A stretch of 42,254 nt of DNA from Chryseobacterium gleum (GTDB taxonomy: Bacteria > Bacteroidota > Bacteroidia > Flavobacteriales_F > PHOS-HE28), in assembly GCA_945872795.1 (NCBI GenBank), contig CAMCAZ010000032.1:1-42254 (forward strand), read 5' to 3'. The translations under genes and the position numbers were made by a program. How positions within the stretch are numbered: position 1 is the stretch's first letter; the number at the start of each line of letters is the position of its first letter. Under the pieces are notes generated by a model that saw only the letters and a list, made by a program, of their open reading frames with translations, did no database searches and was not told the DNA's origin. Positions 1 through 42,254 of the stretch are shown here, one piece after another.

Positions 1-98
1 CGGACTTCAAGGATGTCTTCGACCGCTCCATGAGCGCTCTCGGAAGTGGGGTGGACTTCTTCGTGGGCGAGATGCAGGAGCAGCAGAAAACGGACTAG
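1..98 (+). CDS. C-terminal fragment of an unidentified protein
   Basis: The window opens inside a reading frame (third frame) that runs to a TAG stop at 96-98. The visible 31 residues are acidic and polar, ending in GEMQEQQKTD. In related genomes ybeY often precedes mnmG, but this tail does not resemble YbeY. I cannot name the family. The frame continues upstream of the window, so neither start nor length is known. Confidence 0.45.
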   Translation, partial: DFKDVFDRSMSALGSGVDFFVGEMQEQQKTD

Positions 99-389
99 GA
101 CGCCCCATTGGGCTGGCAAGCTCGCTCTCGACCTTCCTCATTACTTGAGTGCCTCTGAGCGCCCTGATCGGGCCTTGAAGGGCCCCTGCTTCTCCTGTGA
201 GCCGGACGCTTCTACGGGTGCTGGCATGCGGCCCGGAAGCGTGGGGGTCCGCGCCCTCTCCCCTACCCGGCATCCGTAGATCTGGACCGAAGGTGCGAGC
301 CTCAGGCCAAGGGTGTCCAGAGGAATATATACCCACCGACCCAGCCATCCGGCAATGGCGGCGGAAACCGCTGCAACCGGTGATCGATC

Positions 390-397
390 TACCTTTG
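390..397 (+). promoter_or_regulatory. Bacteroidota -7 promoter element upstream of mnmG
   Basis: TACCTTTG matches the TAnnTTTG consensus of the Bacteroidota primary sigma factor. No clear TTG lies at the -33 position. It sits in a 19-nt string (ATCGATCTACCTTTGCGGC, 383-401) that recurs exactly upstream of the aldehyde dehydrogenase gene. It implies an mnmG leader of roughly 100 nt. Confidence 0.6.
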
Positions 398-466
398 CGG
401 CGTCCATGGGACCTATACCTGTCCCACGGCGCGTAATGCACTGAAGATCAGGGATCATGGCCGCTT

Positions 467-480
467 GTTCCACGTGGAAC
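467..480. promoter_or_regulatory. parS: parS-like ParB-binding palindrome, site 1
   Basis: GTTCCACGTGGAAC is a perfect 14-bp palindrome matching the core of the widely conserved chromosomal parS site (consensus close to tGTTtCACGTGaAACa). It lies in the mnmG leader, between the promoter and the ATG at 508. Two identical copies follow at 2005-2018 and 2500-2513. No parA or parB gene is in the window, so the assignment rests on sequence identity and clustering. Confidence 0.8.
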
Positions 481-507
481 GCAGCGCTCTTGATCGCACC
501 GCTACAC

Positions 508-2403
<1,896 letters not shown>

Positions 2404-2499
2404 GCACCATGGAACACCGAACCATGCGCCAGCACATGGCCCACCTCATGCACCAGAAGCCCGATCTGGCGCGGCTTTGATGCTGCCCATAACCTGATC

Positions 2500-2513
2500 G
2501 TTCCACGTGGAAC
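2500..2513. promoter_or_regulatory. parS: parS-like ParB-binding palindrome, site 3
   Basis: The third perfect GTTCCACGTGGAAC lies in the short gap between mnmG and the methyltransferase gene. The apparent GTG start codon of the methyltransferase (2507-2509) falls in the right half of the palindrome, so ParB spreading and translation signals share the same bases. Confidence 0.8.
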
Positions 2514-3415
2514 ATACCGCCTTGGAATCGCTACCACGCTGCCCCCTTTGTGGATCGGAACACCGCCGACCCTATGCCACCATTCCCGACCACTCCATCA
2601 CCAGGGAGCCTTTCATGGTGGTGGATTGTGCACAATGCGGATTCCGCTTTACCGACCCGCGTCCGACCCAAACGGAAGTGGGAACATACTATCAGGGTGG
2701 CTCCTACATCTCTCATTCCAACGAAGCGCGTTCCCTCCAGGACCGGGTCTACCTGGCCGCCCGTCAGTGGAGCATGAGACGCAAGTACACCCTCATCAAG
2801 GCCTTCTTTCCCAATGGCCGGGTGTTGGATATCGGTTGCGGGACCGGACAGTTCCTGGCCTACCTGATGAGCCGCGGGTACGTGGTGCAGGGAGTGGAAC
2901 CCAGCACCGCTGCACGGCAGCAGGCCATCGCCGATCACTCCTTGCAGGTAGTGCCCCAACTGGAGCAGGTGGCCGCCCAGGAGAACATCCAAGTGATCAC
3001 CATGTGGCACGTGTTGGAACATGTGCCCGACCTGCGGGCCACCTTTAAGCGCCTCCATTCCCTGATGGCCGATCGAGGACTGCTGCTCATCGCGGTGCCC
3101 GACCGCGGCTCCTGGGATGCCGAACACTATGGGAGCTATTGGGCGGCATGGGACGTGCCGCGGCATTTCTCCCACTTCCGTCAGCAGGATGTCCGGATAC
3201 TGCTCCGCGAACACGGCTTCACGTTGGTGCGCATGCAGCGCATGTGGCTCGATGCGTACTACATCGCGCTGCTGAGCGAACGGTACAAGGGACATGGAGC
3301 GGTGATCGCATTCGCCAAGGCCTTGGTCATCGGCACCGCCTCCAACCTCCTCAGCTTGCTTCACGACCGTCCAGCGTCCAGTACATTATACGTCGCTCGG
3401 AAGGCCGAACACTGA
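2507..3415 (+). CDS. Class I SAM-dependent methyltransferase with N-terminal zinc-ribbon-like motif
   Basis: A protein of about 302 residues. Two CxxC pairs near the N-terminus (C12/C15 and C41/C44) suggest a small zinc-binding module. Methyltransferase motif I, VLDIGCGTGQF, starts near residue 106, and a WHVLEHVPD block supplies motif IV. This architecture is common in sugar or lipid O-methyltransferases of the Methyltransf_23 type; the substrate cannot be read from sequence. A methyltransferase directly after mnmG is a recurring Bacteroidota arrangement. The frame opens after a TGA at 2495 and has no ATG before about residue 37. The start is therefore probably GTG 2507 (inside a parS-like palindrome), or TTG 2522, which still keeps the first CxxC. 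Gene real; exact start uncertain. Confidence 0.85.
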   Translation: MEHTALESLPRCPLCGSEHRRPYATIPDHSITREPFMVVDCAQCGFRFTDPRPTQTEVGTYYQGGSYISHSNEARSLQDRVYLAARQWSMRRKYTLIKAFFPNGRVLDIGCGTGQFLAYLMSRGYVVQGVEPSTAARQQAIADHSLQVVPQLEQVAAQENIQVITMWHVLEHVPDLRATFKRLHSLMADRGLLLIAVPDRGSWDAEHYGSYWAAWDVPRHFSHFRQQDVRILLREHGFTLVRMQRMWLDAYYIALLSERYKGHGAVIAFAKALVIGTASNLLSLLHDRPASSTLYVARKAEH

Positions 3416-3684
3416 GAAGGCCGTTTTTATCGCCCTGGATGAATAATAGGGTGTTCTATAGTATTACACCTATGGGCGGGTGGAGATATGGCCGTAGCGG
3501 GCACTTGGTGGCCTATGCCTAACTGGTTGAATACCAGTATATTACACGAAATTGTTCGGTCGGATGCTTCTTGGGGCCAAAGGAGGCGTCTCCAGCCCCC
3601 CAACACTGCTGACGAAGCTCAGCCGATCCGCTGGAGCATCGATCTACCTTTGCGGCCCCAATTCGGGCACCACAACTCTACCTG
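3416..3684. other. Intergenic region with AT-richer stretch
   Basis: No gene is supported here. Positions about 3425-3560 are visibly richer in A and T than the surroundings and contain two TATTACAC-like strings (3462-3469 and near 3539-3547). The -7 element of the following gene is at 3645-3652. I see no convincing terminator. Confidence 0.5.
3645..3652 (+). promoter_or_regulatory. -7 promoter element upstream of the aldehyde dehydrogenase gene
   Basis: TACCTTTG, a perfect TAnnTTTG, lies 33 nt before the ATG at 3685. The surrounding 19-mer (3638-3656) is identical to the one upstream of mnmG. No TTG is found at the expected -33 position. Confidence 0.6.
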
Positions 3685-5250
3685 ATGAGCACCACCACCC
3701 TTGCACCCGCCACCCTCGGCATTGCCGACATCCTGAAGAACCTGGGCATCCAGCCCGTGAACAGCGGAGTGAGCACCGGATCGAACTGGTCGAAGGGCGA
3801 GGGCGAAGTGCTGGAGAGTTACAGCCCCGTGGACGGAACGCTGATCGGTACCGTGCGCGGTGCCAGCAGGGCCGAGTATGAGGCCGCCATCGCCACGGCA
3901 CAGAAGGCCTTCATCGAATGGCGCACCTGGCCCGCACCCAAGCGGGGCGAGATCGTACGCCAACTGGGAGAGGAGCTGCGCATCCACAAGGCGGAACTGG
4001 GCAAGCTGGTTAGCTACGAGATGGGCAAGAGCTACCAGGAAGGCCTGGGCGAGGTGCAGGAGATGATCGACATCTGCGACTTCGCCGTGGGCCTGAGCCG
4101 CCAGTTGCATGGCCTCACGATGCACAGCGAGCGGCCCGAGCACCGCATGTACGAGCAGTGGCATCCCTACGGACTGGTGGGCATCATCACGGCCTTCAAC
4201 TTCCCGGTGGCCGTTTGGAGCTGGAACACGGCCCTGGCGTGGATCTGCGGCGATGTCTGCCTGTGGAAACCCAGCGAGAAGGCTCCCCTGTGCAGCATCG
4301 CCTGCCAGCACATCACCGAGCGTGTGTTCAAGCGCAATGGCGTGCCCGAAGGGGTGAGCGTGATCATCAATGGTGGTCGTGAAGTGGGCGAATGGATGAG
4401 CCATGACACCCGCATGCCCTTGGTGAGCGCCACCGGCAGCACGCGCATGGGCAAAGCCGTGGGAGCAGCCGTGGGCGAGCGCCTGGGCCGCTCCCTGCTG
4501 GAACTCGGCGGGAACAATGCCATCATCATCAGCGACAAGGCTGACCTGGACATGTCCCTGATCGGTGCCGTGTTCGGCGCGGTGGGCACGGCCGGCCAGC
4601 GCTGCACCAGCACCCGCCGACTGATCATCCACGACACCGTGTACGACGCCTTCCGCGACAAGCTGGTGAAGGCCTATGGCCAGTTGCGCATCGGTGACCC
4701 GCTGGACGAGCACAACCACGTGGGACCGCTGATCGACACCGCCGCCGTGACCATGTACCTGAACGCCCTGAAGGCCGCCAAGGAACAGGGAGCGACCATG
4801 GCCGTGGAAGGAGGTGTCCTCGATGGAGCTGGCTATGAGAGCGGGTGTTATGTGAAGCCCGCCATCGTGGAGGCCCGGCCGGACATGCACATCGTGCAGG
4901 AGGAGACCTTTGCGCCCATTTTGTACCTCCTGCGTTACAGCGGCGATGTGCACGAGGCCATCGCCATCCAGAACAATGTGAAGCAGGGCCTGAGCAGCGC
5001 CATCATGACCCTCGACCTGCGCGAGGCGGAGCGTTTCCTGAGCGCGGCCGGCAGTGACTGTGGCATCGCCAACGTGAACATCGGAACCAGCGGGGCCGAG
5101 ATCGGTGGTGCCTTCGGTGGTGAAAAGGAGACCGGCGGTGGCCGCGAGAGCGGCAGTGATGCCTGGAAGGCCTACATGCGCCGCCAGACCAACACCATCA
5201 ACTACGGCGCCAAGCTTCCCCTGGCACAGGGTATCAAGTTCGACCTTTGA
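3685..5250 (+). CDS. Aldehyde dehydrogenase, ALDH7 (antiquitin-like) family
   Basis: A 521-residue NAD(P)-dependent aldehyde dehydrogenase. The catalytic cysteine is C307 in GQRCTSTRR, and the general-base glutamate is E273 in LELGGNN. The cofactor-binding block WKPSEKAPLC and the glycine-rich SATGSTRMG are intact. The sequence style, including FNFPVAVWSWN and the C-terminal GEKETGGGRESGSDAWK, matches the ALDH7A1/AmaB group. Those enzymes oxidise alpha-aminoadipate semialdehyde (in equilibrium with piperideine-6-carboxylate) in lysine catabolism. No other lysine-degradation gene is nearby, so the substrate is inferred from family only. The ATG at 3685 follows a -7 box at a typical short distance. 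It could instead act on other semialdehydes or protect against lipid-derived aldehydes. Confidence 0.9.
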   Translation: MSTTTLAPATLGIADILKNLGIQPVNSGVSTGSNWSKGEGEVLESYSPVDGTLIGTVRGASRAEYEAAIATAQKAFIEWRTWPAPKRGEIVRQLGEELRIHKAELGKLVSYEMGKSYQEGLGEVQEMIDICDFAVGLSRQLHGLTMHSERPEHRMYEQWHPYGLVGIITAFNFPVAVWSWNTALAWICGDVCLWKPSEKAPLCSIACQHITERVFKRNGVPEGVSVIINGGREVGEWMSHDTRMPLVSATGSTRMGKAVGAAVGERLGRSLLELGGNNAIIISDKADLDMSLIGAVFGAVGTAGQRCTSTRRLIIHDTVYDAFRDKLVKAYGQLRIGDPLDEHNHVGPLIDTAAVTMYLNALKAAKEQGATMAVEGGVLDGAGYESGCYVKPAIVEARPDMHIVQEETFAPILYLLRYSGDVHEAIAIQNNVKQGLSSAIMTLDLREAERFLSAAGSDCGIANVNIGTSGAEIGGAFGGEKETGGGRESGSDAWKAYMRRQTNTINYGAKLPLAQGIKFDL

Positions 5251-5309
5251 TCGGGCCCGGTGCTTCGAGGAACGTGTACTGAACGCGAGGCCCTATCTTG
5301 TCCACGCCC

Positions 5310-6569
5310 ATGATCGCGCACCTGCTACCCGTCCTCCTCCTGGCCTCGCTGCTGGGCGCCTGCAACGGTTCTCCAGGCACGCGTACAAAGCCACGACCCG
5401 TGGCCGGGCGGTGGACCATGGACCTGGACCTGAACGGGCGCTCCATGCCCTTTCATGTGGAGCTGATCGGCGTGGACAGTGCCGGCCTGCAATTGCAGGT
5501 GATCAACGGTGATGAGGTGATCCTGGTGGATGACCTGGAACGCCGCGGGGATTCCCTGTTCGTGCGCATGCCCCTGTTCGATTCGGAATTCAAGGGAATC
5601 ATCCGGACGGACAGCCTGATAGAGGGCTACTGGTACAATTACCTGAAAGGACCCGACTACCGGATCCCCTTTGTGGCCCGCGCCGGCAACAGGCAACCGA
5701 CCAGGGCGGCCACCAGTACGCTGGGCGGTCACTGGGAGGTGCACTTCAACCCCAGCTCTCGCGATGGCTACAATGCGATCGGCGTCTTTGAGCAGGAGCC
5801 GGACGGCCGGGCTACGGGCACCTTCGTGACCGAGACCGGCGACTACCGCTACCTCGAGGGCCGGGTGTACGGTGATTCGCTGCAGTTGTCGGGCTTCGAT
5901 GGGTCACATGCCTTTCTCTTCGTGGCCGGTCTGCGTGGCGACAGCCTGCGTGGCACCTTCCTCAGCGGCACCCATTGGGAGGAGCCCTGGGTGGCCGTCC
6001 GTAACCCACAGTACACACTGCGCGATCCGGACTCGCTCACCTTCCTGCGCGAAGGGCACGACATGATGGACCTGCGTTTCCCGGACCTCCATGGAACGCT
6101 TGTTTCACCCAGCGACCCCCGCTACAAGGGAAAGCCCTTGGTCATCCAGATCATGGGCAGCTGGTGCCCCAATTGCGTGGATGAGACCCTCCTCCTGAAC
6201 GAGCTCTATGCCGAGCATCATTCCGCAGGATTGGAGGTGATGGCCGTGGCCTTTGAGAAGTATGACGATGCCGCACGCGCTGTGGCTGGACTGGAGCGCT
6301 TCCGGGATGCCCTCAATGTACCGTACCCCATCCTATACGCCGGCAAGGCATCCAAGGAGGAGGCCGCTGCCAAACTTCCCTTCCTGAGCCATGTGATGAG
6401 CTATCCCACCTGCATCATCGTTGACCGTGAAGGCAAGGTGCGCCGCATCCGCACGGGGATCTATGGCCCAAGCACGGGATCGCACTACGAACAGTACAAG
6501 CTCAGTCTGTCGGCCTTCCTGGTGAAGCTGCTCAACGAGGAGCCCTCACTGGCCCAGGGCAAACCCTGA
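5310..6569 (+). CDS. Thioredoxin-fold (TlpA-like) lipoprotein
   Basis: A predicted lipoprotein of 419 residues. A hydrophobic signal peptide ends in LLGAC with the lipidation cysteine at position 18 when started from ATG 5310. The middle (about 30-250) is a beta-rich region of unknown family with repeated strands. The C-terminus (about 265-410) is a TlpA/ResA-like thioredoxin domain with the redox motif WCPNC (C286, C289) and a cis-proline-like SYPTCIIVD. It probably acts as a periplasmic thiol-disulphide reductant or carrier. A TTG 12 nt upstream (5298) is an alternative start, but it overlaps a TATCTTG promoter-like string (5294-5300), which favours the ATG. It may be transcribed alone after the dehydrogenase gene. 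Confidence 0.85.
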   Translation: MIAHLLPVLLLASLLGACNGSPGTRTKPRPVAGRWTMDLDLNGRSMPFHVELIGVDSAGLQLQVINGDEVILVDDLERRGDSLFVRMPLFDSEFKGIIRTDSLIEGYWYNYLKGPDYRIPFVARAGNRQPTRAATSTLGGHWEVHFNPSSRDGYNAIGVFEQEPDGRATGTFVTETGDYRYLEGRVYGDSLQLSGFDGSHAFLFVAGLRGDSLRGTFLSGTHWEEPWVAVRNPQYTLRDPDSLTFLREGHDMMDLRFPDLHGTLVSPSDPRYKGKPLVIQIMGSWCPNCVDETLLLNELYAEHHSAGLEVMAVAFEKYDDAARAVAGLERFRDALNVPYPILYAGKASKEEAAAKLPFLSHVMSYPTCIIVDREGKVRRIRTGIYGPSTGSHYEQYKLSLSAFLVKLLNEEPSLAQGKP

Positions 6570-6595
6570 TCTCCACGGCCCGACAGCGCCAGTTC

Positions 6596-8125
6596 TTAGG
6601 GCCGCGCCGGTACCAGGGGCTTGTCCACCACGATCCGTTCCTCCTGGTTGGCCAGTTCCCACGCCGTATGGAACACCAGTAACGCGCGCTGGTGAAGCCG
6701 GTCGAACTCGATCTTCTCCACATCATCACCGGGCTGGTGGTAGTCCTCGTGGATCCCACTGAAGTAGAAGATGCTGGGGACCCCTTTGCGGGCGAAATTG
6801 TAGTGGTCGCTGCGGTAATAGAAGCGGTTGGGATCGTTCGCCGCATTGAAGGTGTAGTCCAGTTCCAGCTTGGTGTACATGCTGTTCGCCTCCTCGTTGA
6901 TCCGGTGCAAGTCCGTGCTCAGGCGGTCGCTGCCGATGACGTAGATGTAAGGGGCGCCCCCGGCATGTGCACTGTCCGTACGACCGATCATGTCGATGTT
7001 CAGGTCGGCCACCGTGTTCTCCATCGGGAATACAGGGTGATCGCTGTAATACCGGGATCCCAGCAGACCCTTCTCCTCACCGCTCACCGGCATGATCAGC
7101 ACACTGCGACGTGGACCGTTCCCCTCCACCCGCGCCTTGGCGAAGGCCTCGGCCATCTCCACCAGCGCCACTGTTCCAGAACCATCGTCATCGGCACCGT
7201 TGTACACCTCTCCGTTCTCCACACCCACGTGGTCGTAGTGCGCGGTGACCACTACCAGTTCATCCTTCTTGTCCGTTCCCTCGATGTAGGCCAGTACGTT
7301 CTCCGAGACCACTTCCTGGCGAAGAGGGCGGTGCAGCAGGGTGAATGCGGTGCCCAGCCGCTTGCCGCGTTTGCTGCGTTGTGCCTTGGCCCAGTTTCCC
7401 CCGGTCAACAGTGTGTTCAGTTGGGTCTCCTCCACCAGGATCACCTGCATGCCCACCCGCTTCTCCTTCGTCGGCAGGTAGGCCAGACGCATGCGGGATC
7501 CGTGCACCAGCGGACCCATTTCCTTCACCAGTCCGTTCATATCGGCCGTGCTGACCAGCAAGACCTCCACACCGGCCTTGGCGGCCTGCTCGGCCTGAGT
7601 GCGGAGGGTGCTCATCAGTTCGGTGGCGGTTCCCGTACTGCGCATCAAGGCCACAGAACCCTCCAGGCCCTTGACACCCGTCCATTCGTTCCCTTTGCCC
7701 AGATAGACCACGTGATCCACAACCCGATCATTGCTCAGATATTCGTTGAAATACAGCAGTCCGCTGAGGAGGCCCAGGGTATCGCCTGTGGTGGCCACAC
7801 GGATGGAACCGCTGCGTTCCTCGATCAATGTGAAGGGTTGCAGATAGCCCTGCACGATCGCTGCCGGATCGGAGGCGGGGACCGGAGGAATGCCGAAGGA
7901 ACTGAACTGCTGGGTCAGATACTGGGCCGCCATCTTCTGACCTTCCTGGCCCGTGTCCCTGCCTTGGTACTCATCACTGGCCAGTATGCTCAGGTGGCGC
8001 CGCAGGTCATCGATGGTGATGGTGTTGGCATAGCGCAGCGCCGTGCTATCCACCTGGGCCAATGACCATGAGAAGGGCGCGAGGCACAGGGCCACGTATG
8101 ACACCACGCGAACAGCCCCGATCAT
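6596..8125 (-). CDS. Secreted M28-family zinc metallopeptidase
   Basis: A 509-residue exported peptidase. A signal peptide covers about residues 1-24 (ending WSLAQ). A PA-like inserted domain (about 100-240) precedes the M28 catalytic domain. Di-zinc ligands are visible: H296 in TAHYDH, the aspartate pair in GADDDGSG (from D312), the catalytic glutamates in SGEEKG (E350/E351), D378 in NIDMIG, and the late histidine in HEDYHQPGDD. M28 members are aminopeptidases or dipeptidases; the specificity is not readable here. The start ATG overlaps the rpiB stop as ATGA (8122-8125), so the two are translationally coupled on the minus strand. A distinct M28 paralogue lies at 19738-21222. Confidence 0.9.
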   Translation of the reverse strand: MIGAVRVVSYVALCLAPFSWSLAQVDSTALRYANTITIDDLRRHLSILASDEYQGRDTGQEGQKMAAQYLTQQFSSFGIPPVPASDPAAIVQGYLQPFTLIEERSGSIRVATTGDTLGLLSGLLYFNEYLSNDRVVDHVVYLGKGNEWTGVKGLEGSVALMRSTGTATELMSTLRTQAEQAAKAGVEVLLVSTADMNGLVKEMGPLVHGSRMRLAYLPTKEKRVGMQVILVEETQLNTLLTGGNWAKAQRSKRGKRLGTAFTLLHRPLRQEVVSENVLAYIEGTDKKDELVVVTAHYDHVGVENGEVYNGADDDGSGTVALVEMAEAFAKARVEGNGPRRSVLIMPVSGEEKGLLGSRYYSDHPVFPMENTVADLNIDMIGRTDSAHAGGAPYIYVIGSDRLSTDLHRINEEANSMYTKLELDYTFNAANDPNRFYYRSDHYNFARKGVPSIFYFSGIHEDYHQPGDDVEKIEFDRLHQRALLVFHTAWELANQEERIVVDKPLVPARP

Positions 8126-8568
8126 GCGTTCTCGGGATGCTCGATCTTCTCCACACGGCGCTGGTGGCGTCCTCCCTCAAAGGTCGCAGCCACAAAGGCA
8201 TCCACGATGGCGAGGGCCTCTTCCGGGCTGATGAAGCGGGCGGGGAGGGCCAGCACATTGGCATCGTTGTGCTGCCGCGCGAGGGCAGCTATCTCCGGTG
8301 TCCACGCCAGGGCCGATCGGATGCCGGCATGTTTGTTGGCCGTGATGTTCACCCCGTTGCCACTTCCGCAGATGACAATGCCCAGCGCACCCGGAGCGTC
8401 TGCCACAGCCGTCGCCACAGCATGGGCGAAATCAGGGTAGTCCACACTGTCGTGCACATGGGCCCCTTTATCCACCACCTCATGTCCCAGCTGGCGCAGG
8501 TGTTCCTTTACGGTGTGCTTCAGCGCAGGACCGGCGTGATCACTGCCAATGACGATGTGTAGACCCAT
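8122..8568 (-). CDS. rpiB: Ribose 5-phosphate isomerase B
   Basis: RpiB interconverts ribose 5-phosphate and ribulose 5-phosphate in the pentose phosphate pathway. The 148-residue length is typical. The N-terminal SDHAG is the phosphate/substrate motif, and the catalytic cysteine is C67 in CGSGNG. Many RpiB proteins have CGTGIG here; to my knowledge the CGSGNG form is common in Bacteroidota. ATG 8568 gives the family start MGLHIVIGSDHAG. A TATCTTTG box (8573-8580, minus strand) sits only a few bases upstream, implying a very short leader. The gene is followed by the coupled M28 peptidase. Confidence 0.95.
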   Translation of the reverse strand: MGLHIVIGSDHAGPALKHTVKEHLRQLGHEVVDKGAHVHDSVDYPDFAHAVATAVADAPGALGIVICGSGNGVNITANKHAGIRSALAWTPEIAALARQHNDANVLALPARFISPEEALAIVDAFVAATFEGGRHQRRVEKIEHPENA

Positions 8569-9006
8569 GCCCCAAAGATATCGTGTTGATAACCCCGCTC
8601 CGGATCCCACATTCCGACGGTTGGATCCGTGTCGAACGTGTTGATAACCGGGCAAAAGAAAAGTTGCGGATATGCTCCCCTTCCCGGCTTATGCGGAACA
8701 CCCTCACCGACCAAAAGATCTTCTGGGTCTCTTCTGCACATTGATCGAACGATCCAGGGACCGGGGTGCGGATAGGAAGCTATCCACGGTCGTGATCCAT
8801 CCTGGTCATCCACGATCGTTGATCACCCAGTACCATTCCCTAGCACAACAGGGAGTTGCCGTTGCCCGTTCTCATCACCGGGTGTTCATAACCGGTGCGC
8901 TACTTTTGATAACCCGGATATGCAAGCGACAGGTTAAGGTTTCATCAACACGATCAACCGCCTATCTTATATCATCATAACATCTTTAAAAGAGAATAGA
9001 ATACAA
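8569..9006. other. oriC: Candidate replication origin / DnaA-box-like cluster
   Basis: This is the largest gene-free gap in the window (438 bp), between divergent rpiB and the MORN gene. It has two exact TGTTGATAA elements (8584-8592 and 8639-8647; complement TTATCAACA, one mismatch from the DnaA box TTATCCACA). Weaker relatives are TGTTCATAA (8883-8891), TTTTGATAA (8904-8912), TCATCAACA (8942-8950), TCATCCACG (8806-8814), CTATCCACG (8780-8788), TGCGGATAG (8767-8775) and TGCGGATAT (8665-8673). The end (about 8963-9006) is strikingly AT-rich for this genome, as a DNA-unwinding element would be. Three parS-like sites lie 6-8 kb away. Against it: dnaA and dnaN are not here, and the lineage's exact DnaA consensus is unknown to me. 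Confidence 0.45.
8573..8580 (-). promoter_or_regulatory. -7 promoter element of rpiB
   Basis: On the minus strand this reads TATCTTTG, a perfect TAnnTTTG. It ends 4 nt before the rpiB ATG (8566-8568), so the transcript would be nearly leaderless. No TTG is at the -33 spacing. A TGTTGATAA element (8584-8592) lies just upstream. Confidence 0.55.
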
Positions 9007-10536
9007 ATGAAGTGTTGGGTAATGATGGTGGTGGGTGTGTTGGTGACGATCAACGCACAGGCACAGGTACCGGCTCCGGCGGACAGCCTGGTGCGCTACT
9101 ACCATCCCAATGGGACGGTGAGCAGTGAGGGGCATATGGTGGACGGCCGCCCGGAAGGCTATTGGAAGAGCTTCTACGCCACTGGAACACTGCGGTCGGA
9201 GGGCGGTCGACGGGGAGCCCTTTTGGACAGCCTGTGGCGCTTCTATGCACCCAATGGCGCGCTGGAGAGCGAGATCAACTACAAGGCTGACAAACGGGAT
9301 GGTCCCTTGCGCCGATACGATACCACTGGCGTGCTGGTGAGCGAGGAGACCTACGTGGAGGACCTGCGCGAAGGAACTGCGCGCTATTACCACCCCAATG
9401 GCATGTTGCACAAAGAGGTCCCTTTCAAGGCTGGCAAGGAGGAGGGGAGGGGAACGGAGTACGCTGAGGATGGTCGCATCGTTGCCCTGCTCCAATACGG
9501 TGCCGGGCTGCTTCGCCGACGGGATGAGATCAATCAGGTGGACCGCATGGGCCTCAAACAGGGCCCGTGGAAGGAATTCCACCCCACTGGAAAGGTGAAG
9601 TGGGAGGGATCCTTTGTGGATGACCGCAAGCAGGGCATCTTCAAGGAGTATGACGCCAAGGGAAACCTGAAGGAGATGGTGAAGTACGATGCCGGCGAAG
9701 TGGATGCCGGGGCACAGGACAAGCTTACCGTGGATATCAAGCGCACGTTCCACCCCAACGGACGGGTATCATCGTTGGGCAGCTATTCCAAGAGCGGGAA
9801 GAAGGAGGGACTCTTCAAGGAGTTCGCGGTGGATGGATCGGTCAGCGGGGCGAAGATCTATTCCGGCGACCGCCTCATCAGTGAGGGTCTGGTGAACGAT
9901 GTCGGTGCCCTGGAGGGACCGTGGGTCGAGTACTTTTCCACAGGCGAGAAACGTGCGGAAGGAAGCTACAAGGAGGGCAAGCGCGATGGCAACTGGAACT
10001 TCTATCACCGTAGCGGTGCCGTGGAACAGAAGGGTAATTACCTGAACGGCTTGCCGCAGGGCGTATGGAAATGGTACTACGAAGGAGGAGCGATGCACCG
10101 GGAGGAGAATTACCGCCGTGGCCGTGAGGATGGTGCTTCCGTGGAGTACGATCCCGAAGGTGCCGTGCTGACCCAGGGCGAGTACATCGATGGCAATAAG
10201 GAAGGACCCTGGATCTACAAAGTAGGTGATCATACCGAAGAGGGATCCTACAAGGACGGTCTGAAGGATGGTGTTTGGAAGTATACCTATACAGGTGGAA
10301 TCCGGAACTTCATCGGGGCTTTCGTGAATGGTGAACCCCAGGGGAAACACCGTTGGTATTGGCCCAATGGGGAGTTGAAGATGGAAGGGAAATATGCCGC
10401 CGGACTTGCACAAGGCGACCATGTGCACTACAACGAACAGGGTTTTCCCATCATGACCATCAAATTCAAGGATGGGCAGGAACTGCGGATCGATGGTGTG
10501 AAGATCCCACCTCCTTACGTGGCCGGAGGTGAATGA
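9007..10536 (+). CDS. Secreted MORN-repeat (YwqK-like) protein
   Basis: A 509-residue protein with a signal peptide (about 1-20, ending NAQAQ). It consists almost entirely of tandem repeats of about 20-25 residues with the pattern YhxNGxhxxEGxhxxGxxxGxW. These are the MORN-type repeats annotated in bacteria as the YwqK family; I judge well over a dozen copies. Such proteins form elongated beta-hairpin ribbons. The toxin-antitoxin label often attached to YwqK is not supported here: there is no toxin gene next door and the protein appears exported. The start ATG follows an AT-rich stretch. The next gene (10584) has its own promoter, so this gene is probably monocistronic. Confidence 0.8.
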   Translation: MKCWVMMVVGVLVTINAQAQVPAPADSLVRYYHPNGTVSSEGHMVDGRPEGYWKSFYATGTLRSEGGRRGALLDSLWRFYAPNGALESEINYKADKRDGPLRRYDTTGVLVSEETYVEDLREGTARYYHPNGMLHKEVPFKAGKEEGRGTEYAEDGRIVALLQYGAGLLRRRDEINQVDRMGLKQGPWKEFHPTGKVKWEGSFVDDRKQGIFKEYDAKGNLKEMVKYDAGEVDAGAQDKLTVDIKRTFHPNGRVSSLGSYSKSGKKEGLFKEFAVDGSVSGAKIYSGDRLISEGLVNDVGALEGPWVEYFSTGEKRAEGSYKEGKRDGNWNFYHRSGAVEQKGNYLNGLPQGVWKWYYEGGAMHREENYRRGREDGASVEYDPEGAVLTQGEYIDGNKEGPWIYKVGDHTEEGSYKDGLKDGVWKYTYTGGIRNFIGAFVNGEPQGKHRWYWPNGELKMEGKYAAGLAQGDHVHYNEQGFPIMTIKFKDGQELRIDGVKIPPPYVAGGE

Positions 10537-10549
10537 TGAGGCAGTTTCT

Positions 10550-10579
10550 TTGGCGAACGACCGGAACCTCTTAAGTTCG
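10550..10579 (+). promoter_or_regulatory. Promoter of the PAS histidine kinase gene
   Basis: TTG (10550-10552), 19 nt, then TAAGTTCG (10572-10579), matching the Bacteroidota TTG-N19-TAnnTTTG layout with C for the third T. The ATG at 10584 follows after 4 nt. TTCG variants of the -7 box recur elsewhere in the window. Confidence 0.6.
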
Positions 10580-10583
10580 GACC

Positions 10584-13500
10584 ATGGTCACTGGTGGGCG
10601 CATACCTCCCGTATCAGCGGATGAGGGACAGGAGTTGGGCAAGGCCTACCTCGAACTGAAGCGTCAGTACGATGATCTTGTGAGCCGTAACCTCGCTGGT
10701 GTATTCCGTACCACGGTGGACGGAAGGATACTGGAAGTGAACGATTCCATGGCCCGCATCCTGGGCTACCAGGACCGGGATGAACTACTGCGCCTCGACG
10801 CGCTTGACCTCTATCCTTCAGCGGCCGCGCGGGATGTCTTTCTCCAGACCTTGTTCCGCGAAAAACGCCTCATCAATTTCGAGATCACGCTCAAACACCG
10901 GTCTGGTCGCACGGTGGACGTGTTGGAGAATGTGTTCCTGGATGAACAAGAGGGTAGGACCGCCACCATCCAAGGCACGCTCATTGACATCACGTCCTTC
11001 AAACAGGCCGAGTTGGAACAGCGCTCCCTGATGGCCAGCTACCGCGGACTGGTGGAACAGATCCGCGACGGTCTGCTGGTGGTGGAGGACGGTCAGATCA
11101 CCTATGCGAACCCTGCGGCCGAAAAGCTCGTGGGGCGACCCATCGTCGGTGATGTGGTGCTGGACCTGTTCCATACCGACGATCGCACCAAGGTGCAGCA
11201 CTTCCTCTCCACCGGAGCGGCCGATGGCATGAACGGTCCGTTCCCGACCAGGCTTGCGGGTTCCGATCATCATGGCTTTGTGATCCTGATGGCACCGGCC
11301 CCCCATCATGGACCGGCCGCCATGCAGCTCACCCTTCAGGACCAACGGGCGCAGCAGCAGTTGTTCAAGGAACAGTTGCGCCTTCAGATGGCCGAGGGGG
11401 TGAACCAAGTGCTTCGGCAGGAGATCAACGATCACCGGAAGACACAGGAAGAACTTCGCCGTTCCAAACGCTTCGCACGCAGTCTGGTGGACAGTTCACT
11501 GGACATGATCATGGCCGCCGATCCAGAGGGCAACCTCACGGAGTACAACCCCGCCGCCAGCCTCCGTTTCGGATATGAGCCGGAAGAGATCCTGGGACTC
11601 AACTCCCGGGTGCTCTATGCCGATCGATCGGATTATGAACGGGTCCAGTATGAACTGAACAACCACGGGGCCTTTTCCGGAGAGGTCCGCAACATTTCCA
11701 GCACCGGAGAGGTGTTCACATCCTTTCTGGCAGCTTCCAGATTGTATGATGAGGATGGCCAGTTACTGGGAGGAATGGGTGTTTCGCGCGATATCACTCG
11801 AATGAAACGCGACCAGGAATCACTCAAGGCCAGTGAAGAGCGTTATCGTGACCTGTTCGAGAATGCCACGGATATGATCCAGAGTGTGGCCATCGACGGT
11901 CGTTTCGAATACGTGAACGCCGCCTGGCTGAGCACCCTGGGCTATTCGCGGGAGCAACTGGGGGAACTGACCCTGCACAAGGTCATCGCGCCTGATCATT
12001 GGGCTCCGTTGCAACACGTGTTCGAGCGGGCCCTGAAAGGCGAGGATATCGGGCGTGTGGCCACGGTATTCCTGGCGCGCGATGGACGTTCCGTCCATGT
12101 CGAGGGCACCACCTCTGTGCGCATGGTGGATGGCCGATCGGTGGCCACGCGCAGCATCTTCCACGATGTAACGGCTGAGCGCATGGCCAGGCTGCAGGTG
12201 AAGGAGCATGAGGCCAAATTGCGCGCCCTTTTCGAGAGCAGTGATCACCTCTTCTGGACGGCGGGTAGCGACCTGAAGCTCACCTCGTTCAATTCCGGAT
12301 ACAGCCAGATGATCGAGCGGATCTATGGTGCCCGGCCCGAGATCAACAAGGATCCGGATAGACCGCGGAAGCTCTTCGCCGATCAAGGGTACCATGATTT
12401 TTGGGCCACCAAGTACGCGGAGGCCTTTGCAGGCAGCCCTGTGCGTTTTGAGACCGACCTGCGTGATACCAAGGGTCAACGGGTGTGCAATGAGATCTTC
12501 CTGAGCCCGGTGTTCGCTGCCGATGGTCAGGTGATCGAGGTTTTTGGCGTGGGGCACGAGATCACCGACAAGGTCATGGCCGAGGACCTTGTGCGCGAAC
12601 AGGCGGCGCGGCTGCAGGCCATCTTTGACAGTTCGGCCAACATGATGGTCTGGACCATGGACACGGACTTCCGGATCACCTCCTGCAACGCACATTTCCA
12701 GCGCAGTGCCGAGGAGGACTTCGGGATCACCTTGGGGGTGGGGGATAAGTTCACCCCAGAGCCGGCCGAGCGCACCTCCGGTAAGAGCATCACTCGGACC
12801 TTTGATCATTACAAGGCGGCGCTCAAGGGCAAGCCGCAGCAGTTCGAGGCGGAGCTCGTGGACCGCCATGGGCGTACCATCTGGGTGGAGAACTTCATCA
12901 ACCCGATCCTGGTGGACGGCAAGGTGATGGAACTCTCAGGCCTGGCCTACCACATCACCGAACGGAAAGAGGCCCAGCGCGAACTGCTGCGCAGCCTGCA
13001 CGAGAAAGAAGTGCTCCTCAAGGAGGTGCACCACCGCGTGAAGAACAACCTGCAGATCGTCAGCAGCATCTTCAACCTCCAGTCCGCCCACGTGGGTGAG
13101 GACCAGCGCATGATCGGCCTGCTCCGCGACAGCCGTGACCGCATCCGCAGCATGTCCTTCATCCACGAAAGCCTTTACCAGACCAAGGACTTCAGTTCCA
13201 TCGACCTGGCGGAGTACATCGCAGGGTTGAGCCGCAACCTGGTGATGAGCTACAGCCTCAACGGCAAGGTGGAGCTGAAGACGCAGCTGGAACGCGTGCT
13301 GCTCGTGCTGGACCAGGCCATCCCCTGCGGGCTTATCCTCAACGAGCTCATCAGCAATGCGCTCAAGCACGCCTTTCCGCAGGACCGCCCCGGCAGCATC
13401 ACTCTCCAACTCCAGCTCGTGGACGAGAAGGTGCACATCTCAGTAGGTGATGATGGCGTGGGACTGAGCCCTGGCTTCGACCCGTGGACACAAGGCAACC

Positions 13501-13649
13501 TGGGTCTTGAACTTGTTCACACCCTTGTGGAACAACTGGATGGACACATCACGCACCGCCCTGACCCCGGGGTGACCTATTTGCTTACTTTTGAGCGTAT
13601 CAAGAACTCCGGAAATGGCGCAGACGAACGTCCTCGTAGTGGAGGATGA
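10584..13649 (+). CDS. Multi-PAS soluble sensor histidine kinase (HisKA_2 type)
   Basis: A 1021-residue kinase without an evident transmembrane segment, so probably cytosolic. I count six PAS-like domains, at about 30-140, 150-260, 298-415, 420-540, 545-665 and 675-795. Several end in the DIT/DVT linker typical of PAS-PAC units. The dimerisation/phosphoacceptor box reads EVHHRVKNNLQI, with the histidine pair at 816/817, which marks the HisKA_2/HWE-related class. The ATPase domain has the N-box LNELISNALKHAF, the G1 box GDDGVGL and GNLGLELV. The last 35 bp overlap the start of the LytTR response regulator, so the two are a cotranscribed, translationally linked pair. The signal is unknown. Confidence 0.92.
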   Translation: MVTGGRIPPVSADEGQELGKAYLELKRQYDDLVSRNLAGVFRTTVDGRILEVNDSMARILGYQDRDELLRLDALDLYPSAAARDVFLQTLFREKRLINFEITLKHRSGRTVDVLENVFLDEQEGRTATIQGTLIDITSFKQAELEQRSLMASYRGLVEQIRDGLLVVEDGQITYANPAAEKLVGRPIVGDVVLDLFHTDDRTKVQHFLSTGAADGMNGPFPTRLAGSDHHGFVILMAPAPHHGPAAMQLTLQDQRAQQQLFKEQLRLQMAEGVNQVLRQEINDHRKTQEELRRSKRFARSLVDSSLDMIMAADPEGNLTEYNPAASLRFGYEPEEILGLNSRVLYADRSDYERVQYELNNHGAFSGEVRNISSTGEVFTSFLAASRLYDEDGQLLGGMGVSRDITRMKRDQESLKASEERYRDLFENATDMIQSVAIDGRFEYVNAAWLSTLGYSREQLGELTLHKVIAPDHWAPLQHVFERALKGEDIGRVATVFLARDGRSVHVEGTTSVRMVDGRSVATRSIFHDVTAERMARLQVKEHEAKLRALFESSDHLFWTAGSDLKLTSFNSGYSQMIERIYGARPEINKDPDRPRKLFADQGYHDFWATKYAEAFAGSPVRFETDLRDTKGQRVCNEIFLSPVFAADGQVIEVFGVGHEITDKVMAEDLVREQAARLQAIFDSSANMMVWTMDTDFRITSCNAHFQRSAEEDFGITLGVGDKFTPEPAERTSGKSITRTFDHYKAALKGKPQQFEAELVDRHGRTIWVENFINPILVDGKVMELSGLAYHITERKEAQRELLRSLHEKEVLLKEVHHRVKNNLQIVSSIFNLQSAHVGEDQRMIGLLRDSRDRIRSMSFIHESLYQTKDFSSIDLAEYIAGLSRNLVMSYSLNGKVELKTQLERVLLVLDQAIPCGLILNELISNALKHAFPQDRPGSITLQLQLVDEKVHISVGDDGVGLSPGFDPWTQGNLGLELVHTLVEQLDGHITHRPDPGVTYLLTFERIKNSGNGADERPRSGG

Positions 13650-14370
13650 GAGCATTGTGAGCAAGGATATCCAGCTCAGCTTGAAGAAGCTGGGGTATCA
13701 CGTGGTGGGCGCCGCAAGCACTGGGGAACAGGCCGTTCTGCTCGCCCAGCAGCACATGCCGGACATCATCCTCATGGACATCATGCTCAAGGGCGAGATG
13801 AACGGGATAGAAGCCGCCGATGCCATCCGGAAGGAAACCAACATCCCGGTGATCTTCCTCACCGCCTACGCGGATGAGAGCACCCTGGCCAAGGCCAAGG
13901 TCACCCAACCCTACGGATACATCATCAAGCCCTTCAAGGAGATCGACATCCATACGTCGATCGAAATGGCGCTGTACAAACACAAAAAGGAATCGGAGGT
14001 GCTGCGCGAACGGGACATGCTCTTCGCCCTGGTGGAGAACAAGGACCCCGCCAAGGAGATCCTCTTCGTGAAGAGCAACAGCCGTCTGGTGAAGCTGAAG
14101 ACCACGGACATCTACTTCATCGAGGCGCTGAAGGATTATGTGGTGATCAACACGCTGAACACACGCTACACCGTGCACAGCACGATGAAGGATATCGAGG
14201 CCAAGCTCCCCGAATCCGATTTCATCCGCGTGCACCGCAGTTTCATCGTTCGCCTGGACAAGATCGTGGCCATCGAGCAGCCCAACCTGATCCTGGAGAA
14301 CGACAAGAAGGTCATTCCCATCGGAGGCAGCTACAAGGACGACCTGGCCAAGCGCTTGAACTTGGTCTGA
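13615..14370 (+). CDS. LytTR-family response regulator
   Basis: A 251-residue regulator. The receiver domain (about 4-120) has the acidic pair E10/D11, the phosphoacceptor D55 in ILMDIML, a conserved T in FLTAYAD and K in IIKPFKE. A short linker leads to a C-terminal LytTR DNA-binding domain (about 145-250) with the family blocks DIYFIEALKDYVVI and DFIRVHRSFIV. I start at ATG 13615 (MAQTNVLVVEDE). An upstream TTG at 13591 would add eight residues unlike a receiver N-terminus. It overlaps the kinase gene by 35 bp and is certainly its partner. The target genes are not evident. Confidence 0.93.
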   Translation: MAQTNVLVVEDESIVSKDIQLSLKKLGYHVVGAASTGEQAVLLAQQHMPDIILMDIMLKGEMNGIEAADAIRKETNIPVIFLTAYADESTLAKAKVTQPYGYIIKPFKEIDIHTSIEMALYKHKKESEVLRERDMLFALVENKDPAKEILFVKSNSRLVKLKTTDIYFIEALKDYVVINTLNTRYTVHSTMKDIEAKLPESDFIRVHRSFIVRLDKIVAIEQPNLILENDKKVIPIGGSYKDDLAKRLNLV

Positions 14371-14394
14371 TCGGAGGCGGCGGTCCTTCGATCA
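14368..14394. terminator. Possible bidirectional hairpin between convergent genes
   Basis: TGATCGgAGG and CCTtCGATCA form an imperfect inverted repeat across the 21-bp gap between the response regulator stop and the rnr stop. There is no strong U-tract, so the call is weak. Confidence 0.35.
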
Positions 14395-16650
14395 ACGTTT
14401 ACCGCCCTTCTTCTTCCCCTTCTTGCTCGCCTTGGGAGCTTGCCTGAAGCCATTGCGGTCGGGCGCGCCCTTGGCTTTCGGGGTGCGTCGCTCAAATTTC
14501 CCCGAGGTGGTCTTCATGGTCTCGCCCTCCAGGCTGAACTCCACTGTGCGGCGGTCCATGTCCACGGCCTTCACCACCACGCGCAGCTCATCACCCAGGC
14601 GGAAGCGGCGGTCCGTCCGTTGGCCCACCACCGTGTAGCGTTCCTGGTCGAAGCGGAAGATGTCGCCGGGCAGTTCGCGCAGGCCGATCATGCCCTCGCA
14701 CTTGTTGTCCACCAGTTCCACGTAGATGCCCCAATTGGTGAGCCCGCTGATGATGCCATCGAAGGCCTCTCCGATGCGATCACGCAGGAATTCCGCCTGT
14801 TTGTATTTGATGGAGGCCCGTTCGGCATCGGCGGCCTGTTTCTCCATGCGCGAGCTGTGCTTGCAACTGAGCTCGAGCGCTTCCCGGTCCAACGCCATAC
14901 CCTCGGCCAGGTAATGGTCCAGGGCACGATGCACCAGCAGGTCGGGATAACGGCGGATGGGGCTGGTGAAGTGGGTGTAATGCTCGAAGGCCAGGCCGTA
15001 GTGGCCGATGTTATCCGTGGTGTAGATGGCCTTGCTCATGCTGCGGATGGCCACCTGCTTGATGATGTTCTCCTCCTCGGTGCCCTGCACGGCACGCAGC
15101 AGCTGGTTGATGGCATGCGGCAGGTCCTCCATGTTGGAGGTGTCCAGCTGGTGCCCGAAGCTTTTGGCGAGTGCCCGTAACTGGGCCACCTTCTCCGGGT
15201 CGGGCAGGTCGTGCACGCGGTACACGAAGGGCTTGGGCTTTCCGTTTCGGGGCTTGCCCACGAAGGTGGCCACGCGCTTGTTCGCCAGCAGCATGAACTC
15301 TTCGATGAGCCAGTTCGCCGGACCCATCACCTTCTCATAAACCCCCAGGGGCCGACCTTTTTCGTCCAGCTTGAACTTGACCTCATTGCCGCCGATCTCC
15401 AGTGCACCATTGGCCAGGCGGTCCTTTCGTAGGACCTCGGCCAAACGGTTCAAGGTCAACACTTCTTCCTTGAAGGGCCCTTCGCCGCCGTCGATGATGG
15501 CCTGCGCGCCGGCATAGGCGAAACGGTGTTGGGAGCGCATCACCGTGCGCCCGAACCATTCCCCCTTGATGCGTGCCTGATCATCCAGTTCGAAGATGGC
15601 GCTGAAGCTCAGCTTGTCCGTATGCGGATTGAGCGAGCACAGGTCGTTGCTGAGCTTCTCCGGCAGCATGGGCACCACGCGGTCCACGAGGTACACGCTG
15701 GTGGCCCGGCTGGCGGCCTCCATGTCCACCACGCTGCGCGGCCGCACATAGTGGCTCACGTCCGCGATGTGCACGCCGACCTCCCAATGGCCGTTGGCCA
15801 GCTTGCGTACGCTCAGGGCGTCATCCAGGTCCTTGGCGTCATCCGGGTCGATGGTGAGCGTGGGAACGTTACGTACGTCCCGCCGCTTGGAGATCTCTGC
15901 CGGGGTCACACCATTCGGGATCTCCAGGCTCGCCTTCAGCACGCTTTCGGGGAATTCCAACGGCAGGCCGAACTCCGCGAGGATGGCGTGCATTTCCACC
16001 TGGTGCTCGCCCGCCTTGCCCAGTACGCGGGTCACCCGGCCACGGGCCAGGTCACGGGCGTCCTTCCATTCGCCCAGCTCGATGATGGCCTTGTCGCCCT
16101 CCTTCGCCCCATTGACGTCGGCAGGGGGGATGAAGAAGGGCTTCTGCACCCGCTGGTCGTCGGCCACCAGGATGATGCGCCCCTCATGCTTGTGTATGGT
16201 GCCCACGAACTCCGTGCGGCGGCGTTTCAACACCTCCAGCACCTTGCCTTCGGTCTTGTAGCCCCGCCCCTCCTGGAGCTTGATGCGGACCGTGTCGCCG
16301 TGCAGCGCCGTTCCGATGTCGCGCTGGCCGATGTAGACGTCGTCCAGGCCGACCACCCCGAGGCGCACATAGCCCGCGCCGCTGGCGATGATGTCGATGG
16401 TGCCTTCGGCGGTATTGCCTGTGGCGGTGCCGGTAGCGGTATATCGCCCCTTTTTACCGCTCTGGATGCGCCCATCGTCCAGCAGCAGGTCGATGGCGTC
16501 GAACAGCAGGTAGCGCTGGCTCTTGTCCTTGAAGCCCAACTGCAAGGCCAATTGCTGGCTGGTGATCCCGGCATGGGCGGCGCGCCGCACAGCGGAAAGG
16601 ACCTCCTCGATCAGTTGTCCGGGTTTGTGGTCCGTGGCTTGGTTGGGCAT
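14392..16650 (-). CDS. rnr: Ribonuclease R
   Basis: A 3'-to-5' exoribonuclease that degrades structured RNA. Domain order fits RNase R: an N-terminal winged-helix region (about 1-65, with GITSQQLALQLG), cold-shock/OB domains, and the RNB catalytic domain starting near residue 240 with the acidic metal-binding cluster IDPDDAKDLDDAL. An S1 domain near 630-715 follows, with a strongly basic tail rich in K and G (RRTPKAK to KKGGKR). The length of 752 residues is normal. I chose ATG 16650 (MPNQATDHKPG) over a TTG at 16674. It is divergent from prs and shares that intergenic region. It runs convergent with the LytTR regulator. Confidence 0.95.
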   Translation of the reverse strand: MPNQATDHKPGQLIEEVLSAVRRAAHAGITSQQLALQLGFKDKSQRYLLFDAIDLLLDDGRIQSGKKGRYTATGTATGNTAEGTIDIIASGAGYVRLGVVGLDDVYIGQRDIGTALHGDTVRIKLQEGRGYKTEGKVLEVLKRRRTEFVGTIHKHEGRIILVADDQRVQKPFFIPPADVNGAKEGDKAIIELGEWKDARDLARGRVTRVLGKAGEHQVEMHAILAEFGLPLEFPESVLKASLEIPNGVTPAEISKRRDVRNVPTLTIDPDDAKDLDDALSVRKLANGHWEVGVHIADVSHYVRPRSVVDMEAASRATSVYLVDRVVPMLPEKLSNDLCSLNPHTDKLSFSAIFELDDQARIKGEWFGRTVMRSQHRFAYAGAQAIIDGGEGPFKEEVLTLNRLAEVLRKDRLANGALEIGGNEVKFKLDEKGRPLGVYEKVMGPANWLIEEFMLLANKRVATFVGKPRNGKPKPFVYRVHDLPDPEKVAQLRALAKSFGHQLDTSNMEDLPHAINQLLRAVQGTEEENIIKQVAIRSMSKAIYTTDNIGHYGLAFEHYTHFTSPIRRYPDLLVHRALDHYLAEGMALDREALELSCKHSSRMEKQAADAERASIKYKQAEFLRDRIGEAFDGIISGLTNWGIYVELVDNKCEGMIGLRELPGDIFRFDQERYTVVGQRTDRRFRLGDELRVVVKAVDMDRRTVEFSLEGETMKTTSGKFERRTPKAKGAPDRNGFRQAPKASKKGKKKGGKR

Positions 16651-16743
16651 GTTCTTCAGTGTTCGGCGCCGCAAGTTAGCCGCAAGCGCCGGGTCACCAT
16701 CCGTCCCCCCCCGCTAGGCATGGCCGTCCCATTCCTGCTGTGT

Positions 16744-16764
16744 CCCTTGTGGGGCAAGGGTTTT
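16744..16764 (+). other. Small hairpin with T-run in the prs leader region
   Basis: CCCTTG-tgggg-CAAGGG followed by TTTT looks like a short intrinsic terminator, yet it lies upstream of the prs promoter (16784-16813) and in the divergent gap with rnr. It may be a relic or insulate against read-through. No regulatory role is demonstrated. Confidence 0.3.
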
Positions 16765-16783
16765 AGGCCTCCACCAACGATCG

Positions 16784-16813
16784 TTGATAACCTGCGGAAG
16801 ATCTCTACCTTTG
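16784..16813 (+). promoter_or_regulatory. Promoter of prs
   Basis: TTG (16784-16786), 19 nt, TACCTTTG (16806-16813): a textbook Bacteroidota housekeeping promoter and the best match in the window. The ATG at 16836 follows after 22 nt. The upstream half also reads GTTGATAACC, which resembles the elements in the 8569-9006 gap, but here the -33 role explains it. Confidence 0.75.
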
Positions 16814-16835
16814 CAGCCCTTTCTCAGGGAATTCC

Positions 16836-17783
16836 ATGCAGGAAAGCTCCAAGATCTTCAGTGGCACCGCCACCCGGTACCTTTCCGAGAAGATCGCTGC
16901 GGCCAGCGGCGAACGGCTCGGTGAAGTGACCGTGTCGCGGTTCAGTGATGGGGAGTTCCAGCCCAGCTTCGAGGAGACCGTGCGCGGTGAGCTGGTGTTC
17001 ATCGTCCAGAGCACCTTTCCGCCCAGCGACAACCTCTTCGAACTGCTGATGATGGTGGATGCCGCCAAGCGCGCCAGCGCCAAACGCATCGTGGCAGTGA
17101 TGCCCTACTTCGGCTTCGCCCGCCAGGACCGAAAGGACAAGCCCCGTGTGAGCATCGCTGCCAAGTTGGTGGCCAACATGCTCACCGCTGCCGGGGTGGA
17201 CCGCATCATCACCATGGACCTGCACGCCGACCAGATCCAAGGCTTCTTCGAAGTGCCTGTGGACCACCTCTTCGCGAGCAGCCTGTTCCTTCCCTACATC
17301 AAGGAAATGGGCCTGAAGGACCTGGTCCTGGCCGCACCGGACACCGGGGGCACCAAGCGGGCCAACGCCTATGCCAAGCACCTGGGTGTGGACATGGCCA
17401 TCTGCTACAAGCAGCGTAAGGTGGCCAACCAGATCGAGAGCATGACCGTGATCGGTGATGTGAAGGGCAAGAACGTGGTGCTCGTGGACGACATGGTCGA
17501 CACGGCCGGCACGCTCACAAAGGCCGCAGACATGATGATGGAGCAGGGCGCCACCAGCGTGCGCGCCGTGTGCACCCATGCCGTGTTGAGCGGTGAGGCG
17601 TGCACGCGCATCCAGAACAGTTCGCTCACCGAGCTCATCGTTTCAGACACCATTCCCATCGGGGCTGACAAGTTGCAGCACACCGATAAGATCAAGCAGC
17701 TCACCGTGGCGCAATTGTTCTCCGACGTCATTCGCCGGGTACGCAGCCACGAGAGCATCAGCAGCCACTTCATCATCGCCTAA
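16836..17783 (+). CDS. prs: Ribose-phosphate pyrophosphokinase
   Basis: Prs makes PRPP from ribose 5-phosphate and ATP, feeding purine, pyrimidine, histidine and NAD synthesis. It has 315 residues, the normal length. Key blocks are SRFSDGEF, the ATP-binding region around FGFARQDRKDK, the metal/substrate motif DLHADQIQGFF, and the PRPP loop VVLVDDMVDTAGT at residues 214-226. The gene starts the prs-rplY-pth run and has a strong promoter at 16784-16813. The rplY ATG follows the prs stop by 14 nt, so they are cotranscribed. Confidence 0.97.
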   Translation: MQESSKIFSGTATRYLSEKIAAASGERLGEVTVSRFSDGEFQPSFEETVRGELVFIVQSTFPPSDNLFELLMMVDAAKRASAKRIVAVMPYFGFARQDRKDKPRVSIAAKLVANMLTAAGVDRIITMDLHADQIQGFFEVPVDHLFASSLFLPYIKEMGLKDLVLAAPDTGGTKRANAYAKHLGVDMAICYKQRKVANQIESMTVIGDVKGKNVVLVDDMVDTAGTLTKAADMMMEQGATSVRAVCTHAVLSGEACTRIQNSSLTELIVSDTIPIGADKLQHTDKIKQLTVAQLFSDVIRRVRSHESISSHFIIA

Positions 17784-17797
17784 CACCCTCGACCCTC

Positions 17798-18445
17798 ATG
17801 AACACTGTAGCGCTCAGCGGTACGCTCCGCCAAGCCGTCGGCACCAAGTATGCCGCCCAACTTCGCCGGGAGAAACGCGTGCCTTGCGTGCTCTACGGCG
17901 GCGGTAAGTCCATCCACTTCAGCGTGGAGGAGACCGCCCTTCGCCACATCGTATTCACCCCCGAACTGGTGGGTGTGGAGATCGAGCTTGATGGTGCCAC
18001 GACCCTCGCCGTGGTGCAGGAGAAGCAGTTCCACCCCCTCACCGATCGCGTGATCCACGTGGATTTCATCCAGCTGGACAACGCCAAGGAGGCCCAGGCC
18101 ACCCTGTCCGTCCGTCTGTCCGGCCAGCCGGTGGGTGTGCGCAAAGGCGGAAAGCTGAGCCACACCATGCGCAAGGTGCGTGTGAAGGGCATGCCGGACA
18201 AAATGCCCGGTCACCTGGACCTCAACATCGCCGACCTGGACATCAACCAGTCCATCAGCGTGGCCGACCTCAAGATCGAGGGCCTGACCTTCCTCGCACA
18301 ACCTTCGGATGTGGTGGTGGCCGTGCGCCTGACCAAGAAGATGGAGGATGCCGCTGCCGCTGCCGCTGGTACCGCTCCAGCTGGCAAGGACGCGAAAGGA
18401 GCTCCCGCCAAGGCTGCTGCCACCAAGGCCGCACCGAAGAAGTAA
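17798..18445 (+). CDS. rplY: 50S ribosomal protein bL25 (Ctc/TL5 form)
   Basis: A 5S rRNA-binding ribosomal protein, 215 residues long. The N-terminal L25 domain covers about 1-93 (with RREKRVPCVLYGGGK), followed by the TL5-type beta domain (about 97-180). The C-terminus is a low-complexity tail rich in alanine and lysine (from about 185), a common add-on in this phylum. It sits directly after prs and before pth, a conserved translation-related neighbourhood. Confidence 0.95.
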   Translation: MNTVALSGTLRQAVGTKYAAQLRREKRVPCVLYGGGKSIHFSVEETALRHIVFTPELVGVEIELDGATTLAVVQEKQFHPLTDRVIHVDFIQLDNAKEAQATLSVRLSGQPVGVRKGGKLSHTMRKVRVKGMPDKMPGHLDLNIADLDINQSISVADLKIEGLTFLAQPSDVVVAVRLTKKMEDAAAAAAGTAPAGKDAKGAPAKAAATKAAPKK

Positions 18446-18523
18446 TTCCTGTCCGCGATAGGACGGTCGCTGAACGGGCAGGGGAGTTCCTGCGCCGCGT
18501 GATCCGTGCCCAAGCTCGCTTGC

Positions 18524-19087
18524 ATGAAGTACCTGATCGTGGGTCTGGGGAACCCTGGCCCCGAGTACGCGGGAACGCGCCACAACATCGGATTTCAAGT
18601 GCTGGACGCCCTGGCTGGGGCGTCCAGCCTTGTTTTTACCCCGGCCCGCTATGGTGACCACGCCGAGCTGCGGCACAAGGGACGCACCTTCATCCTGATC
18701 AAGCCCGCCACGTTCATGAACCTGAGCGGCAAGGCCGTGCGCTACTGGATGGACCAGGAGAACATACCGGCAGAGCGCGTTCTGGTGATCACGGACGACC
18801 TTGCGCTGCCTTTCGGGGCCATCCGCATCAAGCCCAAGGGTGGCGCGGGAGGACACAATGGCCTCACCAGCATCATCGCCCTCATCGGTACCGAGGAGTT
18901 CCCCCGACTGCGCTTCGGCATCGGCAGCAACTTCGCCAAGGGCCACCAGAGCGAGTATGTGCTGGGTGCTTGGAACAGCGATGAACGCAAGACCCTGAAC
19001 GAACGCATCGAACTGGCCTGCAAGGCCGTGCTGCAGTTCGGTCTGCTGGGCGTGGAAAGCGCCATGAACAACTTCAACAAGCGCTGA
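18524..19087 (+). CDS. pth: Peptidyl-tRNA hydrolase
   Basis: Pth releases peptides from tRNAs that drop off the ribosome. From ATG 18524 the protein begins MKYLIVGLGNPGPEY, placing N10 and H20 exactly as in characterised Pth. The catalytic aspartate lies in VITDDLALPFG (D91/D92), and GGAGGHNGLTS holds the third conserved asparagine. The length of 187 residues is typical. A GTG six codons upstream is possible but adds residues not seen in the family. The gene is the third in the prs run. Confidence 0.96.
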   Translation: MKYLIVGLGNPGPEYAGTRHNIGFQVLDALAGASSLVFTPARYGDHAELRHKGRTFILIKPATFMNLSGKAVRYWMDQENIPAERVLVITDDLALPFGAIRIKPKGGAGGHNGLTSIIALIGTEEFPRLRFGIGSNFAKGHQSEYVLGAWNSDERKTLNERIELACKAVLQFGLLGVESAMNNFNKR

Positions 19088-19122
19088 AAGGGGTCAGTAC
19101 CCCTGCCCTGCGTGCGGTGGAG

Positions 19123-19130
19123 TAGATTTG
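19123..19130 (+). promoter_or_regulatory. -7 promoter element of the ferritin gene
   Basis: TAGATTTG is a perfect TAnnTTTG located 19 nt before the ATG at 19150. A small AGGGGT/ACCCCT hairpin (19089-19104) lies just upstream and may separate the gene from pth. No TTG is at -33. Confidence 0.55.
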
Positions 19131-19149
19131 CACCAATGATCCAATCACC

Positions 19150-19665
19150 ATGCTGAGCAAAAAGATCGAAGCGGCCCTGAACGGCCAAGTGGCCGTGGAG
19201 GCCAACAGCAGCCAGGCCTATCTGGCCATGGCCTCGTGGGCCGAGAACCAGGGCCTCAGCGGCACGGCCGCCTTCCTTTACCGCCACAGCGACGAGGAGC
19301 GCCTGCACATGCTGAAGCTGGTGAAGTTCATCAACGAACGCGGAGGCAAGGCCGTGGTTTCCGCCCTGAAACAGCCCGGTACGAACTACAAGACCATCAC
19401 CGAGATCTTCAAGGCCCTGCTGGACCACGAGACCAGGGTGACGAACGAGATCAACGGGGTGGTGGACCTGTGCCTGAAGGAAAAGGACTACACCACGCAC
19501 AACTTCATGCAGTGGTATGTGAGCGAACAGATCGAGGAGGAGGCTCTGGCCCGTACCCTGATCGATAAGCTGAACCTCATCGGAAGTGACAAAGGAGGCC
19601 TGTACCTCTTTGATCGCGACCTCGAGGGCATGACCGCCCAGCCAGCTGCCAAAGGCGGCAAGTAA
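19150..19665 (+). CDS. ftnA: Ferritin (non-haem, FtnA-like)
   Basis: A 171-residue iron-storage protein that oxidises Fe(II) and stores it in a 24-mer shell. The full ferroxidase set is present at the positions known for E. coli FtnA: E17, E50, H53, E94, Q127 and E130. The start MLSKKIEAALNGQ is canonical. The C-terminus is a short extension ending in AKGGK. The gene has its own promoter and is followed by a long hairpin terminator (19683-19720). Confidence 0.95.
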   Translation: MLSKKIEAALNGQVAVEANSSQAYLAMASWAENQGLSGTAAFLYRHSDEERLHMLKLVKFINERGGKAVVSALKQPGTNYKTITEIFKALLDHETRVTNEINGVVDLCLKEKDYTTHNFMQWYVSEQIEEEALARTLIDKLNLIGSDKGGLYLFDRDLEGMTAQPAAKGGK

Positions 19666-19682
19666 CGCGCATCTGTATCGGT

Positions 19683-19720
19683 GGAACGCCGCCTACGCCT
19701 TGTGGTGTATGCGGCGTTTC
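19683..19720. terminator. Long hairpin terminator between ferritin and M28 genes
   Basis: GGAACGCCGC (19683-19692) pairs with GCGGCGTTTC (19711-19720). The inner arms also pair, giving about 17 bp with one mismatch and two G-U pairs around a TTGT loop. CGTGTTTT follows on the plus strand. It sits between convergent stop codons and probably serves both directions. Confidence 0.7.
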
Positions 19721-19737
19721 CGTGTTTTCAAGGGGCA

Positions 19738-21222
19738 TCACCAAGGCCAATCGCCACCGATCCGGAGGGGGCCCTCCAGCTCGGCATCGATCAGGCGTTG
19801 ACGAAGATCGGTGGGTGTGAAATGCCCAGGCAGGGTGTCCATGGACGCCAGCCCATAGACCAGCAGGCCGGTGTAGCGCACATTGTTCACCATGGCCTGA
19901 GGGTCCACGAGGTGGATGTCATCGCAGCTGCTGTGGTAGCACCCGTACACGTGTTTGCCAAGGTCGCTCAGGGGGTAGATCACCGGCACACCGGCCATCA
20001 GGAAGGGTTGATGGTCGCTGTGCAACCAGATGGTCTCGGCCACTTCGCCCTTGAAGGAGGTGCTGTCCATCGTCCGAATGGTGCTGCAGAGCTCCTTCAT
20101 GCGTGCAGGCCAGAGTTCGGGACCGCCGATGCCGAAGCCCCGGGGGTTGCCGCTCATGTCCAGGTTGATCATGCACTGGATCTTCGCCAGTTCGCCCGTG
20201 TTGCGGTAGTGGGCCACCAGTGCCCTGGAGCCGAGCAGACCCTGTTCTTCGCCCATGAAGAGAACGAAACGCACCGTGCGGGCCGGTTTCTCCGGCATGG
20301 ACTGCATGGCACGGGCAAGGTCCAGGATGGAAAAGGACCCAAGGCCATTGTCCGTGGCTCCGGTGGCCAGGTCCCAACTGTCCAGGTGCCCCCCCACAAT
20401 GATCACCTCATCGGGGTGCGTGGTCCCACGGATCTCGGCGATGATGTTGTTGGCCTTCACCTGCTTGCTGAAGTTGCTCATGCCCAGGCGCGCCGTGAGC
20501 TGTTCCCCCTGTGCCAAACGAGAGCGCAGGGTCTTTCCATCCTCCGTGGCGATGCAGGCCGCTGGGACCGCGATGAGTGTTCCATCGATGGATGCGGTAC
20601 CGGTGAGGAGCACCCCTCCATCCACCTGGTTCACGAAGATGATGGCCGCCACGCCATGCTGCAATGCCAGCGCGGCCTTTTCACTGCGGTGCAGGTTCTT
20701 GGTGCCCTCGGGGGCATCCACCAGCCCGATGTTGATCAGCGCCACGCGGCCTTTGAGCGACTCACCCGCACGATCGAGGTCGGCGGGAAGCCCATTTCCG
20801 GCATCTACCAGCGGAGCCTCCACATCAGCCTCGAGGGGGGTGTTCGCCAAGGCCACCGCCTGCAGGTGCAGGAAGCCCATGCCATCACCCACGGTCAGCT
20901 GAACACGCCCGCGCGACCAGGCCTGCGCCTCAAAGGGGAAGAGCCTCACCGTTTCCAGTCCTGAAAGCCGGAATAGGCTGTCCGCCGAACGTTCCGCCAA
21001 GGCTCCCTGGGTGCTCCCGGTTAGCCGGTGACCGATCTCCCCCACGCTCCAGCGCAGCCATTCGTAGCCGCGGGCATCCTGCTGAGCGCGCTGGTCGAAT
21101 GCGGACCATTGCTGAGGAACGGACTGTGCGTCAACAAGGGTCTGTTGAGAGAACAGCAGCAGCAGGGTCAAAGCCCGGCAAAGAGTGCCGCTACTTTGTG
21201 GAGAGGAGATGCGGATCGGCAC
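19738..21222 (-). CDS. Secreted M28-family metallopeptidase (second paralogue)
   Basis: A peptidase of about 494 residues. A signal peptide ends near LVDAQS. A PA-like domain occupies the middle (with GRVALINIG and HGVAAIIFVN). The M28 domain then shows the zinc ligands in GGHLDSWD, GATDNGLGS, MGEEQG, INLDMSG and a late histidine in YHSSCDDIH. It resembles carboxypeptidase Q/aminopeptidase-type M28 proteins and is only distantly similar to the peptidase at 6596-8125. There is no ATG start. GTG 21222 gives a good signal peptide and lies just downstream of a perfect minus-strand TAGTTTTG box (21243-21250). The alternative TTG at 21246 lies inside that box. Function class certain, start inferred. 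Confidence 0.87.
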   Translation of the reverse strand: MPIRISSPQSSGTLCRALTLLLLFSQQTLVDAQSVPQQWSAFDQRAQQDARGYEWLRWSVGEIGHRLTGSTQGALAERSADSLFRLSGLETVRLFPFEAQAWSRGRVQLTVGDGMGFLHLQAVALANTPLEADVEAPLVDAGNGLPADLDRAGESLKGRVALINIGLVDAPEGTKNLHRSEKAALALQHGVAAIIFVNQVDGGVLLTGTASIDGTLIAVPAACIATEDGKTLRSRLAQGEQLTARLGMSNFSKQVKANNIIAEIRGTTHPDEVIIVGGHLDSWDLATGATDNGLGSFSILDLARAMQSMPEKPARTVRFVLFMGEEQGLLGSRALVAHYRNTGELAKIQCMINLDMSGNPRGFGIGGPELWPARMKELCSTIRTMDSTSFKGEVAETIWLHSDHQPFLMAGVPVIYPLSDLGKHVYGCYHSSCDDIHLVDPQAMVNNVRYTGLLVYGLASMDTLPGHFTPTDLRQRLIDAELEGPLRIGGDWPW

Positions 21223-21242
21223 GGGATCGGTGATGAGGGCGT

Positions 21243-21250
21243 TCAAAACT
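21243..21250 (-). promoter_or_regulatory. -7 promoter element of the M28 gene
   Basis: The minus strand reads TAGTTTTG, a perfect TAnnTTTG, placed 20 nt before GTG 21222. It lies between the divergent starts of the M28 gene and the YfiR-like gene. A weaker CTACTTTG on the plus strand (21190-21197), inside the M28 coding region, may drive the opposite gene. Confidence 0.55.
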
Positions 21251-21262
21251 ACGTCACGGCCT

Positions 21263-21802
21263 ATGGCTTGGAGCCGTTATTCGCGTGTGTTGATCCTGCT
21301 TGTCCTCCTTTGTGCCGCTGTTCCTCAGCAGCGCGATGCGGACAAGGACACCACATCCATCCTTCAGGCCAACTACCTCTACAATATCGCCAAGTTAGTG
21401 GAGTGGAAGGACCCGGCCATGCGCAGTGGCAATTTTATCATCGGTGTCATCGGCAGTTCAAACCTGTACCAGGAATTGATCAAGCAGTATTCCACCCGGA
21501 CCATCGGCAAGCAACCCATCGAGGTTCGCAAGCTGCCCCGCTCGGTTGACGTGGAGCCTTGCCACCTGCTCTTCGTAGGCCGCTCTGAGATCTCCATCCT
21601 TCCAGAGCTGTACAAGCGTCTTCAAAAGAGCCCCACGATCCTGGTCACCGAATATGCCGGGGCCATAAATGATGGCGCGGTGGTGAACTTCGTCAAGGTT
21701 GATAACCTTCTGAAGTATGAGCTGAGCTTGGCGAACGCCCAGAAGCATGGTGTGGTGGTCGGTCTCACGCTTCGCAACCTGGCCCATCGCGTAGAGGAAT
21801 GA
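21263..21802 (+). CDS. YfiR-family (DUF4154) periplasmic protein
   Basis: A protein of about 179 residues with a signal peptide (MAWSRYSRVLILLVLLCAAV) and a DUF4154/YfiR domain. Family marks are QANYLYNIAKLVEW near the start, a CHLLFVG strand, ILVTEYAG and VVNFVKVDNLLKYELSLANAQ. In Pseudomonas, YfiR binds the periplasmic sensor domain of the diguanylate cyclase YfiN and inhibits it. Here the third gene of the operon is instead a membrane-bound SpoIIE phosphatase with HAMP, so YfiR may regulate that. ATG 21263 is preferred; ATG 21233 is also in frame and would lengthen the n-region, but would overlap the opposite promoter. The stop overlaps the next start (ATGA, 21799-21802). Confidence 0.85.
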   Translation: MAWSRYSRVLILLVLLCAAVPQQRDADKDTTSILQANYLYNIAKLVEWKDPAMRSGNFIIGVIGSSNLYQELIKQYSTRTIGKQPIEVRKLPRSVDVEPCHLLFVGRSEISILPELYKRLQKSPTILVTEYAGAINDGAVVNFVKVDNLLKYELSLANAQKHGVVVGLTLRNLAHRVEE

Positions 21803-22692
21803 CCGTGGCACGCCTGCTTTCCATAGCCCTGTTGACCCTGCTGACGATGGCCTCGGCCATCGCCCAGACGGACCCCTTGGCGGAGGCGCTGCGCCGCTAC
21901 CAGGGTGGCGAGTTGCAGCAGGCTCGTACCCTGATCGATGAGGTGATCGTTTCTCCCGCCCAGGTGAAGGACCCCGAGGCCTGGCTCTTGCGCGGGTTCA
22001 TCTACAAGGACCTGCTCAAAGGGATGCCCGGCGGCGAGCAGGCCGATGCGGTTCGGGACACAGCCCTTGTCAGTCTGATGACCTGCCTGGATATCGATAC
22101 GGAGGGTACCTACCGCGATAATGCCGTGCAGGCCTACGATTTCCTCGCCAGGTCCTGCTTCAATGATGCAGCCAAGGCGCTCAATGACATGCAGGAGGAA
22201 CGGGCGGTTCTTCTGTTCCAACGATACAAGGACGCCACCCTGGCACGCGACCCCAATGCTTTGGTGAGCGCCCGCGAGGTGGAGTTCACCAACGCTCTGG
22301 GTACCCAGTATACCAAACGCTTCAACAAGGACCGGCAGGAATTGGTCTGGTTCGACAAGGCTGTGGAGGCCTACAAACGCGTGTTGGCCATCGACCCGGA
22401 GAACTATGGCGCCAACTACAACCTGGCCACCTTGTACTACAATCGGGGGGTGTACAAGATCCGCGCGATCGATGCGGAGTTCGAAATCCCCACCATCCAG
22501 GAGATCCAGGAGGCAAGCCGAGAGTTCTTCCAGCTCGCCCTGCCTTACATGCTGAAGGCACATGACAAGAACCCCTCCCGGCGGGAGATCCTGCTGGGCT
22601 TGGAGGGCATATACTACAGCCTTCAGGACCAGGAGAGCTCCGACCGCTTCCGGGAGCTCTATGAGCTGCTGCCACCGGAGAACGACCAGTAA
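21799..22692 (+). CDS. Secreted TPR-like helical protein
   Basis: A 297-residue protein with a signal peptide (about 1-23, ending ASAIAQ). The rest is alpha-helical with TPR-like units, for example EALRRYQGGELQQARTLIDEV near the N-terminus, then KAVEAYKRVLAIDPENYGANYNLATLYYN around 195-225, and AHDKNPSRREILLGLEGIYY near the end. TPR proteins act as binding scaffolds. Its position, fused by an ATGA overlap to the YfiR-like gene and 12 nt before the phosphatase gene, suggests it is the periplasmic partner of the same signalling unit. The precise role is unknown. Confidence 0.75.
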   Translation: MTVARLLSIALLTLLTMASAIAQTDPLAEALRRYQGGELQQARTLIDEVIVSPAQVKDPEAWLLRGFIYKDLLKGMPGGEQADAVRDTALVSLMTCLDIDTEGTYRDNAVQAYDFLARSCFNDAAKALNDMQEERAVLLFQRYKDATLARDPNALVSAREVEFTNALGTQYTKRFNKDRQELVWFDKAVEAYKRVLAIDPENYGANYNLATLYYNRGVYKIRAIDAEFEIPTIQEIQEASREFFQLALPYMLKAHDKNPSRREILLGLEGIYYSLQDQESSDRFRELYELLPPENDQ

Positions 22693-22704
22693 GGGGCGAA
22701 GGGC

Positions 22705-24492
22705 ATGGCATTGCGGATGACCATCGGCAGAAAGATCGGGATGGGCTTCGGCCTGTTCATCTTCTTCGCGCTCTTGGTGGTGATCCTCACCAACAGGACC
22801 CTGGAGCGCAGCCGGCGCATCAACGAGCAGACCAACACGGTCTATTCCCCCTCCGTGGATGCCCTGGTGCGTCTGCGGAACCTCACGGTCAATGCACATA
22901 CCCTGATCAAACAATGGGCGTTGCTGGAGAGCATCGCCGATGCCCCTGAGAAGACGGCCCTGGTGGAACTGACCAATAAGGACCTGCCGCAGCTGCTGGA
23001 CCGCGTGGACACCCTGATGGCCTATTGGGAACCTGATGAGGTGGCCCGCATGAACCGCATCACCGCTGAGATGCGCATCATGTTCGACCTGCATGATCAG
23101 ATCAAGCAGATGCTACCCTCGCTGGAGAGCTACAGTGACCCGTTCAAGCACATGGAACGCAGTGACCTGGCCGAGGAGGGTGGTCCGCTCGATCAGCAGC
23201 GGGCCAAGGTCCTTGCTGAGCTGGACGGCCTATTGGTGCTGCAGGAGGCCAAGCGGCGTGAGCTCGCCGAGGGTATGATCCACAGTTTCGATTCGCTGAA
23301 GTTCTTCATACTCTATATGGGTATCGGTCTTGTCGTGGTGGGCGCCATCATCGCTGTCTTCATCATTCGCGGTATCGTAGGGCCCGTGCAGCGCCTGCGC
23401 AGTGTGCTGCTGAGCCTGGGTCGCGGCGTGTTCCCCAAGACGAGGGTGCGCACTACCAACGACGAGGTGGGCGACATGAGCAAGGCTCTGAACTCTCTGG
23501 TGGAAGGCCTGCGGCGCACCACCGATTTCTCACACGCCGTGGCGGCCGGTGATTTTGAGGCGGAGTACAGACCGCTGAGCGAAGAGGACATGCTGGGCCA
23601 CGCCCTGCTGAAAATGCGCGATGAGCTCGGTCAGCGTGAAAGGATCCTGGAGATGAAGGTGGTGGAGCGTACAGAGGAGGTGGTGCGGCAGAAGGAGGAG
23701 GTGGAGCGCCAGGGACGCAAGGTGGTGGAGCTTTACAAGAACGTGACCGACAGTATCCGCTACGCCAAACGCCTGCAGGAGTCCATCTTGCCACCGGAAC
23801 GGCGTATCCTAGAGCTTCTGCCTGCGTCTTTCGTGTTCTACCGTCCCAAGGATATCGTCAGCGGTGATTTCTACTGGTTCGATCGGGTGGAGGATAAGGT
23901 GGTCTTCGCGGCAGTGGACTGCACTGGGCATGGCGTTCCAGGGGCCTTCATGAGCCTGATCGGTCACAACGGGTTGAACCAGACCGTGAAGGAGCGCGGG
24001 CGTACCAGGCCATCCGAGGTGCTGATGGACCTGAACAAGATCGCTTACGATGCCCTGCACAAGGACCGCGAGCAGGGTTTGGTTCGCGATGGCATGGACA
24101 TGGCCCTCTGCAGTTATGACCCCGCCAAGCGTGTGCTGGAGTATGCCGGAGCCAACTGCCCGCTCTATCTGGTGCGCAACGGGGAGGTGCTGCAATTCGC
24201 ACCAGACAAGAGCGCCATCGGCAGTTTCGACCTTCAAGGACACACCTTCAAGGAACACCGCATCAAACTACAGACCGGTGACATGGTCTACATCTTTTCT
24301 GATGGGTACGCCGATCAGTTCGGTGGCCCCAAGGGCAAGAAGCTGATGTATCGCCGTTTTCGGGAGCTCCTGTTGGAGGTCAGCACCCATGAGCCTTACC
24401 GCCAGCGCAGTCTCCTTCAGGAAGCGTTCGGCAAGTGGCGAGGAGGCCATGAACAGGTCGATGACATCCTGGTCATCGGCATGCGTGCTTGA
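22705..24492 (+). CDS. Membrane-bound 4HB-HAMP-SpoIIE protein phosphatase
   Basis: A 595-residue signalling phosphatase. TM1 (about 11-30) and TM2 (about 198-222) flank a periplasmic four-helix-bundle-like sensor region. A HAMP domain (about 222-275) and a coiled coil (about 300-355, with VERTEEVVRQKEEVERQ) follow. A PP2C/SpoIIE domain makes up the rest (about 370-595). Catalytic metal-binding motifs are intact: SGDFYW, AVDCTGHGVPGAFMS, DGMDMALC, FSDGYADQ and VDDILVIG. SpoIIE-type phosphatases usually dephosphorylate anti-anti-sigma (STAS) proteins, but no STAS or switch kinase gene is nearby. The operon with YfiR-like and TPR-like periplasmic proteins suggests those feed the sensor domain. 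Confidence 0.9.
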   Translation: MALRMTIGRKIGMGFGLFIFFALLVVILTNRTLERSRRINEQTNTVYSPSVDALVRLRNLTVNAHTLIKQWALLESIADAPEKTALVELTNKDLPQLLDRVDTLMAYWEPDEVARMNRITAEMRIMFDLHDQIKQMLPSLESYSDPFKHMERSDLAEEGGPLDQQRAKVLAELDGLLVLQEAKRRELAEGMIHSFDSLKFFILYMGIGLVVVGAIIAVFIIRGIVGPVQRLRSVLLSLGRGVFPKTRVRTTNDEVGDMSKALNSLVEGLRRTTDFSHAVAAGDFEAEYRPLSEEDMLGHALLKMRDELGQRERILEMKVVERTEEVVRQKEEVERQGRKVVELYKNVTDSIRYAKRLQESILPPERRILELLPASFVFYRPKDIVSGDFYWFDRVEDKVVFAAVDCTGHGVPGAFMSLIGHNGLNQTVKERGRTRPSEVLMDLNKIAYDALHKDREQGLVRDGMDMALCSYDPAKRVLEYAGANCPLYLVRNGEVLQFAPDKSAIGSFDLQGHTFKEHRIKLQTGDMVYIFSDGYADQFGGPKGKKLMYRRFRELLLEVSTHEPYRQRSLLQEAFGKWRGGHEQVDDILVIGMRA

Positions 24493-24501
24493 GCGGAACG
24501 A

Positions 24502-25344
24502 TCAACCCTGCATCGTCCAGCCGCCACCCACGGAGGTCTCCCGAGGGTTCATGCACATCACCGGGATGTGTGCCTCATTGGTCAGTATCTCCTGCTCGTA
24601 GGGTACACCCAGTACACCAAAGATGTTCCCCTGTGCCAGGTTCATGATGGTGATCAGGTCCGCATCGAGCTTCACGGCGTGGCGTACCACAGCCTTTACG
24701 AAATCGTTGCTGTCCTCCTCAGCGATCGTGGCGTCGTGTGAGATACCGCGCTCGTCCAGGTACTGGTTCGCGAACTTGATGTTGTTCACCAGCTGCTTGT
24801 GGAGGAACTCGTCGTCCTCGCGCGGAGTGATCAAGTATACCTTGCTGTTGAAGTACTTCGCGATCTCCGCGACCAGGGTCAGCTTTTGACGGGTCTCCTT
24901 GTGAAGGTCCAACGGCACCACGATGGAATCATAGCCACCCGCTTTGATGGAGCGTTCCTGCACCACAATGAAGGGTACCTGCGAACTGGTGATCACGCGC
25001 AAGGCACGGCTTCCGGTCAGGAACTGCATGCCCCGCATGCCATGGGTGCCCATCACGATCAGGCTGGCGTCGATCTCTGCGGCCGCATCGCCGATGTCCT
25101 CGTAGATGGAGCCCACACGAACAAGCTTGTGCAGCTTGACCTCACCAGCCTCCGAAAGGGCCTTTGTGATGATCTCGTCCAACTTCTTGCGGGCGCCCTC
25201 CACTTCGCCAACCTTCGAAACGATGTGCATTAGGTACACCTCTGCATCACTATGCTTCGCCAGTGTCAGTGCGTGATCGAGGGCATTGTCCCCCACTTTG
25301 CTGAAATCGGTGGGTACGAGGATCTTGCGTTGGGTGTGGCTCAT
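24502..25344 (-). CDS. Tandem-domain universal stress protein
   Basis: A 280-residue protein with two UspA domains. Domain 1 (about 1-145) starts KILVPTDFS and has the ATP-binding signature VMGTHGMRGMQFLTGS. Domain 2 (about 150-275) is more divergent, without a clear G-2x-G-9x-GS motif. The start MSHTQRKILVPTD at ATG 25344 fits the family; further upstream sequence in the frame is not Usp-like. A minus-strand TATCTTTA (25386-25393) is a near-match -7 box. The gene is divergent from the first ssb gene. Confidence 0.9.
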   Translation of the reverse strand: MSHTQRKILVPTDFSKVGDNALDHALTLAKHSDAEVYLMHIVSKVGEVEGARKKLDEIITKALSEAGEVKLHKLVRVGSIYEDIGDAAAEIDASLIVMGTHGMRGMQFLTGSRALRVITSSQVPFIVVQERSIKAGGYDSIVVPLDLHKETRQKLTLVAEIAKYFNSKVYLITPREDDEFLHKQLVNNIKFANQYLDERGISHDATIAEEDSNDFVKAVVRHAVKLDADLITIMNLAQGNIFGVLGVPYEQEILTNEAHIPVMCMNPRETSVGGGWTMQG

Positions 25345-25589
25345 TTCCTTGGTATTTCCGGAAGGGACCCTGACTTTAGGGCGGTTAAAGATAGAAGGTT
25401 CGTCTGCTTCTGTAACCCCACAGCCCCCAGTTCTTAGGCCATCGTGGTCCCGGCCGCACCCGTCCAACAAACGACTGCAAACGCTTACAAACGTCGATCA
25501 ACCGGATCCAGCCAGGGACCGCTCAGTCCTTTGTGTCGGCAATGGCCAGAACGATCGACCAACAAGCGACAACCAACACACACCCAGTC
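25345..25589. other. Divergent regulatory region usp / ssb (first copy)
   Basis: The gap contains the minus-strand -7-like box for the stress protein (25386-25393), phased CAAACG iterons (25466-25495) and a GTCCTTTG -7-like box for ssb (25526-25533). The ssb leader ends AACCAACACACACCCAGT directly before its ATG; the second ssb has nearly the same leader end. No gene is supported here. Confidence 0.6.
25466..25495 (+). promoter_or_regulatory. Phased CAAACG iterons upstream of the first ssb
   Basis: Three contiguous 10-bp direct repeats, AACAAACGAC, TGCAAACGCT and TACAAACGTC, share the core CAAACG at the same phase. They end upstream of the -33 position. The last core ends 33 nt before the -7-like box start (25526), the same distance as at the second ssb gene. 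A 10-bp period places all cores on one face of the helix, as expected for an activator or repressor array. Confidence 0.65.
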
Positions 25590-25943
25590 ATGAATACCTC
25601 GATGAAGAACAAAGTGCAGCTGATCGGCAACCTGGGCGGCGACCCCGAACTGAAGGGCCTGAGCAATGGGCAGCATATGCTGCGCTTGAGCCTTGCGACG
25701 AACGAGCGCTTCAAGGGCGCCGATGGTGAATGGAAGGAGGACGTCCAGTGGCACCCTGTCGTGGTGTGGGGCAAACAGGCCGAGCGCTTGTCCACACTGG
25801 TTAAAAAGGGGACCACCCTGATGGTGGAGGGCCGCCTGGTGCACCGCCGGTACGAGACCAAGGAGGGGGAGAAGCGCTTCTCCACGGAGGTCGTGCTCTC
25901 TGAATACCAATTGGTGAGCAGTGCCAAGGCGGAAGTGAACTGA
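25590..25943 (+). CDS. ssb: Single-stranded DNA-binding protein (short form), copy 1
   Basis: A 117-residue OB-fold SSB. It starts MNTSMKNKVQLIGNLGGDPE and has the core strands LATNERF, WHPVVVWGKQAERL, KKGTTLMVEGRLVHRRYE and FSTEVVLSEYQLV. It ends right after the OB fold and lacks the acidic C-terminal tail (DDDIPF type) that recruits partner proteins. I chose ATG 25590 because the preceding frame residues are not SSB-like and the leader is conserved with copy 2. The paralogue is at 29449-29808. A strong terminator follows at 25968. Confidence 0.93.
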   Translation: MNTSMKNKVQLIGNLGGDPELKGLSNGQHMLRLSLATNERFKGADGEWKEDVQWHPVVVWGKQAERLSTLVKKGTTLMVEGRLVHRRYETKEGEKRFSTEVVLSEYQLVSSAKAEVN

Positions 25944-25967
25944 GCTCGAGCCACGGATCGACAAGGC

Positions 25968-26000
25968 AAAGGGCCGCGCTCCCCGGAGTGCGGCCCTTTT
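25968..26000. terminator. Rho-independent terminator, bidirectional
   Basis: AAAGGGCCGC (25968-25977) and GCGGCCCTTT (25990-25999) form a strong stem extended inward by CTCC/GGAG pairs, with A-run and T-run flanks on both strands. It separates ssb from the convergent PKD gene. Confidence 0.85.
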
Positions 26001-26024
26001 GCCTGTTCATAGCTGCTAATGGCG

Positions 26025-27209
26025 CTATTCCTTCACCACCCGATGCGTATGGATGGCAGCTTGCGAACGGACCTCCAACAGATAGGCACCGGCCTGGAGA
26101 AGCCCCAGGTCCAACACGGTCCGTTGCCCGCCGCGCACCACCCTGTGTTGATGAACGGTCCTTCCGCCCACGTCGAAGAGGGTCAGCACGCTACCATCGT
26201 TCACAGGGCCTTCGAGCACCAGTTGTGTATGGAAGGGTACGGGCCATACCCGCCAGTTATCCTTGACGACCACGTCATCCAGCCCGACCGCACTGGAGGC
26301 ATTGATCTCCACACACTCGGTGGTCAGGCAGGTATCGTTCAGCATGGCGCCCCACATGCGCAGGGTGCGGCATAGGGAGAAGTTGCCTGGCGCCTCGTAG
26401 GCATGCACGGCCACGCGACCCTGTGATGTGGTCCCATCGCCGAAGTCCCACGTGATCTCATGCTCCAGACCCGAGGTCACGGAGGTGTCCAGCACGCCGA
26501 CCAGTTGACCGGAGCTGACGTGCAGAAATCCGGGATCCAGGAACAGCTCACATTCGGCATCACCGGGACCCAGGTAAAGCCACTTGCAGAGCGTGGCCGA
26601 GCAGTATCCCGGCGCGCCACCCGTTACGGTGATGCAGATGCGGTGCGGTCCGACCCCGTCGAAGGTATGCGTGGCCTGCTGGCCAGCGACGGCAGCGCCG
26701 TCATCGAAGCTCCAGGAGGTGCTGAACGACTGGTCCGCGAAGTTGGTCAGGTCCTGAAAGGTGATGGTGGCACCACTGATCAACCCCAGGGTGAAGTCCG
26801 GGTCAAGGTCCAGGCAGGAGCTGTCCGTCAGGGCATCGATGAGCATGCACGTGGAAGTGCTGCAAGGCTCAAATGTGCCCGCATCCAAGGCGTTCACGGT
26901 CAAACAAACGGGATACTCGCCAGGCCCCGGGAAATAGGTCAGCAATTCCGCCCCAGTGGATTCCTGGAATGATCCGGCCAGGTAGCTCCAGGTGCTGTTC
27001 ACCACGTAGGTATTCCCTTGGTCGATGACCGCATCGAAACGGTAGGCGTAGCTCCCCAGGATGTTGGCGGTGAATTCCACCGTCAGGCTCGGGTCGCACC
27101 CTTGCAGTGTCCCACCCCCTCGTTCGGAGGTGGCAAGCGGATGGAGCTGTGCCGTGGAGATCAGTGGTGCAGCCAGGAGAAGCAGGACGATCGATCGGAA
27201 GGACATCAT
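26025..27209 (-). CDS. Secreted PKD-domain protein with T9SS type A sorting domain
   Basis: A 394-residue surface or secreted protein. The signal peptide covers about 1-20 (ending ISTAQ). Three PKD-like modules follow. The second has WSFDDG and a CITV strand, the third WDFGDGTTS, HAYEAPGNFSLC and paired cysteines. The C-terminus (about 320-394) is a type A T9SS sorting domain with WPVPFHTQL, LFDVGGRTV and a terminal GAYLLEVRS strand, so it should be exported by the type IX system. The start overlaps the stop of the upstream membrane/barrel gene (ATGA, 27206-27209), making it the third gene of a sigma-factor operon. It is therefore likely produced under that sigma factor. Confidence 0.87.
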   Translation of the reverse strand: MMSFRSIVLLLLAAPLISTAQLHPLATSERGGGTLQGCDPSLTVEFTANILGSYAYRFDAVIDQGNTYVVNSTWSYLAGSFQESTGAELLTYFPGPGEYPVCLTVNALDAGTFEPCSTSTCMLIDALTDSSCLDLDPDFTLGLISGATITFQDLTNFADQSFSTSWSFDDGAAVAGQQATHTFDGVGPHRICITVTGGAPGYCSATLCKWLYLGPGDAECELFLDPGFLHVSSGQLVGVLDTSVTSGLEHEITWDFGDGTTSQGRVAVHAYEAPGNFSLCRTLRMWGAMLNDTCLTTECVEINASSAVGLDDVVVKDNWRVWPVPFHTQLVLEGPVNDGSVLTLFDVGGRTVHQHRVVRGGQRTVLDLGLLQAGAYLLEVRSQAAIHTHRVVKE

Positions 27210-28627
27210 GGACGTGTGTGGGAGGGAAGATGAAAGATCAGGCGCAGTTCCGCACCGTGTCGCACAGGGTACGCTTGAACAGGTCCTTGTTCAGAGAGCG
27301 CTGCGACACCCTGCATGCCTGCGTATCCGGCCTGCACGGACCAGCGCTCATGCAGGCGATAACCCAGGTCTATGCCGGCAAGCGCGAGCACCATGTCGGG
27401 ATAACGGTCTGTGCGTACGGCCGTATTCAGTTGGCCAGCGCGCACCGTGCCGTTCTCCTCGCGCAACAGGCCTGGCCCAGCTTCGGCCCGGGTCAGTTCC
27501 AAGGCCATCCCGGCCCGCACACCGAGCGTCCATCTGCGAAGGTCCACGGTCCAATGCCCCAGCACGGGGATCCGCACCATGGTCCTGCGGTCGATGCCTT
27601 CCGTGAGCTCTTCATCCACCGTCGTGGTCCGGATCGTATCCACGTTGCTGACGAACACCTGGTCGTTCAGCGTGACGAAATAGCTGCTGATCTCTTCCGT
27701 GGTGGTGCTTTGTGCATCGACGTGGCTGAACGTGCGCTCCAAGCGGTCCACGATGATGCCGGAAGAGAGACCAAAGCCGCTCCGCCATTGACGCCCGCCC
27801 AAAAGCCCCCAGGCCGTGGTGCCCACGGTGCCCTCGCTTTGGTCCAAGGCGGAGGCCAACACCTCATCGCTGCCTTTCCAGGTGGAACGGGTGGAGCAGG
27901 TGGACCATTGGGCGCCCAACCACCATTCGCCCCGAGGAAGGACGTAGTTCACAGGTCGGTCCACACGCGTGGGTTCCAGGATGATCTCGCGCCGGAATAC
28001 GGGTGACAAAAGGCCCACCTGTTCCTGGTCCGTGCGTTCTTCTGCCAGGACCAGCCCTACTGCCCCCTCCGGTCCTGACGGCACTGCAGCATGGATGGGT
28101 TCACCAGCGGTTACGGAATGCCCGCCCAAGGCATCCGTGAGGCGCTTGCTCTCGTTGCGGTGGATCGAGCGGTCAGTGGGGCCCATGGCCCCGATCTCCG
28201 CTTTCGCCACAACGCGGGCAGTGGACCCCGTGGTCGGTGCGATCCTTGTCCGATCGACCACGGCAGCAGCGTTTTCCAGGATTTCAGGGCCGGGCTGTTC
28301 CGTCCCGGTATGTTCATCACCAACGGCCGGCTTCTTTTCCCGAGCCATACCGTTCACCCCGGGTTCCACGTGGGTCACGGTTCCGTTCACCACACCATCG
28401 GTGAGCTGGTCATTGCCGGTATCGTGGGTGGCATAGTGGACCATGGCGCCCAGCAGCGCGGTACCGACCAGGGCAAAGCCGGCGTATCGGCGCCAGTACC
28501 ATGCGCCGCCCCTTTTGCGCTTGTCTTGTGCGGCGGCAATTCCTGCCCACACGCTGGCGGGTGGTTTCGCCTCAGCGTTGGCCAGGACCCGGCGGAACCG
28601 GTCGTCAATGGGGTGTCTTTCCTGCAT
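27206..28627 (-). CDS. Anti-sigma-like membrane protein with barrel-like C-terminal domain
   Basis: A 473-residue protein of unusual layout. Residues 1-35 are charged and cytoplasmic in style (DDRFRRVLANAEAKPPASVWAGI), like the N-terminus of Bacteroidota anti-sigma proteins. One transmembrane helix lies near 46-66. A low-complexity linker (about 70-200) follows. The last 230 residues are beta-rich with alternating aromatic strands (WWLGAQWS, WTVDLRRWTLGVRAGMALEL, YRLHERWSVQAGYAG) and end in a strand resembling an outer-membrane barrel. It overlaps the ECF sigma gene by 23 bp and the PKD gene by 4 bp. I infer that it restrains the sigma factor; a barrel behind an inner-membrane helix is topologically odd. 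Confidence 0.7.
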   Translation of the reverse strand: MQERHPIDDRFRRVLANAEAKPPASVWAGIAAAQDKRKRGGAWYWRRYAGFALVGTALLGAMVHYATHDTGNDQLTDGVVNGTVTHVEPGVNGMAREKKPAVGDEHTGTEQPGPEILENAAAVVDRTRIAPTTGSTARVVAKAEIGAMGPTDRSIHRNESKRLTDALGGHSVTAGEPIHAAVPSGPEGAVGLVLAEERTDQEQVGLLSPVFRREIILEPTRVDRPVNYVLPRGEWWLGAQWSTCSTRSTWKGSDEVLASALDQSEGTVGTTAWGLLGGRQWRSGFGLSSGIIVDRLERTFSHVDAQSTTTEEISSYFVTLNDQVFVSNVDTIRTTTVDEELTEGIDRRTMVRIPVLGHWTVDLRRWTLGVRAGMALELTRAEAGPGLLREENGTVRAGQLNTAVRTDRYPDMVLALAGIDLGYRLHERWSVQAGYAGMQGVAALSEQGPVQAYPVRHGAELRLIFHLPSHTRP

Positions 28628-29192
28628 GGACGGGAGTGGTGATGTCGTTCAGTCGTTGTTGCAGCATACGTCGGGCCTTGGCAAGCTGGCTGCGGGAAGT
28701 GCTCTCCCCGAAACCGAGCATCTCGGCGATCTCCGCATGGTCGTAGCCATCGATGGCGTAGAGGTTGAAGACCGCGCGGTAGCCCTCGGGCAGCCCGGAG
28801 ACGAGCTTCAGCACCTCCTGCTCCCCCAGCAGGTCCAATGCTTCGGCCGCCACGGGTTCCTCCGGCAGGTGCTCCAGTCCGAAGCGTTCCTGCCGGAACG
28901 ATTTCCTGCGGTATTGATTGATGGCCGTATGTACCATGATCCGGCGGATCCAGCCTTCCAATGAGCCCTGCATCCGGAACCCGCTGAGCTTGTCGAACAC
29001 CCGGATGAAGCCCTCCTGCATCAGGTCCTGGGCCTCCAGCTCGTGCCGGGCATAGCGAAGACACACGCCGTACATACGCCGCGCATACCGCGCATACAGG
29101 AGCTCCTGGCAGCGACGGTCGGCATTCAGGCAACCCTGAACGAGCTCGCGTTCCGTTAGTTCATTCAATAGGAAGGCCTCTCCTGTTGACAA
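28605..29192 (-). CDS. RNA polymerase sigma factor, ECF (sigma-70 family)
   Basis: An ECF sigma factor of about 195 residues. Region 2 has LYARYARRMYGVCLRYA, then DLMQEGFIRVFDKL and the promoter-melting segment GSLEGWIRRIMVHTAINQYRR. Region 4 has LPEGYRAVFNLYAIDGYDHAEIAEMLG followed by a recognition helix (GESTSRSQLAKARRML). No ATG is convincingly placed. TTG 29192 and TTG 29168 are plausible starts, and an ATG at 29270 would include a TATCTTTC promoter-like box (29240-29247, minus), so I consider it too early. It heads the operon sigma / anti-sigma-barrel / PKD. Confidence 0.88.
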   Translation of the reverse strand: MSTGEAFLLNELTERELVQGCLNADRRCQELLYARYARRMYGVCLRYARHELEAQDLMQEGFIRVFDKLSGFRMQGSLEGWIRRIMVHTAINQYRRKSFRQERFGLEHLPEEPVAAEALDLLGEQEVLKLVSGLPEGYRAVFNLYAIDGYDHAEIAEMLGFGESTSRSQLAKARRMLQQRLNDITTPVHAGKTPH

Positions 29193-29448
29193 GACAGCAC
29201 ATCCCGTGAGAATGCTGCCTGCCCGTCCGTGGGGTTTCAGAAAGATACTGGAGATGGCCCCCAACACCATCGGCCGGCTTGTAAGGTCTGGTCCGTAGTC
29301 GTCCAACAAACGACAGCAAACGGCTGCAATCGCTTACAAACGAATACTGGCCGGATAACGCATTCCGACCCCTCAACATTTGCATCGGTCATCGGCATCA
29401 GCCACCGAGGCCGTTCACGAAAAGTCAAACCAACAAACACCCAGTACC
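29193..29448. other. Divergent regulatory region sigma operon / ssb (second copy)
   Basis: Holds the minus-strand TATCTTTC box for the sigma operon (29240-29247), the four-unit CAAACG iteron array (29305-29344), an AACATTTG -7-like box (29375-29382) and the ssb leader ending AACCAACAAACACCCAGTA. The iteron-to-box distance and the leader end match the first ssb copy. Confidence 0.6.
29305..29344 (+). promoter_or_regulatory. Phased CAAACG iterons upstream of the second ssb
   Basis: Four contiguous 10-bp repeats: AACAAACGAC, AGCAAACGGC, TGCAATCGCT and TACAAACGAA. The first, third and fourth correspond to the three units at the first ssb (one base differs in the third core), and the second is an extra unit. 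The 14-mer GTCCAACAAACGAC is identical at both loci (25462-25475 and 29301-29314). The last core ends 33 nt before the -7-like box start, exactly as at copy 1. Confidence 0.65.
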
Positions 29449-29808
29449 ATGAATACGCTGAAGAACAAAGTGAGCCTGATCGGTAACCTCGGATTCGATC
29501 CCGAAGTGCGGGAGATCGCCAAAGGGCGCAAGGTGGCCCGCATCTCGGTCGCCACCAATGACAGCTACCGCAATGCCAGCGGTGAGCGGGTGACCGACAC
29601 CCAATGGCACACAGTGGTGGCCTGGGGCCGCACCGCTGAAATGGTGGAACGCCTGCTGCGGAAAGGGACCCCGGTGGCCCTGGAAGGGCGCCTGGTGCAC
29701 CGCAGCTACGAGACCAAGGACGGCAGCAAGCGCTACGTGACGGAGATCGTCATGAACGACTTCCAACTGCTGCCTTCGAAGAAGGAGGAACTGGCCCAGG
29801 CCGCGTAA
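29449..29808 (+). CDS. ssb: Single-stranded DNA-binding protein (short form), copy 2
   Basis: A 119-residue OB-fold SSB beginning MNTLKNKVSLIGNLGFDPE, with SVATNDSY, WHTVVAWGRTAEMVERLLRKGTPV and GRLVHRSYETKDGSKRYVTEIV. Like copy 1 it has no acidic tail, ending KKEELAQAA. The two proteins are clearly paralogous over their whole length. A hairpin follows at 29831-29859, before the DUF748 gene. Confidence 0.93.
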   Translation: MNTLKNKVSLIGNLGFDPEVREIAKGRKVARISVATNDSYRNASGERVTDTQWHTVVAWGRTAEMVERLLRKGTPVALEGRLVHRSYETKDGSKRYVTEIVMNDFQLLPSKKEELAQAA

Positions 29809-29830
29809 CGCAGACCAGAGCACAACACCA

Positions 29831-29859
29831 GAACGGCCCCGGCGATCCCGGGGCCGTTC
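29831..29859 (+). terminator. Hairpin after the second ssb
   Basis: GAACGGCCCCGG (29831-29842) pairs perfectly with CCGGGGCCGTTC (29848-29859) around a 5-nt loop. The downstream run is GTCGTTTG rather than a pure T-tract, but the strong stem and position after ssb favour a terminator. Confidence 0.65.
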
Positions 29860-29892
29860 GTCGTTTGTGCCAGGGCCTTTCTAATTTGCGCC

Positions 29893-32175
29893 ATGGTCGC
29901 ACCGAAGCCTTCCAGCCGCAGGGGACGTGTGCTTTTTGTACTCGGCACACTGCTCGTTACGGTGCTGTTCGCGGCGGCCTTCCTGTTCCCCTTCTTGCTC
30001 AAGCGCTACATTGAGAACAACAGCGAGGCTTGGATCGGACGCCGGATCACGATCGGGCGCATCGTGCTCAATCCGCTCACTGGTGTGTATGCGGTCACGG
30101 ACCTGGTCTGTTTTGAACCGCGCAGTGAGCAGGTCTTCGTGCGCTTCGCCAAACTGGGTGTCAAGGGTAGTGTGCTTGATGGCCTGATGAACGACCATTG
30201 GAGCTTCCGTGAGGCCGAACTGCGCGGACCCTATGTGCACATCGTTCAGAACGGGGACCGCTTCAACTTCAGCGACCTCCTGGAGCTGGCCGGCGGGGAG
30301 GAAGAACAGGAAAATGCCACGTCGGACGCGGCCGAGGTGGGCTTCACCGTCGTGGACATCGCCCTCACCGATGGGCGCATCGATTACGAGAGCGATCTCC
30401 TGCATGAGCCCTTGAACATGGTGGATGTCGCTGTCACGTCCACGCGGATCACCAGCGGGGATGGCAGGATGGACTTCATCGTGGGCATGGGAATGCCCGA
30501 TGGAACGCGGTTGGACGGAGGTTTTGTGATCGATACCGCCTTCTATGCCGTGGATGCTCGCCTTCGCGAGTTCGACCTGGCCGGGTCACTGCCCTATCTG
30601 CAGGACTTTTTCCAAGCCGGGTACCTGGCCGGAAAGCTGGATATGGACCTGCATGTGCGACAGAGCTATGCGGACAGCAGCGACCTGGCGCTCAGCGCAC
30701 GGATGGAGCTCCGAGGCCTCGATCTGCGCGACCCCCAACAGGAGCACCTGTTGACCATCGATCGCATCCACGCCGGCCTGGACACCTTGGTGGGGGATCA
30801 TTTCGAACTGGGTGCCGTGGAGATCAATGGCCTGGACATCCGTTTTGCCCTGCTAGCCGATAGCACCGACAATTGGACGCGCCTCTTGAAACTGGCGCCC
30901 GACACCACCGCCGGAAGTGAGGAGGGCCTGAAGCTGGCCGCCAGTGAAAGCAACTATTTCGTGCTGCTGGCCGATTACATCAGTTACCTCGGAGTTGCCA
31001 TCACCGCCAGCGATTACACGGCGGACAGCATCGTGTTCCATAACGGCAGGCTCCGCTACGAAGACCATTCCGTGCCACGGAGCCAGCGTTACGATATCTC
31101 GGCCGTCGAACTTCGCGCGAAGCGCTTCACGGCCGAAAGTGGAGCGGCTCCGGTCACCGCCACGGCCACGCTGAACGACGTGGGCAAGGTGATGTTGAAC
31201 GCGGTCTTCGATCCTCAGGACCTGCGCAATGTGGACCTGCACCTGGTGGTGGACAGCCTGATGATGGCACCGCTGGACCCTTATTTACATTGGTATGCCG
31301 CGCACCCGGCTGTGGATGGTGTGGTGCGGTATGAAAGCACGACCTCCATCCGCAACGGTCAGATCGATTCACAGAACCACCTGCTCATCGATCGCCTGAA
31401 GTTCGGCAAACGGCAGGACCAGCATTCCCCCGATATCTATGTGCTGCCGCTGCGTCTTGCTGCGGGTCTGCTGAAGGATGCCAAGGGCGTGATCGAACTG
31501 GATGTGCCGCTCCAAGGCGATCTCCGCGACCCGGAGTTCAGGGTCTGGCCCATCGTCTGGCAGGTGCTGAAGAACCTGGTGGTGAAGGCGGTGACCGCTC
31601 CTGCAAAAATGGTCGCGCGGCTATTCCAAGGGGTGGATGAGCGGGACCTGGAACTGGTGCGTTTCCGCGAACTGCAGGGGACGTTGGAAAAGAAGCAGGA
31701 ACATGGCCTGAACGAACTGGCCAAGGCGCTGGCCTTGAAGCCGGAACTGGCGGTGGACCTGGTTCCGCTGGCCGACAGCCTCACCGAGGCTGGTCAACTG
31801 GCGCTCTTCACCGCAAAGTCCCGCTATCTGTTCCCGGGAGCGACGGCGCTGGGCCCAGATGACAGTCTGCGCGTCCACGACCTCGCGGTGCGCGATAGCA
31901 GCTTCGTGCAGTGGATGGATGAACGTTCGCCGGCCACAAAGGATGTGGACATGGCCGAACGGAGCAGGCGTCTGTTCGGCGTCGCAGAGACCATGGGTGA
32001 ATGGAGCCTCCTGGAGCAGGCCCGCCGGGAACACGTCATGCAGTTCCTGCTCGCGTCCGGAGCGGAACCCGCCCGGATCCGCTTCGCACCGGCCACAGCG
32101 AGGGAGCGGGCCACCTATGGCGGTGTTCCGGGCTACTTCTTCCGCTATGATGCACGGGAGGAGCCTCAGGAATGA
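29893..32175 (+). CDS. DUF748 (AsmA-like) membrane-anchored protein
   Basis: A 760-residue protein with a short basic N-terminus and one transmembrane helix (about 12-35), followed by a long periplasmic beta-rich region. The block from WYAAHPAVDG through FGKRQDQHSPDIY, LRLAAGLLKDAKGVIELDVPLQGDLRDPEF and the following WQVLKNLVVKAVTAP is the DUF748 signature, found in the AsmA/TamB/YhdP group of elongated proteins thought to carry phospholipids between membranes. The C-terminal 150 residues contain an OmpA-like or structural region of uncertain nature. The ATG at 29893 follows an imperfect TAATTTG box by a few bases. It is convergent with the large PKD gene. Confidence 0.82.
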   Translation: MVAPKPSSRRGRVLFVLGTLLVTVLFAAAFLFPFLLKRYIENNSEAWIGRRITIGRIVLNPLTGVYAVTDLVCFEPRSEQVFVRFAKLGVKGSVLDGLMNDHWSFREAELRGPYVHIVQNGDRFNFSDLLELAGGEEEQENATSDAAEVGFTVVDIALTDGRIDYESDLLHEPLNMVDVAVTSTRITSGDGRMDFIVGMGMPDGTRLDGGFVIDTAFYAVDARLREFDLAGSLPYLQDFFQAGYLAGKLDMDLHVRQSYADSSDLALSARMELRGLDLRDPQQEHLLTIDRIHAGLDTLVGDHFELGAVEINGLDIRFALLADSTDNWTRLLKLAPDTTAGSEEGLKLAASESNYFVLLADYISYLGVAITASDYTADSIVFHNGRLRYEDHSVPRSQRYDISAVELRAKRFTAESGAAPVTATATLNDVGKVMLNAVFDPQDLRNVDLHLVVDSLMMAPLDPYLHWYAAHPAVDGVVRYESTTSIRNGQIDSQNHLLIDRLKFGKRQDQHSPDIYVLPLRLAAGLLKDAKGVIELDVPLQGDLRDPEFRVWPIVWQVLKNLVVKAVTAPAKMVARLFQGVDERDLELVRFRELQGTLEKKQEHGLNELAKALALKPELAVDLVPLADSLTEAGQLALFTAKSRYLFPGATALGPDDSLRVHDLAVRDSSFVQWMDERSPATKDVDMAERSRRLFGVAETMGEWSLLEQARREHVMQFLLASGAEPARIRFAPATARERATYGGVPGYFFRYDAREEPQE

Positions 32176-32188
32176 CCAGAGCCGCAGA

Positions 32189-34861
32189 TCATTCCACAGC
32201 CACCCGGCGGTACGAGCGTTCCCCGCCCTGTTCCACGATCAAGAGGTAGGTGCCTGGGGCCAGGTCCTGCACGGGCATGCGGTGGGTGTCGCTGGTGGGC
32301 TGGGCGCCGCACACCAGACGGCCGTCCGGGCTGAAGAGCTGTAGGTCGGCGCGCGCTGGTAGGCCGGTGATGGTGAGCTGGTCGTGGGCGGGGATGGGGA
32401 AGGCGTTGATGGCGCTGTCATCCAGTTCGCCCACGCTGTTCACGGTGTTGAAGGGGTCGATCAACTGGCAGGTGTAGGCCCAGCAGGTGTCCTGGGTCTG
32501 TTCGTTCCAGTACCAGGAAGAAAGGCAGACCTCAAATGGACCGGGCGGTTCGAAGAGGTGGGTGTGTATGGGCTCGTATGCCTGCGCGCCGTCCGGAAAG
32601 GTCCAGATCACCCCCATGGTCGGGGTATCGAAGTTGGCGAAGAAGATGACGGCATTGTTCTGCACCTGGTAGTTGAACCCGGCGCTGAAGTTGGGGTCGC
32701 AGTCGCCACCGCTGTTCACGGTGATGGTGGTGCAGGTGCTGTCCACACAATCGCCGTGGATGACCGTGAGGCAAACGGAGTATATCCCTGGGCCGAAGCT
32801 GTGTGCAGGTGCTGCATCCGTGCTGGTGCTGCCATCGCCAAAGTCCCAGAAGTAAGTGGCCGGGATCGCGATCGGCAGGAGCTGTGAGCAGTTCTCGAAG
32901 AGGTAGGCACCGTTCTCGAAGGGCAGTGGCGCGAAGCAGGCATCAAGCGGGTCGCAGAACGCACCAGCACTGACGGTGACCGTGGAGCAGATCTCGTCCT
33001 CACACACCACGACGGGCTGCCCCGGGAAGGCATAGATGCTTTCCACATGCAGACAGACCTCGTAGGTGCCGGGCAGCGCATAGTCGTGCATCGGGTTGGG
33101 CCCGCTGCCCGTGGCGCCATCGCCGAAGCTCCATGTGAAGGTGCTCTGCGGCGATGCCCCGGCCGTAGCACTGACGAACTGCAAGGCTAAGCCGCTGGCG
33201 AAGTATTCGTAACCAGCGCTGAGCGGGTCGCAGGGGTTGCTTCCGAAGACCGTGACCATGGTACAGGTGGTGTCCGCACATTGCTGCCAGAAGGCGGTGA
33301 GGCAGACCTCGTAGGTGCCCGCTTCGCCGTACTGGTGGTCCACATTGGTTCCGCTGCTGGTGGCGCCATCGCCAAAGCTCCAGAAGTACTGCGTTCCCAA
33401 GGGTCCACCGGTGCAGTTGTCGAAGAAGAAGCTGGTGGCTCCGAGCGTGTTGGTGACGAAGCAGGCTTGGAGGGAGTCGCACGGGTTACCACCACCCACG
33501 GTGATCGGCGCACAATCCTCGGTCCAGCAGGTGTCGCTCGTGAATGGATCGATGGTGTATCCGGCCAAGCATACGGTGTACGTACCGGCTTCCGCATAGG
33601 TATGGGTCACGCTTGATCCATATGCTTGGTCGCCGTCACCTAGGAACCAGACAAAGTAGGTCTCGGGCTGGTTGGAACCGCCGCTGAGGAAGACCGTGTT
33701 GTTCGGGCCCGCGTTCCAGGCCAGCTCCACGGCGAAGTCGGGGTCGCAGGGTTGACCGTCCTGCACCACCACGGTTACGCAGTAGGTATCCGTGCAGGTG
33801 AAGCCGCCCTCCAGGATGCTGATGGCAGTGAGGCAGGCCTGGTAGGTGCCCGGTGTCGTGTAGAAATGGGAAGGGCTGTTCTCCGCGCTGGTACTGCCAT
33901 CGCCGAAGTTCCACAGCCAGGTGGTGGAAAGGCCTACGGGCACGGTGACGTTGTCGAACTCAGCCTGACCACCGGCGAGCGACCAGCTGAAGTTGGCCGC
34001 GAGCGAATTGCATGGCCCTGCGATGGAGATCACGGTACAGGTGCTGTCCACGCAATTCCCTTCGTAGACCGTGAGACAGACGGAGTAGACACCTGGCAGC
34101 TCATAGAGGTGCTCCGCATTCACCACGGTGCTGCTGCTACCGTCGCCGAAGTCCCAGAAATACTGGGCGTTGCCACCCTGGCTGGAGCAGTTGTCGAAGA
34201 AGTAGACGCCGTTGCCGAGGTCGTTGGTGACGAAGCACGCGTCGAGGCCGTTACAAGGCGTTCCGCTCACCACCACCGATGCGCAGTCCTCGATCCAGCA
34301 GGTATCCTGCGCACTTTCGTTGTAGTACCAGCCGGTCACGCAGACCGCATAGGTCCCGGCCTGCGCGTAGGTGTGGTCCGCCGTCGATCCATAGGCCTCC
34401 GTGCCATCGCCGAAATACCAGATGAAATTGGTGTTGGGAAAGGTGGAGGTGGCCACGAAGGTCACCTCGTTGTTGCCTTGCGGGATCCAGTCCATCGCCA
34501 CCACGAAATTGGGACTGCAAGGCTCCTGGCCGGCGATGGTCACCGCCGCACACTGCACGTCCTGGCAGGTAAGGGGTTGTCCATTTGCACCGGTGAGGAT
34601 GGTCACCACAGTGAGGCAGACCTCATACACCCCCCCTTCAGGGTAATCGTGGAACGGCTGGGCGTCCTGGCTGGAAGTTCCGTCGCCGAAGGTCCAGAAG
34701 AAGAGAGTGCCGGCACCAGTGCCCGTGGTGCCGTTGGAGAACTGCACCGCGCTGTTGTTCACGAACGGTACAAAGGAGGCCTGCACCTGGTCGCAGATGC
34801 TGCCCTGGGCCTGGACCAGGCCCATCCATACGACGAGGAAGGAAGTGAGTAGGGTGCGCAT
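32189..34861 (-). CDS. Large nine-PKD-repeat secreted protein with T9SS sorting domain
   Basis: A predicted 890-residue exported protein. The signal peptide is about 1-19 (MRTLLTSFLVVWMGLVQAQ). Nine PKD-like modules follow, each with an FGDG-type turn (WTFGDG, WYFGDG, WDFGDG, WNFGDG, WFLGDG, WSFGDG, WSFGDG, WDFGDG, WTFPDG), a YxVCLT-like strand and a cysteine pair after it. The modules fall into three recurring subtypes (see findings). The C-terminus has a type A T9SS sorting domain: FPIPAHDQLTI, LFSPDGRLV and GTYLLIVEQGG. PKD arrays usually make rigid adhesive or spacer stalks. I start at ATG 34861; an upstream extension lacks a signal peptide. No enzyme domain is visible. Confidence 0.88.
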   Translation of the reverse strand: MRTLLTSFLVVWMGLVQAQGSICDQVQASFVPFVNNSAVQFSNGTTGTGAGTLFFWTFGDGTSSQDAQPFHDYPEGGVYEVCLTVVTILTGANGQPLTCQDVQCAAVTIAGQEPCSPNFVVAMDWIPQGNNEVTFVATSTFPNTNFIWYFGDGTEAYGSTADHTYAQAGTYAVCVTGWYYNESAQDTCWIEDCASVVVSGTPCNGLDACFVTNDLGNGVYFFDNCSSQGGNAQYFWDFGDGSSSTVVNAEHLYELPGVYSVCLTVYEGNCVDSTCTVISIAGPCNSLAANFSWSLAGGQAEFDNVTVPVGLSTTWLWNFGDGSTSAENSPSHFYTTPGTYQACLTAISILEGGFTCTDTYCVTVVVQDGQPCDPDFAVELAWNAGPNNTVFLSGGSNQPETYFVWFLGDGDQAYGSSVTHTYAEAGTYTVCLAGYTIDPFTSDTCWTEDCAPITVGGGNPCDSLQACFVTNTLGATSFFFDNCTGGPLGTQYFWSFGDGATSSGTNVDHQYGEAGTYEVCLTAFWQQCADTTCTMVTVFGSNPCDPLSAGYEYFASGLALQFVSATAGASPQSTFTWSFGDGATGSGPNPMHDYALPGTYEVCLHVESIYAFPGQPVVVCEDEICSTVTVSAGAFCDPLDACFAPLPFENGAYLFENCSQLLPIAIPATYFWDFGDGSTSTDAAPAHSFGPGIYSVCLTVIHGDCVDSTCTTITVNSGGDCDPNFSAGFNYQVQNNAVIFFANFDTPTMGVIWTFPDGAQAYEPIHTHLFEPPGPFEVCLSSWYWNEQTQDTCWAYTCQLIDPFNTVNSVGELDDSAINAFPIPAHDQLTITGLPARADLQLFSPDGRLVCGAQPTSDTHRMPVQDLAPGTYLLIVEQGGERSYRRVAVE

Positions 34862-35013
34862 GTCCAGTGGGTTCTGGTCAGTAGACGTAGCGGCGGGTAC
34901 CAAAGGATGCTTGGACAACCACAGGCGTGGGCCTTTCGTCATGCGCCATCATCCCTCGCTCACCGTTGCTGCGTGGCAGCGACCCCCTTGGCGAACAGGT
35001 CCTTACCCGAACG
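34862..35013. other. Short intergenic region upstream of the large PKD gene
   Basis: On the minus strand an ATCCTTTG string (34901-34908) is the nearest thing to a -7 box and is imperfect. No gene is supported. The next features are the tRNA terminator and tRNA-Asn. Confidence 0.4.
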
Positions 35014-35041
35014 AAAAAGCCCCAGCGGTTGCTGAGGCTTT
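35014..35041 (-). terminator. Terminator of tRNA-Asn
   Basis: On the minus strand an AAAGCCTCAGC / GCTGGGGCTTT stem with loop AACC is followed by a T-run. It starts 3 nt after the tRNA 3' end and is a typical intrinsic terminator. Confidence 0.85.
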
Positions 35042-35043
35042 CG

Positions 35044-35117
35044 CTCCCCGGGCTGGACTTGAACCAGCGACCCCATGATTAACAGTCATGTGCTCTAACC
35101 AGCTGAGCTACCAGGGA
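35044..35117 (-). tRNA. tRNA-Asn (anticodon GTT)
   Basis: Read on the minus strand, the cloverleaf begins TCCCTGG and ends CCGGGGA plus discriminator G, giving a 7-bp acceptor stem with one T-G pair. The D-arm is GCTCAGCTGGTTAGAGC. The anticodon loop CTGTTAATC carries GTT (plus-strand 35081-35083), and the T-loop is GGTTCAAGTCC. CCA is not encoded. Confidence 0.96.
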
Positions 35118-35229
35118 ATTTTCCCGTGAAGGGACGGCAAAAGTAGGGACTCTTCGCAGACTTGCAAGCTCCGGACAGGGGTGTTCCGAGCCCGCACCCC
35201 ATCTTTGCCGCTCAGAACCGATCCCTCAC

Positions 35230-36159
35230 ATGCAGCTCATCACCGTTGGTACCGTCGCTTTCGACCGCATTGAAACCCCCTTCGGTATCGCCGAAAAGAC
35301 CGTGGGCGGCGCAGCCACCTACATCTCCCTGGCCGCGTCCATCTTTCTGGACAAGATGGGCCTGGTGAGCGTGGTGGGCGACGATTTCCCCACCAGCGTG
35401 ATGGATGACCTTCGCCGCCGTGGTGTGGACCTCCAAGGGCTGGAAGTGCTACAGGGCAAGGAGAGCTTCTTCTGGGCCGGCCGCTACCACTACGACATGA
35501 ACACGCGTGACACGCTGGAAACGCGCTTGAACGTGCTGTTGGACCTGGACCCCACGCTGCCCGAAGCCTACACCAAGGCGCCCTACGTGATGCTGGGCAA
35601 CCTGGACCCCAAGGTGCAGGCCAAGGTGCTGGACCAGATGGTGGGCCGCCCGGCACTGGTGGTCATGGACACCATGAACTTCTGGATGGACAGCGCACTG
35701 GATGAGCTGAAGAAGGTGATCGCCCGGGTGGACATCCTCACCATCAACGATGCGGAGGCCCGCCAACTGAGCGGTGAACACAGCCTGGTGAAGGCCGCCA
35801 CCAAGATCCTGGCCATGGGACCGAAATACCTCGTGGTGAAGAAGGGGGAACATGGTGCGCTGCTGTTCGGGCAGGACCGTGTGTTCTTCGCGCCCGCCCT
35901 GCCCTTGGAGGATGTGGTGGACCCTACCGGTGCTGGCGACACCTTCGCCGGTGGCTTCATCGGCTACCTGGCCCGCACACAGGACCACAGCTTCGACAAC
36001 CTGAAGCGTGCCATCATCGTGGGCAGTGCCCTGGCCAGCTTCACCTGCGAGAAGTTCGGCATCGAACGCTTGGTGGAGATCAGCCGCGAGGACATCGACG
36101 AACGCATCCAGCAGTTCGTTGACCTTGTGGATTTCGATATCGAGCTCGTGGAAGGCTGA
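35230..36159 (+). CDS. PfkB-family sugar/nucleoside kinase
   Basis: A 309-residue ribokinase-fold kinase. It has an N-terminal GGAATYISLAA substrate-lid region, a central TINDAEARQLSG, and the ATP/anion-hole motif DPTGAGDTFAGGF with the catalytic aspartate. PfkB members phosphorylate sugars, nucleosides or related alcohols; this subgroup is common in Bacteroidota and is often left as PfkB family kinase, so no substrate is claimed. A CATCTTTG (35200-35207) is a near-match -7 box 22 nt before the ATG. The gene runs convergent with the superoxide dismutase gene. Confidence 0.9.
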   Translation: MQLITVGTVAFDRIETPFGIAEKTVGGAATYISLAASIFLDKMGLVSVVGDDFPTSVMDDLRRRGVDLQGLEVLQGKESFFWAGRYHYDMNTRDTLETRLNVLLDLDPTLPEAYTKAPYVMLGNLDPKVQAKVLDQMVGRPALVVMDTMNFWMDSALDELKKVIARVDILTINDAEARQLSGEHSLVKAATKILAMGPKYLVVKKGEHGALLFGQDRVFFAPALPLEDVVDPTGAGDTFAGGFIGYLARTQDHSFDNLKRAIIVGSALASFTCEKFGIERLVEISREDIDERIQQFVDLVDFDIELVEG

Positions 36160-36165
36160 GGCGCT

Positions 36166-36915
36166 TTACGCCATCCGCTTCGCCACCTCGTCCCAGTTCA
36201 CCACGTTCCACCAGTTGGCCACGTATTCGTTGCGCTTGTTCTGGTACTTCAGATAGTAGGCGTGCTCCCATACGTCCAGAGCCAGCAGGGGCGTGCCTTT
36301 CAGCTCACTGACGTCCATCAGGGGATTGTCCTGGTTCGGCGTGGAACCGATGGCGAGTTTGCCGTTCTGCTCCACCAACCAGGCCCAGCCACTGCCGAAG
36401 CGGCCCATGGCGGCCTTGGTGAAGGTCTCCTTGAATGTGTCCAGATCGCCGAAACCGGCGTTGAGGGCATCCAGCACTTTTCCCGTGGGCGCGCCCGTTC
36501 CGCCGGGACCCATCACCTGCCAGAAGAAATTGTGGTTCCATGCGCCGCCTCCATTGTTGCGGGCCTTGGCGCTGAGCTTGGAAACGCCCGCGAAAAAAGC
36601 CTTCTCGTCGCCGGCCGTGATGCTCTCCGCCGCAATGGACTCGTTCACGTTCTTCACGTAGGCCGCATGGTGCTTCGTGTAGTGGATCTCCATGGTGAGC
36701 GCATCGATGGAGGGTTCCAGTGCGCTGTATGCGTAGGGTAGGGCGAGCTGTGAAAAGCTCAAGCCCGTACCTGTGGGTGGTGCCGGTGCCGGAGTGCCGG
36801 TGGCCGGGGTCTTTTCAGCTGCGGAGCAGGACGAGGCCTGCAGGAGCGTGGGTCCGAGGATGAGGCTGCCGGCAGCCACCTTCAGGGAGCGGGAAAGGAA
36901 TTGCTTGCGGTCCAT
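36166..36915 (-). CDS. Exported superoxide dismutase, Mn/Fe family
   Basis: A 249-residue Fe/Mn-type superoxide dismutase with an added N-terminal leader. Residues 1-30 ([20 protein letters not shown], then an ASSC lipobox-like end at C30) look like a Tat-like or lipoprotein signal, and a Pro/Thr/Ala-rich linker follows to about 50. Metal ligands are H78, H128, D214 and H218. The second-shell pattern (glycines in NNGGGAWNH and Q195 in PNQDNPLMD) is the Mn-type arrangement. The enzyme is thus predicted to act in the periplasm or at the surface rather than the cytosol. A TACCTTCG box (36920-36927, minus) lies just before the ATG. Confidence 0.92.
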
Positions 36916-36987
36916 GCACCGAAGGTAGGTCCTTCAACAGCGAACAGGAACGTGTCAGCTGTCGAAGAGGTCCGTCGCGCCAAGCGC

Positions 36988-37500
36988 TCAAACCGCGAAG
37001 GTCACCAGCAATTGGCCCTTCTCCACGGCCTTGCCTTTTTCGGCAGGCACGGTCGCCACCACGGCATCGCCCGGTGCTTTGATGAGGTTCTCCATCTTCA
37101 TGGCCTCCAGGATGATCAGCGGGTCGTTCTTCTTCACCGCATCACCGGGCTTCACCAGGATGTTGAGCACCAGCCCTGGCATGGGGGCCTTGATCTCGCG
37201 GACCTTCTGGGTGGTCTTGTCCAGGCCCAGCGTTCGCATCAGGCGGCTCTGTTCATCCTGCAGTTTCACCGTGTAGGTGTGGCCGCCGATCCGCATGCGC
37301 ACCGTGTTGTTCTCGCGGTCCTCCTTGAGGACCAGCACGCGGTGGCTGCGGCCGTTGCGCACCAGGCTGAAGGTGCTGGAACCCGTGCGCACAAGGTCCA
37401 ATGCAGGCTCACCTGAAAAGGACCAGGGAGCTGAAGGAGCCGCACGTTCCAGCACCAGTTCATCACTGGCGGCATTGATGGTGGCGAAGAGCTTGGCCAT
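36988..37500 (-). CDS. Biotin carboxyl carrier / biotin-lipoyl attachment protein
   Basis: A 170-residue protein with a C-terminal biotinyl domain. The biotinylation motif is EAMKM at 132-136, with K135 as the acceptor. The upstream hinge APMPGLVLNILVKPGD and downstream GDAVVATVPAEKGKAVEKGQLL fit the fold. The N-terminal half resembles the linker region of acyl-CoA carboxylase (propionyl-CoA type) alpha chains, which in Bacteroidota often exist as a separate carrier subunit. No carboxylase subunit is adjacent in the window. The start is ATG 37500; a TATCTTCG box (37509-37516, minus) lies between it and the rnhA stop, so it can be transcribed on its own. Confidence 0.87.
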   Translation of the reverse strand: MAKLFATINAASDELVLERAAPSAPWSFSGEPALDLVRTGSSTFSLVRNGRSHRVLVLKEDRENNTVRMRIGGHTYTVKLQDEQSRLMRTLGLDKTTQKVREIKAPMPGLVLNILVKPGDAVKKNDPLIILEAMKMENLIKAPGDAVVATVPAEKGKAVEKGQLLVTFAV

Positions 37501-37522
37501 GGGCTGCGCGAAGATAGGCGGA

Positions 37523-37996
37523 CTACTCGTCGAACATCCCGGCATCACCGTTCTCGTACGCCTCATCCACCTGCAGGATGGCCTGTTTGGAGGCCGCCAC
37601 GGCCAACTGGTCACAGAGCTCGTTTTGCGGATGTCCGTTGTGCCCGCGCACCCAGTGGAATCGCACCTTGTGCTTGCGGTACACGTTCAGGAAGCGTTTC
37701 CAGAGGTCGGGGTTCTTCTTCTTGGCATAGCCCTTCTTCTCCCACTGGAAGACCCAACCCTTTTCCACGGAATCCACCACGTACTTGCTGTCGCTGACCA
37801 CCGTCACCTCGGTGCCCGGGAATTTCAGTGCCTCCAGGCCTGCGATCACGGCCAGCAGTTCCATGCGGTTGTTGGTGGTGTTGCGGAAGCCCTCCCAAAG
37901 CTCCTTCCGGTACTTGCCGCTCTCCATCACCACCCCATAACCGCCTGGACCAGGATTTCCGCTCGCGGCACCATCGGTGTAGATCGTCACGCTCAT
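37523..37996 (-). CDS. rnhA: Ribonuclease HI
   Basis: RNase HI cuts the RNA strand of RNA-DNA hybrids. The catalytic set D8 (YTDGA), E45 (NNRMELLA), D68 (VSDSKY) and D128 (NELCDQLA) is complete, and the basic handle region (EKKGYAKKKNPDLWKRF) is present. The length of 157 residues is standard. The ATG overlaps the marC stop by ATGA (37993-37996), so it is coupled to marC. Confidence 0.95.
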   Translation of the reverse strand: MSVTIYTDGAASGNPGPGGYGVVMESGKYRKELWEGFRNTTNNRMELLAVIAGLEALKFPGTEVTVVSDSKYVVDSVEKGWVFQWEKKGYAKKKNPDLWKRFLNVYRKHKVRFHWVRGHNGHPQNELCDQLAVAASKQAILQVDEAYENGDAGMFDE

Positions 37997-38607
37997 GGCT
38001 GGTGGGGGAACAGGTAGGTGATGTTCCCGGCGAAGAGCTTCACGCTGATGGCCAGCAGGATGATGCCGAAGGCCTTGCGCATGACGATCAGGCCCACACG
38101 GCCCAGGAACCGTTCGATCCGGTTGGTGAGCAGCAGCACGACCACCACCACCACCATGTTCAGCAGGATGGCGGCCAGGATGTTGGGCCGCTCGATCTCC
38201 GCACGCAACGACAGGATGGTGGTGATGGTGCCCGCGCCCGCGATGACCGGGAAGGCGAGCGGCACGATGCTGTAGACCTTGGGGTCTTCCATCCCGGTGG
38301 GCAGGCCCGGTGCCGAGGTGTCCTCCTTGAAGAGCTTCACGCCCAGGATCATCTCCAACGCGATGAAGAAGAGCACCAGCGAACCGGCCACCGCGAAGGA
38401 GTTCACGTCCAGTCCCAGGAACTTCAGGATGGTCTCGCCCAGGTAAAGGAAGGTGACCATGATGGCCAGGCTCACCAGGGTGGCGCGGGCCGGGTAGATC
38501 TTGCCCGCCTTCTGCCGCACCTGCAGGATCAAGGGAATGCCGCCCACGATGTCGATGACCGCGAAGAGCACAAGGAAGGCTTTGCCGATCTGGGCGATGT
38601 CGAACAT
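37993..38607 (-). CDS. MarC-family integral membrane protein
   Basis: A 204-residue polytopic protein with about six transmembrane helices, including FLVLFAVIDIVGGIPLIL at the start and LLNMVVVVVVLLLTNRIERFLG later. The family pattern AFPVIAGAGTITTIL is present. MarC/UPF0056 proteins have no settled function; the historic multidrug-resistance link is not supported. The stop overlaps the rnhA start. A CAACTTTG string upstream (minus strand) is a near-match -7 box. Confidence 0.92.
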   Translation of the reverse strand: MFDIAQIGKAFLVLFAVIDIVGGIPLILQVRQKAGKIYPARATLVSLAIMVTFLYLGETILKFLGLDVNSFAVAGSLVLFFIALEMILGVKLFKEDTSAPGLPTGMEDPKVYSIVPLAFPVIAGAGTITTILSLRAEIERPNILAAILLNMVVVVVVLLLTNRIERFLGRVGLIVMRKAFGIILLAISVKLFAGNITYLFPHQP

Positions 38608-38629
38608 TGGGGCAAAGTTGCGTAATGAG

Positions 38630-39208
38630 CTACTGGCCCATCGCGAGTGTGCCGATCAACTCCTCCACCACCCTTGGTAAATGGCCGTGCTCCAGCGTGT
38701 GGATGCGCTGGGCCAGGGTCTCGGACGTGTCCTCTGGAAGCACTGGGCAACGTGCCTGAAAGAGGTGTTCCCCCTCGTCGTAGTGCTCGTTCACGAGGTG
38801 GATGGTGATGCCGCTCTCTCGCTCGCCCGACGCGATGACCGACTCATGCACGCGTTGGCCGTACATGCCTTTACCGCCATACTTCGGCAGCAGGGCGGGG
38901 TGGATGTTCACGATGCGCCCCGGGAAGGCCTGCACCATGGCGGCGGGGATCAAGCGCAGGAAGCCCGCCAGGACGATGAGGTCCACCCGAAGGCCCTGCA
39001 GTTCGTGCAACACGGTGCCATCCTTGAGCTGTGCCCCGTTGAAGAGGTAGCTGGGGAGGCCGAGGTCCCAGGCGCGTTGCATGACGCCGGCATTCGGCTG
39101 GTCGCAGCCGATGAGCACCACCTCGGCTGCGGCATGACCGCGGAAATGTTCAACCAGGCGCTGGGCGTTGGATCCCGATCCGCTGGCGAGTATGGCGATG
39201 CGTTTCAC
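38630..39208 (-). CDS. purN: Phosphoribosylglycinamide formyltransferase
   Basis: PurN transfers a formyl group from 10-formyl-THF to GAR in purine synthesis. From GTG 39208 the protein starts MKRIAILASGSGSNAQ, the canonical N-terminus. The catalytic residues N101, H103 (VNIHPALLP) and D144 (HYDEG) are in place. The length is 192 residues. An ATG at 39235 would add nine residues not seen in the family and would share bases with the opposite gene's ATG (39234), so GTG is preferred. It is divergent from the IYD-like gene with about 25 bp between starts. Confidence 0.93.
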   Translation of the reverse strand: MKRIAILASGSGSNAQRLVEHFRGHAAAEVVLIGCDQPNAGVMQRAWDLGLPSYLFNGAQLKDGTVLHELQGLRVDLIVLAGFLRLIPAAMVQAFPGRIVNIHPALLPKYGGKGMYGQRVHESVIASGERESGITIHLVNEHYDEGEHLFQARCPVLPEDTSETLAQRIHTLEHGHLPRVVEELIGTLAMGQ

Positions 39209-39233
39209 GCTGCGAAGGTGCGATCTTCCCCCC

Positions 39234-39905
39234 ATGGATGAACAGCATGCCCACCTTCCATTGCACTTCGATCGCCGTACGCCAGCAGAAATGTGGCACC
39301 GGGCCCAGGACTTCCATAACCTGATGGGTCGTCGCCGATCCGTACGTCACTTCAGTGCTGATCCGGTCCCCTTCGAGCTGATCGCCGAGGTGGTACGCAC
39401 GGCGGGCACGGCCCCCAGCGGTGCCCACAAACAGCCCTGGACCTTCTGTGTGGTGGGCGACCCCGATCTGAAGCGCCGGATACGCGAGGCGGCCGAGGAG
39501 GAGGAGCGCATCAACTATGGCGGACGCATGAGTGACGAATGGTTGGATGACCTGATGCCGTTCGGCACCGACTGGCAGAAGCCCTTCCTGGAAACGGCGC
39601 CCTGGTTGGTGGTGGTCTTCAAGCGCGCCTATGAGCTGGAGGCCGATGGCACCAAACACCAGAACTACTACGTGAACGAGAGCGTGGGGATCGCCACGGG
39701 ATTCCTGCTGGCCGCCGCCCACCATGCGGGCCTGGCCACCTTGACCCACACGCCCAGCCCGATGAACTTCCTGGCCCGGGTGCTGGAGAGGCCCGATAAC
39801 GAACGACCGTTCCTGCTCATCCCCATGGGATATCCAGCGGAGGGCTGCATGGTGCCCGACCTGCAGCGCAAGCCTGTGGAGGAGGTGCTGGTGCCCTTCC
39901 GCTGA
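39234..39905 (+). CDS. Nitroreductase-fold flavoprotein, iodotyrosine deiodinase (IYD) type
   Basis: A 223-residue FMN-dependent nitroreductase-superfamily protein. The blocks [38 protein letters not shown] and the C-terminal [19 protein letters not shown] follow vertebrate IYD closely. The three residues that recognise the halotyrosine zwitterion in human IYD (Glu157, Tyr161, Lys182) align with E91, Y95 and K116 at the same spacing (4 and 21). Known bacterial IYD homologues dehalogenate halotyrosines, so that is the best prediction. BluB and ordinary nitroreductases lack this lid. The start is [10 protein letters not shown] at ATG 39234. Confidence 0.85.
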
Positions 39906-39913
39906 GTTGGCGC

Positions 39914-39942
39914 TTGCGCGTGTCGAAAATGTCTTTCCTTTG
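39914..39942 (+). promoter_or_regulatory. Promoter of acpP-fabF-rnc
   Basis: TTG (39914-39916), 18 nt, then TTCCTTTG (39935-39942), one base from TAnnTTTG. The acpP ATG at 39971 follows after 28 nt. The leader is A/C-rich without a Shine-Dalgarno sequence. Confidence 0.55.
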
Positions 39943-39970
39943 CACCCTGTTCAACCAACAACGAACTGAC

Positions 39971-40207
39971 ATGTCGGATATCAAGTCAAGGGTCATCGCC
40001 ATCATCGTGGACAAACTCGGTGTGGATCAAGCCGAAGTAACCCACGAGGCGAGCTTCACGAACGACCTTGGCGCTGACAGCCTCGATACCGTCGAACTCA
40101 TCATGGAGTTCGAGAAGGAGTTCAACATCGCCATCCCCGACGACCAGGCCGAAAAGATCCAGACCGTGGGTCAGGCCGTGGATTACGTCGAGAAGAACGC
40201 GAAGTAA
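39971..40207 (+). CDS. acpP: Acyl carrier protein
   Basis: A 78-residue acidic carrier of fatty-acid synthesis. The phosphopantetheine attachment site is S37 in [10 protein letters not shown]. It starts [18 protein letters not shown] at ATG 39971; the longer in-frame upstream extension is not ACP-like and contains the promoter. It is followed 24 nt later by fabF and then rnc, the standard order in this phylum. Confidence 0.97.
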
Positions 40208-40231
40208 AACCGGTCCACCGGGACCCACCGG

Positions 40232-41482
40232 ATGCAGCTCAGACGCGTCGTAGTCACTGGTCTGGGTGCGCTTACTCCCCTTGGCAATACTCTCCCCGAG
40301 TATTGGGAAGGGTTGGTGAGCGGCCGCAGCGGCGCTGCGCCCATCACCCGCTTCGACGCCACCAAGTTCAAGACCCGCTTCGCCTGCGAGGTGAAGGGCT
40401 TCAACCCGGAGGACTTCATCGACCGCAAGGAAGCGCGCAAGATGGACCCCTACACCCAGTTCGCTGTGGTGTGTGCGGACGAGGCCATGAAGGACTCGGG
40501 GCTTGACCTCGATAAGGTCGATCGTGAGCGCATCGGCGTGATCTGGGGAAGTGGGATCGGTGGGCTGAAGACCTTCCAGGACGAGTGCATCAACTTCGGC
40601 CGTGGTGATGGTACCCCACGCTTCAACCCGTTCTTCATCCCCAAGATGATCGCGGACAGCGCAGCGGGTCTCATCAGCATGCGCCATGTGCTGCATGGCC
40701 CCAGTTATGTCACGGCCAGCGCCTGTGCGTCCAGCAACAACGCCATGATCGACGCCTACAACTACATCCGTCTCGGCACCTGTGTGGCCGTGGTGACGGG
40801 GGGTAGCGAGGCGGCGATCTACGAGGCCGGTGTGGGGGGCTTCAATGCCCTGCACGCCATGAGCACGCGTAACGACGACCCTGCCACCGCCAGCCGTCCC
40901 TACGACAAGGACCGCGACGGTTTTGTGCTGGGCGAGGGTGGAGCTGCGATCATCCTGGAGGATCTGGAGCATGCCCTGGCCCGTGGGGCCAAGATCTACG
41001 CCGAGGTGGTCGGTGGTGGTATGAGCAGCGATGCCTACCACATCACCGCACCACATCCCGATGGTCTGGGCGCCGAGCTGTGCATGAAACATGCCCTGCA
41101 CGATGCCGGTATCGTTCCCACGGACATCGACTATATCAACACGCACGGCACCAGCACCCCCATCGGCGATCCGCAGGAGGTGAAGGCCATCCAGCGTCTG
41201 TTCGGTGAGCATGCCCATGCCCTGAACATCAGTGCCACCAAGAGCATGACCGGGCACCTGCTTGGTGGGGCCGGAGCGGTGGAAGGTGTGGCGGCGATCA
41301 TGGCCGTGAAGACGGACATCGTGCCACCGACGATCAATCACTTCACGGACGATCCAGAGATCGATCCGAAGCTGAACTTCACCTTCAATGTGGCCCAGAA
41401 GCGCACCGTCAACATGGCGCTGAGCAACACCTTCGGGTTCGGTGGCCACAACACCACGGTGATCTTCCGCAAGTACAGCTGA
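40232..41482 (+). CDS. fabF: 3-oxoacyl-ACP synthase II (KAS II)
   Basis: FabF condenses malonyl-ACP with acyl-ACP in fatty-acid elongation. It has 416 residues. The catalytic triad is C165 (SACASSNN), H305 (INTHGTSTP) and H342 (SMTGHLLGGAGAVE), and the C-terminal NTFGFGGHN loop is intact. It lies in the acpP-fabF-rnc operon, and the rnc start follows its stop by 6 nt. Confidence 0.97.
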   Translation: MQLRRVVVTGLGALTPLGNTLPEYWEGLVSGRSGAAPITRFDATKFKTRFACEVKGFNPEDFIDRKEARKMDPYTQFAVVCADEAMKDSGLDLDKVDRERIGVIWGSGIGGLKTFQDECINFGRGDGTPRFNPFFIPKMIADSAAGLISMRHVLHGPSYVTASACASSNNAMIDAYNYIRLGTCVAVVTGGSEAAIYEAGVGGFNALHAMSTRNDDPATASRPYDKDRDGFVLGEGGAAIILEDLEHALARGAKIYAEVVGGGMSSDAYHITAPHPDGLGAELCMKHALHDAGIVPTDIDYINTHGTSTPIGDPQEVKAIQRLFGEHAHALNISATKSMTGHLLGGAGAVEGVAAIMAVKTDIVPPTINHFTDDPEIDPKLNFTFNVAQKRTVNMALSNTFGFGGHNTTVIFRKYS

Positions 41483-41488
41483 CCGCTC

Positions 41489-42254
41489 GTGCTTCGCAGC
41501 CTCTTCAGCCGCGCACGGAACCCCGAGGAACGTCGGGTACGGGCATGGTGCAGGCAGACCCTGGGCATCACACCCGGCGATCTTCCCCTGTACCGTCAAG
41601 CCCTCCGGCACGTGAGCGCCGTTGTCGACGAACGTCCCGACCTACCGGACAATGAGCGCCTGGAGTTCCTGGGAGATGCCGTGCTGGATGCCATCATCGG
41701 TGGCCTGTTGTTCACCACCTATCCGGAAAAGGGGGAGGGATTCCTGACGCGCATGCGCAGCAAGTTGGTGAGCCGAAGCCAGCTGAACCTCCTCGCGAAG
41801 CACATCAGCATCGAGCGGGTCATGGAAAGCAATGTGGCACGCGGTCATGAATCCTCCGTGCCCGGCAACGCGCTGGAGGCTTTGATCGGCGCCCTGTTCC
41901 TGGACAAGGGCTTCGAGCGGACCCGCAAGATCGTGGTGAAGCTCATCCACCAGCACTTCGATCTCAAGGAGATCGAGAAGGAGGACAAGGATGGCAAGAG
42001 CCGTCTGCTGGAATGGGGCCAGAAGCGCCGCAAGAAGGTGGAGTTCGTGATCCGCGAGGAAGGCGGCGGCACCCGGGGCAAGGTGTACGTGGCCGAGGTG
42101 CACATCAACGGGGAGGTGAAGGGGACCGGCCGCGGGATCAGCAAGAAGACCGCGGAACAGGATGCCGCCCAAAGCGCCTTCCGCTCCATGCGCTCGCGCA
42201 AACCCACAACACCCCGCGCACAGGCGGCGAGCGAGGAGGTGAGGCCGGCCGCAC
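41489..42254 (+). CDS. rnc: Ribonuclease III (cut by the window end)
   Basis: The frame opens with GTG 41489 (MLRSLFSRARNPEERR) just after fabF and stays open to the last base, so the C-terminus is missing from view (at least 255 residues seen). The RNase III signature NERLEFLGDAVLD (from about residue 55) holds the metal-binding acids, and the second acidic pair is in NALEALIGALFLDKGF. A double-stranded RNA-binding domain follows (about 165-235, with GISKKTAEQDAAQSAF). The tail is rich in basic and small residues. It processes rRNA and other double-stranded RNAs. Confidence 0.94.
   Translation, partial: MLRSLFSRARNPEERRVRAWCRQTLGITPGDLPLYRQALRHVSAVVDERPDLPDNERLEFLGDAVLDAIIGGLLFTTYPEKGEGFLTRMRSKLVSRSQLNLLAKHISIERVMESNVARGHESSVPGNALEALIGALFLDKGFERTRKIVVKLIHQHFDLKEIEKEDKDGKSRLLEWGQKRRKKVEFVIREEGGGTRGKVYVAEVHINGEVKGTGRGISKKTAEQDAAQSAFRSMRSRKPTTPRAQAASEEVRPAA

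Follow-up and report, generated by a model that had tools for sequence, protein, structure and literature searches.

Among described systems, the closest in mode of binding is BldC of Streptomyces, a 68-residue MerR-like winged helix-turn-helix protein and pleiotropic developmental regulator. According to excerpts of PMC5859096, it binds direct repeats cooperatively as a head-to-tail oligomer; the repeats measure 9 bp in the crystal and vary in number, with two at whiI and four at smeA, and the authors describe phased direct repeats as a less usual kind of binding site than palindromes. Within the phylum considered here, the non-canonical Bacteroidetes LexA recognizes the palindromes GGA-N5-TCC or CTAA-N5-TTAG, and DNA-repair genes, ssb among them, can come under its control (excerpts of PMC8565304). 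We describe a repeat array upstream of two ssb genes in the window, that is, the whole 42,254-nucleotide stretch of Chryseobacterium gleum DNA that was analysed. Like BldC sites, the array is made up of direct repeats in helical phase, one turn apart and varying in number, a likeness of mode of action and not of membership. Unlike what is excerpted for BldC, each unit spans 10 bp and is centred on CG, most sites lie at small ssb genes, and the candidate regulator, here called Z, is a treble-clef protein; as a zinc finger it also differs from LexA, an S24-peptidase repressor. MetJ forms a cooperative row of small ribbon-helix-helix dimers on tandem short palindromes with an 8-bp period, and for the array, too, a cooperative row of small proteins on tandem short palindromic units is proposed; unlike in MetJ, the period is 10 bp and no ribbon-helix-helix protein is implicated. 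The original prediction knew of no described regulator with such a site, and none was found in the open-licence literature searched. On balance we favor the reading that the array serves as operator for a transcription switch found across the class Bacteroidia, with Z probably its regulator and the small ssb its main target.

Two ssb promoters in the window

The coordinates (Table 1) bear out the three units before ssb1 and four before ssb2, in 10-bp phase, of the original prediction. They also give the 33 positions that it had counted from the last core (ending at 25493 and 29342) to the -7-like octamer (starting at 25526 and 29375), and the common 14-mer and leader end, the latter 94% identical, are both present. 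The gap from last core to TTTG is 36 nt at both genes. Because a further unit, ACCGGAT or GCCGGAT, overlaps -33, the unit count rises to four for ssb1 and five for ssb2. The spacers had been noted to differ, so that the conserved parts looked selected; a selected phased operator stands, but the spacers are themselves constrained, in a wider consensus YAAACGNYTR.

Table 1. Features of the two ssb promoters, their neighbours and the gene for Z
Feature	Position	Strand	Details
Shared 14-mer GTCCAACAAACGAC, ssb1	25462-25475		
Array 1, CAAACG x3, 10-bp period, upstream of ssb1	25468..25493	+	units start 25468, 25478, 25488
ACCGGAT, last array unit of ssb1, at -33 position	25501..25507	+	29 bp from TTTG
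GTCCTTTG, -7-like octamer of ssb1	25526..25533	+	
Shared leader end, ssb1	25571-25588		
ssb1, 117-aa SSB without acidic C-terminal tail	25590..25943	+	Pfam SSB E 8e-33; alignment
ECF sigma factor, divergent from ssb2 across array 2	28608..29255	-	Pfam Sigma70_r2, r4_2
Shared 14-mer, ssb2	29301-29314		
Array 2, CAAACG x3 + CAATCG x1, 10-bp period, upstream of ssb2	29307..29342	+	CAAACG 29307, CAAACG 29317, CAATCG 29327, CAAACG 29337
GCCGGAT, last array unit of ssb2, at -33 position	29350..29356	+	29 bp from TTTG
AACATTTG, -7-like octamer of ssb2	29375..29382	+	
Shared leader end, ssb2	29428-29445		
ssb2, 119-aa SSB without acidic C-terminal tail	29449..29808	+	Pfam SSB E 9.3e-33; alignment
Z	G000:C17:5169-5549		contig other than the window's

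Three-unit CAA[AT]CG arrays with a 10-bp period matched three times in the window (array 1 once, array 2 twice in overlap) and not at all in 60 first-order Markov resamplings of it, which served as shuffles and are not exact dinucleotide shuffles. The looser two-unit pattern, with up to two mismatches, is not rare (seven matches against a mean of 2.57 expected); perfect two-unit matches fall, across the 3.3-Mb genome, only in the ssb1 and ssb2 promoters. A very recent duplication is ruled out, because the two proteins are 53% identical and arrayed orthologues occur in other families.

From the sigma-ABfr -7 element TAnnTTTG, both octamers retain TTTG and neither has TA. The sigma-ABfr TTTG near -33 is missing in both window promoters, where ACCGGAT or GCCGGAT occupies the position; this is no proof of activation, because no -33 motif is identifiable in Flavobacterium johnsoniae, according to excerpts of PMC7366714. 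Rfam gave no family at the array or the ssb leader in seven loci, its sole match (Flavo-1) lying elsewhere in L146; the leader hairpin sample, 18 of 42 leaders picked and trimmed by eye, is biased.

The ECF sigma factor adjoins array 2 and has a homologue at 26 of 29 ssb2 loci of other genomes (L010-L038), so that it might be supposed to read or bind the element itself. Among the loci examined outside the genus, however, there is one weak match at E<=1e-8 (L343, 23% identity), yet the array is present, and the TTTG box suits the primary sigma factor. The ECF sigma factor is a genus-level neighbour and not a general regulator, and the idea that it acts on the array, already disfavoured, is highly improbable.

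Distribution and targets of the array in the Bacteroidia

The array is found at ssb orthologues well beyond the window. Its score reached p<=0.005 in 56 of 62 upstream regions from the genus and 13 of 17 from the rest of the class (L081 and L082, which have no usable gene start, and the housekeeping-like L100 are kept in the denominators, and one short region is omitted); none of nine second-in-tandem ssb copies and neither of two housekeeping ssb genes did so. An array profile matched 100 of 197 Bacteroidia genomes, with arrays in 33 of the sampled families, and the array is far older than the window copies. At the 101 best profile sites, at least 75 have a listed tailless small ssb within 600 bp downstream; the rest comprise five more small ssb genes recognized by inspection (L344, L350, L351, L362, and L438), 12 other genes or repeats, two ambiguous sites and seven left unviewed. 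Plasmid replication iterons are unlikely, because the position upstream of ssb recurs in many genomes.

The last unit has the consensus ACCGRHT at -33, usually 29 bp from TTTG. Scanning 25 of the 41 loci L144-L184 for a box resembling ACCG at 20-35 bp from TTTG gave a spacing of 29 bp in 23, 28 in one and no pair in one; in another set of 91 regions the pair occurred in 56, 54 of them at 29. CG stands at columns 5, 15, 25, 35, 45, and 56 (0-based) in 18, 36, 31, 42, 18, and 42 of 42 aligned promoters, column 56 being imposed because the promoters were picked by their -33/-7 anchor. The next commonest CG columns, 4, 14, 52, and 21, have 10, 4, 4, and 3.

In 39 relatives, strong promoter-profile matches were mostly ssb promoters, G049 excepted. 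We dropped recA of G049 as a target: the array is about 780 bp off, behind an opposing gene, in a dispersed repeat. Weaker extra sites (L235, L237-L245) looked chance-like by eye, some lying inside genes and some before an acyl-carrier-protein-like start.

A dedicated activator of ssb, DNA-damage or competence genes had been envisaged. The sites are mainly at small ssb genes, which agrees with the first of these; comM and dprA fail as general competence targets, with the array at one of 29 comM-search loci scored (in G049; several loci are fragments and one is too short) and at none of 27 dprA loci, and activation is something we only infer. Neither of the two published Bacteroidetes LexA motifs is present in 25440-25589 or 29280-29448, and in 91 ssb upstream regions GGA-N5-TCC occurred in six and CTAA-N5-TTAG in none.

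Z as candidate regulator

Z, about 120 residues long, is a treble-clef zinc-finger protein without a name. Pfam and NCBIfam gave it no family at threshold, three Z proteins had no match to the MerR family, and the fold search gave weak winged-helix-like rows only, the best matches overall being weak as well (Z-scores of 4.1 for the Cdt1 winged helix and 4.0 for YacG). Its N-terminal part weakly resembles small zinc fingers of the YacG (gyrase inhibitor) type (E 0.0088; 15.7 bits, the cut-off being 79); the Z model differs from YacG in having, in addition, a helix of 36 residues and an alpha/beta domain at the C terminus. A PDB sequence search gave nothing relevant, Foldseek no match at E<=0.001 (which excludes no family), and PHROGs weak matches only, of which the strongest (E 5.6e-7) is to a family without known function.

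Z is present in 134 of the 197 class genomes: in 99 of 100 with the array versus 35 of 97 others (Fisher p 1.3e-24, uncorrected for phylogeny). A phylum sample of 148, which shares 19 of its 29 array genomes with the first sample, gave Z in all 29 and a Z match in 6 of the other 119. Two Z-less genomes (G056 and G224) have a small ssb without the array; three Z-positive ones (G052, G141, and G225) have no significant array at the small ssb (p 0.86, 0.10, and 0.12). Because large-sample array calls use stricter filters, some array-negative, Z-positive genomes do carry arrays; the 15 regions L419-L432 and L436, taken from genomes with Z, gave p<=0.015 in all but two. Of 109 genomes for which a small ssb is listed, 106 also have Z, and because of this the linkage of array and Z apart from ssb rests mainly on paralogue loci.

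Adjacency was counted in 98 of the 100 array genomes, with 59 listed Z places possibly on the array's contig. Z lies within 10 kb of the array in 50, divergent in 49, and divergent within 300 bp in 36 from 18 families, the distance being at most 52 bp in 25 of the 36. Within the genus of the window, Z and array are unlinked, and six Z genes of that genus have no array upstream.

We infer binding by Z, its side-by-side arrangement, activation as opposed to repression, and a signal. Z would probably bind the CG-centred 10-bp units cooperatively, side by side on one DNA face, over four to six turns. With ACCGRHT in place of the -33 element, the row may recruit RNA polymerase at -33 (class II-like activation), and the outcome would be extra small SSB without the C-terminal tail that recruits other proteins. 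Wherever Z lies nearby in divergent orientation, Z itself would also come under the control of this row.

Z could also bind the array as a repressor, its row covering -33 until a signal frees it and the divergent Z being negatively autoregulated. The last unit does overlap -33, 25 of the 36 loci with Z close and divergent have the array at 20-52 bp from the Z match, and small divergent regulators are often autorepressors. The fixed 29-bp and 10/11-bp spacing across families nevertheless exceeds what a roadblock needs, and the missing usual -33 box is weak evidence in the same direction; we think repression unlikely.

Z paralogues and tyrosine recombinases

The extra Z copies listed number 24, of which 19 were examined, L441 being a copy of L440 and uncounted. 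These diverged paralogues have a divergent tyrosine recombinase at 12 of 18 distinct loci; Pfam shows other neighbours at L446 and L452, and the ORF listing alone does so at L454-L457. The same phased motif, with no ssb, occurs in 4 of 14 paralogue intergenic regions, a test that excludes L454-L457. All four lie beside recombinases and have p=0.002, the floor of 500 resamplings, which the other 10 miss. Thus, the array can follow Z without ssb. Variant motifs accompany some of the paralogues, such as CGCATA forms in L447 and L450.

These loci bear on whether the array is bound by some third factor that controls ssb, Z and the recombinases, Z then being a fellow target or a partner of SSB. In G144 two ssb arrays stand without a Z match, G114 and G119 have Z fragments only yet score p 0.010 and 0.005 for an array, and arrays precede assorted other genes in single genomes (comM, DUF2851, UvrD-like, PDDEXK_2, exonuclease, Y1 transposase, ORF6N, and tyrosine recombinase genes). 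Against such a factor stand the co-occurrence with Z in 99 of 100 genomes, the divergence of Z in 18 families and the arrays between Z paralogues and recombinases, and we give it a slightly smaller chance than repression.

If Z is indeed the regulator, an anonymous motif becomes a testable regulator-operator pair and another case in which transcription is controlled through cooperative binding to direct repeats in phase. It also suggests that in these bacteria a tailless SSB is governed by a switch that does not use the known SOS motifs, tied to site-specific recombination through the paralogues. More tentatively, Z may represent an undescribed treble-clef transcription factor family of Bacteroidia that polymerises on 10-bp CG-centred operators and controls single-stranded DNA handling, its core branch driving the tailless SSB and its paralogues the adjacent tyrosine recombinases, with operator and protein co-diverging. 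The Z family would then form a recombination or ssDNA-stress circuit apart from SOS.

Separately, L437 was read by eye only, and a second array of G343 (L458), included in no count, precedes a protein that is recombinase-like by eye.

The array upstream of small ssb genes

Each of the two small ssb genes in the window, ssb1 and ssb2, is preceded by CAAACG units repeated with a 10-bp period. The original prediction held that these arrays stand at a fixed distance from the promoter, and on re-measurement both its coordinates and this distance proved exact in the two copies: 33 positions separate the end of the last core from the -7-like octamer, and 36 nt separate it from TTTG. No three-unit array arose in 60 trials with resampled sequence, and perfect two-unit matches in the 3.3-Mb genome occur only at the two ssb arrays. 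The acidic C-terminal tail is missing from both SSBs and from eight aligned relatives. Each gene is followed by an inverted repeat, perhaps its terminator. Array 2 may also affect an ECF sigma factor gene, which lies divergent from ssb2 across it; a homologue of this gene is found at 26 of 29 ssb2 loci of other genomes (L010-L038).

Features of the two ssb loci in the window
Feature	Positions	Strand	Remark
ssb1, small ssb	25590-25943		Pfam SSB
Inverted repeat 3' of ssb1	25961-26006		arms 22 nt
ECF sigma factor gene	28608-29255	(-)	
Hairpin in ssb2 leader	29383-29414		
ssb2, small ssb	29449-29808		Pfam SSB
Inverted repeat 3' of ssb2	29820-29870		arms 23 nt

Of 62 regions upstream of a small ssb within the genus, 56 carry the array (p≤0.005; L081 and L082, without a usable gene start, were entered as misses), as do 13 of 17 from other families in the class (p≤0.005). 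One too-short region was excluded from the scoring. The array was not found upstream of second-in-tandem ssb copies (0/9) or housekeeping ssb genes (0/2), and among Flavobacteriaceae, Winogradskyella included, it is missing at some of the second ssb copies (L151, L170, L171, L180, and L181). It is present in Winogradskyella, Lacinutrix, Aquimarina, Maribacter, Flavobacterium, and Chitinophagaceae, among others. The array, confirmed as originally observed, is an operator common to much of the class Bacteroidia.

Distribution and targets other than ssb

R1, a sequence-only profile of the promoter, matched 100 of 197 sampled class genomes, or 61 of 118 genera, at a cut-off of E≤1e-4. A listed small ssb lies downstream, at no more than 600 bp, for at least 75 of the best 101 R1 sites, and inspection added five more; the rest comprise 12 at other genes or repeats, 2 that are ambiguous, and 7 outside the inspection. 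Non-ssb targets were counted where a start codon lies close behind an array and a TTTG-like box. In G049 they include comM, a DUF2851 gene, and a tyrosine recombinase gene; in G145, genes for a UvrD-like helicase and a PDDEXK_2 nuclease; and in G128, genes for a Y1 transposase and a PolB-like exonuclease. G080 and G210 have ORF6N genes in this position, and G193 has a tyrosine recombinase gene. In this list, compiled post hoc, the majority are DNA-processing or mobile-element genes. Some array copies resemble dispersed repeats: phased CGTTTATAAACG arrays lie within intergenic repeats, perhaps REP/MITE-like, at several places per genome (L215-L234 and L365-L370 in G049 and G242; L333-L336 in G192).

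A zinc-finger protein as candidate regulator

A small protein, here called Z, was recognized as recurrent in the array flanks. Its CxxC...CxxxC is followed by a long helix and, at the C-terminus, a small domain; the protein has no family at threshold in Pfam or NCBIfam. Z occurs in 134 of the 197 class genomes: 99 of 100 with the array versus 35 of 97 without it. In 36 of 98 array genomes compared, spanning 18 families, a divergent Z lies no more than 300 bp from the array; in 50 of the 98 Z lies within 10 kb, divergently in 49 of these. Among 148 genomes sampled across the phylum, Z accompanies the array in 29 of 29 cases (19 also in the class sample); all array genomes listed belong to the class, and the sole Z match outside it is a zinc-finger fragment. 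Of the genomes for which a small ssb is listed, 109 in all, 106 also have Z, the exceptions being G056 and G224, whose ssb lacks an array, and G144, with an array at both its ssb genes.

The window's genome has a single Z, on a different contig from ssb and divergent from genes for a ligase-associated DNA-damage exonuclease and a cisplatin-response ligase (L403:1907-5546, contig C17). This genome, rated 100% complete, gave no match to dprA, which was matched in the other 27 of the 28 genomes searched.

Of 24 extra, diverged Z copies listed, 19 were taken with their neighbors, giving 18 distinct loci. At 12 of these 18 the divergent neighbor is, by Pfam, a tyrosine recombinase and not ssb. Z paralogues divergent to recombinases are at L439-L445, L447-L451, L453, and L458, the last assigned by eye; there an array precedes the recombinase-like protein. 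Many proteins at such loci carry an extra N-terminal region. The same 10-bp-phased CG motif as in the ssb arrays was detected in four of 14 paralogue intergenic regions (L439, L442, L445, and L448; p=0.002, the test floor), all adjoining recombinases; the motif thus accompanies Z in a different genetic setting. L440 reached p=0.006, and the other nine fell short of that level. Variants such as CGCATA in some low-scoring regions may reflect changed specificity.

In an AlphaFold2 model based on 20 Z sequences (mean pLDDT 88, pTM 0.64), residues 23-58 form a helix, and a further domain has the order E-H-E-E-E-E. Weak fold matches link Z to the Cdt1 C-terminal domain, a winged helix (Z-score 4.1, rmsd 3.4, 74 aligned), and its zinc finger to YacG (Z-score 4.0, rmsd 4.8, 44 aligned); these predicted similarities are no more than compatible with DNA binding.

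Promoter anatomy and proposed mode of action

In a promoter-anchored alignment, the CGs of the units fall at columns 5, 15, 25, 35, and 45, then 56. The unit reads CGTTTAYAAACG in several families, so that each step is near-palindromic around CG. The last unit, ACCGRHT, occupies -33. Of 25 named loci scanned (41 available), 23 have it at 29 bp from TTTG; in a separate set of 91 regions the pair occurs in 56, with this spacing in 54. The best reading is that Z would form a cooperative row along one DNA face, extending to -33, and would recruit polymerase to a promoter that has no -33 box of its own. The main rival is repression, in which the Z row would cover -33. A row of Z on phased units would resemble BldC of Streptomyces, which occupies phased direct repeats as a row (PMC5859096). 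Neither Bacteroidetes LexA motif, as given in PMC8565304, was found in the two window ssb promoters. In outline, the original suggestion of a possible dedicated ssb, DNA-damage, or competence activator is right as to a dedicated regulator, whose sign and purpose may or may not be as suggested.

Just downstream of TTTG, near the predicted mRNA 5' end, ssb leaders contain a short hairpin (e.g., L158:5942-5973). Its energy is weak, and three of its four predicted pairs show compensatory changes among 18 leaders picked and trimmed by eye from 42.
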